Shown here: in pieces, positions 1-64,000 of the stretch | How the letters are laid out: each line of letters begins with the position of its first letter | Position numbering within the stretch: the first letter of the stretch is position 1 | NCBI RefSeq assembly: GCF_008711285.1 | Contig: NZ_VXDC01000005.1 | Coordinates: 186,001 to 250,000 of the forward strand | Source: Roseibium aquae | GTDB lineage: Bacteria > Pseudomonadota > Alphaproteobacteria > Rhizobiales > Stappiaceae | Direction of reading: 5' to 3' | Length of the DNA stretch: 64,000 nucleotides | Notes under the pieces: model-generated | What the model was told of the DNA's origin: nothing | Database searches by the model: none | Seen by the model: the letters and a program-made list of their open reading frames with translations, nothing else | Position numbers and translations under genes: made by a program

Positions 1-3000
1 AGTTTCCCCTTGAGGCCAATGTCGCCGGACACTTCACGGTGCTGGATGACCGGATTGCCGTCGAACTGATGGCCGAAGCCCGCGCGGCCGTCCTGCATGA
101 GGCTGAAACCCGTTCCGACAGCGATCTCGGCCAGTCACTCACCCGTGTGATCGACCTGATGAGTGACGGCGGAGCCCAGAAGGCCCTGGACGAGTTGATC
201 CAGAACCGGGACAAGCTCAGCCAGTGGGTGTCGGATGCCGGCGGCCTGTCCGCCGCGGTCGAAGCGCTCGCTGACGATCTTCGCGTCCCGCGGCAGGCCG
301 ACGTGGACGAGATCGATCGGCAGGTGCGCGATTACAGTGTGATCACCCCGGCATTGTGGCGCACCTATGCCGAGGCGCTGGCTTCGGGCAGCAAGAAAGA
401 TCAGGAAAAGGGGGAGCGGTTCGCAAGAGCGCTCGAACTTGACGATACCGGCCAATTCAACAGGAACTGGTTTCCGATCTTCCTGACCAAAGACCGCGCG
501 CCACTGAAAACCCTCGTCACAAAAAAAACGGCCGAAAACTTCCCCGATATGGTGGCCGGTCTCGAGGCCGAGCAGGACAGGCTTGTGCGGCTGCTCGAAG
601 AGCGAAAGGCGGTCGTGACCTATTGTGGAACGGAAGCTTTGCTCCGGTTGGCCCATGCGGTGATCGCCCGGTACGAAGCCGCCAAAACGGCACGCGGACT
701 TCTGGATTTCGAGGATCTTGTCGTCAAGACCGCGCGGCTTCTGGAGCGCTCGGATGCGGCTTCGTGGGTGCAATACAAACTCGACCAGGGCCTTGATCAT
801 ATTCTGGTCGATGAAGCGCAAGACACGAGCCCGCGCCAATGGCAAGTGGTCAGCGCGCTCGCCGGCGAGTTCTTTTCCGGAGAAGGGAGCAGTCCGCGCA
901 CGCGCACCCTGTTTGCCGTCGGCGATGAAAAGCAGTCGATTTATTCGTTCCAGGGCGCTGTGCCGGCTTATTTCGATGAAATGCGCAGGAGGTTCGCCAA
1001 CCGGGCCGCAGGCGCGCAGCACACGTTTCACTCCGTCGATCTGCAGTTGTCGTTCCGCTCCACCCCGGATGTGCTGGGTGCCGTGGACCTTGTTTTCAAG
1101 GAGGAAGCGGTCCATCGCGGGTTGTCGCAAGAGGTGAAGCCGCCGGTTCATGAGGCTATCCGCAAGGATGCGGGTCTGGTGGAAATCTGGCCCCTCGAAC
1201 AGGAAACGGAAGTCAGCGAGCCGGAAGACTGGCGCGCCCCGATCGACAGTCTGGGGAGTGGCGCCCCGCCCGTGCGTGTCGCGCGCCGGATTGCGGACAC
1301 AATCCGCACCTGGATACGGGACGGCGAAGCGGACGCGGGTGACATCATGATCCTTGTTCGCAAGCGCTGCGCATTCGTCGACATCCTGAACCGGGAGCTG
1401 AAGCAGGCTGGTATTCCCGTGGCGGGCAGCGACCGTCTGGTTCTGACCGAGCATATCGCCGTTCAGGATCTTGCCGCGCTTGGCCGGTTCTTGCTTTTGT
1501 CGGAAGACGACCTGTCTCTGGCGAGCATTCTCAAAAGCCCTTTGTTCGACCTCGACGATGAGGCGCTCCTTGAGATCGCCCGGCAAGACAACGGCGAGCG
1601 GCGGCCTGGAACCCTGTGGCAAAGCCTGGTTGCGAAATCCGGGCAGAGCCCCCGCTGGACCGCGGTGCGTGAGCGGCTGGAAACATGGCGCGCCCGGGCC
1701 GATTTCATGCCGCCGTTCGAGTTTTTCGCCCGATTGCTTTCGGCCGACGGCGGAAGGCAGAAGTTCCGATCCCGGCTGGGGGCCGAAGTGGACGATGTCC
1801 TCGACGAGTTTCTTGCCCTGACCCTCGCTTATGAGCAGGCCGGAACGCCTGGACTGGAAGGGTTTCTGGCCTGGATGTCGGCGGCGCCAACTCAAATCAA
1901 GCGCGAGCTGAGCAGCACCAAGGGCCTCGTCCGGGTGATGACCGTGCATGGCTCCAAAGGACTGGAGGCCAAAACAGTCATACTGGTGGACAGATGCAGC
2001 AAGCCCGTGACGGCGGCCCATGACCCGGCGTTCTTGCCGAAGCTCCGATTCGACAATCCCCTGCTGCCGCCCGCACTTGTTTGGGTTCCGGTCAAGGACG
2101 ACCGGATTGGCTGGCATCAGGACGCCCTTGCCGAGCTTCATGCGGCGCAGGAAGAAGAATACCGGCGGCTCCTGTATGTGGCCCTGACCCGGGCGGAGGA
2201 GCGGATTGTTGTCTGCGGGTGGGAGCCCAAGGGCGGGGTTCCGGAAAACTGCTGGTATTCGTTGATCGGGCGGGCCCTGCGCCCGACTGCACAGGAAGTG
2301 CTGGACGCGGATGGACATGTGGCTGCATGGCACTGGCGGAAGGCGGCCGCAAGTGCGTCCCCGGCCAAGCCGGCAGAAGATAAAAAGACGTTCGCAGCGG
2401 GCCGCCCGTCAAAGGCCGGGGACGTGCCGGAGTGGTTGTGGTCGCCGGTTGCGCCGGCAAAGCGAAAACGCCGCCTGCAGCCCTCAAGGGTATTCGAAGA
2501 GATGGAGGAAAAATCCGGGATAACCCCGCCAAGCGCGGCCTTCCTGCTCGAGGGGCGGTTGGCGTCCCAAAAAAATCTGTCAATGGAGCGCGGCCGGATC
2601 ATTCACCGGCTGTTGGAATTGTTGCCGGACATTGCTCCGGAGGGCCGTGCGGACGCTGTGGCGCGGTTTCTGCGCGGCGCCCTGCCGGAAGAGTATGCGG
2701 ATCAAATCCCTGCCATGTCGGATCAGGTGCAGGCGGTTCTGGCGGATCCCGATTTTGCGGTGCTGCTCGATGCGCCCGGCCGTGCCGAAGTTCCGGTCGC
2801 CGGTCAAATCACGACCCAGCAGGGTGAGGAGATTTCGGTATCGGGACAGATCGATCGCTTGATCGACCTGCCGGACGAAGTCCTGATCGTCGACTACAAG
2901 ACTGGGGCCCATGTGCCCCGAACGCTCGACGAGGTTCCTCAAGATTATGTGATGCAGCTGGCTGTGTATCAGGCGCTTCTGGCCAGGGTCTTCCCCGGCC

Positions 3001-3113
3001 GTACCGTGAACGCGGCTTTGTTGTGGACCGCTGAACCGGTGCTCCAGCGTGTTCCCTCAGCCCGCCTTAAAGCGGTGTTTGGCGGGTTGAAGGCGGAGAC
3101 CGGGCCAACTTGA
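1..3113 (+). CDS. addA: AddA, double-strand break repair helicase/nuclease subunit (5' end outside window)
   Basis: This is the large UvrD-like subunit of AddAB, which processes broken DNA ends for RecA-dependent recombination in the cytoplasm. The frame is already open at base 3, so the N-terminal Walker A part lies upstream of the window. Visible in order are helicase motif II (VDEAQD, near base 810), motif III (GDEKQSIYSFQG, near 921), a motif IV-like LSFRST, motif V (TVHGSKGLE, near 1945), motif VI (LYVALTRAEE, near 2175) and a C-terminal RecB-type nuclease core ending in IVDYKTG (near 2890). About 1036 codons are present. An addB gene would be expected just upstream. trxA follows after 86 bp. 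Confidence 0.95.
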   Translation, partial: FPLEANVAGHFTVLDDRIAVELMAEARAAVLHEAETRSDSDLGQSLTRVIDLMSDGGAQKALDELIQNRDKLSQWVSDAGGLSAAVEALADDLRVPRQADVDEIDRQVRDYSVITPALWRTYAEALASGSKKDQEKGERFARALELDDTGQFNRNWFPIFLTKDRAPLKTLVTKKTAENFPDMVAGLEAEQDRLVRLLEERKAVVTYCGTEALLRLAHAVIARYEAAKTARGLLDFEDLVVKTARLLERSDAASWVQYKLDQGLDHILVDEAQDTSPRQWQVVSALAGEFFSGEGSSPRTRTLFAVGDEKQSIYSFQGAVPAYFDEMRRRFANRAAGAQHTFHSVDLQLSFRSTPDVLGAVDLVFKEEAVHRGLSQEVKPPVHEAIRKDAGLVEIWPLEQETEVSEPEDWRAPIDSLGSGAPPVRVARRIADTIRTWIRDGEADAGDIMILVRKRCAFVDILNRELKQAGIPVAGSDRLVLTEHIAVQDLAALGRFLLLSEDDLSLASILKSPLFDLDDEALLEIARQDNGERRPGTLWQSLVAKSGQSPRWTAVRERLETWRARADFMPPFEFFARLLSADGGRQKFRSRLGAEVDDVLDEFLALTLAYEQAGTPGLEGFLAWMSAAPTQIKRELSSTKGLVRVMTVHGSKGLEAKTVILVDRCSKPVTAAHDPAFLPKLRFDNPLLPPALVWVPVKDDRIGWHQDALAELHAAQEEEYRRLLYVALTRAEERIVVCGWEPKGGVPENCWYSLIGRALRPTAQEVLDADGHVAAWHWRKAAASASPAKPAEDKKTFAAGRPSKAGDVPEWLWSPVAPAKRKRRLQPSRVFEEMEEKSGITPPSAAFLLEGRLASQKNLSMERGRIIHRLLELLPDIAPEGRADAVARFLRGALPEEYADQIPAMSDQVQAVLADPDFAVLLDAPGRAEVPVAGQITTQQGEEISVSGQIDRLIDLPDEVLIVDYKTGAHVPRTLDEVPQDYVMQLAVYQALLARVFPGRTVNAALLWTAEPVLQRVPSARLKAVFGGLKAETGPT

Positions 3114-3199
3114 CGCGGGCGGCGCGGCTCCCTACCTTCGGCTCAACGTTACGCGGAGCATGATCGCGCGCTGTTCATTCGAAGAAAGAGATAGAACCC

Positions 3200-3520
3200 A
3201 TGGCAACCAATACAGTCACAGATGCGACCTTCGAAGCGGAAGTCCTGAACTCCTCCGAACCGGTCGTCGTCGATTTTTGGGCCGAGTGGTGCGGTCCTTG
3301 CAAAATGATCGCCCCGGCATTGGAAGAAATTTCCAATGAAATGGCCGGAAAGGTGAAGATCGCCAAGATCAATATCGATGAGAATCAGAACATGGCGATG
3401 AAATATGGCGTCCGCTCGATTCCGATGCTCATCATGTTCAAGAACGGCGAGCCTATGGCGCAGCAGGTTGGCGCTGCTCCCAAGGGCAAGCTGGAGGACT
3501 GGATCAAGACGTCTCTCTAG
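3200..3520 (+). CDS. trxA: Thioredoxin 1
   Basis: A 106-residue single-domain cytoplasmic thioredoxin that reduces disulfides in target proteins using electrons from thioredoxin reductase. The active site WCGPCK sits at residues 30-35, with the cis-proline of SIPML at residue 75, and the length is exactly that of classic TrxA. It follows addA, the usual alphaproteobacterial arrangement, and is preceded by a purine-rich ribosome binding region. A 115-bp gap separates it from grpE. Confidence 0.97.
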
Positions 3521-3635
3521 TTGCCGGCGGTCTTTGGCCGCAAAACCTCTGTTGCGGTCGGACATGCAGCTTGCATATCCGGCCGTTTGCATTGATACGG
3601 GGGCACCCCCGGCCCAACACAGTTATGGATACTCC

Positions 3636-4268
3636 ATGAGCGACGAAACGCAAAATCAGGATCCGGCTTTCGAAGAGGATCAAGGCACAGACGCGCCGGG
3701 AAATGGCGCCAACTTGGAGGCTGGCCCGGATCTGGAAGGGCTGCAGGCCGAAAATGCCGAACTGAAAGACCGGATGTTGCGGACGATGGCCGAGATGGAA
3801 AATCTCCGCCGGCGCACGGAAAAGGAAGTGACGGACGCGCGGCAGTACGCCGTCTCGAGTTTCGCACGCGACATGCTCACGATCAGCGACAATCTCAGCC
3901 GCGCGCTGGAGTTTCTGCCGGAAGACGAGCGCCGCAATGCGGATGCCGGACTAGCCTCTCTCATCGAGGGGGTGGAGATGACCGAGCGGGAGTTGCTCAA
4001 GCAGCTTGAAAAACACGGTGTGGTGAAACTCGATCCCGAGGGGCAGAAATTCGACCCGAATTTCCACCAGGCGATGTTTGAGGTCCCGAACCCCGATGTC
4101 CCCAATGGTACGGTGGTGCAAGTGGTGCAGGCGGGCTACCGGATCGGCGAGCGGGTGCTCCGGCCCGCCATGGTGGGCGTGGCCAAGGGTGGACCGAAAG
4201 AAGGCGCCCCGGCGTCCGGCCAAAAGGACGCTGGCGGACCTGGGCAAACAGTCGACAAGAGCGCGTGA
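3636..4268 (+). CDS. grpE: GrpE, nucleotide exchange factor of DnaK
   Basis: A 210-residue co-chaperone that releases ADP from DnaK. An acidic, disordered first 35 residues is followed by a long coiled coil (about residues 36-110, heptads around [13 protein letters not shown]) and the C-terminal beta domain with the family signature [13 protein letters not shown]. The frame is open further upstream, but the start MSDETQ is chosen because the upstream codons give no GrpE-like sequence and the acidic N-terminus is typical. It lies apart from hrcA and dnaK here. Confidence 0.94.
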
Positions 4269-4307
4269 CCGGGCCGGACCCGGCGCGATAAAAAGACACA
4301 GGGCGCG

Positions 4308-4928
4308 ATGCTGCTTCAGATCCTCGATTATCTCGGCGTCGCGGTCTTTGCCGTTGCCGGAAGCATTGTCGCGTCACGGCGCGGCCTTGATTTTATCGCG
4401 TTCTTGTTTTTTGCCACCCTGACTGGAATTGGCGGCGGCACCCTGCGCGATTTGCTGCTTGGGGTGCCGGTGTTCTGGACGGTGGACGAACGCTACCTTC
4501 TGGTGTGTCTGGCCGTCAGCATCTTCATGTGGTTCTTTGCCCACCACATTGAGCGGCTCGGCAAGCCCGTGCGCTGGGCGGATGCCTGCGGTCTTGCCGC
4601 CTACTCCGTGATGGGCGCCGCAAAGGCCATGTCGGTGGGGGATACGGTTCTGGTCGCCGTTTTGATGGGGGTTGCCACAGCAACCTTCGGCGGGATCCTG
4701 AGGGACACCGTCGCCGGTGAACCGTCTGCAATCATGAAACCGGAGCTGTATGTCAGCGCCGCGTTTGCCGGGGCGGGAAGCTACGTCGCGCTGACGCTGC
4801 TGGGCTTCAACATCTGGATCGCCGCACTGGCCGGGATCGTCCTTGCGCTGTTCCTCAGGGGAGGCGCGATAGAGCGCGGCTGGACCTTGCCGGTATACAA
4901 AAGCAGGTCTCCCAAAGAGCCGAACTGA
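4308..4928 (+). CDS. Trimeric intracellular cation (TRIC) channel family protein
   Basis: A 206-residue inner-membrane protein of the UPF0126/YadS group, with about seven transmembrane segments built as two similar halves. Each half carries a glycine-rich motif followed by RD: GIGGGTLRDLL near residue 45 and TFGGILRDTVAG near residue 127. This is the hallmark of bacterial TRIC channels, which conduct monovalent cations as trimers; other members of the fold have been linked to glycine transport, so the substrate is open. It begins 39 bp after grpE and may share its transcript. It converges with the gene at 5074-5991. Confidence 0.85.
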   Translation: MLLQILDYLGVAVFAVAGSIVASRRGLDFIAFLFFATLTGIGGGTLRDLLLGVPVFWTVDERYLLVCLAVSIFMWFFAHHIERLGKPVRWADACGLAAYSVMGAAKAMSVGDTVLVAVLMGVATATFGGILRDTVAGEPSAIMKPELYVSAAFAGAGSYVALTLLGFNIWIAALAGIVLALFLRGGAIERGWTLPVYKSRSPKEPN

Positions 4929-5073
4929 CCCGCGCGTTTGATCCCAATCGATCGGCCGTCCGGTATTGGAGACTTCGGCTCTGACGGCGGCGGCCGCTTG
5001 AACGGCCGGTACACGAAACCCTGCCCGCTTCCCTTCTCGTGAGATTGGGTAAGTGACGGTCCGCGGAGTGCCT

Positions 5074-5991
5074 TCACGTCCGCAGGAAAATGTGTCCGGC
5101 GGTCGCCAGATCGGCAAGCCCGGTGCTGGGCCCGCAAGAAAACAGGGTTTGCTGGCTGTAGTAGCGCCGCCCTGCCTTTTCGCCGCGGGCAACCTCATGA
5201 AGGTCTGCCGCCACTTCGTGTTGCTGCGCAAGGGGGGCCTGCGTACGGTCGGCTGTAAACAATCGGCAGGTTTCCAAGACAGCGCCGGGTAGTGCACCGT
5301 TTTCCCTCAGCAGATCGATGTGAACGCCGGCAGGGACGTCTTCGGCGACCTCCGCAAGATCGCCTGGGGTCGCGGCCACAATGATATCGGCTCCCGCCGC
5401 GGCCGCTTTGAGGTCCTCGGTATGCCCGATCGTCAAAGCGGCACCGGCGGTGCGTGAGGACAAGTGCTTTGCCGTGTGCACTCTCTCCACGCCGGCTACG
5501 AGGACCGAGCGGAGATTTCGGACGGAGGAGTGGGCGGAAAGAAGCCAGGGCAAAACCGGATGATGACCGATAACCAAAAGTCTTTCACTATCCTCCCGCG
5601 AGAAGTAACTGGAGGCCAGAGCGTGGACCGCGGCTTTTCGCCAGAGCGCCATGTGACGGCCGTCCAGCATGGCGACCGGCTGTCCGGCATGTCCGGAAAA
5701 CAAGAGATAGATCCCGGATCCGGGCAGGTTGTCAACCGGATCAGACCCGTCAAATGTGATATCGAGCGAAATCTGGCATCCAATATATCCCCGGTCGGTA
5801 TGGCCCTGGGTCTGGAAATCCGTCCAGGCCGGCAAGGCACGCAGAACCCCCGCGGACCCGGGCGGGCGGGGGATTTGGAATGTTGCCGGGGGAGGCGCAA
5901 GCGCTGAAGACCGGTAGGCCCGCCGCATCGTTTCGATCAGATCACGATGGCCTAGAACGGCGTCGATTTCACCACCGGAGACGATCCGCAT
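5074..5991 (-). CDS. Ornithine cyclodeaminase/mu-crystallin family protein, divergent nucleotide-binding loop
   Basis: A 305-residue protein with the overall pattern of the OCD/mu-crystallin family: an N-terminal dimerization half, an ALWRKAAVHALAS segment matching the family's substrate-binding R-x-AA-x-SALA stretch, then a Rossmann half. Family members are NAD(P)-dependent cyclodeaminases, imine reductases or dehydrogenases of amino acids. Oddly, the dinucleotide loop normally reading GxGxQ is VIGHHPVLPW here, so ordinary NAD(P) binding is doubtful. It starts 7 bp downstream of the LapA-like gene and is the last gene of the sppA-ihfB-lapA run. Its substrate cannot be read from the sequence. 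Confidence 0.72.
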   Translation of the reverse strand: MRIVSGGEIDAVLGHRDLIETMRRAYRSSALAPPPATFQIPRPPGSAGVLRALPAWTDFQTQGHTDRGYIGCQISLDITFDGSDPVDNLPGSGIYLLFSGHAGQPVAMLDGRHMALWRKAAVHALASSYFSREDSERLLVIGHHPVLPWLLSAHSSVRNLRSVLVAGVERVHTAKHLSSRTAGAALTIGHTEDLKAAAAGADIIVAATPGDLAEVAEDVPAGVHIDLLRENGALPGAVLETCRLFTADRTQAPLAQQHEVAADLHEVARGEKAGRRYYSQQTLFSCGPSTGLADLATAGHIFLRT

Positions 5992-5998
5992 GGGCTGT

Positions 5999-6367
5999 TC
6001 ATGCGGCGCGCTGATTTGCCGGGCCGGACAGCTTCTTCAAAGCAGGGTCGCCTGGCAAGGCCGTTTGGGCCATATCGCGGAGCTGATCGGCTTCCCGATG
6101 CCACTTGTCCGCTTCCTGCCGCTTTGCGCGTGCTTCCTTGCGCCACTTGCCCTGCTTGGCCCAGGCGCCCATTCCGCCCAACACAATCCCCAGCCCCAGG
6201 CTCGCGAAGATGACCCAGAAAAGAGGAACATCGGGAATGGTCAGTCTCGGGTCTTGCGGGTCGAACGGGTTCAGCGCGATCGAAACCGTTTGGCGATTGG
6301 CGACGGACAAGGGCACGAGCACGACAGCTACAGCGAAGAGAATGAGTTTCTTTACGAAGCCCGTCAT
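5999..6367 (-). CDS. LapA-domain (DUF1049) membrane protein
   Basis: A 122-residue protein with two hydrophobic helices (about residues 6-23 and 47-68) followed by a lysine/arginine-rich coiled-coil tail (about 70-105). This is the architecture of the lipopolysaccharide assembly protein A domain family, whose E. coli member works with LapB to tune LPS synthesis. The position directly downstream of ihfB is widely conserved in alphaproteobacteria. The tail is a likely cytoplasmic interaction surface. Confidence 0.8.
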   Translation of the reverse strand: MTGFVKKLILFAVAVVLVPLSVANRQTVSIALNPFDPQDPRLTIPDVPLFWVIFASLGLGIVLGGMGAWAKQGKWRKEARAKRQEADKWHREADQLRDMAQTALPGDPALKKLSGPANQRAA

Positions 6368-6455
6368 CGAGGTCTCCTGTTGATCGCGGGTGAGCTGCAG
6401 CGAATACGGCTAACAAGCCTTAAGAGGATTTGAGGAGCGCTGCAAGCGCGCGCGG

Positions 6456-6761
6456 TCAGTCGTCCTTGTCTCCATGGTCGACGCCGTCATTCAGGCGCAT
6501 GCGCATTTCTTTCCCGGTCTTGAAAAAGGGAACGAATTTCTCGTCGACCTCGACCTTCTGGCCTGTCCGGGGGTTCCGGCCAATGCGCGCAGGACGGTTT
6601 TTTACTGAAAAGGCGCCGAACCCCCGCAATTCCACGCGGTCACCGCGCATCAGCGCTTCGGTGATCTCATCGAGTATGGCGTTTACAATATTTTCGACAT
6701 CCCTTTGGTAAAGATGAGGGTTTTGTTCGGCAATATGTTGAACCAATTCCGATTTTATCAT
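6456..6761 (-). CDS. ihfB: Integration host factor subunit beta
   Basis: A 101-residue DNA-bending protein of the HU/IHF family that pairs with IhfA. It shows the N-terminal helix pair ([17 protein letters not shown]), the [15 protein letters not shown] strand region and the DNA-intercalating arm [11 protein letters not shown] with its conserved proline, then [10 protein letters not shown]. The start codon overlaps the sppA stop by 4 bp (ATGA), so translation is probably coupled. An acidic tail of about eight residues follows the core. Confidence 0.95.
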
Positions 6762-7771
6762 TGGGCTTCCCCTTGCACTGGCATGCCGTCAGTCGCAGAC
6801 CCCGGAGCGTGCCAAACCGATACGAGACCGTCAAGCATAAGGCCACGGGGAATCAGCCCTTTAGCCCCTTCCGCCGATCCCAGAAACCCGGTTGCGAGCC
6901 CTTCTCCAAGACTGTCGGCAACACGGGACAGGAAGGGAAGGTCGAGGTCGTCGTCCTGAACGGACCATGTCAGAACGGGCAGGTCCGCCGGAACGTTGCG
7001 TTCGCTCTCCAGCCATGAAATGGCTGCGGCCTCGCCTCCAATCGCATCGATCAGACCGTTTTCATGGGCGGTCTGGCCAATAAAGATCCGTCCATCGGCA
7101 AGGGCGCGGGCCTGTTGCTCATCAAGGCCCCGCCGGTCGGCGACCAGCCGGACGAACCAATCGTAGCTGCCCATGACCAGATCCGACAGCATGTCCTTGG
7201 CGTCGTTCGTCGCGGGTGAATAAAAGTCCGGTTCAGCCTTGAGTTCCGAGCTTTTGACCGCATCAATATCTACGCCGATGGTGTCCAGCAGCTTCTCCGC
7301 GTTGCCGAATTGGAACAACACCCCGATCGAGCCGGTGATGGAATTGTATCGGGCCACAGTATGGTCGGCGGCAATGGCCACCATGTAGCCGGCGGAGGCC
7401 CCAACGGTCCGGATTTCGCTGACAACCGGTTTTTTTCCGGCCAGTTGCCGCAAGGCTTCGAAAAGCACCTCCCCACCGGTTGTTGTTCCTCCCGGCGAGT
7501 TCACGGAAACAATCACGCCCTGAACGGTCCGGCTATCGCCGATGCGTTCGATCATCCGGGTCAGCCCGCGATCCTCGACGATCACACCATCAATGGCGAT
7601 GCGGGCAATGTGAGGGGCCCGTTTCGTTTCGCCGCTGAACTGGCCGGTAGAATAGACAAGACCGAAGATCAGGAACGCGGCGATGAGGACAAAGGTCACG
7701 ATCCGCCAGAAGCTCAGTTTTCGGCGCATGCGACGGCGATCTACCAGTGCGTCGACATCGGCTGAAGACAT
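6758..7771 (-). CDS. sppA: Signal peptide peptidase SppA (36 kDa type, family S49)
   Basis: A 337-residue inner-membrane serine protease that degrades cleaved signal peptides. One transmembrane helix lies near residues 20-40, after an arginine-rich N-terminus. The catalytic serine is in [13 protein letters not shown] and the general-base lysine in [10 protein letters not shown], giving the Ser-Lys dyad of short SppA proteins. An upstream TTG at 7792 also opens the frame, but the ATG at 7771 is chosen. It leads the sppA-ihfB-lapA-cyclodeaminase run, with its own promoter presumably in the 350-bp gap upstream. Confidence 0.92.
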
Positions 7772-7888
7772 TGGGCCCGGGTCTCCGTTCAAGAATTCAA
7801 GGCATAAGCGCCCCTAAATAGGGACAGCCCGAGGGAAAAAGCAAATCTTTTGAGTGACAAACACTGCCGCGCTTCAAAATGCCCGGGG

Positions 7889-7974
7889 CTTGTCGAGGCT
7901 CAGTTCGACGACAAGGCCGGATGATCTCCTTCTCCTGAGAAGGTTCGTAGGAGCGTCTCGACGGATCATCGGCC
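7889..7974. repeat. Composite palindromic element, REP-like
   Basis: The 348-bp gap between sppA and the FKBP gene holds nested inverted repeats. Arms CTTGTCG (7889-7895) and CGACAAG (7909-7915) form one hairpin. A second, cruciform-like unit has outer arms near 7915-7926 (GGCCGGATGATC) and 7963-7974 (GGATCATCGGCC) and an inner perfect hairpin CCTTCTC-CT-GAGAAGG (7928-7943). The layout resembles interspersed palindromic elements of alphaproteobacterial intergenic regions. No coding sequence was recognised in this gap. Confidence 0.5.
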
Positions 7975-8078
7975 TGCTCTCGTTCCAGAACCCTGTCTTC
8001 CAGGCTCCACCGCGCTCCGCCCCCAGCACAGGCCTGAAGATTAGGTATTGGACAGGCGGCAGCTTTGCCAGCGGTTTG

Positions 8079-8099
8079 AGCCCGGGGCTTGCCCGGGCT
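8079..8099 (-). terminator. GC-rich hairpin downstream of the FKBP gene
   Basis: A perfect 8-bp stem, AGCCCGGG/CCCGGGCT, with a 5-nt loop, 20 bp beyond the FKBP stop. There is no strong T-run on the minus strand (CTCAAACC follows), so it is either a weak terminator or a 3'-end stabilizer. Confidence 0.4.
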
Positions 8100-8119
8100 T
8101 TGAAAAACGGCTGTGGCTG

Positions 8120-8548
8120 TCAGTTCACCGCGACCAGTTGAATGTCGAAGGTCAGGTCTTGCCCGGCGAGCGGATGGTTGGCGTCGAGCACGACTTCATT
8201 GTCGTTGACCGCAACAACCACGACCGACATTGTTTGGCCATTTTCGGTTTGGGCTTGAAGGCGTGTGCCTGGCTCCAGCGGAATGCCATCGGGGATCTGG
8301 GCGCGCGGAACGGCTTGCTGCGCATTCGGATCATGCGGGCCGTAAGCGTCCTTGCATTCGATCGTGACCGTTTTTTGATCACCGACCTGCATGCCGGGAA
8401 TGGCGCTGTCGAGGCCGGGAATGATTTGTCCGCTGCCAACGGTAAACTCGAGAGGATCACGGCCTTGCGAGCTGTCGAAGATCGATCCGTCGTTCAATGT
8501 ACCGGTGTAGTGCAAGCGAACCTTGTCGCCGGTTTTGGCTTCGGTCAT
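8120..8548 (-). CDS. FKBP-type peptidyl-prolyl cis-trans isomerase, SlyD/SlpA-like
   Basis: A 142-residue cytoplasmic prolyl isomerase. It has the FKBP start VRLHYTGTLNDGSIFDSS, the GSGQIIPGLDSAIPGM active-site loop and an inserted IF (insert-in-flap) chaperone domain around residues 68-120, ending DANHPLAGQDLTF, the sequence typical of SlyD-like proteins. The histidine-rich metal-binding tail of E. coli SlyD is absent, so it is closer to SlpA/FkpB. It stands alone between rpsA and sppA. Confidence 0.92.
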   Translation of the reverse strand: MTEAKTGDKVRLHYTGTLNDGSIFDSSQGRDPLEFTVGSGQIIPGLDSAIPGMQVGDQKTVTIECKDAYGPHDPNAQQAVPRAQIPDGIPLEPGTRLQAQTENGQTMSVVVVAVNDNEVVLDANHPLAGQDLTFDIQLVAVN

Positions 8549-8769
8549 GTGCGTTTCGCAATTCTGTCTGGGAGGTGAGTTTGGAGGCCGCCCCGATCTG
8601 CCGGACGGGTTCTCCGCGAGGATGCAAGCCTAGTACATTCGAAACGCGAACGAAACCTTGGGAAACTGCACAGGCTTGAACCGTCAGATCGGTTTGGCGA
8701 CACTCAGGGCGGGCCCCGGCGGCATGATGGGTATTCGGGGTATCTCATGGAATGCGTCGGGAGAGGGGA

Positions 8770-9276
8770 ATGCAGGCACCGCGGAAGAGTTTGAAAATAC
8801 TCCACAGCCTTGCGGCATCGGGGCTTGTGGGAGGTCTTGCCGTGATCATCGTTCTGTTATCCGCCGGGCCACCGCCGGGCAGCGAAGGGTATCAAACCCT
8901 CAGGGATACGCTGAGCGCCATCAGCCGCTATATCTTGCTGCCGTCGCTCGGCGTGGCGCTTGTCTCTGGATTGTTTTCCATGGCTGTCCACACACCGTTC
9001 ATGGAAATGCGCTGGGTTTGGATTAAGGCGCTGATGGGCATCTTGATGTTCAAGGGTATCTTGACCGTGGATGGCGTCAGCGCGGATATCGGCGCCATGG
9101 CGACGCGCCGCTTGGCAGGTGATGGGCTGCCCGATCGCCTGTTATCGGAGACCCTGTTTCATGAGTGGGCGCTTCTGTGGGTAATGCTGGTCCTGTGTGT
9201 GGCCAATGTCGTTCTGGGTGTCTGGCGGCCCTTGTTCAGGCGCTTGAGGCACCGAAGAACCAGCATGCAAGCCTGA
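8770..9276 (+). CDS. Small integral membrane protein, family not recognised
   Basis: A 168-residue predicted inner-membrane protein with about four hydrophobic helices (near residues 9-33, 55-75, 80-105 and 135-157) and a very basic C-terminus. The overall look (HSLAASGLVGGLAV at the start, W-x-K-x-LMGILMFKG in the middle) is like DUF2269/CopD-type four-helix proteins, but I do not assign a function. The ATG at 8770 is preferred over the one at 8752 because GGAG lies 6 nt before it. It is the only plus-strand gene between grpE/TRIC and the aroA divergence. Confidence 0.65.
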   Translation: MQAPRKSLKILHSLAASGLVGGLAVIIVLLSAGPPPGSEGYQTLRDTLSAISRYILLPSLGVALVSGLFSMAVHTPFMEMRWVWIKALMGILMFKGILTVDGVSADIGAMATRRLAGDGLPDRLLSETLFHEWALLWVMLVLCVANVVLGVWRPLFRRLRHRRTSMQA

Positions 9277-9306
9277 CCGTTGAGCCGTTTCTCTTTGTCG
9301 ACCAGA

Positions 9307-9337
9307 CACAAAAAAGCCCGGCGCAGTGGCCGGGCTT
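9307..9337 (-). terminator. Rho-independent terminator of rpsA
   Basis: Perfect 9-bp stem AAGCCCGGC/GCCGGGCTT with a 6-nt loop, followed on the minus strand by a run of T residues (plus-strand a-run 9308-9315). It sits 33 bp past the rpsA stop and between convergent genes. Confidence 0.85.
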
Positions 9338-9369
9338 TCGGGTTTTGAAACGAACAGGGGCGGAACGCC

Positions 9370-11067
9370 TTAGTCGTCGCTGGCCTGCTTGAGGGCCGCA
9401 CCCAGGATATCGCCCAGGGACGCGCCGCTGTCGGAGGAGCCGTACTGAGCGACAGCTTCCTTTTCTTCGGCGATTTCCAGAGCCTTGATCGACACGGCAA
9501 CCTTGCGGGTCTTCTTGTCGAACTGGGTGATGCGGGCGTCGAACTTGTCGCCCACGGAGAACTTCTCCGGGCGCTGCTCTTCTCGGTCGCGTGACAGATC
9601 TGCCCGACGGATAAAGGCTGTCAGGTCGCTGTCCGCGATCTTCACATCCAGGCCGCCGTCCTTGATCTCGACGACTTCACAGGTGACGATCGCATTCTTG
9701 CGAAGTTCACCGGCTGCCCCGGACTCCATCGGGTCGCCGCCAAGCTGCTTAATGCCGAGCGAGATCCGCTCTTTTTCGACGTCGACGTCAAGCACAACGG
9801 CGCGAACCATGTCGCCCTTCTTGTACTCGTCGATGACCTGCTCGCCCGGACGGTTCCAGTCAAGATCGCTCAGGTGCACCATGCCGTCCACGTCGCCGTC
9901 AAGGCCAATGAAGAGACCGAACTCGGTCTTGTTCTTCACTTCGCCTTCCACTTCGGTGTTGATCGGGAACTGCTCGGCAAAGGCATCCCACGGGTTCTGC
10001 AGGGTCTGCTTGAGGCCGAGGGAGATCCGCCGCTTGACCGGATCAACTTCCAGGATCATCACTTCGACTTCCTGGGACGTGGAAACGATCTTGCCCGGAT
10101 GGACGTTTTTCTTCGTCCAGGACATTTCGGAAACGTGGATCAGGCCTTCGATGCCCGGCTCCAGTTCGACGAATGCACCGTAGTCGGTGATGTTGGTCAC
10201 ACGGCCGGTGAACTTGGCTTCGATCGGGTATTTGGCTTCGATGCCATCCCACGGGTCGGTCTCAAGCTGCTTCATGCCAAGGCTGATGCGATGCGTGTCT
10301 TGATTGACGCGGATGATCTGAACCCTGACCGTCTGGCCGATGGTGAGCACTTCCGACGGATGGTTGATGCGGCGCCACGCGATGTCGGTGACGTGCAGCA
10401 GGCCGTCGATGCCGCCGAGATCGACGAATGCACCATAATCGGTGATGTTCTTGACCACACCCTCGACCGTCTGACCTTCTTCCAGGCTTTGAACCAGCTC
10501 GGAACGCTGTTCGGCGCGGGTCTCTTCCAGAACGACGCGGCGCGACACAACAATGTTGCCCCGGCGCTTGTCCATTTTCAGGATCTGGAACGGCTGCGGC
10601 GTGTGCATCAGCGGAGTGACGTCGCGCACCGGACGGATGTCGACCTGCGAGCGCGGCAAGAAGGCTACGGCACCGTCGAGGTCCACGGTGAAGCCACCCT
10701 TGACCTGGTTGAAAATCTGGCCGGTGACTTTCTCGTTGGCTTCGAAAGCCACTTCGAGACGAACCCAGCTTTCTTCGCGGCGGGCTTTCTCGCGGGACAG
10801 GACGGCCTCGCCCAGAGCATTTTCAACGCGCTCAAGGTAGACTTCGACCTCATCGCCGACCTTCATGTCGCCGTCGCGGCCCTTGGCGCCGAATTCCTTC
10901 AGCGGCACGCGGCCTTCCACTTTCAAGCCGACGTCGATAACCGCAAGATCTTTCTCGATTGCGACGACGGTCCCTTTGACCACGGCCCCTTCGTAAAGGT
11001 CGGTCTGGGTGAATGACTCTTCGAGAAGAGCCGCAAAATCCTCTGTCGAGGGATTGAAATCAGACAT
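9370..11067 (-). CDS. rpsA: 30S ribosomal protein S1
   Basis: A 565-residue ribosomal protein that binds and unfolds mRNA for initiation. It consists of six S1-type OB-fold repeats; repeats 3-5 are the clearest, each with a stretch like ITDYGAFVDLGGIDGLLH or KNKTEFGLFIGL and the RISLG(M/L)KQ ending. AGGAG lies 7 nt upstream of the ATG. The 275-bp leader between cmk and rpsA includes a perfect GGCGCC-AAT-GGCGCC palindrome (11233-11247) and may hold the promoter and autoregulatory leader common for S1. Confidence 0.97.
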   Translation of the reverse strand: MSDFNPSTEDFAALLEESFTQTDLYEGAVVKGTVVAIEKDLAVIDVGLKVEGRVPLKEFGAKGRDGDMKVGDEVEVYLERVENALGEAVLSREKARREESWVRLEVAFEANEKVTGQIFNQVKGGFTVDLDGAVAFLPRSQVDIRPVRDVTPLMHTPQPFQILKMDKRRGNIVVSRRVVLEETRAEQRSELVQSLEEGQTVEGVVKNITDYGAFVDLGGIDGLLHVTDIAWRRINHPSEVLTIGQTVRVQIIRVNQDTHRISLGMKQLETDPWDGIEAKYPIEAKFTGRVTNITDYGAFVELEPGIEGLIHVSEMSWTKKNVHPGKIVSTSQEVEVMILEVDPVKRRISLGLKQTLQNPWDAFAEQFPINTEVEGEVKNKTEFGLFIGLDGDVDGMVHLSDLDWNRPGEQVIDEYKKGDMVRAVVLDVDVEKERISLGIKQLGGDPMESGAAGELRKNAIVTCEVVEIKDGGLDVKIADSDLTAFIRRADLSRDREEQRPEKFSVGDKFDARITQFDKKTRKVAVSIKALEIAEEKEAVAQYGSSDSGASLGDILGAALKQASDD

Positions 11068-11342
11068 TTAATCTCCTGGCGCCATGTCTGGCGAACCGCC
11101 GGCGGGTTGGTGTTGCAAATGGGATCCGCGGTCGCCCGGGAGATGCTGAGCGCTCTCCTTCCCTCACTTCGCTGAAACAGCAGAAGCAATGGGCCGGCGG
11201 TCGGACGACGTTGGATCCGGTCTTCAAGTCAAGGCGCCAATGGCGCCGAATTCCAAATGCAAGGCGGCTTTTCGCGGGGCCGGGCAACCAAAATCATAAC
11301 GCAAAAGGGGGCGCGCCGCTCGGACGAACCCCAACGTTAGGC

Positions 11343-13381
<2,039 letters not shown>

Positions 13382-13537
13382 TCATCTGCTTCATGCCTTG
13401 AAATTTCGGTGGAGGCGTGCAGAACAGATGACGGATGAGCGAAACGGCGCGTTTTTGCTTTGACAGACCGGCGATCTTGGCGATAAGGGGCGCCGCAAAT
13501 CACGAAAACAATCGAAAGCAATCGAAGGGTAAGCACA

Positions 13538-13933
13538 GTGGCAAAACCTGAACTTGGCACAAAGCGACTGTGCCCGAGCTGTGGCGCAAAATATTACGAT
13601 CTGAACCGGGATCCTATTACTTGTCCAAAATGCGGCACGATTTTCCAGGTCGTCATGACGTCCCGTGCAGCCAAGGCGGCCAAGGCCGCGAAGGAAATCG
13701 AGGACGAAGATGACGAGGACGTGGACGTCGATGCGCCCGAAATCGTGACCCTCGACGAAGCGGATTCGGAAGCCGAAGGTGTGTCCGATGATGTGCCGGA
13801 TCTCGAGGACGATGAGGTCGAGATCGACGACGACGACACGGAAGCGGACGATGTCTTCATCGACGAAGATGATGAAAGCGAAGACGACGTTCCTGGAATT
13901 CGTGTGGAAATCGACGAGGATCCGGACCGCTAA
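13538..13933 (+). CDS. TIGR02300 family protein (FYDLN acid domain)
   Basis: A 131-residue protein with an N-terminal zinc ribbon made of two CxxC knuckles (CPSC near residue 12 and CPKC near 30) flanking YYDLNRDP, which stands for the FYDLN motif of the family. After residue 55 the chain is almost entirely Asp/Glu and surely disordered. The function is unknown. It is found across alphaproteobacteria divergently from aroA and near a tRNA-Ala, exactly the context here. Confidence 0.9.
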   Translation: MAKPELGTKRLCPSCGAKYYDLNRDPITCPKCGTIFQVVMTSRAAKAAKAAKEIEDEDDEDVDVDAPEIVTLDEADSEAEGVSDDVPDLEDDEVEIDDDDTEADDVFIDEDDESEDDVPGIRVEIDEDPDR

Positions 13934-13957
13934 ACTCTTGTTTTTCCATTCGTATTA

Positions 13958-13978
13958 TGTGGATTTTTGATATCCACA
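13958..13978 (+). terminator. Short hairpin after the FYDLN gene
   Basis: Perfect 7-bp stem TGTGGAT/ATCCACA with a 7-nt T-rich loop, 25 bp after the stop codon. No T-run follows, so the terminator role is tentative. Confidence 0.35.
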
Positions 13979-14008
13979 AAGCGTTTGGAAACTTGCGACA
14001 TTTTCTGC

Positions 14009-14037
14009 TTGATCATTGGAGGCGGGCTGACTATGTT
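14009..14037 (+). promoter_or_regulatory. Sigma-70-like promoter of the tRNA-Ala gene
   Basis: TTGATC (14009-14014) and TATGTT (14032-14037) are separated by exactly 17 bp, about 48 bp before the tRNA. The spacer and -10 also lie in a hairpin with perfect 8-bp arms GGAGGCGG/CCGCCTCC (14018-14045), which may instead mark the end of the upstream transcript. Confidence 0.5.
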
Positions 14038-14084
14038 CCGCCTCCATCAAGACCGGTGACCCAAGCCGGTCGTGAACATGGTTC

Positions 14085-14160
<76 letters not shown>

Positions 14161-14343
14161 CTTCCACCATTTACCGGTTACCATTTGATCTTTGGCATTA
14201 GTCCAGAGCGGAGCTGTCTGCGCGAATGAACCGGTTTGATCCTTGGTTTCGCGTCCGGCATGGGCGGCGCCGGGTTGAAATCCCAGCTGCAGGCATCATC
14301 GCTCTTTCGTCCCGCATTCCTTGGTTCAGAGTGGGAAGATCGC

Positions 14344-14772
14344 GTGGCATCTGAAAGCCTTGCCCTGTTCTTGGCGGCCTTCCTGGCTGCGACACTGGTT
14401 CCCGCTCAGTCCGAATTGGGATTGGCGGTTCTGGCCACACGGTCCCCTGACAAGGCTTGGCTTTTTCTCGCCGTGGCCAGTCTCGGCAACACCCTTGGAT
14501 CCGTCGTGAATTGGGGGCTCGGGCAAGGCCTTGCCCGGTTTCAGGACCGGCGCTGGTTTCCGTTCAAGCCAAGCCAGATCGCGGCGGCGCGGAGGCGGTA
14601 TGCCCGGTTCGGCTACTGGAGCTTGCTTTTAAGCTGGGTGCCGGTGGTCGGGGATCCGCTGACACTGATTGCCGGTGTCATGAAAGAGCCGCTGTGGCGC
14701 TTCCTGCTGCTCGTCGCGTTCGCGAAAACGGCCCGCTACGTCACCGTGCTTTGGGCGGCGTCTCTGTTCTGA
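14344..14772 (+). CDS. YqaA family membrane protein (SNARE-associated/DedA-like)
   Basis: A 142-residue inner-membrane protein, the same length as E. coli YqaA. Hydrophobic segments alternate with the loop LGNTLGSVVNWGLGQGLARF and the re-entrant-type motif LLLSWVPVVGDPLTLIAGVM, which correspond to the G-x-x-x-G...VPxVGD pattern of the VTT/DedA-related fold. The GTG start at 14344 is chosen because GGGAAG precedes it and the upstream in-frame codons look non-coding. The physiological role is unknown. Confidence 0.82.
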   Translation: MASESLALFLAAFLAATLVPAQSELGLAVLATRSPDKAWLFLAVASLGNTLGSVVNWGLGQGLARFQDRRWFPFKPSQIAAARRRYARFGYWSLLLSWVPVVGDPLTLIAGVMKEPLWRFLLLVAFAKTARYVTVLWAASLF

Positions 14773-15296
14773 CCCGGGCCCCTGATCGTCCTTCGGTTCA
14801 AGCGGTCCGGTGCGATCTGACGGTCAGGCAGGTTGCAATGGGGCGGTGATACTGGCGCTGCTTTCCCAAGACTCTCCCTCTACGACATGGCCGGGAGGCC
14901 CGTCATCCAATGTTCATATGAACTCTGATGCGGCAATCTGGAGCCGATCACGCTGCTCGCTGCGCCACGAAAGGGCGCTTTGAAGCGAACAGGCTCTGGA
15001 TGAGCGGGGCCGGGAAGCCCGGATTCATAACGGTTTTGAACAAGAACTGCGGTCATGCGCCGGGATGAGAAAGGGCTCGCGCCGTGTCCGGAAGCCGCCA
15101 CAGGACTGGGTTGAAAATCTTCCTCCTGGGCATTTCCGTGTTGTAAAACGTTCACATGAACGACATAAGATGTTCATATGAAAAAAATAGAACGTTTCGG
15201 GCAATTCAAAACCTGAAGGGCACCCCTGTTTATGGGGCGCTTAAACGTCAGTCATATGAAACCGGGGAACCCGCCCCGCGATTTGGGAGCAATGAA
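14773..15296 (+). promoter_or_regulatory. ugp control region with repeated GTTCATATGAAC-type palindromes
   Basis: This 524-bp gap holds no convincing gene. It contains a perfect 12-bp palindrome GTTCATATGAAC at 14912-14923, GTTCACATGAAC at 15150-15161 and GTTCATATGAAA at 15172-15183; a weaker half-match (CATATGAAAC) lies at 15253-15262. The last two full sites are 22 bp apart centre to centre, i.e. on the same face of the helix, about 120-150 bp before ugpB. They look like operators of one dimeric regulator. No such regulator is encoded nearby. No clear Pho box was seen. Confidence 0.6.
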
Positions 15297-16607
15297 ATGG
15301 CTATTCGCAAAACTGTCGCCAGCGTCGTTGCCGCAGCTGCCCTGCTCGGCACCTCAACGGTCTCTTACGCAGCAACCGAAATCTCCTGGTGGCACGCCAT
15401 GGGCGGTGCGCTTGGCGACGCCGTGAATGAAATGGCAACCGCCTACAATGCGTCGCAGGACGCGTGCGTGATCACGCCGTCATACAAGGGCGGCTACGAA
15501 GACACGTTGACAGCAGGCATCGCCGCATTCCGCGCTGGCGAGCAGCCGAACGTCATTCAGGTGTTCGACGCCGGTGCCGCGACCATCATCGGTGCCAAGG
15601 GCGCTGTGATCCCGGCTCAGACCATTCTGCAAGAGGCTGGTGTTGAGTTCGACATCAACGACTATATCGAAGGTGTGCGGAATTTTTACGCAGACAGCGA
15701 TGGCACGATGATCGGCATGCCGTTCAACTCGTCCACGCCGATCCTCTACACCAACGAGGAAGCCCTTCAGAAGGCCGGTGTTGAGGCTCCGAAAACTTGG
15801 GAAGAGTTCCAGGAAATCGCTCCCAAGCTGAAAGAAGCCGGTTATGTGCCGTTGGCTCAGTCCCACCTGCCGTGGATTTTCACTGAGAACTTCAAGTCCC
15901 GCCATAACCTCCAGTTCGCGACCAACAACAATGGTTACGACGGCGCCACCGGCACACAGTTGATCTTCGGTGAGCCGATCAAGGCGCATTTTACCGCTGT
16001 TAAAGAGTGGCTCGACAACGATCTGTTCGCCTGGTACGGCACTGGCTGGAGCGACAACCAGACCCCGTTCAATGAAGGCAAGGTTGCCATGTGGCTTGGG
16101 TCTTCCGGGTCCTTCGCCGGCATCCAGCAAACCGTTGAATTCCCATTTTCCGCGACGTTCCTGCCTTACTGGGATGCGGTTGAGGGTGCGGGAACCGGCA
16201 CTTTCATCGGTGGTGCAGCCCTGTTCGCCATGTCCGGCAAGCCGGACGAAGAGAACAAGTGCGTTGCGTCCTTCTTCGAATACCTGAGCTCGCCGGAAGT
16301 CCAGTACACCTGGCACCGTGACACCGGCTATGTGCCGATCACCAACGCTGCTTATGAGCTGGCCAAAGAAGACGGCCACTATGAGCGCTTCCCGGCCGCT
16401 GAGGTTGGTATCCAGCAGCTAACCCTTCCGGGCGGTGAGTGGACCAAGGGCTACCGTATGGGCTTTTACGTCCAGATCCGTGACGTGATGAACCGTGAGT
16501 ATGGCCGCATCCTGACCGGTGAAACCGACGTGGAAACAGCCTTCGCCACGATTGAGGAAGAGGGCAACCGTCTTCTCGAGCGGTTCGCCAAGACCATCGA
16601 AAACTAA
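15297..16607 (+). CDS. ugpB: sn-Glycerol-3-phosphate ABC transporter, periplasmic binding protein
   Basis: A 436-residue family-1 binding protein. The Sec signal peptide is residues 1-25 (AIRKTVAS...SVSYA), with the mature chain starting ATEISWWHAM. UgpB-typical stretches follow: YKGGYEDTLTAGIAAFR, a QVFDAGAATI segment, GMPFNSSTPILYTN, a NNGYDG motif and WHRDTGYVPIT. The length matches E. coli UgpB (438). GGGAG precedes the chosen ATG by 8 nt; an upstream in-frame start would put 47 residues before the signal peptide. First gene of ugpBAEC. Confidence 0.9.
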   Translation: MAIRKTVASVVAAAALLGTSTVSYAATEISWWHAMGGALGDAVNEMATAYNASQDACVITPSYKGGYEDTLTAGIAAFRAGEQPNVIQVFDAGAATIIGAKGAVIPAQTILQEAGVEFDINDYIEGVRNFYADSDGTMIGMPFNSSTPILYTNEEALQKAGVEAPKTWEEFQEIAPKLKEAGYVPLAQSHLPWIFTENFKSRHNLQFATNNNGYDGATGTQLIFGEPIKAHFTAVKEWLDNDLFAWYGTGWSDNQTPFNEGKVAMWLGSSGSFAGIQQTVEFPFSATFLPYWDAVEGAGTGTFIGGAALFAMSGKPDEENKCVASFFEYLSSPEVQYTWHRDTGYVPITNAAYELAKEDGHYERFPAAEVGIQQLTLPGGEWTKGYRMGFYVQIRDVMNREYGRILTGETDVETAFATIEEEGNRLLERFAKTIEN

Positions 16608-16627
16608 GCTTTGGTTCTATCGAATGC

Positions 16628-16657
16628 ATGGGGGCGCGCCTGCGCCCCCATCTTTTT
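16628..16657 (+). terminator. Intra-operon terminator/attenuator after ugpB
   Basis: Perfect 10-bp stem ATGGGGGCGC/GCGCCCCCAT with a 4-nt loop, followed by CTTTTT. It sits 20 bp after the ugpB stop and 70 bp before ugpA, a placement that would give more binding protein than permease. Confidence 0.85.
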
Positions 16658-16726
16658 AGGGCGCATGCCCATTTGTCCATTTGCGTTGTCGGTTGACGGC
16701 GCAAACGCCGAAAGCCGGACCCGGTC

Positions 16727-17608
16727 ATGAAAAAGGTTCAGTTCACTTCGCTCTCCATGCCGTACCTGCTGCTGTTTCCGCAGCTTGCGATTGTCGGTAT
16801 ATTTTTCTTGTGGCCCGCTGCCGAGGCGGTGCGGTCTTCCTTTTATCTGGAAGACCCGTTCGGCTTTGGATCGACCTTCGTCGGCTTCGACAACTTTGTC
16901 GATACGGTCACCTCCTCCGACTATGGCCGAACTGCGCGGTTTACGGCCGTTTTCACGTTCTTCGTGACGTTTCTTTCCCTTGCGATCGCCCTCTTGCTCG
17001 CGGTGAAGGCGGACAAGGTGCTGCGTGGCGCGTCGACCTATAAAACCTTGCTCATGTGGGTGTATGCCGTAGCGCCGCCCGTGGCGGGTCTCATCGGGTT
17101 GTTGTTGTTCGACCAGCATGTCGGGCCGATTGTCGACTTCGTTGCGCTGTTCGGCTGGCAAATGCAGATTGGGGTGAACTACTATGACACTGCGACAGCC
17201 ATGATCATCGTGTCGGTCTGGAAACAGATCCCGATCAATTTCATTTTCTTCCTGTCCGGACTTCAAGGCATCTCGAAGTCGGTTCAGGAAGCTGCAAGCA
17301 TCGACTGCCGGTCTGGGTTCCGCCGGTTCTGGACGGTCACCTTTCCGCTCCTTGCGCCCACCGGATTCTTCTTGCTGATCATCAACATCACCTATGCGTT
17401 CTTCGACACGTTCGGGATTGTCGACGTGATCGTGAAGGCGGAACCTGGGAACAATCCCGTTACCCTGGTCTACAAGGTGTTTCTCGATGGGTTCCGGGGC
17501 AACGACCTGGGTGGGTCCTCGGCCCAGTCGGTCATTCTGATGATCCTTGTCTTCATCCTAACAATCGTTCAGTTCCGCCTTATCGAGCGGCGCGTTCACT
17601 ACACATAG
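16727..17608 (+). CDS. ugpA: sn-Glycerol-3-phosphate ABC transporter permease UgpA
   Basis: A 293-residue MalF-type inner-membrane permease with six predicted helices. The EAA loop that contacts the ATPase is near residue 190 (QEAASIDCRSGFRRFWTVTF). The opening MPYLLLFPQLAIVGIFFLWPA and the order with ugpE and ugpC mark it as UgpA. It lies 118 bp after ugpB, behind the attenuator. Confidence 0.9.
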   Translation: MKKVQFTSLSMPYLLLFPQLAIVGIFFLWPAAEAVRSSFYLEDPFGFGSTFVGFDNFVDTVTSSDYGRTARFTAVFTFFVTFLSLAIALLLAVKADKVLRGASTYKTLLMWVYAVAPPVAGLIGLLLFDQHVGPIVDFVALFGWQMQIGVNYYDTATAMIIVSVWKQIPINFIFFLSGLQGISKSVQEAASIDCRSGFRRFWTVTFPLLAPTGFFLLIINITYAFFDTFGIVDVIVKAEPGNNPVTLVYKVFLDGFRGNDLGGSSAQSVILMILVFILTIVQFRLIERRVHYT

Positions 17609-17619
17609 AGGGGTGGGAC

Positions 17620-18462
17620 ATGAACCGTCTTAAGCTGTCAGATCACCTGATCCTGATCCTCGGGGTGCTGTTCATGGTGTCCCCCGTGGTGCTGGCCTTC
17701 ATCACCTCGACCCATGATGCGTTGACGATCTTCCGGTCCGGCCTTCAGTTCACCCCGGGCGACCAGATGGTGGAAAACTATCGGAAGGTGATGTTCGAGG
17801 CCGGCGGCTTTACCAAGCAGGTTGACGGCTGGGTAATGCTGCAGAACTCCCTCATCCTCGGGCTCGGTTTCGCTATCGGCAAGATCGTGATCTCGATGCT
17901 GGCTGCTTATGCGATCGTCTATTTCCGGTTTCCGCTCGGAAGCCTGTGTTTCTGGATCATTTTTTCCACGCTGCTGCTGCCTCTCGAAGTCCGCATCCTG
18001 CCCTCTTACGAGATTGTTCAGTCTCTCGGCATGGTCAACACCTATTCCGGCCTGATTGTGCCGCTGATTGCTTCGGCAACCGCGACCTTCTTCTTCCGGC
18101 AGTTTTACATGTCGGTTCCGGACGAACTTCTCGAGGCGGCCCGCATTGACGGGGCCGGCCCGTGGAAGTTTTTCATCGACATCTTGGTTCCGCTTTCCAA
18201 GACCATGATCGCAGCGATCTTCATCATCATGTTTGTCTTCGGCTGGAACCAGTATCTATGGCCGACGCTGATCACCACGGACGAGAGCTTCTTTACGCTG
18301 GTGCGCGGCATTCGCCAAATTCTTCAAGTTTGGGTGGGGTCGCAGATTCCCGATTACCAGGAGGCCATGGCGCTCGCGATCATTGCGATGCTTCCTCCCG
18401 TGATCGTAGTCGTGATCTTCCAGAGCTGGTTTATCAAAGGGCTCGTCGAGAGCGACAAGTGA
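17620..18462 (+). CDS. ugpE: sn-Glycerol-3-phosphate ABC transporter permease UgpE
   Basis: A 280-residue MalG-type permease, the partner of UgpA. The EAA motif is [19 protein letters not shown] near residue 170, and the C-terminus [13 protein letters not shown] matches the UgpE ending. AGGGGTGGGA lies just before the ATG. It starts 11 bp after ugpA. Confidence 0.92.
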
Positions 18463-18469
18463 GGAAACA

Positions 18470-19552
18470 ATGGCAACGATTACTCTCGATACAGTCCGTA
18501 AGGTTTATGCCGGGGATGTCGAGGCGGTCAAAGGTGTCTCGATCAATATTGCGGATGGCGAGTTCATCGTTCTGGTCGGCCCCTCGGGCTGCGGCAAATC
18601 CACATTGCTGCGGATGATCGCCGGGCTCGAAGACATCACGACCGGTGAGATCAAGATCGCCGACCGGCTCGTGAATAATGTGGATCCGGCCGACCGGGAC
18701 ATCGCGATGGTGTTCCAGAACTATGCGCTTTACCCGCACATGTCGGTCTACAACAATCTTGCCTACGGTCTGAAGAACCGCGGGATGAAGAAGGCGGAGA
18801 TCGACCGGCGGGTGAAGGAGGCCGCGCGCATCCTTGAAATCGGCGAGTACCTGGACCGGAAGCCGCGGGCCTTGTCCGGTGGCCAGCGCCAGCGTGTCGC
18901 AATGGGCCGGGCCATCGTCCGCGAGCCGGCCGCGTTCCTGTTTGATGAACCATTGTCGAACCTAGATGCCAAGTTGCGCGTGCAGATGCGCGTGGAGATC
19001 AAGCGTTTGCAACGGTCCCTCGGCACGACCAGCGTGTATGTCACGCACGATCAGCTGGAGGCCATGACCCTTGCCGACCGTCTGGTTGTCTTGAACAAGG
19101 GCCAGATCGAACAGATCGGGTCCCCCATCGAGGTCTATGACAATCCGGCTTCAACCTTCGTGGCCAGCTTCATCGGATCACCGGCAATGAATCTTCTGGA
19201 GGTGAAAGCCGGGGAAGCAGGTCTCGGCCTGGCAAAAGGAACCGGACTGTCCGCTCCGAACCCGCACGGCAAGCCGGCGTATAAACTGGGGATCCGGCCC
19301 GAACATCTTCACGTCGTCGACGGTCAAACGGTCCCGGACGGTCATTTGTCCATCACTGCCACGGTCAATGTTCTGGAGCCGGTGGGCGCTGAAAGCTTTG
19401 TATATGCGTCCTTCGCCGATGGCGGGCCAGAAATCGTCATTCGCGTGTCGAGCCATGCCCGTCATCAGCCCGGGTCGACGCTCCAACTGACGGCGGACCC
19501 CGCCAATCTGCACTATTTCGACCCCGAAAACGGCCAGAGGCTCACAGGCTGA
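18470..19552 (+). CDS. ugpC: sn-Glycerol-3-phosphate ABC transporter ATP-binding protein UgpC
   Basis: A 360-residue MalK/UgpC-type ATPase. Walker [10 protein letters not shown] is near residue 37, the Q-loop is in [12 protein letters not shown], the ABC signature in [14 protein letters not shown], and Walker B in [15 protein letters not shown] with the H-loop in [14 protein letters not shown]-terminal TOBE/MalK-type regulatory domain (about residues 240-358) is present. Start 7 bp after ugpE, with GAGGAA as ribosome binding site. Confidence 0.95.
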
Positions 19553-19608
19553 AGATCCGCAACAGAGCAAGGCCGGGCGTCCGACGAGGGGGCGTCCGGC
19601 TGCTCAGG

Positions 19609-19641
19609 AAGCCGCTCCGCCCTGCGTGAGCGGCTTTCTTT
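19609..19641 (+). terminator. Terminator of the ugp operon
   Basis: Perfect 9-bp stem AAGCCGCTC/GAGCGGCTT with a 10-nt loop, followed by TCTTTTC, 56 bp after the ugpC stop. Confidence 0.75.
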
Positions 19642-19649
19642 TCGTCCGG

Positions 19650-19901
19650 CATCCATTTCGATCGCGCGAGATAAGGCGCGGGAAAAAAACCATTTTGATC
19701 GATCAGCATCGCGTAGCTGAGATCCGGGCGCTTGAACGATATCTTGTCCGAAGAGCCGGTACGCCCGCTCGAACACAGGGCAAAGATCTTGCCGCCGACT
19801 TTTGTAACCGACGTGCCGCCACACTGCGCCACCGAAAGGAGGAGCGCAAGCTGTTCTCGCCCAACGGCCAGCTTCTTGAATAGACGCGGCGCAGTCGCCA
19901 T
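19650..19901 (-). pseudogene. MmcQ/YjbR-like protein remnant
   Basis: On the minus strand a segment reads TSVTKVGGKIFALCSS, then DKISFKRPDLSYAML and FPAPYLARSKWM, in the order and spacing of the DUF419 (MmcQ/YjbR) fold. The family's N-terminal helix is poorly preserved and the C-terminal helices expected after SKW are missing, replaced by sequence of the ugp terminator. The open frame itself continues to 19542 but is not family-like there. I infer a decaying gene clipped at its 3' end; a short divergent but working protein is the alternative. Confidence 0.5.
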
Positions 19902-19904
19902 ATT
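19875..19904 (+). promoter_or_regulatory. Heat-shock (RpoH-type) promoter of hsp20
   Basis: CTTGAAT (19875-19881) and CCATAT (19898-19903) are separated by 16 bp, fitting the alphaproteobacterial sigma-32 pattern of a CTTGAA-like -35 and a CCATAT-like -10. It is followed by a leader of about 70 nt before the Hsp20 gene. It also fits sigma-70 (TTGAAT-17-CATATT). Confidence 0.55.
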
Positions 19905-19982
19905 GTTCTTCAGGGACACGTCTCCCGTCCGGATGCCGCTGCAGGGTCCGGGCAAAAAGGTCGCTATATTAGGACTTTGAGG

Positions 19983-20411
19983 ATGACACGCATGTCAGCG
20001 TTTTCCAGCCCGTTTATGCTCGGGTTTGACGACATCGAGCGCGTGCTCGACCGCGTTTCCAAGGCTGCAAATGACGGCTATCCGCCGTACAATATCGAAC
20101 GCTTGCCGAAGCTGGAAAACCAGGGGGATGTCATTCGCATCACCTTGGCCGTTGCCGGGTTCACGCGGGACCAATTGGATGTTTCCGTTGAAGAGCGCCA
20201 GCTTGTGATCCGTGGACGTCAGGTCGACGACAAGTCGCGCGAGTACCTGCATCGGGGCATCGCCGCCCGCCAGTTTCAACGCGCGTTTGTTTTGGCCGAG
20301 GGGATCGAGATCCTTGGCGCGGACCTGAAGGACGGCCTTTTGTCCATCGACCTCGCTCGTCCTGAGCCGGAAAGGGTGATCCGGAAAATCGAGATCACCA
20401 GCAACGGCTGA
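19983..20411 (+). CDS. Hsp20 family small heat-shock protein (IbpA-like)
   Basis: A 142-residue ATP-independent holdase. The N-terminus has FSSPFMLGFDDIERVLDRVS, typical of alphaproteobacterial IbpA-like proteins; the alpha-crystallin domain runs from about residue 33 to 125 (ITLAVAGFTRDQLDVSVEE, then FQRAFVLAEGIEI and ADLKDGLLSIDLARP). A TTG 6 nt upstream and an ATG 9 nt downstream are alternative starts. It sits behind the RpoH-type promoter and 25 bp before the DUF1150 gene. Confidence 0.92.
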   Translation: MTRMSAFSSPFMLGFDDIERVLDRVSKAANDGYPPYNIERLPKLENQGDVIRITLAVAGFTRDQLDVSVEERQLVIRGRQVDDKSREYLHRGIAARQFQRAFVLAEGIEILGADLKDGLLSIDLARPEPERVIRKIEITSNG

Positions 20412-20436
20412 TACCAAGAACCAACGGAGAACACTG

Positions 20437-20721
20437 ATGCACAAACTCAATCCGCCCGCCGGCGGTAGCCGTCGCGTGCCTTCGGCGAAGATGACGAAGG
20501 ATGCCCTGACAAAGCTCGGCATCGGTCAAGTGGCCTATATGCGGAAGATCGGCGCCGCTGACCTTGCAACACTCTTCCCCGGGGTCCCGCCGGTTGACAA
20601 GTCCATGCAGCTCTATGCGCTGTTGAATGCGGATGGCAGTCCCATCATTCTGGCCGACAGCCCGCAGGCGGTTCTGGAGAATGCATGGGAAAACGAACTC
20701 CAGATGGTGAGCGTTCACTAA
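20437..20721 (+). CDS. DUF1150 family protein
   Basis: A 94-residue protein of unknown function with the family pattern: VAYMRKI in the middle, then LYALLNADGSPIILADS and a final VLENAWENEL. Members are regularly encoded next to small heat-shock proteins in alphaproteobacteria, and here the gap to hsp20 is 25 bp, so co-induction by heat is likely. No catalytic motif is visible. Confidence 0.88.
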   Translation: MHKLNPPAGGSRRVPSAKMTKDALTKLGIGQVAYMRKIGAADLATLFPGVPPVDKSMQLYALLNADGSPIILADSPQAVLENAWENELQMVSVH

Positions 20722-20795
20722 CCCATCGGGCGTTTTGTTTGAAGCGCCCAAAGATGCGCGGCCAACCAAGAAGCGATCAGCTTGGCGCGTGAAAT

Positions 20796-20857
20796 CGGTT
20801 CCGATCAAGCCCCCTCTGATCTGAGCTGTCGGGCGCCAGTCCGGAACCGGTTTTTTT
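20796..20857 (+). other. Large stem-loop ending in seven Ts, possible 3'-UTR RNA or terminator
   Basis: Arms CGGTTCCG (20796-20803) and CGGAACCG (20842-20849) enclose a 38-nt loop, and TTTTTTT follows at 20851-20857. A smaller pair GCCAA/TTGGC (20761-20786) lies just upstream. It is 75 bp after the DUF1150 stop. It may be the first terminator of the hsp20 transcript or the end of a small RNA. Confidence 0.4.
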
Positions 20858-20900
20858 GAGGCTTTAAAGGGTTCCCGGCCCGCACACTTGTCAGGGGCAT

Positions 20901-20930
20901 AGCCCCGGCTGCTGCCGGGGCTTTCCTTTT
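20901..20930 (+). terminator. Terminator between DUF1150 and opgC
   Basis: Perfect 9-bp stem AGCCCCGGC/GCCGGGGCT with a TGCT loop, then TTCCTTTTC on the plus strand. It stands just before the end of the convergent acyltransferase gene. Confidence 0.7.
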
Positions 20931-20935
20931 CGGTT

Positions 20936-22198
20936 CTATGCCGGTTCGGCGGCATGGCCTTGCGGTGTGGAAGGATTTGGGGCGCGCCGGCCGGAGCCCG
21001 TGGGCCGGACGCTGTCATGCCCCGGTTGCGCTTTGCGCCAAGGATGCCCCTTGAACCACGCCGCGATATAGGCCACGGCGATCAGTGCCGCAAAGCCGGC
21101 GATATTGGTCAAGGCCTGCAAGGTCCATTCTGCCCTTCCCCAGACCATGTCCCGCAGGATCGCGAAGGCCTGTGCGATCACCAGGCTCGCCAGAAACACG
21201 GGCAGGGATTGTTGACCGACTTTCTGGACCACTCGGACGAAGCCGCTCCACAACCGTCCATGCCCCACAAGAAAGCGGCCCTGTTTGCCGGCAGCAGCCC
21301 AAGCGAGATAGGCCAGGGCCAGAAAGTGAATATAGCGGAAGAGCCCGAATTCGGTCTTGATCCAGAGCGGTTCAATCGCCTGGCGAATCTCGAAGGCCCA
21401 AACCCAATTGAGATGCTCGTCCCCGAACACCCGGTAGTAGGCGAAGGGAACACTCGCGATCACGATCGCCAAGCACAGCGCAATCAGTGGTCCGTTCACG
21501 GGCGGTGCCGGCAACCAGCCCCGCATGAAGGCAAAGCCGGTGAAAAAGACAAGCTGCCACGCGAAGGGATTGAAAAACCAGGAGCGGTCCGACCAGGGCT
21601 CTGCCGGTAAATCCAGATAACCGAATTGCGCGGCGACCCAGAGCCCGATTGACACCGCAAATGCCAGGAAGACCGATATCCGCGCGGCGATCATGATCAG
21701 CGGCATCAGTGCCAGGATCACGATATACATCGGCAGGATGTCGAAATAGTTCGGAACCCAGGTAAGGCTCATCAGTCCGGTCAGCGCGACCGCGGAGTTG
21801 TCGAACAAATGCCGCAGATTGAGCGACACCACATAGTCTTGCGTCAAGCCGCAGCAGTCGTACAAGAATCCGCTGTCCGTCACGATTACAAGACCGATCG
21901 CGACGATCAGGAACTGGCCGATAAACGCCCAATACACCTGCCACATCCGGTGCAGGATCCGGGCGGCGCCCATGCCGATGCCATGGGTGTCGAAGATCTT
22001 TCCGAAAGCCACTGCAGAGGCCATGCCCGAGCAGAAAACGAAAATCTCCGTCGCGTCGGAAAAGCCGAACCGGGCCGGGATCCAAAGCGTCCACCAATTG
22101 TGCGGGACATGGGCAATGAAGATGATGAACATCCCGAGCCCGCGGAAGAAGTCGAGGCGGGGGTCACGGGGGCGTTTTGGTAGAGTTTGCGCTGTCAC
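20936..22198 (-). CDS. opgC: OpgC domain-containing acyltransferase-like membrane protein
   Basis: A 420-residue protein with about ten transmembrane helices. Its start RDPRLDFFRGLGMFIIFIAHVPHNW, together with FSDATEIFVFCSGMASA, is the signature of OpgC/DUF4173-type proteins, which add succinyl groups to osmoregulated periplasmic glucans; relatives act on other glycans, so the substrate is inferred. It uses a GTG start (22198) with a weak ribosome binding site, 64 bp after the upstream TPR-like gene. The last 40 residues are basic and probably cytoplasmic. Confidence 0.82.
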   Translation of the reverse strand: MTAQTLPKRPRDPRLDFFRGLGMFIIFIAHVPHNWWTLWIPARFGFSDATEIFVFCSGMASAVAFGKIFDTHGIGMGAARILHRMWQVYWAFIGQFLIVAIGLVIVTDSGFLYDCCGLTQDYVVSLNLRHLFDNSAVALTGLMSLTWVPNYFDILPMYIVILALMPLIMIAARISVFLAFAVSIGLWVAAQFGYLDLPAEPWSDRSWFFNPFAWQLVFFTGFAFMRGWLPAPPVNGPLIALCLAIVIASVPFAYYRVFGDEHLNWVWAFEIRQAIEPLWIKTEFGLFRYIHFLALAYLAWAAAGKQGRFLVGHGRLWSGFVRVVQKVGQQSLPVFLASLVIAQAFAILRDMVWGRAEWTLQALTNIAGFAALIAVAYIAAWFKGHPWRKAQPGHDSVRPTGSGRRAPNPSTPQGHAAEPA

Positions 22199-22262
22199 GG
22201 GACTGTCTTGTTGATCTTGTGTCGGGGGCCGGACATCCCGGTCCCGAACGCCATATCCTATC

Positions 22263-23645
22263 TCAGCTTGCGGACGCCCGCAGCCGTTCGTCTTCCATCA
22301 CCCGGGATGCACGGCGCATCCGTTCGCAGACCTCCAGTCGTTGTTCCGCATACCGGTCGACCGCACCGCGTTTGCGGGCCCTTTCCTGCAAAAGTGCCTT
22401 GGCATCCTCGAACAGACCGGCGCGCATGCCCGCGTCGATGGTCAATCGCTCGAAGACATCGCGTTGGGCATGTGAACCGCCAATCCTCGGGAGGTCCGCT
22501 CGGGCTTTCCTCAAATACATGAAAGCCGATCCGTAATTGCCAAGCCTGAATTGCTCCAGGCCAAGGCCGGCAGGCAGGCCCGCTTTTTCGAAGACCGGTG
22601 CGAGGTCCCCTCCAGCTTCGGTTTGCCTTTGCATGCTGGCCAAAAGCCGTTCGGTTCCCATCCGCCGGCCGCCGTTCACGAGCGCCAGGAGGTAGTGCAG
22701 GTCGGCAAAGACGTTGCAGCCGTCCTCAGCTCTTTTGTCCGACAGAAGTGCCAGTTCTTCCCAGCGGGCACCGACATTCACTCCCTCCAGTTCCAGCCTG
22801 GCCAGCAGGGAGGCTGCATTGGAGATATCTCGATAATCGTCGGTCTTGTCCAGGCGGATTTCGCTGTCGTACAGCGCCATGACGCGCTGGATATCACCCT
22901 GGTCAAGATACATGAGGGCGAGGTGCCACCACACATGGTATCCAAAATTGTTGCAATGGGCCCAGCCGTCCGGGTGGCGTTCCAGCCATGCGATGCCCTC
23001 TTCCGAACGTCCGGTCATGTCGTGCACATGGGCGACCGCGTGAAGGCCCCATGCATCATCGGGCGCATACTCAAGACCTTGCCGCCCCAAAGCTTCAGCC
23101 GCGCGGTACTCGCCGTTTTCTTCAAGGCAGAACGCCTTGCAGCCCAACATATAGCCATAGGTAGGCAGGGTCGGGTCATGGGCGGGCAACACGGTTTCGA
23201 TCGAAGTCCGCATTCCCCGTGCATCTCCCAAAACGAAACGGATCGCATGGACGAGCTTCACCAGCAGCGCGTCACGGGGTGCGGACACCAAGGCTGCGTC
23301 GAGGAGATCGGCCGCGCGCGCCGGCCACCCGTCCAGCCAAGCCGACAGCGCTTCGATGACAGCCTGTTCGCGCGGAGTTGCATCCCGCTCGAGGGCGGCC
23401 CGTCGGGCGGTTGTCAGGCAGTCTCTTGCGGCCGCGAACATTTCGCGGCGTCCAAGCAACAGGCAAAAGAGGCCGCGGACACTCTGTGCCAGGGCGAAGT
23501 CGGGATCGGCCTGCAACGCAGCGTCCAGTTTCACCGGCGTATGCTTGCTGTGAGCGAGGAAGGCCAGCACCGTGGCGTTCCAGGCTTCAAGACAAGCCTC
23601 GGACGCCACTGTCACTTCATATCCGAACTGATCGGTCAGACGCAT
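22263..23645 (-). CDS. Tetratricopeptide repeat protein 38 (TTC38)-like protein
   Basis: A 460-residue soluble, all-helical protein. Segments such as DDAWGLHAVAHVHDMTGRSEEG, NNFGYHVWWHLALMYLDQG (given here in part) and GGRRMGTERLL correspond to conserved parts of the TTC38 family found in bacteria and animals. The conserved HAVAHV and WWHLALMYL histidines are a family trait. Function is unknown. It is upstream of, and probably co-transcribed with, the OpgC gene; the divergent promoter region with a palindrome at 23752 may drive it. Confidence 0.82.
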   Translation of the reverse strand: MRLTDQFGYEVTVASEACLEAWNATVLAFLAHSKHTPVKLDAALQADPDFALAQSVRGLFCLLLGRREMFAAARDCLTTARRAALERDATPREQAVIEALSAWLDGWPARAADLLDAALVSAPRDALLVKLVHAIRFVLGDARGMRTSIETVLPAHDPTLPTYGYMLGCKAFCLEENGEYRAAEALGRQGLEYAPDDAWGLHAVAHVHDMTGRSEEGIAWLERHPDGWAHCNNFGYHVWWHLALMYLDQGDIQRVMALYDSEIRLDKTDDYRDISNAASLLARLELEGVNVGARWEELALLSDKRAEDGCNVFADLHYLLALVNGGRRMGTERLLASMQRQTEAGGDLAPVFEKAGLPAGLGLEQFRLGNYGSAFMYLRKARADLPRIGGSHAQRDVFERLTIDAGMRAGLFEDAKALLQERARKRGAVDRYAEQRLEVCERMRRASRVMEDERLRASAS

Positions 23646-23751
23646 GGGTCAGCCTTTTTGCAACTTTTTGAAAGGAATGCGGATCCGGGCGCCCTGATCC
23701 ATCACTTACAGGAATGTACGCCGAATGCGGGCGACCAGCGTGTGAACTCCA

Positions 23752-23780
23752 GAACACAAAATGGTGTTTCCATTGTGTTC
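23752..23780. promoter_or_regulatory. Inverted repeat in the TTC38-yeeE divergent region
   Basis: Perfect 8-bp arms GAACACAA (23752-23759) and TTGTGTTC (23773-23780) separated by 13 bp; the match extends imperfectly inward (AATGG / CCAT). It sits about midway in the 238-bp gap between two divergent genes, 100 bp from each, so it could be a shared operator. The regulator is unknown. Confidence 0.45.
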
Positions 23781-23883
23781 CTTTGCGCCGCGCATCGATC
23801 TTTCAAAAAGGGGTTCTTCGTTGGATGTTATTTGCGAAATTCCGTTTCTTGTCTGAGCCGCCGCAAACGCCTAAGCGTAACCC

Positions 23884-25038
23884 ATGAAAACAGCTTCGAT
23901 TGATGTCTCCCAAAAAGTGGTTCTCTCCGGTGCGCTGCTCGGCTTGGCCCTGGTTTGCGCCGGTGCGTACTCGGTTGCCGGCACGCGGCAGGCCCTTGCC
24001 GTCCTCATCGGGGGCCTGGCAGGCGTGGCGCTTTACCATGCCAGTTTCGGCTTCACAGCCGCCTGGCGTCATATTGTAACCGAGAAAAAGGGGACGGGTT
24101 TGCGCGCCCAGTTTCTCTTGATTCTCATGACAAGCGCGGTGTCTTTTCCATTGATCGCGTGGGGGGCTGAGTTTGGCTGGCCAACGGGGGCTTTCGTGTT
24201 TCCGTTCGGTGTGGCCGCGGCGCTGGGCGCGTTCATGTTCGGGCTCGGCATGCAACTCGGTGGGGGATGTGGATCGGGGACGTTGTTCACCGCCGGAGGC
24301 GGTTCGACGCGGATGATGATAACCCTTGCAGCCTTCATCCTTGGGTCGGTATTGGCCACGGCGCATCTTCATCTTTGGAATGAGCTTCCGAGCCTTGAGC
24401 CCTACTCGCTCGTCAAGGAGATCGGGCCGCACTGGGCTTTTCTGGTGACGGCGGCTGTCCTCGGTTCGATTGCCTGGATCACGATGCGGATTGAAAAAAA
24501 GGCCCACGGCGGTCTGCTGCCCGCGCGCAGAACCGAATCCATCCTGCAAGGGCCCTGGTCGCCGGTGCTCGGGGCGGTCATGCTGGCGATTGTCGGAATT
24601 CTGACCTTTCTCGTCGTCGGCCGCCCCTGGGGCATCACATCGGCTTTCGCCTTGTGGGGCGCGAAGGCCTTTCAGACAGTTGGCATTCCGGTCGAAACCT
24701 GGCCCTACTGGACATGGCAGACGGCGGCCCTGGAAAACTCGGTCTTGCGCGACACCACCTCCGTGATGGATTTCGGCATCATTTTCGGTGCGATGGCGGC
24801 AGCGGCCCTTGCCGGGAAGTTCGCTCCGGTCTGGCATCTTTCGAGACGCGATCTTCTGACCGCCGTCGTTGGCGGGCTGTTGATGGGCTATGGCGCGCGC
24901 CTGGCCTTCGGCTGCAACATTGGAGCCTATCTCGGCGGCATCGTCTCGGGCTCCATGCACGGTTGGCTTTGGCTGCTGTTCGGTTTTGCTGGAAGCCTGG
25001 TCGGCACGCGCGTGCGTTTGAAGCTCGGGATGGGCTGA
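23884..25038 (+). CDS. YeeE/YedE family sulfur-compound transporter (TsuA-like)
   Basis: A 384-residue inner-membrane protein with about ten helices in two repeats. The conserved cysteines lie in GGGCGSGTLF (C129) and in AFGCNIGAYLGG (near residue 345), the positions used by the thiosulfate uptake protein TsuA. A third conserved cysteine of TsuA may correspond to C25. I infer import of thiosulfate or a related sulfur species. No TsuB/TusA-like partner is adjacent; a DUF302 gene follows 94 bp later. Confidence 0.87.
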   Translation: MKTASIDVSQKVVLSGALLGLALVCAGAYSVAGTRQALAVLIGGLAGVALYHASFGFTAAWRHIVTEKKGTGLRAQFLLILMTSAVSFPLIAWGAEFGWPTGAFVFPFGVAAALGAFMFGLGMQLGGGCGSGTLFTAGGGSTRMMITLAAFILGSVLATAHLHLWNELPSLEPYSLVKEIGPHWAFLVTAAVLGSIAWITMRIEKKAHGGLLPARRTESILQGPWSPVLGAVMLAIVGILTFLVVGRPWGITSAFALWGAKAFQTVGIPVETWPYWTWQTAALENSVLRDTTSVMDFGIIFGAMAAAALAGKFAPVWHLSRRDLLTAVVGGLLMGYGARLAFGCNIGAYLGGIVSGSMHGWLWLLFGFAGSLVGTRVRLKLGMG

Positions 25039-25132
25039 CGCAATTGGCTCGCATGCCTTGCACTGCAATGTGAGATCACAGTGAGCTTGGCTGCAGGATA
25101 TAAGCGTCGTCGTGAACCCTCGGAGGTGGTGC

Positions 25133-25627
25133 ATGCCGAGTTTCGACAAAGTCATCCGGTATCTGGCCGCAATCCTGGTCTGTTTCGGTCTTTCCGCCCA
25201 GCCCCAGGCTCTGGAGCCGCGGACCGGCTGGCGGATCGTTCAAACGGATACCGCATATGGGGAGCTCGTCGAGCGTTTGACAGTTGCCATCCAGGCCGAA
25301 GGCATGCTGCTCGTGACGCAGGCCAGCGCATCTGACGGTGCCCGGATGAACGGTGTCACCATTCCCGGAAACCGCGTTTTCGGTGTCTATCGCAACGATT
25401 ACGCCCGGCGCATGCTGGACGCATCCATGGCGGCCGGGATCGAAGCCCCGATCCGGTACTATGTAACTGAAAACGGTGACGGTACAGCTACCTTGTCCTG
25501 GAAGACGCCGAGCTTCGTGTTTGAACCTTACCTGGGGGAGGGTGGCGAAGCCCTTGAAGCCCTTGCCCGGGAGCTGGATGAGGTATTCGCGGCGATCGCG
25601 AGCCGGGCCACCGCCACGGCTCAATAG
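25133..25627 (+). CDS. Exported DUF302 domain protein
   Basis: A 164-residue protein with a Sec signal peptide (residues 1-26, ending AQPQA) and a DUF302 domain: the GMLLVTQASASDGARMNG region, then VFGVYRNDYARRML and the late EAPIRYYVTENGDGT. DUF302 proteins are of unknown function and often sit near sulfur or redox genes. The ATG at 25133 is preferred since GGAGGTGG lies 7 nt before it. Its stop overlaps the end of the convergent GIY-YIG gene by 7 bp. Confidence 0.85.
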   Translation: MPSFDKVIRYLAAILVCFGLSAQPQALEPRTGWRIVQTDTAYGELVERLTVAIQAEGMLLVTQASASDGARMNGVTIPGNRVFGVYRNDYARRMLDASMAAGIEAPIRYYVTENGDGTATLSWKTPSFVFEPYLGEGGEALEALARELDEVFAAIASRATATAQ

Positions 25628-26223
25628 GCCACATCGCCGGTGACCTTGGGCACGATCGGGGCGAGGCATTCATGCAGCCGGGTTTCCCATTCTTCGAGTT
25701 TAGCGCGGCGGGCCGGAACCGGATTGAGGGGCAGGCAAAGCGAATATAGCGGTTCGATTGCATAGCGGGCCAAGCCGCGAGCGGCTTTGGCGCCGCCCTT
25801 GGCGTGTTCCCTGAATCGTTGGTCAAGGGACTTCCGGGTGGAGCCGACATAGGCCCCATAGAAACCGTTTTCCCGGGTATAGCCGCTGCGCAGGAGAACA
25901 TAGACCGTTCCGGTACCGGACTTTTCCAAAACAGTTTCAGGAAACCCGGCCAGCACTGCCTGCCGGGCTTGGGTCAGCCAGGCCACCGGCTCGACATTGG
26001 CCCGTGCGAATTTCATCCGCGCATTGAGATCGGCTCCCCGGTGGGTCAATTCGTCGAGGGCAAGTGTTGCAAGCTCCAGGTGGAGCGGTTCAAGCTGCAG
26101 CCAGCCGCCGATGGCGGCTTCCAGATGTGCGCCCTGCCATTTCGCGAAAGGGCGGAGCGCAGAATAGTTCAGGCCCTCCAGGGGGCGGTTGCAGTTTCGG
26201 GGGGCGGATGTCGGCAGGGGCAC
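25621..26223 (-). CDS. GIY-YIG nuclease-fold protein
   Basis: A 200-residue protein. Its C-terminal half (about residues 105-190) is a GIY-YIG domain: TVYVLLRSGYT as the first strand, GAYVGSTRKSLDQRFREH containing the YVG motif and catalytic-type arginine, and a glutamate in LEEWETRLHE. The N-terminal 100 residues are helical and not recognised. It begins with GTG 9 bp after the peroxiredoxin stop, so the two are co-transcribed. Whether it is a DNA repair or a stress nuclease is unclear. Confidence 0.75.
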   Translation of the reverse strand: MPLPTSAPRNCNRPLEGLNYSALRPFAKWQGAHLEAAIGGWLQLEPLHLELATLALDELTHRGADLNARMKFARANVEPVAWLTQARQAVLAGFPETVLEKSGTGTVYVLLRSGYTRENGFYGAYVGSTRKSLDQRFREHAKGGAKAARGLARYAIEPLYSLCLPLNPVPARRAKLEEWETRLHECLAPIVPKVTGDVAY

Positions 26224-26232
26224 GGCTGCGGG

Positions 26233-26799
26233 TCATGCCTCCTGCTGTTTGAGCCAGTTCAGCACATCTTCGGCATTCCGGTCAGGCGGAAACACGGGGT
26301 AAAAGATCTTCACGATCGCGCCGTCTCTTGTGATGAGGGTGACCCGCTTCAGGCGGCGTTGTCCGTCTGCCTCGAATGAAGGCAACCGGAGCTGGCCGGC
26401 GAACTGTCCGTCCGCATCCGAGAGCAGGGGAAAGGGCATGTGGAGCCGGTCAGCGGCTTCGCGCTGATCCTCTGGCGATTGATTGGACGGACCGAAGACA
26501 TGGGTTGCCCCCGCTGAGCGCAGTTCCTGGTAATGGTCGCGAAAGGCGCAGGACTGCGGTGTGCAGCCGCGTGCGCCGGGAATGTCGTTCCAGCCTGACG
26601 GCAAGGACCGGTCGGGCCGTCCGGTCATCGGATAAACATAGATGACGACCGTACCGTCGAGCTGGCCGGGGTCTATTGGACCGCCGACGGTCGCCGGCAG
26701 TTGGATGGACGGCAGGCGCAATTGTGTGAGGTGGTCGCAGGCCCCGTCGTCGTGTGGGGCGGGAAGCATCGACCAATCAACGGTTTGAACCGGGTCCAT
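26233..26799 (-). CDS. Peroxiredoxin, AhpC/TSA-redoxin type
   Basis: A 188-residue thioredoxin-fold peroxidase. The catalytic region reads VVIYVYPMTGRP, then GARGCTPQSCAFRDHY with two cysteines five residues apart, as in Bcp/PrxQ-type enzymes, followed by VFGPSNQSPEDQ and MPFPLLSD. The family reduces hydroperoxides using thioredoxin. The active-site variant YPMTGRP (instead of YPKxxTP) separates it from classical Bcp. Head of a two-gene unit with the GIY-YIG gene. Confidence 0.82.
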   Translation of the reverse strand: MDPVQTVDWSMLPAPHDDGACDHLTQLRLPSIQLPATVGGPIDPGQLDGTVVIYVYPMTGRPDRSLPSGWNDIPGARGCTPQSCAFRDHYQELRSAGATHVFGPSNQSPEDQREAADRLHMPFPLLSDADGQFAGQLRLPSFEADGQRRLKRVTLITRDGAIVKIFYPVFPPDRNAEDVLNWLKQQEA

Positions 26800-26849
26800 A
26801 TCTTTTCCTCGTGCCTATCAATCGGTCAGGATCTGACCAGCTTTTGTGC

Positions 26850-26877
26850 TTGTCTGGCTGTCACCGCGCGTTATCTA
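26850..26877 (+). promoter_or_regulatory. Promoter-like elements for the 25-codon ORF
   Basis: TTGTCT (26850-26855) and TATCTA (26872-26877) with a 16-bp spacer, about 23 bp before the strong Shine-Dalgarno at 26900. Confidence 0.45.
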
Positions 26878-26899
26878 ATACCCAATTGTCAACGGCAAG

Positions 26900-26913
26900 A
26901 AAGGAGGTGATCC
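26900..26913 (+). promoter_or_regulatory. Extended anti-16S Shine-Dalgarno
   Basis: AAAGGAGGTGATCC is the exact complement of the conserved 16S rRNA 3' tail over 14 bases, far longer than usual (4-6), and ends 1 nt before the ATG at 26915. The core GGAGG has 7 nt spacing to the ATG. Confidence 0.75.
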
Positions 26914-26914
26914 C

Positions 26915-26992
26915 ATGTCTAGTGAGTTTCCGAGTGTGGCCCTGGGGTCTGGGCGGAATCTGATGGTGACGGAGCAGCCTCTTTCAGCATGA
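26915..26992 (+). CDS. Candidate 25-residue small protein or leader peptide
   Basis: A short frame immediately behind the exceptional ribosome binding site encodes MSSEFPSVALGSGRNLMVTE plus QPLSA, then TGA. It is neither hydrophobic nor basic and shows no run of one amino acid, so it is not an obvious amino-acid attenuator. It is flanked by a promoter-like pair and a strong terminator (27039-27070), forming its own small transcription unit between the peroxiredoxin and GST genes. Too short for similarity recognition; conservation in relatives would decide. Confidence 0.55.
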   Translation: MSSEFPSVALGSGRNLMVTEQPLSA

Positions 26993-27038
26993 GTTTCGCC
27001 GGGATCTGATCCGGGCACCGGGTCACTAGGATCTCATG

Positions 27039-27070
27039 AGAGGGTCGCATCGCGGCCCTCTTTTGTTTTT
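27039..27070 (+). terminator. Strong terminator after the 25-codon ORF
   Basis: A 10-bp stem (AGAGGGTCGC/GCGGCCCTCT, one G-U pair) with a 3-nt loop, followed by TTTGTTTTT. It ends the small transcription unit 47 bp after its stop. Confidence 0.85.
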
Positions 27071-27116
27071 GCCGGCTGACTTGAGCGGGGCACTTGTCCA
27101 GGTGCCGCCAATGGCT

Positions 27117-27145
27117 TTGCAATTGGTTTCAGTTGAAACTAACAT
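27117..27145 (+). promoter_or_regulatory. GST promoter with an internal palindrome
   Basis: TTGCAA (27117-27122) and TAACAT (27140-27145) are 17 bp apart. The spacer contains a perfect inverted repeat GTTTCA-GT-TGAAAC at 27126-27139, exactly where a repressor would block RNA polymerase. Confidence 0.5.
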
Positions 27146-27170
27146 GCGGAAAACAGGTGAGGAGGCATGG

Positions 27171-27821
27171 GTGTCAAAGCCATTACTGCATTCATATTTC
27201 AGAAGTTCCACAGCGTTCAGGGTCCGCATCGCACTGAACATCAAAAACCTGGAAACTGACTATCGGGCGCATCATTTGCGGCTCGGCGAACAGCGGGCGC
27301 CTGCCTATCTCACGCTCAATCCTCAGGGGCTGGTTCCTTCCCTTGAGTTGCCCGACGGCACCGTTCTCACCCAATCGCTCGCGATCATTGAATACCTCGA
27401 GGAAACGATGCCGGAGCCGCCATTGCTGCCCGCCGATCCGATCCTGCGCGCCAAGGTGAGGGCGGTTGCCCAGATGATTGCGTGCGATATTCATCCCATC
27501 AATAATCTGCGGGTGCTGAACCACCTCCGCACCTGCTTTGGCGCCGATGACGCGGCGATCGCAGGGTGGTTCCGCCATTGGGTCGAAACCACTTTCGAGC
27601 CGCTGGAAAAACAGTTGAGCCAACGCCCGCAGCGGGACCGATTCTGCTTTGGGTCGGCGCCGGGTCTCGCGGACATATGCCTGGTGGCTCAGGTGGCCAA
27701 CAATGCGCGGTTCAATGTCGATATGAGTGCGTTCCCCACGGTTCAGGCGATCCACGATGCCTGCATGGAACTGCCGGCGTTTCGGGACGCGGCCCCATCC
27801 GTCCAGCCGGACGCCGAATGA
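27171..27821 (+). CDS. Glutathione S-transferase, zeta/maleylacetoacetate isomerase-like
   Basis: A 216-residue GST with an N-terminal thioredoxin-like domain (LHSYFRSSTAFRVRIALN, NPQGLVPSLEL, TQSLAIIEYLEE) and an all-helical C-terminal domain. The SS-x-x-x-RVR motif and the YLEE segment are typical of zeta-class enzymes that isomerize maleylacetoacetate in tyrosine breakdown; no other gene of that route is here, so the true substrate is open. The GTG start at 27171 follows GAGGAGG by 7 nt; longer in-frame starts lack family sequence. Confidence 0.82.
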   Translation: MSKPLLHSYFRSSTAFRVRIALNIKNLETDYRAHHLRLGEQRAPAYLTLNPQGLVPSLELPDGTVLTQSLAIIEYLEETMPEPPLLPADPILRAKVRAVAQMIACDIHPINNLRVLNHLRTCFGADDAAIAGWFRHWVETTFEPLEKQLSQRPQRDRFCFGSAPGLADICLVAQVANNARFNVDMSAFPTVQAIHDACMELPAFRDAAPSVQPDAE

Positions 27822-27848
27822 ACGGCGCCGGTCTGGCCATGGACGCAA

Positions 27849-28610
27849 TCAGATGAGCCCGACGGCTTTGCGCACTGTTTCCTCCCGAAGGGAACAGTCC
27901 ATGCCCTTGTAGGCATCGCCGGCCTCAGTGCTCAGCCACGCGATGGCCTCGCCAACCCATTCGGCTGGAATGTGCACTGACGGATCGAGTTCGCTGACCG
28001 GATTAATCCCCGATTGCTTGATCTGGACCTGCATGTCCGTGGCCACTGTTCCAGGGCTTAGGCCCATGACGCGAATGCCCTTTTCAGCGAACTCCTTGTC
28101 CGCGCACTTGGTCAGCGACAGCACAGCCGCTTTTGAAGCGCAATAATGGCTCCATCCTTCCAGCGCGCCTGTGGCTGCGCCGGAACTGATGTTGATGATG
28201 GTGCCAAGGCCTTTCTCCAGCATGAAGGGCGCTGCGGCGCGTAGACCGTGATAGACACCTTTGACGTTGATATCGATGACCTTGCCCCAGTCATCGGGAT
28301 CCGAGGTCTCGATCCGGCTGATGGGTTCGATAACCCCCGCATTATTGACCAGAATGTCTATGCCGTCGAAATTGTCCACGCACAGACGCACAGCTGCCTC
28401 GACATCATCATAGCGGCCAACGTCGCAAGAGATGGCGCTCGCTTCACCGCCGGCATCGCGAATGCTCGCCGCGATCGCTTCAATCACCTTGGTGCTGCGT
28501 GCGGCCAGGACGACCGATACGCCGTATTTGGAAAGACTGCGGGCAGCAGCCTCACCAATGCCGCGACTCGCACCGGTGATCAGAGCGGATTTTCCCCGTA
28601 GTTGAAACAT
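27849..28610 (-). CDS. Short-chain dehydrogenase/reductase (SDR)
   Basis: A 253-residue classical SDR. The cofactor motif TGASRGIG is near residue 12, with NNAG in ILVNNAGVIE near residue 87, the catalytic serine in IINISSG and the YxxxK pair in YCASK near residue 153. An arginine after the second strand (AARSTK) suggests NADP(H) preference. The substrate is unknown. The start MFQLRGKS is preferred to an ATG 11 codons upstream. It converges with the GST gene, 27 bp away. Confidence 0.87.
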   Translation of the reverse strand: MFQLRGKSALITGASRGIGEAAARSLSKYGVSVVLAARSTKVIEAIAASIRDAGGEASAISCDVGRYDDVEAAVRLCVDNFDGIDILVNNAGVIEPISRIETSDPDDWGKVIDINVKGVYHGLRAAAPFMLEKGLGTIINISSGAATGALEGWSHYCASKAAVLSLTKCADKEFAEKGIRVMGLSPGTVATDMQVQIKQSGINPVSELDPSVHIPAEWVGEAIAWLSTEAGDAYKGMDCSLREETVRKAVGLI

Positions 28611-28856
28611 GTTTGAAAGTCCTCGAAGGGTCTGTCGAGCCAAAGGGCGGAATGAGGCCGCACCTTATTGCCTCGGCGGCTGGGAATAAATAGGCTCGAG
28701 CTCACCAGACGCAGTTGGGAGAGGCTAGCGGCGCCAAGCCGTTTCCCGAAGACGAGCAACCTCCCCGGAGACTGGAAATTGCCCTTGGAATTCCGGGACC
28801 CGGACAGACGGCACTCAATTGGACAAGGCCTGCACATTCTAAAGACAGGATCCGAT

Positions 28857-29642
28857 ATGAAAGACACTACGTCCCGTTTGCGTGCCGGTTTGCGCACTCT
28901 CTATTTCGGGCAATCGCTGTACTCGCATGTTTTCCGTTACACACTGCTTGCGTTCGATATCGTCACCATTGCCTATTTCGTGGTCGCGCCGCTGATTGAT
29001 CCGGAGCGTATCAACCACGGGGCGGACTATGCGATCGCCGCCGTTCTGAGCCTGGACTTCTTCGCCCGGCTCCTGGCCTCCCCCCGCCCATTCCGCTACC
29101 TGGCAAGCTTCAGCTCCTTGGCCGATCTGGTTGTTCTGGCGTCCCTGTTGTTGCCGGCGGTTCTCGAAAACCTCGCCTTCTTGCGGGTCGTAAGGATGTT
29201 GCGCCTCATGCGCTCCTATCATCTCTTGAAGGAACTTCGCGAACATGTGGGGTGGTTCCGCCGTAACGAGGACATCGTTCAATCGACCATCAATCTTTTC
29301 GTTTTCGTTTTCGTCGTGACCGCTCTGGTCTTCGTGGTCGAAAACGATCGGAACCCGGGTATCAACAATTATCTGGATGCATTGTATTTCACGGTCACGA
29401 CCCTGACGACGACCGGTTTCGGCGACATTACGATGACCGATACGACGGGACGCCTGATGACCGTCTTGATCATGATTTTCGGCGTCGCCCTGTTTCTCCG
29501 ATTGGTTCAAACCATTTTCCGTCCCGCGAAAGTCCAGGTGGCTTGTCCCGATTGCGGTTTGAACCGGCACGATCCGGATGCGGTGCACTGCAAGCATTGC
29601 GGGCGTGTACTGAACATCGCCACCGAAGGGGAATGGCTCTGA
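28857..29642 (+). CDS. Voltage-gated-type potassium channel with C-terminal zinc ribbon
   Basis: A 261-residue channel subunit. Four voltage-sensor-like helices lie in residues 25-125; S4 carries arginines at every third position (R110, R113, R116, R119). The pore is residues 145-220, with the selectivity filter TTTGFGD at 184-190. The tail ends in a zinc ribbon with cysteines at 230, 233, 245 and 248 in place of the usual RCK domain. It is inner-membrane and presumably tetrameric. The ATG at 28857 is preferred over longer frames without helices. Confidence 0.87.
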   Translation: MKDTTSRLRAGLRTLYFGQSLYSHVFRYTLLAFDIVTIAYFVVAPLIDPERINHGADYAIAAVLSLDFFARLLASPRPFRYLASFSSLADLVVLASLLLPAVLENLAFLRVVRMLRLMRSYHLLKELREHVGWFRRNEDIVQSTINLFVFVFVVTALVFVVENDRNPGINNYLDALYFTVTTLTTTGFGDITMTDTTGRLMTVLIMIFGVALFLRLVQTIFRPAKVQVACPDCGLNRHDPDAVHCKHCGRVLNIATEGEWL

Positions 29643-29650
29643 TCCGCTAA

Positions 29651-32600
29651 TCAGCCGCGGGCTGCCAGCCTCTGATTGACGAGAGAAAACTCGACCAGCT
29701 CTTTGCTGGTCATAGGCCGGGCGAGGGCATAACCTTGAAGCACATCGCAGCCCATGTCCCGCAGCATCTTGACGTGCTGCATCGTCTCGACCCCTTCTGA
29801 AACAACCTCGAGATTGATGGAGCGGCCCATATCGATGACGGCCTGCAGCAGCTTCCGGTGGTCTTCGGAACGGGCGATGGGGTGAACCAGTTCGCGATCA
29901 ATCTTGACCCGTCTGGGCGACGCCGACCACATTCCCAAAAACGAAGACTGGCCGGTCCCGAAATTGTCGATCTCGATGTCGATTCCAAGGTCGGCAATCT
30001 CCCGGATCCGGGCCTTGAGCTCTTCGTTCGTGTGGTCGAGCATGGTCGATTCATGCACTTCAAAGGCCATGCGGCCATTGGGAATATAGAGTTTTTTCAG
30101 AAGATTTATCAAAAACGGATTGGCCACGCGCTGCGCGGACACATTGACGGCAATTCGCGGAATGGGGGCATTTTGCCGATCCCAGCGGCGCATGTCTTCC
30201 AGAGCCGTTTCCAGGATCGTTTGGTCGATTTGATCGGCGGCTCCCAATTCCTTGGCGGCCGCGAGAAACGACGGCGGGGACAGAACGCCAAGAACCGGGT
30301 GCTTCCAGCGGGCGAGAGCCTCCACACCGATGAGTTCAAGCGATTTGGCGTCAAACTGCGGCTGGTAGACCGGGAAGAATTCGCCTTTTTCCAAACCGTC
30401 CAGAATATCGTCCGAAATCCGTTTTGTGCGCTCGATCTCCTTTTGAAGATCCCGCGAGAAGAAGGTGAAGCGTCCGCGGCCCTGCCGCTTTGCGCGGTAA
30501 AGTGCGATATCAGCGTTCATCATGAGTCTCGCTGGATCGCTCGGCTGGCTGCTGATGTCCTCGCCCATGCTGGCGATGCCAATGTCAATGCCGATGCTTG
30601 CACCGAAACGGCAAAGCTCATTCTCATAAGGCACGGGCCGGCTCAGCTCGGAAATCAGCAGGTCGGCCAGGAACTCGAGTTCTTCGCGGGCAACCGTCGA
30701 CTCCCGCAAGACGACAAACTCGTCCCCGCCGATACGGGCGATGAAATCGTCCTCCGCACAGTTTTCCCGAAGCACTTGAGCCACATGGCGCAGAATGTAA
30801 TCCCCGGCCGCATGTCCCAGCGTGTCATTGATGGCCTTGAAGCGGTCCAGATCGATCTGCAGCAGCGCCAGTTCCTTTTCGCGGCTTCCCTCTCGCCATT
30901 CCTGCAGCCGCTGATCGAGATAGCGCCGGTTCGGGAGGCCCGTGAGCGGGTCGTGAAGGCTGTCGAATTCGGCGCGCGATTTCGTCTGCTGAAGCACGAG
31001 GTTTCGTTCTTCTGCAAGCCGTTGGGCATCTTGTAATTCGTGTTCTCTCTGCTTCAAATCCGTGACGTCGGTGATCACGCCCACGATGTAACGGTCGCCA
31101 TTGTCCGTCGTGGCAAGGGTCTTGCTGGATATCGCGGCCCGGAAGGTCCCTTCTGCTTGGCGGTCGATCAGCTCTTCGGTTCTCACGTGCCGGCCGGTTT
31201 CGAGGACGGCCTGGTCCATGTTCTCGGCGATCCGGGCCGCTTCGGTCGGCAGACATTCATGGGAGGTTCGCCCAATCAGGGCTTCCCGGTCCAGATTGAA
31301 CAGCCCGCTATAGGCCGTGTTGACAAGGACATAGCGGAACTGCGCATCCTTCGCGGAAACAGGATTGGGGACTGTGTCGAGAACAAGTTGTGCCAATTCC
31401 GCACGGCGGAGGGCCTCTTGAAGGGCCCTTTCCCGCTCTTTCAGCTTGCTGACATCGTTCAGAACCGTCACGACATATCTGTCGCCGGATTTTGTGGTTG
31501 CAACGGATTTCCGTGTGATGGATGCGTATTCCCGTCCCCCCGGAAATGAGAGGATTTCATCCATTTCCAAGATCTCTCCCGTCGTAAGGGCGGTCCGGTC
31601 CCGGGTGTTGAGGGCGGCGGTGTCGAAAAACGGGAAAATCTCCTCCACTTGCCGGCCTAAAAAGCTCGAGCGATCGCGCTCGACGAGCCTGCAATAGGCG
31701 TCATTGGCCATCACATAGGTCAACTCGGCGTTCTTCACGATGATCGGGTTGGTCAACTGGTTGAGCACCGCGGCAGCCAGTTCGGCCTTATCGAGGGCCG
31801 CTTTCAGCATCGTTTCCTGGCGGCGCAGCCGGGTCACGTCGTTCAAAATTGTGATCGTGAACTCACCTTCGCGGGTCCGGAGATAGCTGTGGCGGTTCTG
31901 AAGCGAAAGCGGCTTTCCGTCCTTGCGGACAAAGGTGCCTTCCTGCTCGATCGGTTGTCTGGTTCGCAGCACTTCGTTCGTGATATCGAGAATGCGGCCC
32001 GCGCGTTCCGGCTCATGAATTGCATCTGGCGTGGAACCGATTATCTGGCTGATCGGCAGGCCGTAGAGCTCCGAAAAGGCATGGTTGACCATGACATACC
32101 GGTGCGCACTGTCCTTGACGACGACCGGATTTCCAAGGTTGTCCAGAATATGCTTGGCGAGCTCAGCCATCTGCAAGGCCTCTTTCAGCTGGCTTTCCTT
32201 TTCCTTGAGGCGCGTGATGTCTGTGAAAACAGTGACCAGGTACTCCCTGTTTTGATCCGTGCGGGTCAGCCCCTTCCGCACGAGGGCAGGCATCGCAGCT
32301 CCGTCTGGTTTTGTCAGTTCGTCTTCAAACTCCTGCGCAAGCCCGGAGCGCATCACAGCCAAGTCGGACTGCGTGATCCGGTCCAACATGACGCCGGATT
32401 TGAAAAAATCATCTGCCTTGCAGCCAATGAGGCGTTCGCGGGTTAGCCCGGCAGATTCCAGATAGGCCTTGTTGGCCAATACATAACGGAGCTGATGGTC
32501 CTTGACATGAAGGGGCAAGCTCAACTGATCGAAAACGAGTTCCGAAAGTTGCGCGCGCTCCAATGCCTCGGAGAGTCTTTGTTGCTGGCGTTTGTAGCGG

Positions 32601-33772
32601 GTGATGTCACTGACGGAAGTAACGACGAAAGGTTTGTGTCCGGCGACGAGCGCCAGCCCCTTCCGGGTGACTGTCGTAAGCTGCTCTCCCTGCCCGCGAA
32701 GATAGGTGTTTTCATCCTCTCGTGTTTTGCCCGTTGTCAAAACGTTTTGGTCGAACTCCCGCATGCGTTCGGCGAGAGCGGTGGGCAAAAAGTCGTAGCC
32801 CTGCCGTCCGATCAAGGCTGCCCGGTCAATCTCGAAGTAATCCGCATAGGCCTGGTTCATCATGATGCAGGTGTGCGTTTCATCCCGTACGATCACCGGT
32901 GTTTTTAATTGCTCAAGAACCTGCTCCGACAACTCAGCTTTCTGAAGAGCCTTGGAAAGGGCACTTTCCTTGAGCTTCAGTGGTGTGATGTTGTTGTGAA
33001 CCGTCAAAATCAACGCATCGCCATTGCCCGTTTTCATCAACGTCTTGGAGGTGTTCAAGAACAGCGGTTGGCCATCCGGGCCATCCAGTGTTTGTGTGAA
33101 CTCCCGTGGCTCACCCGTCTCCAAGAGGCGTTTTTCCGCGTTGATCGTCACCGCATTGGGTTTGGTGTGGGGCTGCGCTTTTCCGGTTTTCCCGAGCAAG
33201 GCCGCAGGCTCGGTTCCATGTAGCCGGCAAAAAGCATCGTTGACGAAAATGTATTCCTGACGGGCGTTTTTGATACTGACCGCATTCGTCAAATGATCCA
33301 GCGCCGTCTTGGCGAGGCTGGCTTGCGTCAATGCGGTTTCGAGTTTGTCATCCCGGCCGTGTCCCTCTGTGACGTCATGCAATGCAATCGAAAAGAGGCC
33401 ATCTGGCAAGGCGGTGCCGGCAAATGCGATGATCTTGTCGGTCTCCAGAACAACCTCGATGGAGAACCCGGTGCCATCCGTGCAGAGATTCCGGTAGGCT
33501 TCGAGGAGCCGATCCACAGCCCCTTGCGGAAACGCACCAAGCACGACGGCTATGTTCAGAAGCGTAGAAAAGTCCAATCCCTTGGGATCGAGAGCGGCGT
33601 TCGGGCGGTCGATACCCAGAACAGCCCAGGTTGCGCCATTGATCATGTGAAGGGTGTCTGCATCGCCAAGAACGACACCATGGTCGCAAGCGGCCAACAG
33701 GCCGCGCAACAATCGGGCGGGATCCAAGTTCGGCGTAACAAAATCGTCGATGCGATCGAGATGGATTGTCAT
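29651..33772 (-). CDS. Giant PAS-repeat GGDEF/EAL cyclic-di-GMP protein
   Basis: A 1373-residue cytoplasmic protein without membrane helices. After a divergent PAS-like segment (about 20-140) come six PAS units at a strict period of about 128 residues; each is introduced by a helix of the pattern L-x-x-AL-x-x-AEL (residues 144, 272, 400, 529, 656, 784). A GGDEF domain follows (intact GGDEF at 1015-1019; the inhibitory RxxD site is absent), then an EAL domain (EAL at 1151-1153). The EAL metal motif DDFGTG is DNFGTG (N1270), so phosphodiesterase activity may be weakened. It ends 8 bp from the convergent channel gene. Confidence 0.93.
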   Translation of the reverse strand: MTIHLDRIDDFVTPNLDPARLLRGLLAACDHGVVLGDADTLHMINGATWAVLGIDRPNAALDPKGLDFSTLLNIAVVLGAFPQGAVDRLLEAYRNLCTDGTGFSIEVVLETDKIIAFAGTALPDGLFSIALHDVTEGHGRDDKLETALTQASLAKTALDHLTNAVSIKNARQEYIFVNDAFCRLHGTEPAALLGKTGKAQPHTKPNAVTINAEKRLLETGEPREFTQTLDGPDGQPLFLNTSKTLMKTGNGDALILTVHNNITPLKLKESALSKALQKAELSEQVLEQLKTPVIVRDETHTCIMMNQAYADYFEIDRAALIGRQGYDFLPTALAERMREFDQNVLTTGKTREDENTYLRGQGEQLTTVTRKGLALVAGHKPFVVTSVSDITRYKRQQQRLSEALERAQLSELVFDQLSLPLHVKDHQLRYVLANKAYLESAGLTRERLIGCKADDFFKSGVMLDRITQSDLAVMRSGLAQEFEDELTKPDGAAMPALVRKGLTRTDQNREYLVTVFTDITRLKEKESQLKEALQMAELAKHILDNLGNPVVVKDSAHRYVMVNHAFSELYGLPISQIIGSTPDAIHEPERAGRILDITNEVLRTRQPIEQEGTFVRKDGKPLSLQNRHSYLRTREGEFTITILNDVTRLRRQETMLKAALDKAELAAAVLNQLTNPIIVKNAELTYVMANDAYCRLVERDRSSFLGRQVEEIFPFFDTAALNTRDRTALTTGEILEMDEILSFPGGREYASITRKSVATTKSGDRYVVTVLNDVSKLKERERALQEALRRAELAQLVLDTVPNPVSAKDAQFRYVLVNTAYSGLFNLDREALIGRTSHECLPTEAARIAENMDQAVLETGRHVRTEELIDRQAEGTFRAAISSKTLATTDNGDRYIVGVITDVTDLKQREHELQDAQRLAEERNLVLQQTKSRAEFDSLHDPLTGLPNRRYLDQRLQEWREGSREKELALLQIDLDRFKAINDTLGHAAGDYILRHVAQVLRENCAEDDFIARIGGDEFVVLRESTVAREELEFLADLLISELSRPVPYENELCRFGASIGIDIGIASMGEDISSQPSDPARLMMNADIALYRAKRQGRGRFTFFSRDLQKEIERTKRISDDILDGLEKGEFFPVYQPQFDAKSLELIGVEALARWKHPVLGVLSPPSFLAAAKELGAADQIDQTILETALEDMRRWDRQNAPIPRIAVNVSAQRVANPFLINLLKKLYIPNGRMAFEVHESTMLDHTNEELKARIREIADLGIDIEIDNFGTGQSSFLGMWSASPRRVKIDRELVHPIARSEDHRKLLQAVIDMGRSINLEVVSEGVETMQHVKMLRDMGCDVLQGYALARPMTSKELVEFSLVNQRLAARG

Positions 33773-34267
33773 CAGTACTCACTCGCCGAAACAATGACGA
33801 GATACTGTGTTGAATTGTGTTAAAATTCTATTTTTGTTGATTGGTCATCTGTTTTTTATTTCACAGGGCCGGTTGCTTATGTCTCTTTAATAAGTAATAT
33901 TTACAATGGAGTATTGAATTTTTGCTCGGGCGTTCCCAAGATAACGGAACCCCACCCGCCGCAGGACCGGAGTGTATTCCTGCCGGCCGTCCGGACGATA
34001 GTGCAATTGCCGCCGGTTTCCGAGCGGGCCTTCGCATTGTTCGCCGAGCCATGACAACTCGGATGAATGCAGCCGGTCAGATCGGGAAGATGTGTCTGGC
34101 CGTACCGCCCTGCCAGTCCGCTGGTCCGGTGGTTCTCCGAGGAATTGACCTGAAGAATTCACGGCCCTGACGGCAATGTGAGGGCTGGTGAGCGCTCCAA
34201 ATCGGTGCGGACGTTGACCGGGCCCTGCAATCGTGTCCTTGTGCAGAAGGATCCGAACGGGTGAAAC
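33773..34267. other. Divergent intergenic region, AT-rich near 33826-33935
   Basis: About 495 bp between the GGDEF/EAL gene and the CoA-transferase gene. Bases 33826-33935 are markedly AT-rich against a GC-rich background and include a small CTTAT/ATAAG hairpin; this is the likely promoter region of the minus-strand gene. I see no convincing gene, repeat or RNA in the remaining part. Confidence 0.6.
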
Positions 34268-35530
34268 GTGAGCGAACAAAACTCTCCCCATGGGCCGCTT
34301 GCCGGTCTTCTTGTCCTTGATCTGTCGCGCATTCTTGCCGGCCCCACTTGCACCCAGATCCTCGGCGATCTGGGCGCCGAGGTCATCAAGATCGAACGTC
34401 CAATGCGGGGGGACGATACGCGTGGCTGGGGCCCGCCATTCCTGAAGGACACAAGCGGGCAGGATAGCGGAGAAAGCGCTTACTATCTGTCATCCAACCG
34501 CAACAAGGCGTCCGTGGCGATCGACATGGCGGCTCCGGAAGGGCGCACGCTCATACAGCGATTGGCAGAAAAGGCCGATGTTCTTGTCGAGAATTTCAAG
34601 GTTGGCGATCTCAAACGGCGCGGGCTCGACTACGATACGCTCAAGGCGCGCAACGGCGGTCTGATCTATTGCTCGATCTCCGGCTTCGGTCAGACCGGTC
34701 CCTATGCCCACCGGGCCGGCTACGACTTTCTGATCCAGGGCATGGGCGGGATCATGTCCTTGACCGGATTTCCCGATGAAGACGGAGGCACACCGACCAA
34801 GGCCGGGGTCGGGATCGCGGACGTGATGTGCGGTATGTATGCCCTGTCCGGCATTTTGGCCGCCCTGCATCACCGGTCGCGAACAGGCAACGGTCAGTAT
34901 ATCGACATATCCCTGTTTGACTGCCAAGTGGCTTGGCTTATTAATCAAGGCGTCGCCTATCTGACAAGCGGCGACGTCCCAGGCCGTCTTGGAAACGGGC
35001 ATCCCACCATCGTCCCCTACGACACCTTCCCCGCTCGGGACAAGAATTTCATCCTGGCTGTGGGCAATGATGGCCAATTCCAAAGGTTCTGCGATGTCGC
35101 GGGCGCCCGGCACCTTGCGGCTGATCCGTCCTTTGCGACAAATGCGGACCGGGTCAGAAACCGGCAGGCTCTGGTTCCGCTGCTTCGTCAGATTACCGTC
35201 ACGCGCGATGCCGGGCAGTGGATCTGCGACCTTGAAGCCGCCGGGGTTCCGTGCGGGCCGGTCAATGATCTGGCGGACGTGTTTTCGGACCCGCAGGTTG
35301 CGGCCCGCGGCATGCGGATCACCGTGCCCCATCCCGTATCCGGGTCACTCGATTTGATCGGCTCTCCGCTTAACATGAGCGAAACACCGGTCACCTACCG
35401 GTTCGCGCCGCCAACCCTCGGGGCTGATACGGGGGATATCCTCAAACGCCACCTTGGGCTGAGTGGGGACGAATTGGCCCACTTGAGCGCAGAAGGCGTC
35501 GTCGGCCTCGGCTCGCCTGCCCTCAGCTGA
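34268..35530 (+). CDS. CaiB/BaiF family (class III) CoA-transferase
   Basis: A 420-residue enzyme moving CoA between carboxylic acids. The N-terminal GLLVLDLSRILAGPTCTQIL and IKIERP, the FKVGDLKRRGLDY stretch, the catalytic aspartate in AGYDFLIQGMGG (near residue 157) and AGVPCGPVND at the end are all family landmarks. A GTG start is used. The ThDP-dependent enzyme begins 12 bp later, so the two form a pathway pair comparable in kind to formyl-CoA transferase with oxalyl-CoA decarboxylase. The acid used is unknown. Confidence 0.9.
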   Translation: MSEQNSPHGPLAGLLVLDLSRILAGPTCTQILGDLGAEVIKIERPMRGDDTRGWGPPFLKDTSGQDSGESAYYLSSNRNKASVAIDMAAPEGRTLIQRLAEKADVLVENFKVGDLKRRGLDYDTLKARNGGLIYCSISGFGQTGPYAHRAGYDFLIQGMGGIMSLTGFPDEDGGTPTKAGVGIADVMCGMYALSGILAALHHRSRTGNGQYIDISLFDCQVAWLINQGVAYLTSGDVPGRLGNGHPTIVPYDTFPARDKNFILAVGNDGQFQRFCDVAGARHLAADPSFATNADRVRNRQALVPLLRQITVTRDAGQWICDLEAAGVPCGPVNDLADVFSDPQVAARGMRITVPHPVSGSLDLIGSPLNMSETPVTYRFAPPTLGADTGDILKRHLGLSGDELAHLSAEGVVGLGSPALS

Positions 35531-35542
35531 ACGTCTCAAAAA

Positions 35543-37171
35543 ATGGACCCTGTCATGACAATAGGCGCCGATATCATTGCTGCCAAGCTGCACGCCGCCG
35601 GATGCCGGCACGCGTTTGGTATCCCGGGCGGCGAGGTGCTTGCCTTGATGGGCAGCCTCCATCGGGCCGGCCTTCGTTTTGTGCTTGTGAAGCACGAAAA
35701 TGCGGGAGGCTTCATGGCCGAAGGCGGATGGCACGCGGATGGTGCGCCCGGTGTTCTGCTGGCCACCCTTGGGCCCGGCGTGGCCAATGCGATCAATGTC
35801 GTGGCCAATGCCTGGCAGGACCGGGTGCCGCTTGTCTTTCTCACCGGATGCGTCGATGCCGCGGATGCGCAGACCTACACCCATCAGGTGTTCGATCACC
35901 AGCAACTGCTGCGGCCCATTGTGAAGGCAAGTTTCTCGGCAACGCTTGGGGCCCTTGACGTGATGATGGAAAAGGCGCTTGCCATCGCCCTGGAAGGGCA
36001 GCCAGGACCGGTGCATATCGACGTGCCGATACGGGTCGCGGAAAGCGAAACGCCGGAGGCCTGGACAAACGGGTTCCGGAGCGCTCCGGCGATCAGCGTA
36101 CCTGCTGACGACAGCAATCTCCGGTGGGCCTGCAAACTGTTCGAAGATGCTGACAGACCCATTGCGATTGCCGGTGTGGACGCGGTGAATGAAGACGCCG
36201 GGGCGGCCATCAGTGCGTTTTGCCGGACTTTCCACGTTCCGCTTCTGACGTCCTATAAAGGCAAGGGTCTGCTGGACGAAAACGATCCGCTGGCGCTCGG
36301 CGGAGCAGGCCTGTCGCCGAAGGCGGACGACCTGTTACTGCCTCTTGTGCGGCAGAGCGACTGCATCCTGCTGCTGGGATATGATCCGATTGAAATGCGG
36401 ATCAACTGGCGGGACCCCTGGCCCGTGGATGCGCCGGTCATCGATATCTCCCCGGTCTTGCGCACCCATGGCATGCACGAGGTCAAGGTGTCCCTTCGTG
36501 GCAGCATCAAGAAGACCCTGCCGATTCTGGCGGCCGCACGCCAGGGGGAGCATTCATCCTGGGCCGGCGGCGAACCAGTGGCCGTGAGATCCAAGTTGCA
36601 GGCGGCATTTGCCCCTGAGCCGGAGGGTTGGGGGCCGGCGACCGCCTTTCACACCTTGCGCCAAGTAATGCCGGATCAAACCGTGGTGACAGCCGACAGT
36701 GGCGCGCACAGGATCTTGCTCAGCCAGATATGGTCCTGTTCAAGTCCGCGGGGTCTGCTGCAATCCTCAGCCCTGTGCACGATGGGCTGCGCCTTGCCGC
36801 TGGCGATGGGACACAGGTTGGTCAGCGGCTCCGGGCCGGTGCTGGCCTTTGTCGGCGATGCGGGGCTGGAGATGTGTCTTGGCGAGTTGTCCACCCTCCG
36901 CGATCTCCAGATCCCGGTCATCATCTGTGTCATGGTTGATAGCAGCCTGGCCTTGATCGAATTGAAGCAGCGCAAAAGTCAGCGCCCGAATGTCGGGGTG
37001 GATTTTGGAGAAACCGATTTTCCTGCCATAGCAAGGGCTTATGGCGGCGCCGGTGTGTGGGTGGAGACGGCGCAAGACCTGAAAAGAGAGGCGGACCTGG
37101 CCCTCAAGCGCGACGGCTTTACGATCCTGGCGTGCCGGATCTCGAACCGGGCCTATGACAACAAGTTCTGA
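35543..37171 (+). CDS. Thiamine diphosphate-dependent enzyme, acetolactate synthase-like fold
   Basis: A 542-residue protein with three ThDP-enzyme domains: Pyr domain (FGIPGGE, then KHENAGGFMAEG with catalytic Glu52), central domain (about 190-340) and PP domain with VGDAGLEMCLGELSTL. The second half of the ThDP/Mg motif, usually NN, is DS (VMVDSSLAL). The gene has a weak ribosome binding site; an ATG four codons in is an alternative. Coupled to the upstream CoA-transferase, it may decarboxylate or cleave the CoA thioester, but this is inference. It is not an IlvB close relative. Confidence 0.85.
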   Translation: MDPVMTIGADIIAAKLHAAGCRHAFGIPGGEVLALMGSLHRAGLRFVLVKHENAGGFMAEGGWHADGAPGVLLATLGPGVANAINVVANAWQDRVPLVFLTGCVDAADAQTYTHQVFDHQQLLRPIVKASFSATLGALDVMMEKALAIALEGQPGPVHIDVPIRVAESETPEAWTNGFRSAPAISVPADDSNLRWACKLFEDADRPIAIAGVDAVNEDAGAAISAFCRTFHVPLLTSYKGKGLLDENDPLALGGAGLSPKADDLLLPLVRQSDCILLLGYDPIEMRINWRDPWPVDAPVIDISPVLRTHGMHEVKVSLRGSIKKTLPILAAARQGEHSSWAGGEPVAVRSKLQAAFAPEPEGWGPATAFHTLRQVMPDQTVVTADSGAHRILLSQIWSCSSPRGLLQSSALCTMGCALPLAMGHRLVSGSGPVLAFVGDAGLEMCLGELSTLRDLQIPVIICVMVDSSLALIELKQRKSQRPNVGVDFGETDFPAIARAYGGAGVWVETAQDLKREADLALKRDGFTILACRISNRAYDNKF

Positions 37172-37420
37172 CGCTGTGCTGTAAACGCGTTGCGCGGCGC
37201 CTGCGCATTAACCCGGAATGTGAATAAGGCGCATATCTGCTTAGTTAGAAATAGAAACGAAGTAAAAACCTGTCATGATTTGCCCTATTATCTCGTCCGG
37301 ACGGGAAATGGCGATGTTTCGATCCGGTAAGGGGTAAGTCGCTGGTAAAACGGACAGTGTGAATTCTGTCTGCCTGTGGCTTTCTCCGGATTGTGTACCC
37401 TGAAGGCGGGGGGCTTCGGT

Positions 37421-38281
37421 ATGGAAGCACTGGACAGGGATTTCGAACCCGTTCTCGACGAAGGCGACTTTTTGCGCCTCGTGTCGCTTGTCAGGTCCCA
37501 TTGCGGATACATTCTGTCCGATCGTCAGAAGGACGGATTGTGCCGGCGGGTGTTGACCCGGCTGGAAGCGCTTGGTCTCGACAGTTTCGCGGATTACTGC
37601 GCCTATCTGGTGCAGGATACCGATGGCTGTGAGATGGGGCAGTTGATCGGCTGGATGCGCCACCAGTCCGCAGGTTTGTTTGCGGATGCGCAGCAAGTGA
37701 AATTCCTGGCTGAATGGTTGACGATCTTGGCGAAGAAACGCGGTCCGGCTTCGCGCATCCGGATCTGGGTGGCCGGTCCATGGGCCTGCGAAGACGCCTA
37801 TACGCTTGCCATGGTTGCCTCGGCCTACATGAAAAACCTCTCCCGGTACGATTTCCGAATTCTGGCCACCGACCTGGATGAAACCCGCATGGCCCAAGGT
37901 CAACAGGGTGTTTTCCGGACACAGGAGGTGGACAAGGTGCCGGCGTCGCTCAAGGCACGGTGGCTGACCCGGACCTCTGATATTCATATGCAGGTCGACA
38001 CGGGGCTGCGTGACTTCATCGATTTCAAGCAGTTCAATGTCCTGAACGATCTTCCGGTCAAACGCGCGTTCGATGCGGTCTTGATGCGCCGGGCCATGCC
38101 GGATCTGGAACGGCCGCATCGGATGATCATCCTGCGGAAATTCCGCGACCGGCTTCTCGACGACGGGCGCCTTTATCTGTCTACGAACGAAGGGCTGGCT
38201 TCCAACCAGTGGTTTGAAGCCATCGGTCCGGGCATGTTCAAGAAACGCACACGGGTGTTCCACCGGCTGCGGCTGGTCTGA
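37421..38281 (+). CDS. CheR-like methyltransferase fold protein, probably inactive
   Basis: A 286-residue protein with the CheR layout: an N-terminal helical domain (DEGDFLRLVSLVRSHCGYIL, then LCRRVLTRLEALGLDSFADYC) and a Rossmann domain (RIRIWVAGPWACEDAYTLAM). The residues that matter in CheR are changed: the TTNxTxFFR loop is RHQSAGLFADA, the SAM-binding GxSTGEE is GPWACED, and the CRN motif is MRRAM. It probably binds but does not methylate receptors, or binds another ligand. No chemotaxis gene is nearby. The start follows a GGGGGG stretch; it ends 6 bp from a convergent gene. Confidence 0.8.
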   Translation: MEALDRDFEPVLDEGDFLRLVSLVRSHCGYILSDRQKDGLCRRVLTRLEALGLDSFADYCAYLVQDTDGCEMGQLIGWMRHQSAGLFADAQQVKFLAEWLTILAKKRGPASRIRIWVAGPWACEDAYTLAMVASAYMKNLSRYDFRILATDLDETRMAQGQQGVFRTQEVDKVPASLKARWLTRTSDIHMQVDTGLRDFIDFKQFNVLNDLPVKRAFDAVLMRRAMPDLERPHRMIILRKFRDRLLDDGRLYLSTNEGLASNQWFEAIGPGMFKKRTRVFHRLRLV

Positions 38282-38287
38282 ACAGCG

Positions 38288-39823
38288 CTAGTCCCGACAG
38301 GCAGGTGAGGAGGCCATCCGGCTTGCGGCATGGTCCCAGACCAGTTTCTGGGCAAGTGTATTGTCGGCAAGCCGGACGCGTTCGGCCAACAACTCCCCGC
38401 GCGCCTTTGAAAGCTGGGCCATGCCAGCTCCGCTTGCGGTGTCGATGGGCGTCAGGCTCCCATCCGGGGCATATCCGAAGAGCGCGTCCGGAAGTGCCGG
38501 CGAATGAATATAAAGGTGGTCTTCGGAGCGGTGGCACATGACTGATTTGTCCCTCGGCTCGGCCCCGGGTGTGAGGTTTTGGGGCTGAACCTCAAGGTTC
38601 CGGAAATCATACTCCCAAAGGGCCGATTGGCGCCAACGGACCGGCGTCTGCCCGCTCAAATAGCTTTTCAGACTGCATCCATCTGGAACATGATCCGGTG
38701 CCAGGCCCCAGATATCCAGGAGGGTCGGGAAGATATCCGCGGCAGACGTGAAGGCATGCACCCGGTTCCCCGTTACCCCGCCCGGCATGCGGATGATGAG
38801 CGGAATATGATAGCTTTCTTCGAAAATGCCGCCTTTGCCGACCATGTGGTAGTCCCCCATCATCTCCGCATGGTCGGAGGTGAATATGACGACCGTGTCC
38901 GCCGACATCCCGCCGGCGTCCAAGGCCGCGAACAGGCGTCCGAGCTGTGCGTCCACCTCGCTGATGGCACCATAGTAAAGTGCGCGCAGACGCATGAAAT
39001 CCAGCGGATGGAGGTCTTTCACCAAGCCTTCTCCGCCCGGAAAATGACTGGAGAGTTTCCGATGCTCGAGGATGGCCCTGGACAGCGGGTGCAGGCCCGC
39101 GGCCGCTTCCAGGGTGCCGGGTCCGCGGAACGGCGGGCCGGCCGCCGGATCGTAGAAAGCGTGATAGGGCGCCGGCTGCGTCAAGGGCGGATGCGGCGAA
39201 ATGAAGGACAGATGAGCGAACCAAGGCGTATCTGAGGCCTGACGGCCCAGCCACTCCAGGAACGCGTTCGCCAGAAATGCGGTTTCGGTTTCGTTCGCCC
39301 CATAAACTGTGGGTTCAAGGGACACCTTGTGACCGTGTTGCGGCGCCACGTTGTGGATGGTCTCCAGCTGCTGGAGATCGTATCCGCGGCTTGCCAGCCA
39401 AGCCTTCCAGGGAGCGCCGTCTTCCGGCAGGGCCTGGCCCAAAGTGAACCCTGGCAGCACCCCTTCGTATGTTTGGAGCGCCGGATCATGGGGGTCGTGA
39501 ACCCTTGGGTCCGGGGCCGTATCCGTATAGCCGAAGAGGGTTGGCACATATCCGGCGCGGCAACCCGCCTTGGCAATGTTGTCGAACCGGTCGTCCAGGG
39601 GCGCGCCGTTCCAGATCACACGATGGTTCATCTGGTAAAGCCCGGTGTAAAGGGATGCCCGGGCCGGTGAGCATGGTGCCGTGGTGGCATAGTGGCGCTC
39701 GAACACCGTTGCCGTTTCGGCGAAGCGGTCGAGGTTAGGGGTTCGCACGGTCGGGTGGCCGACGGCTCCAAGACAGTCACCGCGCCATTGGTCGGCGGTA
39801 ATCAGCAGGATGTTCGGGCGCAT
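38288..39823 (-). CDS. Sulfatase-family phosphonate monoester hydrolase-like enzyme
   Basis: A 511-residue alkaline-phosphatase-superfamily hydrolase. The formylglycine signature CSPAR is at residues 51-55 (C51 modified), with metal ligands in LLITADQWRGD and IFTSDHAEMMGD. The stretches GLYQMNHRVIWNGAPLDD, FGYTDTAPDPR and ALWEYDFRN resemble rhizobial phosphonate monoester hydrolases rather than arylsulfatases. It is predicted cytoplasmic (no signal peptide). Last gene of the phosphonate-type operon, 12 bp after phnX, which supports cleavage of a phosphonate ester. A formylglycine-generating enzyme must lie elsewhere. Confidence 0.82.
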   Translation of the reverse strand: MRPNILLITADQWRGDCLGAVGHPTVRTPNLDRFAETATVFERHYATTAPCSPARASLYTGLYQMNHRVIWNGAPLDDRFDNIAKAGCRAGYVPTLFGYTDTAPDPRVHDPHDPALQTYEGVLPGFTLGQALPEDGAPWKAWLASRGYDLQQLETIHNVAPQHGHKVSLEPTVYGANETETAFLANAFLEWLGRQASDTPWFAHLSFISPHPPLTQPAPYHAFYDPAAGPPFRGPGTLEAAAGLHPLSRAILEHRKLSSHFPGGEGLVKDLHPLDFMRLRALYYGAISEVDAQLGRLFAALDAGGMSADTVVIFTSDHAEMMGDYHMVGKGGIFEESYHIPLIIRMPGGVTGNRVHAFTSAADIFPTLLDIWGLAPDHVPDGCSLKSYLSGQTPVRWRQSALWEYDFRNLEVQPQNLTPGAEPRDKSVMCHRSEDHLYIHSPALPDALFGYAPDGSLTPIDTASGAGMAQLSKARGELLAERVRLADNTLAQKLVWDHAASRMASSPACRD

Positions 39824-39835
39824 GGCTTTGTCGTT

Positions 39836-40618
39836 TCACTCGGCTTCGAGCTGTTCAATGAGTGCCGGCAAATCGGCGACGGTATCAATGACATGGTCTG
39901 CGCCGGCGGCCTTGAGATGGCGGGTGGCGTTCTGGCGGAGCGTTTCCCGTTCGAATTCAGACAGTTCAGCCAGTTGCTCCGGTGTTTTGCCGGCAAAATT
40001 ACCGGACAGGGCTAGGCCAACGGTCACGCAGCCCGCAGCAACCCCCTCGGCAATGCCGGGTTCGGTGTCATCGACCTTGATGACGGCGCTGGGCGGATAA
40101 ACAACCAGGTCGACAAAGCACTGATACATTCCAAGGGGTCCCGGGCGGCCTTCAGGCAGGTCGTCGGCACAAACCAGATTGTCCGGCTCATAGCCTTGCT
40201 CCTTTGCGACTGGCAAAACCCGTTCCATGATCGACCGTGTGTATCCGGTCGTCGATCCGATCTTCAAACCTTTTGCCCGCAAGTGCGCGACCACGTCGGC
40301 CGCGCCCGGCACAAGATCGGCAAAGTCGGCCACGACCTCCTCGTTCATCGGTACGAAGACCTCATAGACCTTGTCGACATCGTCATCGGTGGGAAGGTTG
40401 CCGTGCCGGGCTTGCCATTGGCTGGCAATATCCGGGTCGTCCATCATGGCGCGGATATGGTCCCATTTCGGCTTGCCCATGGGGCCGCGGGCCTGCTCGA
40501 TCGTCGCCGTCACACCAAAGCGCTCGAAAGCTTTCACGAACACGCCCATCGGCGCAAAAGATCCGAAATCGATCATCGTTCCGGCCCAGTCGAAGACTAC
40601 GGCTTTAAATTTGCTCAT
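39836..40618 (-). CDS. phnX: Phosphonoacetaldehyde hydrolase (phosphonatase)
   Basis: A 260-residue HAD-superfamily enzyme splitting phosphonoacetaldehyde into acetaldehyde and phosphate. The nucleophile motif DWAGT is at residues 10-14; the Schiff-base lysine lies in the diagnostic MGxxKxxH (MGKPKWDH, K51), and the late acidic motif is IKVDDTEPGIAEG. These residues are specific for PhnX within the HAD family. AAGGAG precedes the ATG. It lies 10 bp after the FAD oxidase gene. Confidence 0.95.
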   Translation of the reverse strand: MSKFKAVVFDWAGTMIDFGSFAPMGVFVKAFERFGVTATIEQARGPMGKPKWDHIRAMMDDPDIASQWQARHGNLPTDDDVDKVYEVFVPMNEEVVADFADLVPGAADVVAHLRAKGLKIGSTTGYTRSIMERVLPVAKEQGYEPDNLVCADDLPEGRPGPLGMYQCFVDLVVYPPSAVIKVDDTEPGIAEGVAAGCVTVGLALSGNFAGKTPEQLAELSEFERETLRQNATRHLKAAGADHVIDTVADLPALIEQLEAE

Positions 40619-40628
40619 CTTGTTCTCC

Positions 40629-41756
40629 TTATCCGTAGAGGTCGGCGATGGTTTCCTCACCAATCGCAAAGGCGGTGGACGCACCACAGCCGGCCGTGAC
40701 CATGACGATGCGGGTGGCGTCGTCCGGCTTGTCGGTCAGCCGCCAGCGGTTTGGCGAAGAGGCATAGGTCCCCACCCATGTCTCGGTGAGGTCATAGGGG
40801 CCAAGATCCAGAACGGCCTCCATTTCCCGAAGGATCAGATCATTGACCGCCTTGTCGATGAACGGATCGGGCGTGTCCGAATAGTGATGGCTATCCCCAA
40901 CGACGAGGCTGCCGTCGGCCGATTGCACGGCAATAAGGTGGATCCCGTTGTCGCGAAAGTCGGCCATGTCCCGGTCGAGGCGGGTCTTAAGGGCCGCGGC
41001 TTCGGGCAGTTCCGCATAACCGAGATAGCGGGCGAGGCCCAGATCGGACATGACCGCCGTGCCCAGGTCCACGGGACGCTGCGGGGTCACGCGAAGCATT
41101 TGCAGTTTGCACCGGGTGACCTGATAGGGGGCGATCCGGTCCGCAAACAGAGTGATCCGGTCATCGCCCGGACAAACGACAACCGTCTCGGCGGCCAGCG
41201 GACCGCGCGATGTGTCCAGCCTCGGCGTGGAGACAGCGTGGACACTGGTTTGCCAAAGAAAGTCGACCGCGTGCACCTCTTCGAGCCAAGCGGCCAGACG
41301 TGGCAATGCCTTTCGCGATTCGACGCGCACCTCATGGGGAGAATAGAGAGCGGTGGAAATGGCGTCCCGGCGCAGGGCCGAAACCCGCTCGCACGCCTCA
41401 GAGGGTGTGAGGCGATCGCAGCCCGTGCCCATCTCGGTCTTCAGGAAGGCGTCGATCACGGATTCGGATTCCGGCAACCGGGCTGTCATCGTCATGCCCC
41501 GCTGCAGGACAGGAATTCCCGCCTTGTCCGCAACGTCCGCCCAGATCTGGCGGCTGCGGGCGGCCTTGTTCCAGCAATCGCCGGCTTGTTGACCGGTCAC
41601 CGTGACAAAACCGAAGTTGCGAATGGAGGCTCCGTTGGCCGATGCGTCGCGGTCGATCACCACCACACGCTTTCCGAGTTTGGCAGCGGCGAGGGCGTGG
41701 GCGAGGCCGACAATGCCCGCGCCGACAATGGCGACGTCGTAAGGGGTCTTGGTCAT
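40629..41756 (-). CDS. FAD-dependent amine oxidoreductase, TIGR03364 type
   Basis: A 375-residue DAO-fold flavoenzyme. The FAD-binding GAGIVG is at residues 12-17, followed by VVVIDRD and the characteristic SIRNFGFVTVTGQ stretch; the C-terminal VTAGCGASTAFAIGEE closes the FAD site. Members of this group recur in phosphonate loci, where they oxidize aminoethylphosphonate or its N-methyl form to phosphonoacetaldehyde; with phnX next door and no transaminase in the operon, I infer that role. Start codon directly abuts the stop of the ATPase gene. Confidence 0.85.
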   Translation of the reverse strand: MTKTPYDVAIVGAGIVGLAHALAAAKLGKRVVVIDRDASANGASIRNFGFVTVTGQQAGDCWNKAARSRQIWADVADKAGIPVLQRGMTMTARLPESESVIDAFLKTEMGTGCDRLTPSEACERVSALRRDAISTALYSPHEVRVESRKALPRLAAWLEEVHAVDFLWQTSVHAVSTPRLDTSRGPLAAETVVVCPGDDRITLFADRIAPYQVTRCKLQMLRVTPQRPVDLGTAVMSDLGLARYLGYAELPEAAALKTRLDRDMADFRDNGIHLIAVQSADGSLVVGDSHHYSDTPDPFIDKAVNDLILREMEAVLDLGPYDLTETWVGTYASSPNRWRLTDKPDDATRIVMVTAGCGASTAFAIGEETIADLYG

Positions 41757-42857
41757 TCAGTTTTGGCTCTTGGGGCGTGTGAAGTTGAAGTCCTCGGCAT
41801 AGTGACAGGCAACGAAGTGATCGCGCTCGATTTCCCGCCACTCGGGGACATTCGCCGAGCATCGCTCGGTTGCATAGGGGCAACGGGTTGAAAACCGGCA
41901 ACCGGTCGGTGCGTCCAGCGGATTGGGAATCTCGCCTTGAAGCTTGATCGGATTGAATGCCGCATCTGGATCTGCCCTCGGGACAGCGGACAAGAGGGCA
42001 TATGTGTAGGGATGCTTGGGCGAGAAGAACAGCTTCTCGGTCGGAGCGTACTCGGCGAACTTGCCGACATACATGACGGCAACCCGGTGGCTCATCTGTG
42101 CGACAACGGAAAGATCATGGGCGATAAACAGGAAGGCAACGCCCATCTCGTCCTGAAGGTCTTTTAAAAGGTTGACGATTTCGGCCTGGATCGAAACATC
42201 CAATGCCGAAACGCTCTCGTCGCAAACCACGAAGTCCGGCCGGGAGACCAGGGCACGGGCGATACAGATGCGCTGCCGCTGACCGCCTGAAAAGGCATGG
42301 GGAAACCGGCGCAGGTGCTCGAGATTCAGCTTGCAGCGTTCAGCGATGTCCCGGACCCGTTCGTCGATGGCGGCGCGATCGGTCATCATCCCCGAAGCAA
42401 CCAGCGGTTCGGCGATGATGTCGCGGACGGTCATGCGCGGATTGAGCGAGGAATAGGGGTCCTGGAACACCAGGCTCATTTTGCTGCGGAAGAGCCGGAG
42501 CCGGTCCGCGGCCATGGAAGACAACCGAACGGGGCCCTCGGAAAAGACCATGTTCATGTGCTGCCGGAATTTTCGCAGGTCTTCTCCCCCGATGTTTGCA
42601 AGATCGGTGTCTTCCTTCGGCGTATGGAAAATCACCTCGCCGGAGGTCGGGTCAATTGCACGCAGGATCGCGCGGCCGACGGTTGTCTTGCCGGATCCGG
42701 ATTCGCCGACCAGCCCGACCGTTTCCCCGCGTTTGATGGTGAAGCTCACGTCATCGACGGCGCGAAGCTCCTGGATGTCTGATCCGAACAGTTTTTTCTT
42801 CCGAATGGGAAAGCGCACTTCGAGGTTGTTCACTTCGATCAGAACCGGACGGGTCAT
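41757..42857 (-). CDS. Oligopeptide-type ABC transporter ATP-binding protein (DppF/OppF-like), with insertion
   Basis: A 366-residue ATPase. Walker [10 protein letters not shown] is at residues 51-59, the Q-loop in [13 protein letters not shown] near 130, the signature [15 protein letters not shown], and Walker [13 protein letters not shown]; the C-terminal OppF domain with three cysteines ([14 protein letters not shown]) follows. Between Walker A and Q-loop it is about 28 residues longer than DppF and carries two look-alike segments, [15 protein letters not shown] and [15 protein letters not shown]. It overlaps the partner ATPase gene by 4 bp. Confidence 0.9.
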
Positions 42858-43855
42858 GCGGCGTTCCTCGCATCCTGGTCATGTAGCCAGCAGCGCACGG
42901 CGCTGGTCTGCGACACGGCAATCTCGCGCGGCGGTTTCCGGTCGCACACACCCGCGATCGCGTCCGGGCATCTGGTGTGGAAAGGGCAGCCTGAGGGCCG
43001 TTCGCTAGGGCTCGGAATATCGCCGGGGACCGGGTTGAGGCGCTGCTGCAGCGTGTTGATGCTGGGGATGGCCTTGAGAAGGCCTTGCGTATAGGGGTGT
43101 TTGGGTGCCCGCAGGACGTCCCGGGTTGCGCCGCGTTCGACAATGGTGCCGAGATACATCACCGCAACTTCATCCGCGATCTGGGCGATCACGCCGAGGT
43201 CATGGGTAATGAAGATCATCGACATCCCCAGATCCTGCTGGAGTTCCCGCATCAATTCGAGCACTTGCGCCTGGATCGTCACATCAAGCGCCGTCGTCGG
43301 CTCGTCGGCGATCAGGAGAGCCGGCCCGGCCGACAGCGCCAGCGCGATCATCGCCCTTTGACGCATTCCGCCCGACATCTCGTGGGAATATTGGTCAATC
43401 CGATGGGCGGCATTGGAAATGCCAACCCGGTTCAGCATGTCCAACGCGATCGCGCGCGCTTCCCCTTTGCCCACGCCGCGGTGCAGACGGATCGCCTCCA
43501 TCATCTGGTTTCCGACCGAGTAGACGGGCGAAAAACTGGCCATCGGTTCCTGGAAGATCATGCCGATTTCCCCGCCGCGCAACCGGCCCAACTCCCGCGA
43601 GCTCGGCTTGAGGCTATGGATCGCCAGCTCATGTCCGGTCTTTGTGCGGTACAAGATCTCGCTCTCGGGCGAAAGCTTGGCATTGCCGGGCAGCAGCCGC
43701 ATCAGGGCCTTGGTCGACACCGACTTGCCTGATCCGCTTTCTCCGACAATGCCGAGTGTCTTGCCCTGAGGCACGAAAAAACTCACATCGCGCACCGGCG
43801 TGATCCGGCCCTCGTCCGTATCAAAGGAAATGGACAGGTTTTTGACGCTGAGCAT
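42854..43855 (-). CDS. Oligopeptide-type ABC transporter ATP-binding protein (DppD/OppD-like)
   Basis: A 333-residue ATPase with Walker [10 protein letters not shown] near residue 37, Q-loop [13 protein letters not shown], signature [15 protein letters not shown], Walker [13 protein letters not shown] and the OppD-type C-terminal cysteine motif ([16 protein letters not shown]). It forms the heteromeric motor with the downstream ATPase. It starts 10 bp after the permease gene stop. Confidence 0.92.
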
Positions 43856-43865
43856 GGCCGGTCTC

Positions 43866-45017
43866 CTATCGGGCTTCGCTGTAGGGGTCGGCAGCGTCGC
43901 GCAGACCGTCCCCGATCACGGTGAAGGCAAGGACCGCGACCACGACAAAAGCGGCCGGAATGAACAGCCAGGGCGTCTGCTCGATGACCCGGACCGATTG
44001 CGCCTCTTGCAGCAAAACGCCCCATGAGACGGTCGGCGGGCGCAGGCCGAGGCCCACAAAGGACAGCGCGGTTTCCGCGAGAATCATGTAGGGGAAGGAA
44101 ATCACCAGATCGACGATAATGAAACCGGTGAAACTGGGCAGCATATGGTGACCGATGATCCGGCTCGGACGGGCGCCGGCGAGCCTGGCGGCCACCACAT
44201 AGTCCTCCCCCCGGATCGATAGCAACTGCGAACGGATCCGGCGCGCAAGCGTGGGCCATCCGAACAACCCCAGGATCAGGGTCATTGTGAAATAGACTTG
44301 GGTGGTCGACCATTCCTTCGGCATGGCGGCCGACAGACCCATGTAAAGCGGAATGATCGGGACCACCCGGACAACTTCGGTCCCGCGCTGGATGACGTTA
44401 TCGGTCATGCCACCGGCATAACCGGCCACGCCGCCGATCATCAAAGCCAGGACAAACGATATGAGAACGCCAAGAACGCCGATCGAAAGCGATGTTCTTG
44501 TCGCGTAAACGGTCCGCGAGAACACATCCCGCCCGAGGCTGTCCGTTCCCCAGATGTGAAGCTTGGCATCCGGGTCGTCCAGGCCGAACAGGTGGCGGTT
44601 GGTGGGAATGAAACCCAGAAGCTCGACATCTTCGCCGGCTGGGAAGAGAACAACGTAGATCCGGCTTTCCGGATCAGGAACCGAAACCGAGCGGAGGGTC
44701 ACTGGGTCCCGCTGCGTCGTCACCCCATGGACAAACGGCTGCCAGGAGCAACCATTCTGGTCGCAGAACATCGGGATCTGCGGCGGGCCGTCAAGATACC
44801 GGGCGTCGCGGGTTGTCGGGCCGTAGGGGGCGACGAACTCGGCGAAGACCCCCATCAATGCCATTAGTCCCAGGATCGCACTTGCAATCATCGCGGTGCG
44901 GTGCCTGCGGAAGCGCCACCAGATCAGTGTCCATTGAGAAGCGGAGTAGTATTTCAGGCGCTTCTGCCGCTCGCGCTCGTCGGCCGTGTTGAGCTTGTCG
45001 GGCGTCACATCGCTCAT
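43866..45017 (-). CDS. Oligopeptide-type ABC transporter permease (DppC/OppC-like)
   Basis: A 383-residue inner-membrane permease. One N-terminal helix (about 40-60) is followed by a long periplasmic stretch with a cysteine pair (FCDQNGC) and GTDSLGRDVFSRTVYATR, then five helices; the EAA loop is DYVVAARLAGARPSRIIGHH. The periplasmic insert of about 90 residues is longer than in peptide permeases and resembles that of YejE/large-SBP systems. The ATG at 45017 lies 2 bp after the previous stop with GGGAG upstream. Confidence 0.9.
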   Translation of the reverse strand: MSDVTPDKLNTADERERQKRLKYYSASQWTLIWWRFRRHRTAMIASAILGLMALMGVFAEFVAPYGPTTRDARYLDGPPQIPMFCDQNGCSWQPFVHGVTTQRDPVTLRSVSVPDPESRIYVVLFPAGEDVELLGFIPTNRHLFGLDDPDAKLHIWGTDSLGRDVFSRTVYATRTSLSIGVLGVLISFVLALMIGGVAGYAGGMTDNVIQRGTEVVRVVPIIPLYMGLSAAMPKEWSTTQVYFTMTLILGLFGWPTLARRIRSQLLSIRGEDYVVAARLAGARPSRIIGHHMLPSFTGFIIVDLVISFPYMILAETALSFVGLGLRPPTVSWGVLLQEAQSVRVIEQTPWLFIPAAFVVVAVLAFTVIGDGLRDAADPYSEAR

Positions 45018-45019
45018 GC

Positions 45020-46012
45020 TCAGGCTCCCAATTTGATCCGCGGATCCAGCCATGCGAGCAGGATGTCCGAGATGAAATTCATGAAGACGATTATGAAGGT
45101 CAAAAGCAGCAGGATTGCCCCGGCGACATACATGTCGAGATCGAGATAGGCGCGCAGGAGCAATTCACCGAGCTCCGTCAATCCGAGCACGGCGGCCACG
45201 ATCGGCAACTCCGAAAAGATCCGGTTGACATCAAAGCCGATGGTGGAGACGACCGGATTGATCGCCAGGCGGGCCGGATACTTCCAAAGGAGTTTGCCCT
45301 CAGGTACGCCGCGCGCCCGAGCGGCGGTCACGGACAGCCGGTTCAACTCGTCCGACATCGTCGCGCGCATGGTCTGGATCTGATAGGCGACGGCCGACCA
45401 GGCAAGGACAACGGCCGGTAGCCACAAATGCGCGACCAAATCCCAAAGCTTGGCGAGGGACCAGGGCGCATCCTTGTACTGGGACGAAAACAAGCCGCCA
45501 ATATCGGCCTCGAACCATCGGTTCGCAAAATATAGAAGAATGAGCGCCAGCAGGAAGTTGGGCAGGGCCAGCCCCAGATAGGAGAAGATCGTCAGTCCGT
45601 AATCCGCTGCCGATCCGCGCTTGACCGCCGCGTAGATCCCGATTGGGATGGAGATAACGTAGGTGATGATGAGGGTGGTGAACAGGATCGCCAGCGTCAG
45701 CCAAACCTTGTCGCCGATCACGTTGACAACCGATGTTTCGAACGCGAAGGCCTGCCCGAAATCGCCGTGCAGGACAATGCCGCCGATCCAGTCGAAGTAT
45801 CGCACCACCATGGGCTGATCGAGACCGAGCTCGACACGAATGGCCTGGACATCGGCTTCCGTGACGGAGACGCCGGTCCCTGAATACTTCCGGAACGCAT
45901 ACCGGTCGGCATAGTCTCCGGGGGGCAATTCCATGATGACAAAGACCATCATCGATACAAGCAGCATCGTGATGGCCATGCCGACCAGGCGTTCAAGCAC
46001 GAAACGCAGCAT
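45020..46012 (-). CDS. Oligopeptide-type ABC transporter permease (DppB/OppB-like)
   Basis: A 330-residue permease with six predicted helices, beginning MLRFVLERLVGMAITMLLVS. The conserved periplasmic PPGDYAD and the EAA region around LSVTAARARGVPEGKLLWKY are typical. The start at 46012 is preferred because GGAGAGG lies 6 nt upstream; a longer frame adds 22 charged residues. It is 172 bp downstream of the binding-protein gene. Confidence 0.9.
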   Translation of the reverse strand: MLRFVLERLVGMAITMLLVSMMVFVIMELPPGDYADRYAFRKYSGTGVSVTEADVQAIRVELGLDQPMVVRYFDWIGGIVLHGDFGQAFAFETSVVNVIGDKVWLTLAILFTTLIITYVISIPIGIYAAVKRGSAADYGLTIFSYLGLALPNFLLALILLYFANRWFEADIGGLFSSQYKDAPWSLAKLWDLVAHLWLPAVVLAWSAVAYQIQTMRATMSDELNRLSVTAARARGVPEGKLLWKYPARLAINPVVSTIGFDVNRIFSELPIVAAVLGLTELGELLLRAYLDLDMYVAGAILLLLTFIIVFMNFISDILLAWLDPRIKLGA

Positions 46013-46138
46013 CGGACCTCTCCCCGCACGCGGGTTTCTACCGCCACTCGACGCGGAACTTGCTGGTTCCGCTTTCAACCGACTGAAATCAGCGGCCCGG
46101 ATCGCCTGCGAGCCTGCCTTTCAGCGCGGGGCCATCCG

Positions 46139-46165
46139 GATCCGGGGCAAAAGCCGCCCCGGACC
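46139..46165 (-). other. Intercistronic hairpin after the binding-protein gene
   Basis: Perfect 8-bp stem TCCGGGGC/GCCCCGGA (46141-46148 / 46156-46163) with a 7-nt loop and no T-run, 20 bp after the binding-protein stop. It likely protects the 3' end of that message and sets a higher binding-protein level. Confidence 0.5.
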
Positions 46166-46183
46166 CGGTCTGTCAGTTTCTGT

Positions 46184-48232
46184 TTACTGGTCCAGGAACC
46201 ATTGCTGGGGCCGGTATGGATAGGTCCAGTAATAGTCGTAGGCTTTCGCTGTCAGAGGCGGAACATTCTTGAGCGCGTTCGTGTAAACGTAAGGCTCCGG
46301 GATCTCCGAGACGACGCCGATCTTGATCATGTTGTCCAGATGGATCTTCATGATCTCCGCGCCGAGCTCGTTGCTTTTTTCCGAGCCGAGCGGATGCTGG
46401 GTAAACTCGGATGCGGCTTCGAAAAGGCGCTTGATGTCCGCCGGCGGCTCAATGCCCTGTGCGCCGTTGGTTTCGATCCATCTTGCCCATTCGGCATGGC
46501 CTTTCGGATTGAATGGATCGCCCGGGAACAAGGCGTCGGTTGCGTCCTGGCTGATATTCGGGCCCGATACGCCGTCATTCTTCCACGTCATCAGATCAAC
46601 GTCGTTGGAGTTTGCGGCGGCGCGGTATTCGTCGGAGGTGACCTCGCGGACATCCACCTGAAGTCCGAGATCCGACCAATAGCCGGCGGTCAGTTCGTGC
46701 AATTGCGACGCGGTGCCCTGGCTTGCAAAGACGATGCGGACTGCGAGCGGCTTTCCGTCCGGGCGTTGGCGGATACCATTGCTGCCGCGGGCAAGGCCCA
46801 TTTCGTCCAGCAGCGCATTTGCCTTGGCCGGGTCGTGGTCGATGAAGACGGACAGGTCGTCCTCGGACAGGAACGGCACGGTGACGTGCTCGGCAGCGGC
46901 CGTCTGCAATGGTTTGCCCTGGCCGAGATAGACGATCTCGTTGATCTCGTCGCGGTTGAGACCCATGGACAATGCCTGGCTGAAGCGCGGATCGGCGAAG
47001 ATTTCGCGCAAGACCGGGTCCTTGTGGGTGCGGTTGAAGCTGTAGAAAGGGGTCTGGCCAAGTGTCGGGGCAAGAGCGGCCGTATAGTTGCCTTTCGCCT
47101 CGTTCTCTTTCAGCAGGGGGAAGTCATTCAGCTGCATCGCCTGTTGTTTCCAGGTGACGTCGCCGTTCATGATCCGCAGGTTCACGACTTCCCGCTCGGG
47201 AACATATTCCTCATTGATTTCGGAAATGTAGGGCAACTGGTTCCCGACCGTGTCGACCATGTGGAAATACGGGTTGGCGACAAGTCTCCGCCCTTCCGTG
47301 TTTTCCTCGACAACGATGTGGGATTCCAGTGTCGGCTTGACGGCCACGCCAATGGCATTGACCTTTTCGCCGTCCTTCATCAGCGGCGAGGGGACGTCCT
47401 TCCAATCGGAATTTCCATAGAAGAAGTTCACAGCGTCCGCCTCGTTGGCAAAGCCGTGTTCTGCGCGAAGGGCCGCCGCATCAGCATTGTACTTGTCCAG
47501 ATACTTGCCGAGGAAGTGCTTCGGCAGGAATGTCTGGCCGTAGTCGATGGCCCAACGGTTGAGGATATTTGGCTGGGCGACCGGGAAAGTGAACTTCACG
47601 GTGGTCGCGTCAAGCGCTTCGACCGTCGCCGGCTTGCCGTCGAACAGCCAGCGGCCCGGAGCCTTCTCGATGACGTTCGGGTTCATCAGCACGTCATGGT
47701 ACCAAAAGGTGATGTCTTCGGCCGTGAACGGCGCGCCATCGGACCATTTGTGACCCTCGCGCAGTTCAAACGTCAACTCGGTGAAATCATCATTCCAGGA
47801 CCACGACTTGGCGACGTTCGGCACGATGGTCTGCAGGTCGTCGGAATACCGCACCAGATTGACGTGACGGATCGAAAGGAGGTCGGAAGTCCCGGATTCG
47901 GTCCCGCGTGACAGACCCGTGATCGTTCCGCCGTAGCTGCCGATAGTGTCGTAGGGCACCACGACCAATGGTTCGGCCGGAAGGCGCTCGGCGACATCGC
48001 CAAGGTCACCATTGCCTGTGATCCGGCTGTTCAGGTCGGCAATCGCCGGGTTTTGCGAGAAGGTGAGCGCACAGGCGGCTTTCTCTTCGAATTCCGCCAG
48101 TTCAAACTGCTGCGGATAGTCGGTGGACAGTCCCTGCATGTCTGAAACAGTGACTGGCGGGCAGTTTGCGAGTGCAGGGCTGGCCAATACGGCCAGGGCA
48201 GCGCCCGACAGAAGAACAGATTTGAACGGCAT
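46184..48232 (-). CDS. ABC transporter substrate-binding protein, family 5, large
   Basis: A 682-residue periplasmic protein with signal peptide residues 1-22 (ending SPALA). Family-5 landmarks are AKSWSWNDDFTELTFELREGHKW (given in part), the DGAPFTAEDITFWYHDVL region, TPFYSFNRTHKDPVLRE and RFSQALSMGLNRDEI. It is about 150 residues longer than DppA/OppA, like binding proteins for bulky conjugates. First gene of the phosphonate-type operon, so its ligand may be a phosphonate-containing peptide, ester or conjugate; this is inference. Confidence 0.9.
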   Translation of the reverse strand: MPFKSVLLSGAALAVLASPALANCPPVTVSDMQGLSTDYPQQFELAEFEEKAACALTFSQNPAIADLNSRITGNGDLGDVAERLPAEPLVVVPYDTIGSYGGTITGLSRGTESGTSDLLSIRHVNLVRYSDDLQTIVPNVAKSWSWNDDFTELTFELREGHKWSDGAPFTAEDITFWYHDVLMNPNVIEKAPGRWLFDGKPATVEALDATTVKFTFPVAQPNILNRWAIDYGQTFLPKHFLGKYLDKYNADAAALRAEHGFANEADAVNFFYGNSDWKDVPSPLMKDGEKVNAIGVAVKPTLESHIVVEENTEGRRLVANPYFHMVDTVGNQLPYISEINEEYVPEREVVNLRIMNGDVTWKQQAMQLNDFPLLKENEAKGNYTAALAPTLGQTPFYSFNRTHKDPVLREIFADPRFSQALSMGLNRDEINEIVYLGQGKPLQTAAAEHVTVPFLSEDDLSVFIDHDPAKANALLDEMGLARGSNGIRQRPDGKPLAVRIVFASQGTASQLHELTAGYWSDLGLQVDVREVTSDEYRAAANSNDVDLMTWKNDGVSGPNISQDATDALFPGDPFNPKGHAEWARWIETNGAQGIEPPADIKRLFEAASEFTQHPLGSEKSNELGAEIMKIHLDNMIKIGVVSEIPEPYVYTNALKNVPPLTAKAYDYYWTYPYRPQQWFLDQ

Positions 48233-48335
48233 AGCGAAGCTCCCTGAAAGGAATGACAGCGCCGTCTATAAGCCGATCTTGTATAACGATTTTATGAAAA
48301 ACGCATATTTATAATATTTAATTATAGATTAACGG

Positions 48336-48353
48336 TTGACACAGAAGTGTCAA
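48336..48353. promoter_or_regulatory. 18-bp perfect palindrome upstream of the phosphonate-type operon
   Basis: TTGACAC-AGAA-GTGTCAA lies about 105 bp before the binding-protein ATG and overlaps the last bases of the LysR gene. An AT-rich stretch with TATAAT on the minus strand (48321-48326) follows toward the operon. It may be the LysR-family operator; the terminator alternative is weak, since no T-run follows. Confidence 0.5.
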
Positions 48354-49228
48354 ATACCCTGCGGAAGCGTTCTCATGAAGGCCTGCACGGCTGCGACGCG
48401 CGCCATGTCCTTCTGGCACACCACGAAATGGGTGGCCGTTAATGCCGGATCATTGATGGGGACGGGCACACAGCCGTCCCTGTCCGAAATTTCCGCTTCC
48501 ATGGCAACGCCGAGGCCAATACCCGACCGGATGAGGCTGGCGATGGATCCCCATGACCCCAAGGCCAGGATCGTTTTCGGGACTGCCCCAGCGACTTTCG
48601 CTGCGCCGTCGAAGATCTTGCGGGTTCCCGAAGCTCCCTCCCGCTGGATCAGGGGAACGCCTTCGACATCTGCCCAATCGATCGGACTTTTCTGGGCCAG
48701 GGGATGATCGGGCGGAGCGGCCAGGACGATCCGGGTTGTCACCAGTTTCTGACCGGCCAACTGGTTCGGGATCTCCTTGCCCGTTATGAAACCGATATCG
48801 ATCAAACCTTCATCCAGCAGATCCAGCAGGTCTTCTGTCGCCATGGCGCGCGCTTCAATGGCCACATCCGGGTGGAGCGACATGAAATGGGAAATCCGGG
48901 GAATAGCCAACTGATAGGTTGAATAACCGATCCGCAGTTCCCCCGCGGTCAGCGTGAGATGGCTTTCCAGATCCCTTTCCAGATCGTCACATAGCGACAG
49001 GACGGCCCTGACCCGGGGCAAAAGTCCGCTGAGTGCCGCCGTCGGGGATGTTGTGTACCCGGACTTGGAAACCAGCCGGGTTTTGAAACGGCTTTCGATT
49101 GCTTGAACCTGGTTGGATATCGAGGGCTGCGAAACGCCGAGTTCCTTCGCGGCCGCGGAGAAGCTGCCCGTGCGGGCAACGGCCTCAAGGGCGCGCAATT
49201 GGCTCAAGCTCAATTTCTTTTGGGTCAT
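48350..49228 (-). CDS. LysR-family transcriptional regulator
   Basis: A 292-residue regulator. The winged helix-turn-helix is residues 6-65 (LRALEAVARTGSFSAAAKEL, then VSQPSISNQVQAIE), and the effector domain about 92-290 starts at LRIGYSTYQLAIP. It lies directly upstream of, and in the same direction as, the binding-protein gene (117 bp gap), making it the probable regulator of the phosphonate-type operon. Relatives near 2-aminoethylphosphonate genes are common, but the effector cannot be read from sequence. Confidence 0.9.
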   Translation of the reverse strand: MTQKKLSLSQLRALEAVARTGSFSAAAKELGVSQPSISNQVQAIESRFKTRLVSKSGYTTSPTAALSGLLPRVRAVLSLCDDLERDLESHLTLTAGELRIGYSTYQLAIPRISHFMSLHPDVAIEARAMATEDLLDLLDEGLIDIGFITGKEIPNQLAGQKLVTTRIVLAAPPDHPLAQKSPIDWADVEGVPLIQREGASGTRKIFDGAAKVAGAVPKTILALGSWGSIASLIRSGIGLGVAMEAEISDRDGCVPVPINDPALTATHFVVCQKDMARVAAVQAFMRTLPQGI

Positions 49229-49460
49229 GGGGCAAAACTCTACCGGAACCAGTAAGCGGAAACCGTCCGTTCTCCTATCTCATGGCCGCAAGTGGTTTGA
49301 AAGAATTTCCGCCCCAGGCGCCCGATCCGGTCTACGTTGGAAGGGGTGCGGCGCTTGCCGATTGTCTTGTGGACCCGGGCCGGTTGTCCGCTTATGTTGC
49401 GCCCGCGAAAAAACGTCAACGAACACAACACCGGAAAAACCGGTGCCGGGAGAAACGCAC

Positions 49461-50312
49461 ATGCTGGTCTGTCCGACCAAGGAGGAAATCCGGGCGCTCG
49501 CGGCTGGATACAGGCGCGCGCGCCGGTCCATCGCGCTGGTCCCCACAATGGGCTATCTGCATGACGGCCATCTAGCTTTGGTCGAAGAGGCGAAGCGGCG
49601 CGCCGAAAAGGTCATCGTGTCGATCTTCGTGAACCCGACCCAATTCGGCCCGAACGAGGATTTCTCGACATACCCTCGGGATACCGACCGGGATCTCGCG
49701 CTGTTGCGCGAGCTTGATGTCGACGGTGTCTTCCTGCCGGATGCGCAAGAAATGTACGGGGAAAATGGCGGCACTTATGTGGATGTTCCCGAGCTCTCGG
49801 GGATCTTGCAAGGCGCTTTGCGGCCCGGTCACTTCCGTGGGGTGGCAACGGTGGTCACCAAACTGTTCAATGTGGTGCAGCCCGATGTTGCCGTGTTCGG
49901 GGAAAAGGACTATCAGCAGCTCACGCTCATACGGCAAATGGTCCGGGATTTGGACATGCCGGTTGAGATCGTGGCGCATCGGACAGTGCGCGAGCCGGAT
50001 GGTCTTGCGATGTCCTCGCGAAATGTCCGGCTGACAACAGGGGAACGGAGCGGGGCGCCGGTCCTGAGCCGGTCTCTGGATGCGGCACGACAGGCGGCCG
50101 CCGACGGGAAGACCGTTTCGCAGATCAAGGCGGTGATCGAATCCGTTTTGCGCACGGCGAGCCTTGGCAAAGTCGAAACCATCGACATCCGGGATGCCGA
50201 AACCCTGGGCGAAGCCGACGAACTCCTGGAACGGCCGGCCGTCATACTGTTGGCGGTCCGGTTCGGGACTGTTCTGCTGATCGATCAGGCGGTGATCCAG
50301 GCCGCCGGTTGA
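49461..50312 (+). CDS. panC: Pantothenate synthetase
   Basis: A 283-residue enzyme that joins pantoate and beta-alanine with ATP. Motifs in order are VPTMGYLHDGHLAL (ATP-binding), IFVNPTQFGPNEDF, GHFRGVATVVTKLFN, FGEKDYQQL and the KMSKS-like MSSRN. The ATG at 49461 follows CGGGAG and matches the family's N-terminus; the frame is open 116 codons further up but not family-like. Its usual partner panB follows only as a fragment. Confidence 0.96.
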   Translation: MLVCPTKEEIRALAAGYRRARRSIALVPTMGYLHDGHLALVEEAKRRAEKVIVSIFVNPTQFGPNEDFSTYPRDTDRDLALLRELDVDGVFLPDAQEMYGENGGTYVDVPELSGILQGALRPGHFRGVATVVTKLFNVVQPDVAVFGEKDYQQLTLIRQMVRDLDMPVEIVAHRTVREPDGLAMSSRNVRLTTGERSGAPVLSRSLDAARQAAADGKTVSQIKAVIESVLRTASLGKVETIDIRDAETLGEADELLERPAVILLAVRFGTVLLIDQAVIQAAG

Positions 50313-50355
50313 TCCTGCCCATACCTGACATGAAGCTGAAACACGAGATCGAGCG

Positions 50356-50493
50356 ATGAGCGCCCAAAAACCAATTCGCCGGGTCACCGTCCCGCAAATC
50401 CGCGTCCGCAAAGGCGGGGAACCGATTGTGTCCCTGACGTCCTATCACGCGCACACGGCGGCCATCGCTTTGCCGGACAGAAGCGCTATCTGA
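50356..50493 (+). pseudogene. panB: Truncated panB (ketopantoate hydroxymethyltransferase), N-terminal 37 residues
   Basis: The frame starting at 50356 reads [20 protein letters not shown] and then [10 protein letters not shown], the well-known N-terminus of alphaproteobacterial PanB. After residue 37 the sequence turns to ALPDRSAI and a stop, 46 codons in total against about 270 for PanB. The metal and substrate residues (DSLGM and beyond) are absent. It sits where panB normally follows panC, so this looks like a deletion that left the 5' end. Base-level sequencing error cannot explain the loss of over 600 bp. Confidence 0.8.
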
Positions 50494-50548
50494 TTGGGTT
50501 CTGCGCCGTGTATGGCGAAGATTTGAAAACAATCAGGGGGCGCTGCCA

Positions 50549-51532
50549 ATGTTCAAAGGCTTTCTGGGGCCGGTGCTTGCACTGGCCCTTTTCACGGGTC
50601 CGGCGCTTGCAGGAAGCCCATGGAAGACATGGGTCGTGGATGAGGCGGTTCCCGGAGATCTCGCTGTTGGCCGGATATGGTCCGTTGGGTCGCAGTCCTT
50701 TGTCTCTGCCAGCGCCATGCTCGCCGATTTGAGGACCGCACGGTTCGTTTTGGCCGGAGAGGTTCACGACAATCCGGTGCATCACCAGCTTCAAGGCTGG
50801 ATTGTCGATAAACTGGCATCGGGAACCGGCCTTCATTTGGTGGTCGAGATGCTGTCGGCGGACCAGGCGCCCGCGCTGGAGAGTTTCGCCCGCTTGCCGG
50901 ACCGGACGCCGGACTCCCTTGCCGAAACGGTCGACTGGCAAAACAGCGGCTGGCCCGATTTTGACATCTACGCTCCGGTCTTCGAGGCTGCGTTGGCGGG
51001 CGGAGCCGTGCTTGCTCATGGCTTGCCAGGGCGGGCCGCAACCCGGGCGGTGAGCCGCGCCGGCTTTGATGCGCTGGATCAGGGACTTCTGGAAAGTCTG
51101 CGTTTGTCGGTGCCTTTGTCCACGAAAGCGGACGAGGCGTTGAAGGCGGAGATTCAATCGGCCCATTGTGACCTTTTACCGGTCGCTGCCTTGCCGAATA
51201 TGGCCGCCGTCCAACGCTACCGCGACGCCTATCTTGCCGATGCGCTCCGGCAGACACCGGACACCGGCCCGGCTGTGCTGATTGCAGGCAATGGTCATGT
51301 GCGCAGGGACCTGGGCGTTCCCCTTTATCTGCAGGCGGCGGACGGACGGGTCCTGGCGGTGTTGATGCGGGAGGTGGACCCGGAAATGACGCGGGATGAA
51401 GCCGTTGCCGCGCTATCGGACAGCCCCGCCGACTATGTCTGGCTGACGCCAGCCATCGAACGTCCCGACCCGTGTGCGGCTTTGCGGGAGCGGTTTGGTA
51501 AAACCGCTCCCGCACCTGTGGACACTGATTGA
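50549..51532 (+). CDS. ChaN-family (haem-binding uptake/TIKI-like) protein
   Basis: A 327-residue exported protein, signal peptide residues 1-21 (ending TGPALA) without a lipobox cysteine. The EreA/ChaN-type motifs are FVLAGEVHDNPVHHQLQ near residue 67 and VLIAGNGHVRRDLG near residue 244, with E and H residues that bind metal or haem in the family. I predict a periplasmic protein in haem handling. Its 3' end encodes a 13-bp perfect hairpin (51484-51513). The dabA gene converges, 25 bp away. Confidence 0.85.
   Translation: MFKGFLGPVLALALFTGPALAGSPWKTWVVDEAVPGDLAVGRIWSVGSQSFVSASAMLADLRTARFVLAGEVHDNPVHHQLQGWIVDKLASGTGLHLVVEMLSADQAPALESFARLPDRTPDSLAETVDWQNSGWPDFDIYAPVFEAALAGGAVLAHGLPGRAATRAVSRAGFDALDQGLLESLRLSVPLSTKADEALKAEIQSAHCDLLPVAALPNMAAVQRYRDAYLADALRQTPDTGPAVLIAGNGHVRRDLGVPLYLQAADGRVLAVLMREVDPEMTRDEAVAALSDSPADYVWLTPAIERPDPCAALRERFGKTAPAPVDTD
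51484..51513. terminator. 13-bp perfect hairpin inside the 3' end of the ChaN gene
   Basis: GCGGGAGCGGTTT pairs with AAACCGCTCCCGC around a 4-nt loop, a stem of 13 bp with no mismatch. It lies in the last 17 codons of the + gene and just past the end of the convergent dabA gene. A bidirectional terminator or transcript-collision barrier is likely, although a T-run is lacking on both strands. Confidence 0.5.
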
Positions 51533-51557
51533 CTGGCGTGGTCCCCGATGCGCTCTG

Positions 51558-53978
51558 CTACGCTGCGGCGGCAAGCTCGTCGGCTGCGACGGATGCCCAG
51601 GTCAGGTTACCGGTATAGCGCTGCGCCATCCGCCCGTGATCGTCGAGGGCGAACAGGTGCAGCCAGCCGTTGTCGAACAGGGCGCGGACATCCGGATGCC
51701 TGTTCAAAATGTCGGTCATCGCCGATACGGGCGCCTCGATGCAGACCGACAGGCGCAGCGGTTCGTGGATGAACTCCGTTCCGTCATGAACCGACTGCCA
51801 GGCAAGACCTGCGCGCAACGGGCCGCCATTGCCCTCAAGCACGCCAAGCCCGCCGACCACATTGTGCAGCAGCTTGTTACCGGACCCGAAAACCTGCGGG
51901 GCCACTGTGGAGCCGTAATACTGCAGGCTGATCCAGCTTGCCACGACCACCGGAGCGGTCATGATCAGTTCCAGAACCGGATAGCCGTTCGGTTCGTCCA
52001 GGTGCCAATCGTAGTCATGCAGGAAAGCCCTGCCCTCGAGTGACTTGCCGCTGGTCCGCGAGCGTGGGGCGGCGATGAACCCCTTGCACCGCGCGAGGGC
52101 CCATTCCGGCCGGGTTTCCGCCCAGTCCTTGGCGCGCTTGGCGATATCCTCCGCGGAGGTCGAGCGGGGCAGGGTTTTGGAGCGTTCGCCACGCGCGACC
52201 CGGCCGGCTTCGGCAAACCAGGTGCGGGCCTGATCGAGCGCCTGTTTCGGCATCCGCGGTCCCAGATCCTGATCGTACAGGGTCATGGTGTCGGTCGTGG
52301 TGTCGTGAAGAGCGCCGATGAACACCGTATCGCTCGGGATGACAATTCCCCTGCCGGCAAGACCGGTGCGAACGGCTTTGTCGTTGAGCAGGCTCGCAAG
52401 AAGGCGGGCGTTGACTTCGCCGGAATAGCCCCCGCACGCGCCGCAATGCAGACCGCTTTCATGCGGGTTGTTGACGACATTGGCGCCGTGACCTGCCAGG
52501 ACGATCAGCGGAGCAAAGCCATCCGTCAGCGACATGGCCCGCAACACTGTTTCGGCGGAAGCAATCTTCGTCGCCTCGTCCAGTGACGGATCGAATTGTG
52601 GTTTCGGAGCTGCCGCCTTGTCCTTGTCGCCCCTCCCCAGAGCGCTGAGCGCCAATTTGCCGGCGTAGATCGGCCCGGCCGCCTCGACAAAGGCAAAGGA
52701 CGAAACAGCGGCTTGCTTGAACCGGCCCCAGGCCCGGACGGCTCTGGAGGCGATCCTGTTCTGGTGATCCTTTTTCTGGCTTTCCGCGTCATGCGAGCAG
52801 GCCGAAGACGTGACCGTAGGGTTGAGGAGAACCGGCAGCCTGAGTTCCTCAATATCGGAGGCGAACTCCTTGTGATTGGCGAACACACCAAAGAACCCCG
52901 CAAAGCCGAGCGTGCGGATCGACGGGTTGACCGCTTCGAGCGCCCGCCGGAAAACCTCCGAGCGGACATCGATGCAGAACGCCGCCTGGAGCGACGGACG
53001 CGCATTCGCCGTTTCGGCCGTCATTGGCTGCCCCAGCCGCGCAGACAGATCCCGCTGCTGGGCCCGTTCCGCGGCGCACTGGAAGATCTCGTTGATAATC
53101 AGGTCCGGATCCGCGGCGAAGGATTCCGCATGCGCTTGCTGGATGTCGCACCAGGCATCAGCCACTTCATTCTTATATTGCCGGAAGAGCGCCAGCTCGA
53201 AGAACAGCCGGATGCTGAGCAGATCGGTCAAGGTTCCATCCGTCCGACCGGCGAGTTCCGCTTTCCACAACAGGTGCCGTGCGTATTGCGCCCATCCGCC
53301 AGTGGTCAGAAGTAACTGGTGGAAATAGTTTTCCAATGCGTCCGGCGACAGATCGAGTTCCCGCGCCGCGACGGCCAGCGCATCTGCCGTCAGGTTCGGG
53401 GCATCGGAGACCTGGGATCCGAACTGTTTCAATCCCTGGATCTCCGGCGTCAGATCGTGAGTGGCATAGGCACGCCAGCTTGACCAGGCGGTCTTCCGCT
53501 TCGAGAGCCCCCAGAGGGCCTGCCCCTCGTCGAAGTAGCTGCCGGCCCATACGCCGATGCGGTCCGCGATCAATCCAGTCCAGTCCGTGCCACTGATTTC
53601 TGAGGCAAGGTCGGCCATGGTTGGAAGCGGTGCCCGGCATGCCGGCGTTGCATCGAGTGCGGCTTTCAGGGCTTCGATGCTGTCGGGCTTGCCGGCATGG
53701 ATCGTGGACCCGAGCGCCGCTTCCAGGTCAAAGTCCGTGATCGCGCCGGCTTCGATCTGTTTTTTGTACCAGCTGCGCGGCATGGTTACCGGAATGTCCG
53801 CGATCCGGGCAAGCCGTGTGCCGGCTTCAGCCAGCGTTTCGCCGGTTTGGCCGAGGAAAGGATTGACGGCGACAGACGAAGCAAGCGGCCAAACGGGCGG
53901 GATCATCCGGCCGGCGTGATCGGCTGCCGCACGCAGCGTGGCCCGGTCGAAGTCGAGGATATCGAATTGTTGGGTCAT
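51558..53978 (-). CDS. dabA: DabA, inorganic carbon transporter catalytic subunit (DUF2309)
   Basis: An 806-residue peripheral membrane protein with a beta-carbonic-anhydrase-like zinc site: C335 and D337 in [11 protein letters not shown]497 in VLAGHGANV and C512 in LHCGACGG, the spacing seen in characterized DabA. The family works with DabB to convert CO2 to bicarbonate vectorially, driven by a cation gradient. It lies 29 bp downstream of dabB in one operon. DabA-type pumps occur in autotrophs and in heterotrophs that need bicarbonate. Confidence 0.93.
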
Positions 53979-54007
53979 ATCGGATCTCCAGGTTCAGGCG
54001 GGCCGGA

Positions 54008-55567
54008 TCAGGCGTTTTGTTTCTTTGACCAACCGCCAATCAGGCGGTCGAAAGCGGTGTTCAGGTAGAGGCCGTTGGCGATATGCACACGCAAAGCGGC
54101 GGCAGTGGGATGAGACGACCAGAGCGGAAGCAGGGCTTGGGCCAGGGCGACCCCTCCGAAGCTGACGACGGCCAGGATGATGACAGCCCATTCGAGATTG
54201 TCCGGTGCCGGAGGCGGTGGAACCGTGCCTTGCATGACGAAGGTTGCGCCGGTTTGGAGCGCGAAGTAGCTCACGGACGCGGCCAGGGAATAGATCAGCG
54301 TTCTCAGCGTCAGGTCTTTCGGCGCGGCATCGGCCAGACCCTGGGCAATCAGGTAGGCGACACCGAAGATCAGGATCGCGCCCAGGGCGATGGCCTGAGG
54401 AGACTTGCCTGCAAAACCGAAGGCAAAACCGATCGCCAAAAAGATACCGATCGCCAGGGCGAAGGCCTTGCCGACCGCGGCGGCATTGGGAATGGCGACA
54501 GGTCCGGGCTTTTTCGCCTCTGTCACCGCATTCACCGCCGTTCCCGACGAGAGGAAGGCATGAGCCTTGTAGAGCGAGTGTGCCACGATGTGCAGCAGGG
54601 CAAAGGGAAACAGCGCCAGACCGCATTGCAGGATCATGAAGCCCATCTGGGCAATGGTGGACCAGGCGAGCGAGGTTTTGACCGCGCTTTGTGTGAGCAT
54701 GATGAGCCCGCCGAACAGGGCGCTCAGACCGCCGACCAGAGCCAATGCGGCCAGGATCCCAGGCGCCTGGATCATGACATCGGCAAACCGGATAATCAGG
54801 AAACCACCGGCATTGATCAATCCCGCATGAAGCAGAGCCGAGACCGGCGTCGGAGCCTCCATGACCTCCGTCAGCCAACCGTGCAGCGGGAGTTGCGCGG
54901 ATTTCAGGATTGCCGCCAATGCCAGGAAACCTGTGGCGAACAAAGCTTCCGCGGGAACCGAACCCGAACGGGCGGCATCCAGGATCGTCGCGATGTTCTG
55001 GGTGCCGTAGCCGATCGCAAGCAGGATCGCGGCGACAATCAGCGATGCATCCGCCGCGCGGGACACGAGGGTCTTTTTCCGCGCCGCCCGTTGGGCGCCC
55101 GGCCGCTCGGGATAGAACAGCAAAAGCCTGTGCAGAAACGCGCCCGCGAGCATCCAGCCGGCGATCAGCTGAAACAGAGTTCCGGCGGTGACCAGAAAGA
55201 GAACGGAGGCAAGGGCCCCGGACATCAGGCCCATGAAGGCACCTTGCCGTTCCTCGCCGTCCAGATACGTGGCTGAGTAGCGCAAGACCACCCAACCCAC
55301 GAACGAGACCAGAACCAGCATGGTCACGCTGAGGGCGTCGAGTTTGACCTGAAAACCGGTTCCGAATACGCCGAGCAAAACACTTTGGCCCGGACCGGAG
55401 GTGAACAGCAGGATGGCGCACAAAATGGAGATGCCCAAAGCGGCCAGGGCCGCAATCTCGCCGATCCGCATGGACTGGGTGGTGAGCCGTCCCGGTTGGC
55501 GGGAATACAGAAGAGCCGCGGTTAGAAAACTCAGGGGGGCAAGCAGCGGGAACAGGTTGAGTAACAT
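54008..55567 (-). CDS. dabB: DabB, proton-conducting NuoL/ND5-like subunit
   Basis: A 519-residue membrane protein with about 13-14 helices, of the Mrp/NADH dehydrogenase subunit 5 superfamily. Landmarks are YSATYLDGEERQGAFMGLMS, the LPLHGWLTEVMEAPTPVSALLHAG proton-channel helix (quoted in part) and SLAWSTIAQMGFM. Next to dabA it is the cation-coupling subunit of the DAB pump rather than part of complex I, since no nuo genes are present. GAGGA lies before the ATG. It heads the operon. Confidence 0.9.
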   Translation of the reverse strand: MLLNLFPLLAPLSFLTAALLYSRQPGRLTTQSMRIGEIAALAALGISILCAILLFTSGPGQSVLLGVFGTGFQVKLDALSVTMLVLVSFVGWVVLRYSATYLDGEERQGAFMGLMSGALASVLFLVTAGTLFQLIAGWMLAGAFLHRLLLFYPERPGAQRAARKKTLVSRAADASLIVAAILLAIGYGTQNIATILDAARSGSVPAEALFATGFLALAAILKSAQLPLHGWLTEVMEAPTPVSALLHAGLINAGGFLIIRFADVMIQAPGILAALALVGGLSALFGGLIMLTQSAVKTSLAWSTIAQMGFMILQCGLALFPFALLHIVAHSLYKAHAFLSSGTAVNAVTEAKKPGPVAIPNAAAVGKAFALAIGIFLAIGFAFGFAGKSPQAIALGAILIFGVAYLIAQGLADAAPKDLTLRTLIYSLAASVSYFALQTGATFVMQGTVPPPPAPDNLEWAVIILAVVSFGGVALAQALLPLWSSHPTAAALRVHIANGLYLNTAFDRLIGGWSKKQNA

Positions 55568-55642
55568 GCGTTGGTCCTCGGAATGTGTCGTGAGGACGCA
55601 ATTACCCTGATGAGAATGTTTTAAAAAATAGATTGTTTATCA

Positions 55643-55671
55643 CATATCGTTCTATTAATAAGAACGATATG
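55643..55671. promoter_or_regulatory. 29-bp palindrome covering the start codon of the dab-linked LysR gene
   Basis: Perfect 11-bp arms CATATCGTTCT (55643-55653) and AGAACGATATG (55661-55671) with a 7-bp AT spacer. The ATG of the LysR gene is the last three bases of the right arm. The site contains the T-N11-A type symmetry used by LysR proteins and lies 76 bp before dabB, so one site could repress the regulator and activate dabBA. Confidence 0.75.
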
Positions 55672-56532
55672 GCGGATCTCAATTTCAAGCACCTGCGTTA
55701 TTTTCAAATTGTCGCCCATGAAGGCCATCTGACACGGGCTGCGGAGCGGCTGAATGTTTCCCAATCCGCGTTGTCCTCACAGATCCGTCTGCTGGAGGAC
55801 CGCCTCGGGCAGACCCTGTTTGAGCGGCGTGGCCGGGCCCTTCATCTGACGGAAGCCGGGCGTATCGCCCTGGCCCATGCAGACCGGATCTTCTCGGCTG
55901 GCGATGAATTGCTCGCGACACTCAAGCAGACGGGGCGGGCGCGTCAGGCTTTGCGCATCGGAGCGCTCTCGACCCTGTCGCGAAACTTCCAGCTGGGCTT
56001 TTTGAGGCCGGTTCTGGGCCGGGTGGATGTCGAAGTTGTGTTGCGGTCCGGAAGCGCGGCGGAGCTCTATTCGGCGCTCGAAGCCTTGCAACTGGATCTT
56101 GTGCTGACGAACACGCCGCCGGAAGCGGACGCGTTAACCCCCTTCGTTGTCCACGCCCTCGACCAGCAGCCCGTCAGTCTAATTGGTGTTCCGGCGTTAT
56201 TGCAGGAACAGAAGGGCATCGAGGATTATCTGGCCGTTGGTCCGCTCATTCTGCCGACCCGGGCAAGCGGGGTTCGTGTTGGTTTTGACTCGCTAATCGC
56301 CCGCATGGATCTCACGCCCTCCATTGCGGCCGAAGTGGATGACATGGCGATGATGCGTCTTTTGGTGCGCGAGGGCAGTGGCCTGGGCGTTCTGCCTCCG
56401 ATTGTGGTGCAGGATGAACTCGAAACGGGGGCGCTTGTCGAGGCAGGCATACTTCCTGGCCTCGTCGAACGGTTTTACGGCGTCAGCATTACCCGCCAGT
56501 ATCCCAATCCCCTTCTTGCGGAACTCCTTTGA
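55669..56532 (+). CDS. LysR-family regulator, probable regulator of dabBA
   Basis: A 287-residue regulator. The helix-turn-helix is in residues 4-62 (FKHLRYFQIVAHEGHLTRAA, then LNVSQSALSSQIRLLEDRLG) and the effector domain starts near residue 90 (ALRIGALSTLSRNF). The divergent layout with dabB over a 101-bp gap with a palindrome is classic for CbbR/CcmR-like control, so I infer it senses carbon status. The ATG at 55669 is chosen; a TTG 12 codons upstream lies inside the palindrome region. Confidence 0.88.
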   Translation: MADLNFKHLRYFQIVAHEGHLTRAAERLNVSQSALSSQIRLLEDRLGQTLFERRGRALHLTEAGRIALAHADRIFSAGDELLATLKQTGRARQALRIGALSTLSRNFQLGFLRPVLGRVDVEVVLRSGSAAELYSALEALQLDLVLTNTPPEADALTPFVVHALDQQPVSLIGVPALLQEQKGIEDYLAVGPLILPTRASGVRVGFDSLIARMDLTPSIAAEVDDMAMMRLLVREGSGLGVLPPIVVQDELETGALVEAGILPGLVERFYGVSITRQYPNPLLAELL

Positions 56533-56551
56533 ACCTTGCGAAATCATATAC

Positions 56552-56568
56552 TTAAGAATGGTTCTAAA
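56552..56568 (+). promoter_or_regulatory. Irr-type iron control element upstream of the iron-binding protein gene
   Basis: TTAAGAA-TGG-TTCTAAA differs from a perfect inverted repeat, and from the ICE/Irr-box consensus TTTAGAAnnnTTCTAAA, at one base. It lies 104 bp upstream of the ferric-iron binding-protein gene, in a 139-bp intergenic gap. Confidence 0.65.
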
Positions 56569-56671
56569 GTTGAGGCAAATAGTCCGATTTTTCTTGACCC
56601 ATGGGGTGGATCGGATACTTGAGTGTGCGGGTCATAAATGATCCGCCATAAATTCATCAAGGGAGACACCC

Positions 56672-57703
56672 ATGCCGACCTTTTGCTCTACCATCGCGCG
56701 CGCCGGCCTGGCCGGTGCTATGCTGCTCGCAGCGTCTCCACTGGCGCTGGCTGCCGGTGAACTTAACCTCTACTCCTCGCGCCACTACGACACGGACGAC
56801 CGGCTTTATTCCGAGTTCGAGGATGCGACGGGGATCACGATCAACCGGATCGAAGGCAATGCCGACGAATTGATCGCTCGCATGGAAGCCGAAGGTGCGA
56901 ACAGCCCGGCCGACATCTTCCTGACCGTCGATACCGTCCGTCTCACCCGTGCCAAGGACCTCGGCCTGCTTCAGCCGGTGGAGAGCGACGTTCTGGAAGC
57001 CGCGATCCCGGCGTATCTTCAAGATGATAACAATCAGTGGTTCGGCTTTTCCCAGCGGTCCCGCATCCTGTTCTATGACAAGAACGACGTTGAGAACCCG
57101 CCGCTGACCTATCAGGATCTGGCGAAGCCGGAATATGCCGGCAAGGTCTGCATCCGCTCGTCCACCAACGTTTACACCCAGAACATCGTGGCTGCTCTGA
57201 TCGCCCATTTGGGACAGGACGCGGTCCAGGACTGGGCAACAGCCGTGGTTGGCAACTTTGCGCGTGACCCGCAAGGCGGGGATACCGATCAGCTCCGCGG
57301 CATCGTGTCGGGTGAGTGCGATATCGCCATGTCGAACACCTACTATTTCGCCCGCGCGATCCGCAAGCCGGTGGATGGGCTGTCCGACAGCCTCGACATG
57401 ATCGGCTGGGTCTTCCCGAACCAGAACGACATCGGCGCGCACATGAACATCTCCGGTGGCGGTGTCGCAGCGAATGCGCCGAACAAGGAGAACGCGATCA
57501 AGTTCCTCGAGTATCTGGCATCCGAGCAAGCCCAGCAGTACTTCTCTGCCGGCAACGACGAATATCCCGCCGTGCCGGGCGTTGGTCTTGCCCCGTCCGT
57601 CGCCCAGCTTGGCATTTTCCGCCCTGATGTCATCGATCTGGCGGACATCGCCGACAACATCGGTGCTGCGCAGACCGTTCTGAACGAGGCTGGCTGGAAG
57701 TAA
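56672..57703 (+). CDS. fbpA: Ferric iron ABC transporter, periplasmic binding protein (FbpA/FutA-like)
   Basis: A 343-residue binding protein, signal peptide residues 1-27 (ending LALA), mature chain AGELNLYSSRHYDTDD. Iron-binding tyrosines are in LYSSRHY and NTYYFARA; other landmarks are IFLTVDTVRL, SQRSRILFYDK and NQNDIGAHMNISGGG. AGGGAGAC precedes the ATG. It lies behind an Irr-like box and before a strong terminator, so it is a single-gene unit, with the permease on the other strand. Confidence 0.92.
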   Translation: MPTFCSTIARAGLAGAMLLAASPLALAAGELNLYSSRHYDTDDRLYSEFEDATGITINRIEGNADELIARMEAEGANSPADIFLTVDTVRLTRAKDLGLLQPVESDVLEAAIPAYLQDDNNQWFGFSQRSRILFYDKNDVENPPLTYQDLAKPEYAGKVCIRSSTNVYTQNIVAALIAHLGQDAVQDWATAVVGNFARDPQGGDTDQLRGIVSGECDIAMSNTYYFARAIRKPVDGLSDSLDMIGWVFPNQNDIGAHMNISGGGVAANAPNKENAIKFLEYLASEQAQQYFSAGNDEYPAVPGVGLAPSVAQLGIFRPDVIDLADIADNIGAAQTVLNEAGWK

Positions 57704-57739
57704 ATTCCTGGCGGATCCCATCCGCACCGAGCTGAAAGA

Positions 57740-57771
57740 CCCTCCCGCCTCGCCGGCGGGAGGGTTTTTTG
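57740..57771 (+). terminator. Terminator of fbpA, possibly bidirectional
   Basis: Perfect 10-bp stem CCCTCCCGCC/GGCGGGAGGG with a 5-nt loop and TTTTTT after it, 37 bp past the stop codon and between convergent iron-transport genes. Confidence 0.92.
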
Positions 57772-57878
57772 TTTGCCGGGACGAACAGATCGGCCAGTGT
57801 TGACGAGGTTCCGATTGAACACCCAAAGCCGCTTCAATCGGTATCCCGGAAGCTCTCAAAGTAACGGGTCCGATGGAT

Positions 57879-59459
57879 TTATGGAGCTGAACGGGGCGGG
57901 GCGGGCTTTTTCGCCAGGGTCCTGCAAAGCAGGATCACCGGGATCAACCCAACCGCAACGATCACCAGCGACGGGACGGCCGCCCCCCCTAGCCGCTCAT
58001 CCGACGCCAGTCGATGCGCTTGAACAGCCAGCGTGTCGAAGTTGAACGGGCGCATGATCAGCGTTGCGGGAAGTTCCTTCATGACATCCACAAAGACGAT
58101 CAACAGCGCGGTCAGCACCGAGGGCATGAGCATCGGCACATGAACGCGGCGCAACATGCTGGCGGGAGAAGCGCCCAGTGTCCTGGAAACGGCGTCCATG
58201 TTCGGATTGACGGTTGCAAGGCCGCCATCATACGTATTCAACGCCGCGGCCATGAAGCGCACCACATACGCCATGGTGAGGACGGTTATGGTTCCGGTAA
58301 AAATCAGGCCGGTATCGATGCCGAACCAGGATTCGGACAAGGCGTCGATCCAGTTGTCGAGCGCGGCGAACGGCACGAGCAGGCCGACCGCAATGACGCC
58401 GCCCGGCACAGCATAACCGATGCGGGCGATATATGTCGTTGCGGAAGACGTCGGGCCCGGAGACAGTCTGCGGTGGAATGCGATGACAATCGCGGCGGCG
58501 ACCGTGACCAGGGATGCGACACCGGCCAGCATGATCGAGTTCTGAATGAAGCCGATGTACCGGCGCGACAGCAGGTTTTGTTCGGACCCGAGGGCCATTT
58601 CGAACAGCACGATGAGCGGCAGCAGGAAGCCGAAAAGGACCGGAAAACCGCAAAAGGCAAACGCACCCCATTTTGCCCATCCACGCAGGGTCACCGGCTC
58701 GATACGCTCGAACTTTTTCCCGGCTCCGTGGCTGCGGGCAGCGCCCCGCTGCATGCGCTCCAGAATGGCCAGGAACAAGGCGAACATCAGCAGGCACAAG
58801 GCCAGTTGTGCGGCGGCGCCCCGGTCCGCCAGGCCAAACCAGCTGGTGTAAATCCCCGTGGCGAAGGTCTGTATTCCGAAGTAACTCACGGTTCCGAAGT
58901 CCGCGATGGTTTCCATGACGGCGAGCAGCACGCCGCCGGCAATCGCGGGCCGGGCCATGGGAAGCGATACCCTCCAGAACGCTCCCCACCGGCTTTGCCC
59001 CATGGACCGGGCGGCCAAATGAGCCGTCGCCGATTCTTGCAGGAATGCGGCGCGCGCCAGCAGATAGACATATGGGTAGAGCACCAGGGTCAGCATCAGC
59101 GCCGCCCCCTCGATGCTGCGGATTTCCGGAAACCAGTAGTCCCGGGGTCCCCAACCGGTGAAGTCCCTTAAAAAGGTTTGAACGGCTCCCGGATGATCCA
59201 GGAAGTCGGTGTAGGCATAGCCCATCACATAAGCGGGAAAAGCAAATGGCAAGGCGAGCGTGATCTCGAAGACGCGAACGCCCGGAAAGCGGGCGGTCGT
59301 GACCAGCCATGCCGCGCCCGTTCCGATGATAGCCGTGCCGATCGCCACCAGGATCATCAGGGCGAACGTCGTCAGAGTGTAGCGCAACAACACGGTGTCG
59401 GCCAACTGCACCACCGTGTCCGTTGACCCAAGCAGCGCCGCAACGAGCACGGCAATCAT
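57879..59459 (-). CDS. fbpB: Ferric iron ABC transporter permease (FbpB-like, fused two-domain)
   Basis: A permease of at least 526 residues made of two six-helix halves with EAA loops (TAHLAARSMGQSRWGAFWRV near residue 150 and VSRTLGASPASMLRRVHVPM near 430), as in FbpB/SfuB. The first Met (59459) lies inside the first hydrophobic helix. In-frame codons upstream to about 59579 still read like a permease N-terminus (RTLSFSERLLRTGAIGAAGL), but contain no ATG, GTG or TTG. Either a CTG at 59579 is used or a frameshift separates it from an upstream ATG. No FbpC ATPase gene is in the window. Confidence 0.85.
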   Translation of the reverse strand: MIAVLVAALLGSTDTVVQLADTVLLRYTLTTFALMILVAIGTAIIGTGAAWLVTTARFPGVRVFEITLALPFAFPAYVMGYAYTDFLDHPGAVQTFLRDFTGWGPRDYWFPEIRSIEGAALMLTLVLYPYVYLLARAAFLQESATAHLAARSMGQSRWGAFWRVSLPMARPAIAGGVLLAVMETIADFGTVSYFGIQTFATGIYTSWFGLADRGAAAQLALCLLMFALFLAILERMQRGAARSHGAGKKFERIEPVTLRGWAKWGAFAFCGFPVLFGFLLPLIVLFEMALGSEQNLLSRRYIGFIQNSIMLAGVASLVTVAAAIVIAFHRRLSPGPTSSATTYIARIGYAVPGGVIAVGLLVPFAALDNWIDALSESWFGIDTGLIFTGTITVLTMAYVVRFMAAALNTYDGGLATVNPNMDAVSRTLGASPASMLRRVHVPMLMPSVLTALLIVFVDVMKELPATLIMRPFNFDTLAVQAHRLASDERLGGAAVPSLVIVAVGLIPVILLCRTLAKKPAPPRSAP

Positions 59460-59579
59460 CGGAAGAAGGCAAAGGCCGGCTGCGCCGATGGCTCCTGTTC
59501 TCAGCAGACGTTCGGAAAAGGAGAGGGTCCGGCTGTACGGTTTCGGTTGAGATGCCGGATGGGATTCGACAGCGGTCAG

Positions 59580-59979
59580 AAGGAGGTCCCCCGAAAAATC
59601 TGGTTTGTTCCCAACCTCATCTGCAAGGCCGCCGGCTATGGTTTGGGCCGTCCTGGCCGTCCGTATGCACTTTGATCGAAAACAGGCGTCTAAGGTTCAG
59701 GTTTCGGATGTTCTTGGCAAACTGCAGCCCGTGCGTCAAGCGCGGCGCTGCCCCATGGATGGAAAGGCAAGCCGACAAGGCGGTTTCCGGCCCATCGCGG
59801 ACGGTAAGAAAACAAGATTACCTTCGGTGAATACCCCCAGACGGCATCATACGTGGTTCAGCCTAGTTTGATTTAAGTCACAGCTGATCACGGCCTTTGA
59901 GATAGGTTGACATACGTTGACGAGGCGCAAGCAAGGCGCCATCCGCCTGTCAGGCCAGGGACGTTGGGTTGATACCGTG
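59580..59979. other. Intergenic region between iron permease and HTH gene
   Basis: About 400 bp without a convincing gene. The only structure I see is TTGACA (59907-59912) within a tandem GTTGAC-ATAC-GTTGAC, a possible -35 region or direct-repeat operator for the downstream gene, and a TTGATTTAAGTCAC stretch near 59867 that is half-similar to an FNR-type box. Confidence 0.5.
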
Positions 59980-60180
59980 ATGTTGAGCAAACCGTTTCTC
60001 ACGACACATGAGATTGCCGAACTCTTGAAGGTGGGCGAGCCGACTGTGCGCACCTGGATCCACAACGAGGATCTTCGGGCGGTGAAGCTTGGCAGGGAGT
60101 TTCGGGTCTCGGTCAAGGATCTGGAGGCCTTCGTCGAGGAGCGCGCGACGCGCGCACCAAGTTGGCGGTCCCCAGCCTGA
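59980..60180 (+). CDS. Small excisionase/BldC-type HTH DNA-binding protein
   Basis: A 66-residue winged-helix protein of the MerR/excisionase group: LTTHEIAELLKVGEPTVRTW as the helix-turn-helix, then the wing VKLGREFRVS and a final helix DLEAFVEE. There is no recombinase nearby, so it is more likely a local regulator. The start ATG at 59980 matches the domain boundary; 21 extra in-frame residues upstream look non-coding. It precedes the CPA2-Usp pair by 66 bp. Confidence 0.75.
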   Translation: MLSKPFLTTHEIAELLKVGEPTVRTWIHNEDLRAVKLGREFRVSVKDLEAFVEERATRAPSWRSPA

Positions 60181-60246
60181 CCAAAATCCTGATCTTCAAA
60201 CAATTTCCGGCAACTGTCTGGTTGAGTTGCGCAACAGAGGTATGCC

Positions 60247-61968
60247 ATGGGTGCGGCAATCGAAGGTTACATTTTCTACGAGATCGCGGCTCTGCTGGTC
60301 TTGTCCGCCGGTCTGGGTTTTGTGGGACTTCTCCTGCGTCAACCGCTGATCGTGAGCTTCATCGCGGTGGGGATCGTGGCCGGTCCCTCCGTGCTCGATA
60401 TCGTTCATTCCGACAAGCAAATCGACCTGCTCGCCGAACTCGGGATTGCGGTTCTTCTGTTTCTGGTCGGTCTCAAGCTTGACTTCAAGCTGGTGCGCTC
60501 GCTCGGCCCGGTGGCTTTGGTAACCGGGCTTGGACAAGTGATCTTCACCACGGTGTTCGGCTTTTTGATCGCCATTGCGCTCGGCCTTGCGCCACTCCCA
60601 GCCTTCTATGTGGCCGTCGCGCTTACTTTTTCCTCGACGATCATCATCGTGAAGCTGTTGTCGGACAAGCGGGAAATAGATTCTCTCCACGGCCGCATTG
60701 CGCTCGGCTTTCTGATCGTTCAGGACGTGGTGGTTGTGGTCGCCATGATCGTTCTGTCCGCGATCGGGGTCGGCGGCTCAGGCGATACGGCCCTGACGGA
60801 TGTTTTGAAGGTTTTGGGCTATGGCCTGGCCATGTTGGTGGCCGTTGCGGTATTTACCCGGTATGTCGCGACCCCGCTTGTCACCCGGTTGTCCCGTGCC
60901 CCGGAACTCCTGGTATCCTTTGCCATCGGCTGGGCCGCGCTTCTGGCTGCGCTGGGACATTACCTTGGCTTCGGCAAGGAATTGGGTGGCCTGTTGGCGG
61001 GTGTCTCCCTTGCCTCGACGCCCTTCCGCGAAGCGATCTCCGCGCGCTTGTCCTCGCTGCGCGATTTCTTGCTTCTCTTCTTCTTTATCGCCTTGGGTGC
61101 GTCTCTGGACATGTCGGTTCTCGGCGAGAGTGTGGGTCCGGCGCTCGTCCTTTCCCTCTTCGTTCTGATCGGCAATCCGCTGATCGTCCTTTTGATCATG
61201 AGTGCCATGGGGTACCGCAAGCGCACCGGCTTCCTCGCGGGTCTGACAGTGGCCCAGATCAGCGAGTTTTCTCTCATTTTCATGGCGATGGGCGTCGCGA
61301 TCGGGCACGTCCCGGAGACTTCTCTCGGGCTGGTCACCCTGGTTGGATTGGTGACCATCGCGGCGTCGACCTACATGATCACCTACTCCCACAGCCTGTA
61401 CGATTGGATGGAGCCTGCCTTGCGCATCTTCGAGCGCAAGAACGCCGGTTCGGCGGAAGCCGCCGGAGGGATGCCGGTCGCCAAAACCTGCGACGTGGTG
61501 CTGTTCGGATTTGGCCGGTATGGCCTCGGTATCGGAGCTGCCTTGCGGGACGGCGGTCTGAAGGTTCTGGGTGTGGATTTCAGTCCGGACGCGGTTCGCA
61601 ACGCGCGAGAGCACGGGTTCGACGTGGTCTTTGGAGACGCGACCGACCCGGAGTTTCTTGCGCATTTGCCCCTCCAATCGGCGTCATGGCTCGTCATGGC
61701 TGTTCCCGAGCATGAGACCGGTCTCACTCATGACGATGCCCGGCATGCCTTGCTGCGCACTGTCCGTGACCTCGGTTACGAAGGCAAAGTCGCCGTTGCG
61801 GCTCATCGGGAGTCCACTGCGGAGAGCCTCATTCAGGCCAAGGCCGATCTGGTGCTCATGCCGTTTCGTGATGCCTCTGATGCCGCGGCGCGGCTGATAT
61901 TGAGTGGCGGCCCGCCCCCCGGCCCGGCCGTGAAGGATCCCCATGGGCAGAAGGAACTGAGCGCTTGA
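60247..61968 (+). CDS. Monovalent cation:proton antiporter-2 (CPA2) with TrkA-N domain
   Basis: A 573-residue inner-membrane protein. The first 390 residues hold 12-13 helices with AELGIAVLLFLVGLKLDF, TFSSTIIIVKLLSDK, LGFLIVQDVVVVVAM and the ASTPFREAI region, as in KefB/KefC-like and YbaL-like exchangers. A cytosolic nucleotide-binding domain follows (about 415-560, VVLFGFGRYGLGIGAAL). Probably a K+ or Na+/H+ antiporter gated by nucleotide. Its stop overlaps the possible TTG start of the Usp gene. Confidence 0.92.
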   Translation: MGAAIEGYIFYEIAALLVLSAGLGFVGLLLRQPLIVSFIAVGIVAGPSVLDIVHSDKQIDLLAELGIAVLLFLVGLKLDFKLVRSLGPVALVTGLGQVIFTTVFGFLIAIALGLAPLPAFYVAVALTFSSTIIIVKLLSDKREIDSLHGRIALGFLIVQDVVVVVAMIVLSAIGVGGSGDTALTDVLKVLGYGLAMLVAVAVFTRYVATPLVTRLSRAPELLVSFAIGWAALLAALGHYLGFGKELGGLLAGVSLASTPFREAISARLSSLRDFLLLFFFIALGASLDMSVLGESVGPALVLSLFVLIGNPLIVLLIMSAMGYRKRTGFLAGLTVAQISEFSLIFMAMGVAIGHVPETSLGLVTLVGLVTIAASTYMITYSHSLYDWMEPALRIFERKNAGSAEAAGGMPVAKTCDVVLFGFGRYGLGIGAALRDGGLKVLGVDFSPDAVRNAREHGFDVVFGDATDPEFLAHLPLQSASWLVMAVPEHETGLTHDDARHALLRTVRDLGYEGKVAVAAHRESTAESLIQAKADLVLMPFRDASDAAARLILSGGPPPGPAVKDPHGQKELSA

Positions 61969-61979
61969 CCGGCGATGCC

Positions 61980-62990
61980 ATGCCCATGCCGACGGTTCCG
62001 CGCCGCGTTCTGGCGGTTGTCGGCAGAGCGGACGATCTCCCAGGTCTGCGCGCCGCTTCGCGGCTTGCACAACAACATGGGGCTGAGTTGCGGGTCATGT
62101 CGTGCATCTCGCCGCCCAACGATCTGGGGATCATGGCGCGGGTAACCGGTTTGAGCCCTGAACGCATGCTTGAGCGTTTGCAGTCCGACCGCAAGGCAGA
62201 TCTCCTGACGGCCTTGGCTTGCGCGGGTGAGCGTCCGGTCTCTGATCCTGAGGTGGCGGTCGGCAAGCCCTTTGTCAAGATCATCCGCACGGTTCTGCGG
62301 GACGATATCGATCTGGTGGTCAAGACCGCCGAACCGCTTGCGGGTTTTCCGCGCTTCCTTCTGGCCAGCACGGACCAGCATTTGCTGCGCAAGTGCCCCT
62401 GTCCGGTCTGGCTCCAGATGGAACAGGCGTCTCCTGCGCCCCGCAGGGTGATTGCTGCCGTGGACGTGGACGACTGGGATGCCGCTGAACCGGACACCTT
62501 GGCCGGTCTCAATCGCGCGGTGCTGCGCACCGCCGGCATCCTCACGGACCACCCCGACGGGATGCTGTTCGCGCTGCATGCATGGCAGGCTGTGGGGGAG
62601 GGGCTGGTCCGGGCGTATTCGTCACAGGCAGACGCCGCCGCAGCCTCACAGCGTTATGTTCGCGAGGTTGAATCCATCCGCTACAACGCTTTGGAGGCCT
62701 TGATCCGGGAGGCTGAAAAGGATCAAGCCTGCCGCGATCTGACCATCACGCCGCGCCTGGTCGAGGGCGATGCGCGGACCGTGATCGCCGAAGAGGCGCA
62801 GCGGCTTGGCGCAGACTTGATTGTCATGGGGACGGTTGCGCGTACGGGCCTTGGAGGCGTGATCATCGGAAACACGGCCGAAGACATCCTCAATCACAAC
62901 GCCTGTTCCGTGGTCGCCGTGAAACCTTCCGGCTTCATAAGTCCGCTTGCAACGGCTTCGGTCATCCATCCTGGATCTGAACAGGAATGA
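61980..62990 (+). CDS. Universal stress protein with tandem UspA domains (UspE-like)
   Basis: A 336-residue cytoplasmic protein of two Usp folds (about 8-145 and 155-310). The second domain keeps the nucleotide-binding pattern, VMGTVARTGLGGVIIGNTAE; the first has lost most of the glycine-rich motif. The ATG at 61980 is chosen over a TTG overlapping the antiporter stop. The directly adjacent CPA2 gene suggests a stress- or energy-sensing partner of the antiporter. Confidence 0.85.
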   Translation: MPMPTVPRRVLAVVGRADDLPGLRAASRLAQQHGAELRVMSCISPPNDLGIMARVTGLSPERMLERLQSDRKADLLTALACAGERPVSDPEVAVGKPFVKIIRTVLRDDIDLVVKTAEPLAGFPRFLLASTDQHLLRKCPCPVWLQMEQASPAPRRVIAAVDVDDWDAAEPDTLAGLNRAVLRTAGILTDHPDGMLFALHAWQAVGEGLVRAYSSQADAAAASQRYVREVESIRYNALEALIREAEKDQACRDLTITPRLVEGDARTVIAEEAQRLGADLIVMGTVARTGLGGVIIGNTAEDILNHNACSVVAVKPSGFISPLATASVIHPGSEQE

Positions 62991-63042
62991 CAGCCGGTCT
63001 TGGAGATTTGGAGGCTGCGCATCGGCACCCGAGCGGTGGTGA

Positions 63043-63264
63043 ACCGATCTCGGCGGCAGGGATCCGGGGCAGGATGGCGGCAAGGCTCTGTACATTGCGG
63101 TAGAGGATGCCGACACGCTGTACACCCGGGTGGCCGCCTCTGGCGTCGTGATCGAGGAAGGACTGGTTGACCGGGACTACGGCAGCCGCGAGTTCACCTG
63201 CCGCGATCCGGAGGGCAACCTTTGGTGCTTCGCCACCTATTGGCCGAAGGCGGAGCAGGCGTGA
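63043..63264 (+). pseudogene. C-terminal half of a VOC/glyoxalase-like gene
   Basis: A frame open between stops at 63040 and 63262 reads GGKALYIAVEDADTLYTRVA, then DYGSREFTCRDPEGNLWCF, the C-terminal half of a PhnB/glyoxalase-type VOC protein. No N-terminal half or start codon is present upstream, where the Usp gene ends at 62990. The intact VOC gene 40 bp downstream is a different sequence, not a duplicate. I read this as a truncated relic. Confidence 0.7.
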
Positions 63265-63304
63265 GTGCCTCGCAAGCGGTCCGCCAACCGGGGGGGAAAT
63301 AGCC

Positions 63305-63658
63305 ATGGCCGTTCTTCGCATCGTCGTCGACATCGAGACCCCGGACGTCGCAGGGCTGCGCCAGTTCTATCAGGCGCTGTTCGATCTTGATGTCAATATG
63401 GACCTCGGCTGGATCGTCACTTTGTCGTCGGGCGTCTCCATGCCCGTGCAGATGAGCCTTGCGTCGGAGGGCGGGTCCGGCGCCCCGGTTCCGGATCTGT
63501 CGATCGAGGTCGATGACGTCGACGAGGTCCACGACCGCGCAAAGGCCCAGGGGGTTCCTATCGTCTATGATATGACCGACGAGCCCTGGGGCGTCCGCCG
63601 GTTCTTTCTGCGCGACCCGGCCGACAAGCTGCTGAATGTTCTGACGCATCGGCGATGA
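63305..63658 (+). CDS. VOC family protein (glyoxalase/bleomycin-resistance fold)
   Basis: A 117-residue single VOC unit pair: the first beta-alpha-beta module LRIVVDIETPDVAGLRQFYQ (quoted in part) and the second LSIEVDDVDEVHDRAKAQGV, ending RRFFLRDPADKLLNVLTH. The His/Glu metal positions of glyoxalase I are only partly present. A GGGGGGG-rich ribosome binding site precedes the ATG at 63305. Substrate unknown. Confidence 0.87.
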   Translation: MAVLRIVVDIETPDVAGLRQFYQALFDLDVNMDLGWIVTLSSGVSMPVQMSLASEGGSGAPVPDLSIEVDDVDEVHDRAKAQGVPIVYDMTDEPWGVRRFFLRDPADKLLNVLTHRR

Positions 63659-63712
63659 AGCGCCGCTATGCGGGACGATACAGACATTGGTCTCACGGAG
63701 CCGATTGTCCGC

Positions 63713-64000
63713 TTAAGGCTGTTTGTCGAATACGCGTCTGTATAGAACTTGCCGCTCACAATCTGCGCCGTCGCTTTCATCTATGAAGCTTTCTACATGC
63801 TGGAAGCCGAGCTTCGCGTGAACCCGACGCGAACCACCGTTCCCCACAACGAATTCGGAGCCGACCTCTGAAAAGCCTCGCACACTGAACGCGAACCTCA
63901 GAACTTCGCGGGCGGCTTCAGTCGCGTATCCGTGTCCCCAAAAAGCACGTCCGATCACAAAACTGATGCCCGGATCGTTAAGAGAAAGGCCAACTGTTCC
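63713..64000 (-). CDS. GNAT N-acetyltransferase, RimJ/RimL type (5' end outside window)
   Basis: The C-terminal 95 residues of a GNAT enzyme. The acetyl-CoA motif is degenerate but placed correctly in FVIGRAFWGHGYATEAAREV, followed by NGGSRRVHAKLGFQHV, the conserved asparagine helix and GF motif of RimJ/L-type proteins. The frame is open to the window edge, so the start lies beyond it. It converges with the VOC gene, 54 bp away. Confidence 0.85.
   Translation of the reverse strand, partial: GTVGLSLNDPGISFVIGRAFWGHGYATEAAREVLRFAFSVRGFSEVGSEFVVGNGGSRRVHAKLGFQHVESFIDESDGADCERQVLYRRVFDKQP

Follow-up and report, generated by a model that had tools for sequence, protein, structure and literature searches.

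Introduction

CC2171 (RF01867), a small RNA family of Caulobacter that is said to originate from Landt et al. 2008, has the Rfam type of a non-coding sRNA. Small RNAs based on pairing between Shine-Dalgarno (SD) and anti-SD sequences are known from alphaproteobacteria in alphaR8/SisA-D and in the sponge CrfA (PMC12559287). In some of these bacteria the ordinary use of the SD is weak, being found for 24.6% of the coding sequences of C. crescentus (PMC4117421). A very strong SD can itself be a regulatory device: in the rpsU (bS21) mRNA of Flavobacteriales an exceptionally strong SD lets ribosomes that lack bS21 translate rpsU, which is thereby autoregulated (PMC9976891). In E. coli, bS21 is thought to hinder extended SD pairing (PMC13009471). 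Initiation in Staphylococcus aureus uses pairing that runs past GGAGG toward the start codon, as at the locus described here, but does so genome-wide on ordinary mRNAs and in a phylum with a different bS21 (PMC13009471). A ribosome profiling study of Sinorhizobium meliloti added the small protein SEP1, of 23 aa and pI 4.18, which is conserved in Rhizobiaceae; SEP1 has the highest translation efficiency of 54 new sORFs, its tagged form is visible on blots, and one peptide was detected by mass spectrometry (PMC10117765).

Here we describe a locus in a 64-kb stretch of the genome of Roseibium aquae (64,000 nt of contig NZ_VXDC01000005.1, called the window throughout) that appears to connect several of these observations. 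Its features are collected in Table 1.

Table 1. Features of the locus and its neighbours, in window coordinates
Feature	Position	Strand	Basis or remark
Redoxin-family protein	26233-26799	-	Neighbour, divergent
Candidate promoter: -35 CTTGTC (26849-26854), -10-like TATCTA (26872-26877), 17-nt spacer	26849-26877	+	Recurring bases in homologues
Predicted transcript, about 187 nt (start ±3 nt)	26884-27070	+	Promoter spacing, terminator, R1 and RF01867 matches
Extended SD AGAAAGGAGGTGATCC	26898-26913	+	16-nt perfect complement of 16S 3' tail
25-codon sORF MSSEFPSVALGSGRNLMVTEQPLSA, stop TGA 26990-26992	26915-26992	+	Start kept, length conserved
P1 closing helix, 5' strand GTGAG (codons 3-4)	26922-26926	+	Pairs with 27033-27037
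P1 closing helix, 3' strand CTCAT	27033-27037	+	Abuts terminator
P2 (26935-26942 with 27013-27014 and 27022-27027)	26935-27027	+	Three pairs changed on both sides
P3 (26947-26957 with 26995-27005)	26947-27005	+	Four pairs changed on both sides
P4 hairpin, CAGC loop 26975-26978	26964-26989	+	Within sORF end; three pairs changed on both sides
Intrinsic terminator: 11-bp stem 27038-27062 plus TTGTTTTT, T tract to 27070	27038-27070	+	Covarying pairs
Glutathione S-transferase (GST)	within 27036-27821	+	Downstream neighbour
Short-chain dehydrogenase	27849-28643	-	Neighbour

A site complementary to the 16S rRNA tail

The initial annotation had pointed to a 14-base stretch, AAAGGAGGTGATCC (26900-26913), that pairs without a mismatch with the 3' end of 16S rRNA and is directly followed by a reading frame of 25 residues. 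Both observations hold, and the complement is even longer than claimed, at 16 nt, with a single C between it and the ATG at 26915. The tail used for pairing, ...CTGGATCACCTCCTTTCT, was taken from named alphaproteobacterial records with plasmid-borne rRNA. The site is predicted to pair with nearly all of the 16S tail beyond helix 45. The second-longest match to the tail in the window has 10 nt, and the longest in 20 Markov-shuffled windows has 12 nt. The SD/tail duplex is predicted at -28.4 kcal/mol, whereas two ordinary SDs give values of about -10 to -13 kcal/mol. It is thus stronger than the -13 kcal/mol used as the mark for the rpsU mRNA, with the proviso that the program possibly differs from that of PMC9976891. 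In predicted folds of the window RNA the SD stretch is more open than the remainder (0.60 vs 0.25 unpaired).

Short reading frames are plentiful, and such a complement could in principle stand beside a random one by coincidence. However, only 0.02 copies of the 14-mer are expected in the 4.4-Mb genome, which has one, and the motif is conserved across the class, so that this explanation is already refuted and its probability negligible. Outside Roseibium, 60 of 74 homologues found by model or by BLAST carry the 15-mer GAAAGGAGGTGATCC without a mismatch, and 70 carry it with at most one. Most Roseibium relatives carry GGAGGTGTGCCC, an 11-nt match, in place of the fuller site, and the Sinorhizobium site has a one-base bulge in its match to the tail. 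The window species has therefore kept the fuller form, and a match to the full tail is not obligatory.

Relationship to CC2171 and distribution

The region is present in all 37 of the same-genus genomes. In a cmscan search, the window matches the full RF01867 model (26891-27058) with 23.4 bits and an E value of 0.0041, which is far below the gathering cut-off of 75 bits; it is therefore a divergent homologue of CC2171 and not a formal Rfam member. The best Roseibium sequence tested reaches 40.9 bits. A second model, R1, was built from 17 sequences (the window and relatives) with the MSHC group left out. It matches the window over its full length (26886-27067) and recovers the above-cut-off RF01867 loci at the same places, for example L116 at full length with 43.3 bits (6e-10); the window and the CC2171 loci are therefore homologous. 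Of 249 genomes in the order, the RF01867 model hits 122, nearly always at a single locus, and R1 hits 133. Besides being hit at the same loci by both models, the two share the 5' block CAACAA..GAAAGGAGGUGAUCC.RUGUC, the overall length, the closing long-range helix and the terminator, whereas the internal hairpins vary between groups. They differ in that the Rfam family is typed as non-coding and a conserved short reading frame is found here.

Of 337 genomes sampled from the class, 64 have the motif GAAAGGAGGTGATCCRRTGTC with up to one mismatch, and a reversed control gave 0 matches; a shorter, exact core pattern occurs in 47/86 alphaproteobacteria vs 1/213 other Pseudomonadota sampled (sums tallied from the per-group rows of the search output). 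Named hosts include S. meliloti, Rhizobium tumorigenes, Methylobacterium, Azospirillum and Skermanella. A mobile-element origin was considered and rejected: phages hold no DNA similar to the locus and plasmids none similar to the window, though homologues do sit on large replicons in Sinorhizobium, Rhizobium, Methylobacterium, Azospirillum and Skermanella. One such record, CP090106.1, which carries the S. meliloti homologue L253, is titled as plasmid pSymB, yet its 3.72 Mb is the size of a chromosome, pSymB being given as 1.68 Mb in PMC10117765; it is probably mislabelled. Two otherwise single-copy genomes have a second motif match (G179:C7:10007-10023 and G295:C1:805112-805132).

Transcription signals and genomic context

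The promoter-like pair of the initial annotation fares unevenly. Taken alone it is a weak match, and in the window it does not pass a scan with the sigma-70 consensus; on the other hand, 141 homologues show recurring bases at fixed distances upstream of the SD, CTTG about 49 nt and CATA/TATA-like bases about 26 nt before it. The strong terminator is borne out, and a terminator-like hairpin is found in 123 of the 141 homologues, about 124 nt past the start codon. The predicted transcript folds with a minimum free energy of -79.7 kcal/mol (z -2.9), and the homologue MH_s33 of M. huakuii is reported from RNA-seq to be transcribed (PMC5596092). Lack of conservation of frame or site in relatives had been named as the outcome that would count against a hidden transcription unit; instead site, frame, start and stop are kept far beyond the genus, and at the sequence level such a unit is supported. 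Immediately 5' of the promoter, on the side facing the divergent redoxin gene, is an inverted repeat, GGTCAGGATCTGACC (26824-26838), which could be an operator.

A short reading frame and a terminator 5' of a GST gene are the parts expected of a leader peptide or attenuator for that gene. We regard this as very improbable: the genes up- and downstream are not the same from one family to the next, nor even throughout the genus, the frame has no run of regulatory codons, and the terminator recurs in 123/141 homologues. A comparison of the neighbouring genes gave no cluster generally common to the families, and a GST leader was rejected for want of shared synteny. The locus is a free-standing gene, nearly always in single copy per genome. 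Further downstream, a 1373-aa ORF (29651-33772, minus strand) resembles, by eye, a series of PAS domains accompanied by GGDEF and EAL.

Reading frame and translation

The reading frame that opens at the conserved start is 20-31 codons long in 94% of the 141 homologues, against 12% in other frames. When the homologues are reduced to 31 clusters of less than 66% identity, 26 (84%) still have a frame of this length, compared with 6-10% in other frames, about 17% in shuffles and 35% in the best shuffle. The frame opens with ATG or GTG, or in three genomes of the class with TTG; TGA, TAA and TAG all serve as stops, and wherever a terminator is found the stop lies 9-97 nt 5' of it. L187 is exceptional: here the same motif precedes an ORF of 58 codons whose N-terminus resembles a signal peptide, and this may be a different gene with a similar site.

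The sequence of the peptide behaves otherwise. Codon-level conservation, proposed as a check in the initial annotation, is largely absent: among 29 distinct Roseibium ORFs, changes fall 50/72/51 on the three codon positions, with no excess at the third, and a dN/dS-like ratio is 1.19; outside Roseibium the ratio is 0.80, against 1.0-1.2 in other frames. RNA blocks within the frame are invariant, while the frame is kept and its sequence is mostly free. The window peptide has no Pfam match. In two Roseibium species (L004 and L109) a one-base deletion within the ORF alters the C-terminus and again leaves a short frame, of 24 codons. A clade with large genomes (L153, L156, L159 and L170) has an ORF of 14 codons only, with a near-constant peptide ..KRCHLAGIAR that is unlike those of other clades.

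The suggestion that the locus could make a small protein thus stands in one respect and not in another: the conservation expected of the peptide is largely missing, and in S. meliloti the homologue is apparently translated. That homologue, MSNEISDLVMDMGEVKESRQPSA, has 23 aa and a pI of 4.18, the length and pI published for SEP1, and none of the other 23-aa ORFs in the fetched loci (0/218) has this pI. Judged by length, pI and taxon we are confident that the two are the same, and the homologue is therefore very probably translated in vivo. In the text consulted, SEP1 is presented as a small protein of Rhizobiaceae, with no link to CC2171 or to an RNA found across the class. Against translation counts the general report that ncRNA regions of C. 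crescentus are untranslated (PMC4117421).

The main rival to the reading that we favour below is accordingly a small-protein gene, in which a peptide of 20-31 aa acts in trans and the strong SD just raises output. Conserved start, stop and length argue for it, as do the match to SEP1 with its highest translation efficiency, an N-terminal MS together with clade-wise motifs, and, weakly, the in-frame ratio outside Roseibium. The Roseibium ratio, without third-position excess, argues against it, as do the frameshifted C-termini of two species, peptides that range from pI 4 to 12 across homologues with no common pattern of hydropathy, and an EQP motif that overlies an RNA hairpin with a covarying stem. 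A fast-evolving functional peptide is possible, and we hold this rival to be unlikely, if still worth serious attention. That the length of the ORF is conserved and the peptide hardly so suggests that catching ribosomes, or being read by them, outweighs what is made.

Conserved RNA structure

In contrast to the weak constraint on the peptide, the helices of the RNA covary. For the 46 pairs predicted in Roseibium, 97.8% of alignment cells are paired, a value that drops to 42-55% when the partners are slid, and 13 pairs are changed on both sides, against 5.6 in shuffles; three of the terminator stem are among the pairs with such changes. The letters of P1 vary by group, GUGAG/CUCAU in the window and CAUUGUC/GACAAUG in the MSHC group, and its complementarity exceeds that of a control with strands swapped between genomes (p about 2e-17, a value that ignores relatedness among sequences that are not independent). 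The GGAG-CAGC-CUC of P4 is discernible in several other families. An internal anti-SD, by which GCCUC near the end of the ORF would mask the SD, was considered and dropped: in predicted folds the motif falls within P4 or a loop, and the SD stays more open than the remainder of the RNA.

Conservation and covariation at the RNA level would also suit a regulatory RNA that pairs with a partner other than the ribosome, for instance a sponge for the anti-SD sRNAs alphaR8/SisA-D (UUUCCUCCCU), with translation incidental. Such anti-SD-loop sRNAs and an RNA sponge are known in alphaproteobacteria (PMC12559287), and like them the RNA described here is based on SD/anti-SD pairing, though SisA-D expose CCUCC and this RNA exposes GGAGG. 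The conserved block, however, tracks the 16S tail over 15-17 nt, far past the GGAGG that such sRNAs need, and a sponge leaves the conserved ORF length and stop unexplained. We consider it improbable, more so than the small-protein gene.

Ribosome capture as a possible function

Comparison of the homologous sequences shows a conserved site, start codon, short ORF, set of long-range helices and terminator around a peptide sequence that is hardly conserved. On balance we lean towards a structured small mRNA that captures the 30S subunit through the 16S tail, with ribosome binding or translation selected and not the peptide. Pairing of the tail with nearly the whole 5' site would hold a 30S subunit far more tightly than an ordinary SD does. 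A 30S subunit on an mRNA also covers nucleotides beyond the start codon. P1 begins 7-11 nt 3' of the start codon and so within this footprint; by this geometry, 30S binding and closure of the fold should be mutually exclusive. There would then be two states of the RNA, one ribosome-bound and translated and one folded, and it may serve as a sensor of, or a sink for, 30S subunits whose 16S tail is free, such as subunits short of bS21. The short ORF would let the ribosome terminate ahead of the terminator hairpin, and the peptide would be mostly a by-product.

The analogy is with the rpsU mRNA of Flavobacteriales and bS21: there too a single transcript has an exceptionally strong SD, with which it could sense what state the 16S tail is in. 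The rpsU mRNA, by contrast, encodes and regulates bS21, whereas the locus here has 25 codons and no ribosomal protein. A stand-alone sensor or sink for free-tail 30S subunits is thus the function that this analogy leads us to favour, and among those first suggested for the locus the evidence leans towards sequestration of ribosomes or 16S tails and sensing of translation. The open-licence papers searched do not describe a stand-alone ribosome sensor or sink of this kind. A broader proposal is tentative, and we would not yet subscribe to it: a riboregulator present across the class and with translation itself as its effector, in which full-tail pairing would read how abundant free 16S tails are or what state they are in, and translation over a set length would be required, the peptide being irrelevant.

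Conclusions

Separate entries already exist for the RNA family and, very probably, for the S. meliloti peptide; the link between CC2171 and SEP1, the spread across the class, the match to nearly the full tail and the conservation of ORF length without sequence were not found in the open-licence literature searched. An orphan Caulobacter sRNA family, a small protein of S. meliloti and a Roseibium locus are apparently one alphaproteobacterial gene. The ordinary SD is weak in some of these bacteria, yet a single RNA retains a match of 15-17 nt to the 16S tail, which opens a direct test of whether bacteria read the state of their ribosomes with an RNA. The locus is also a warning that the label non-coding on an RNA family does not preclude its translation.
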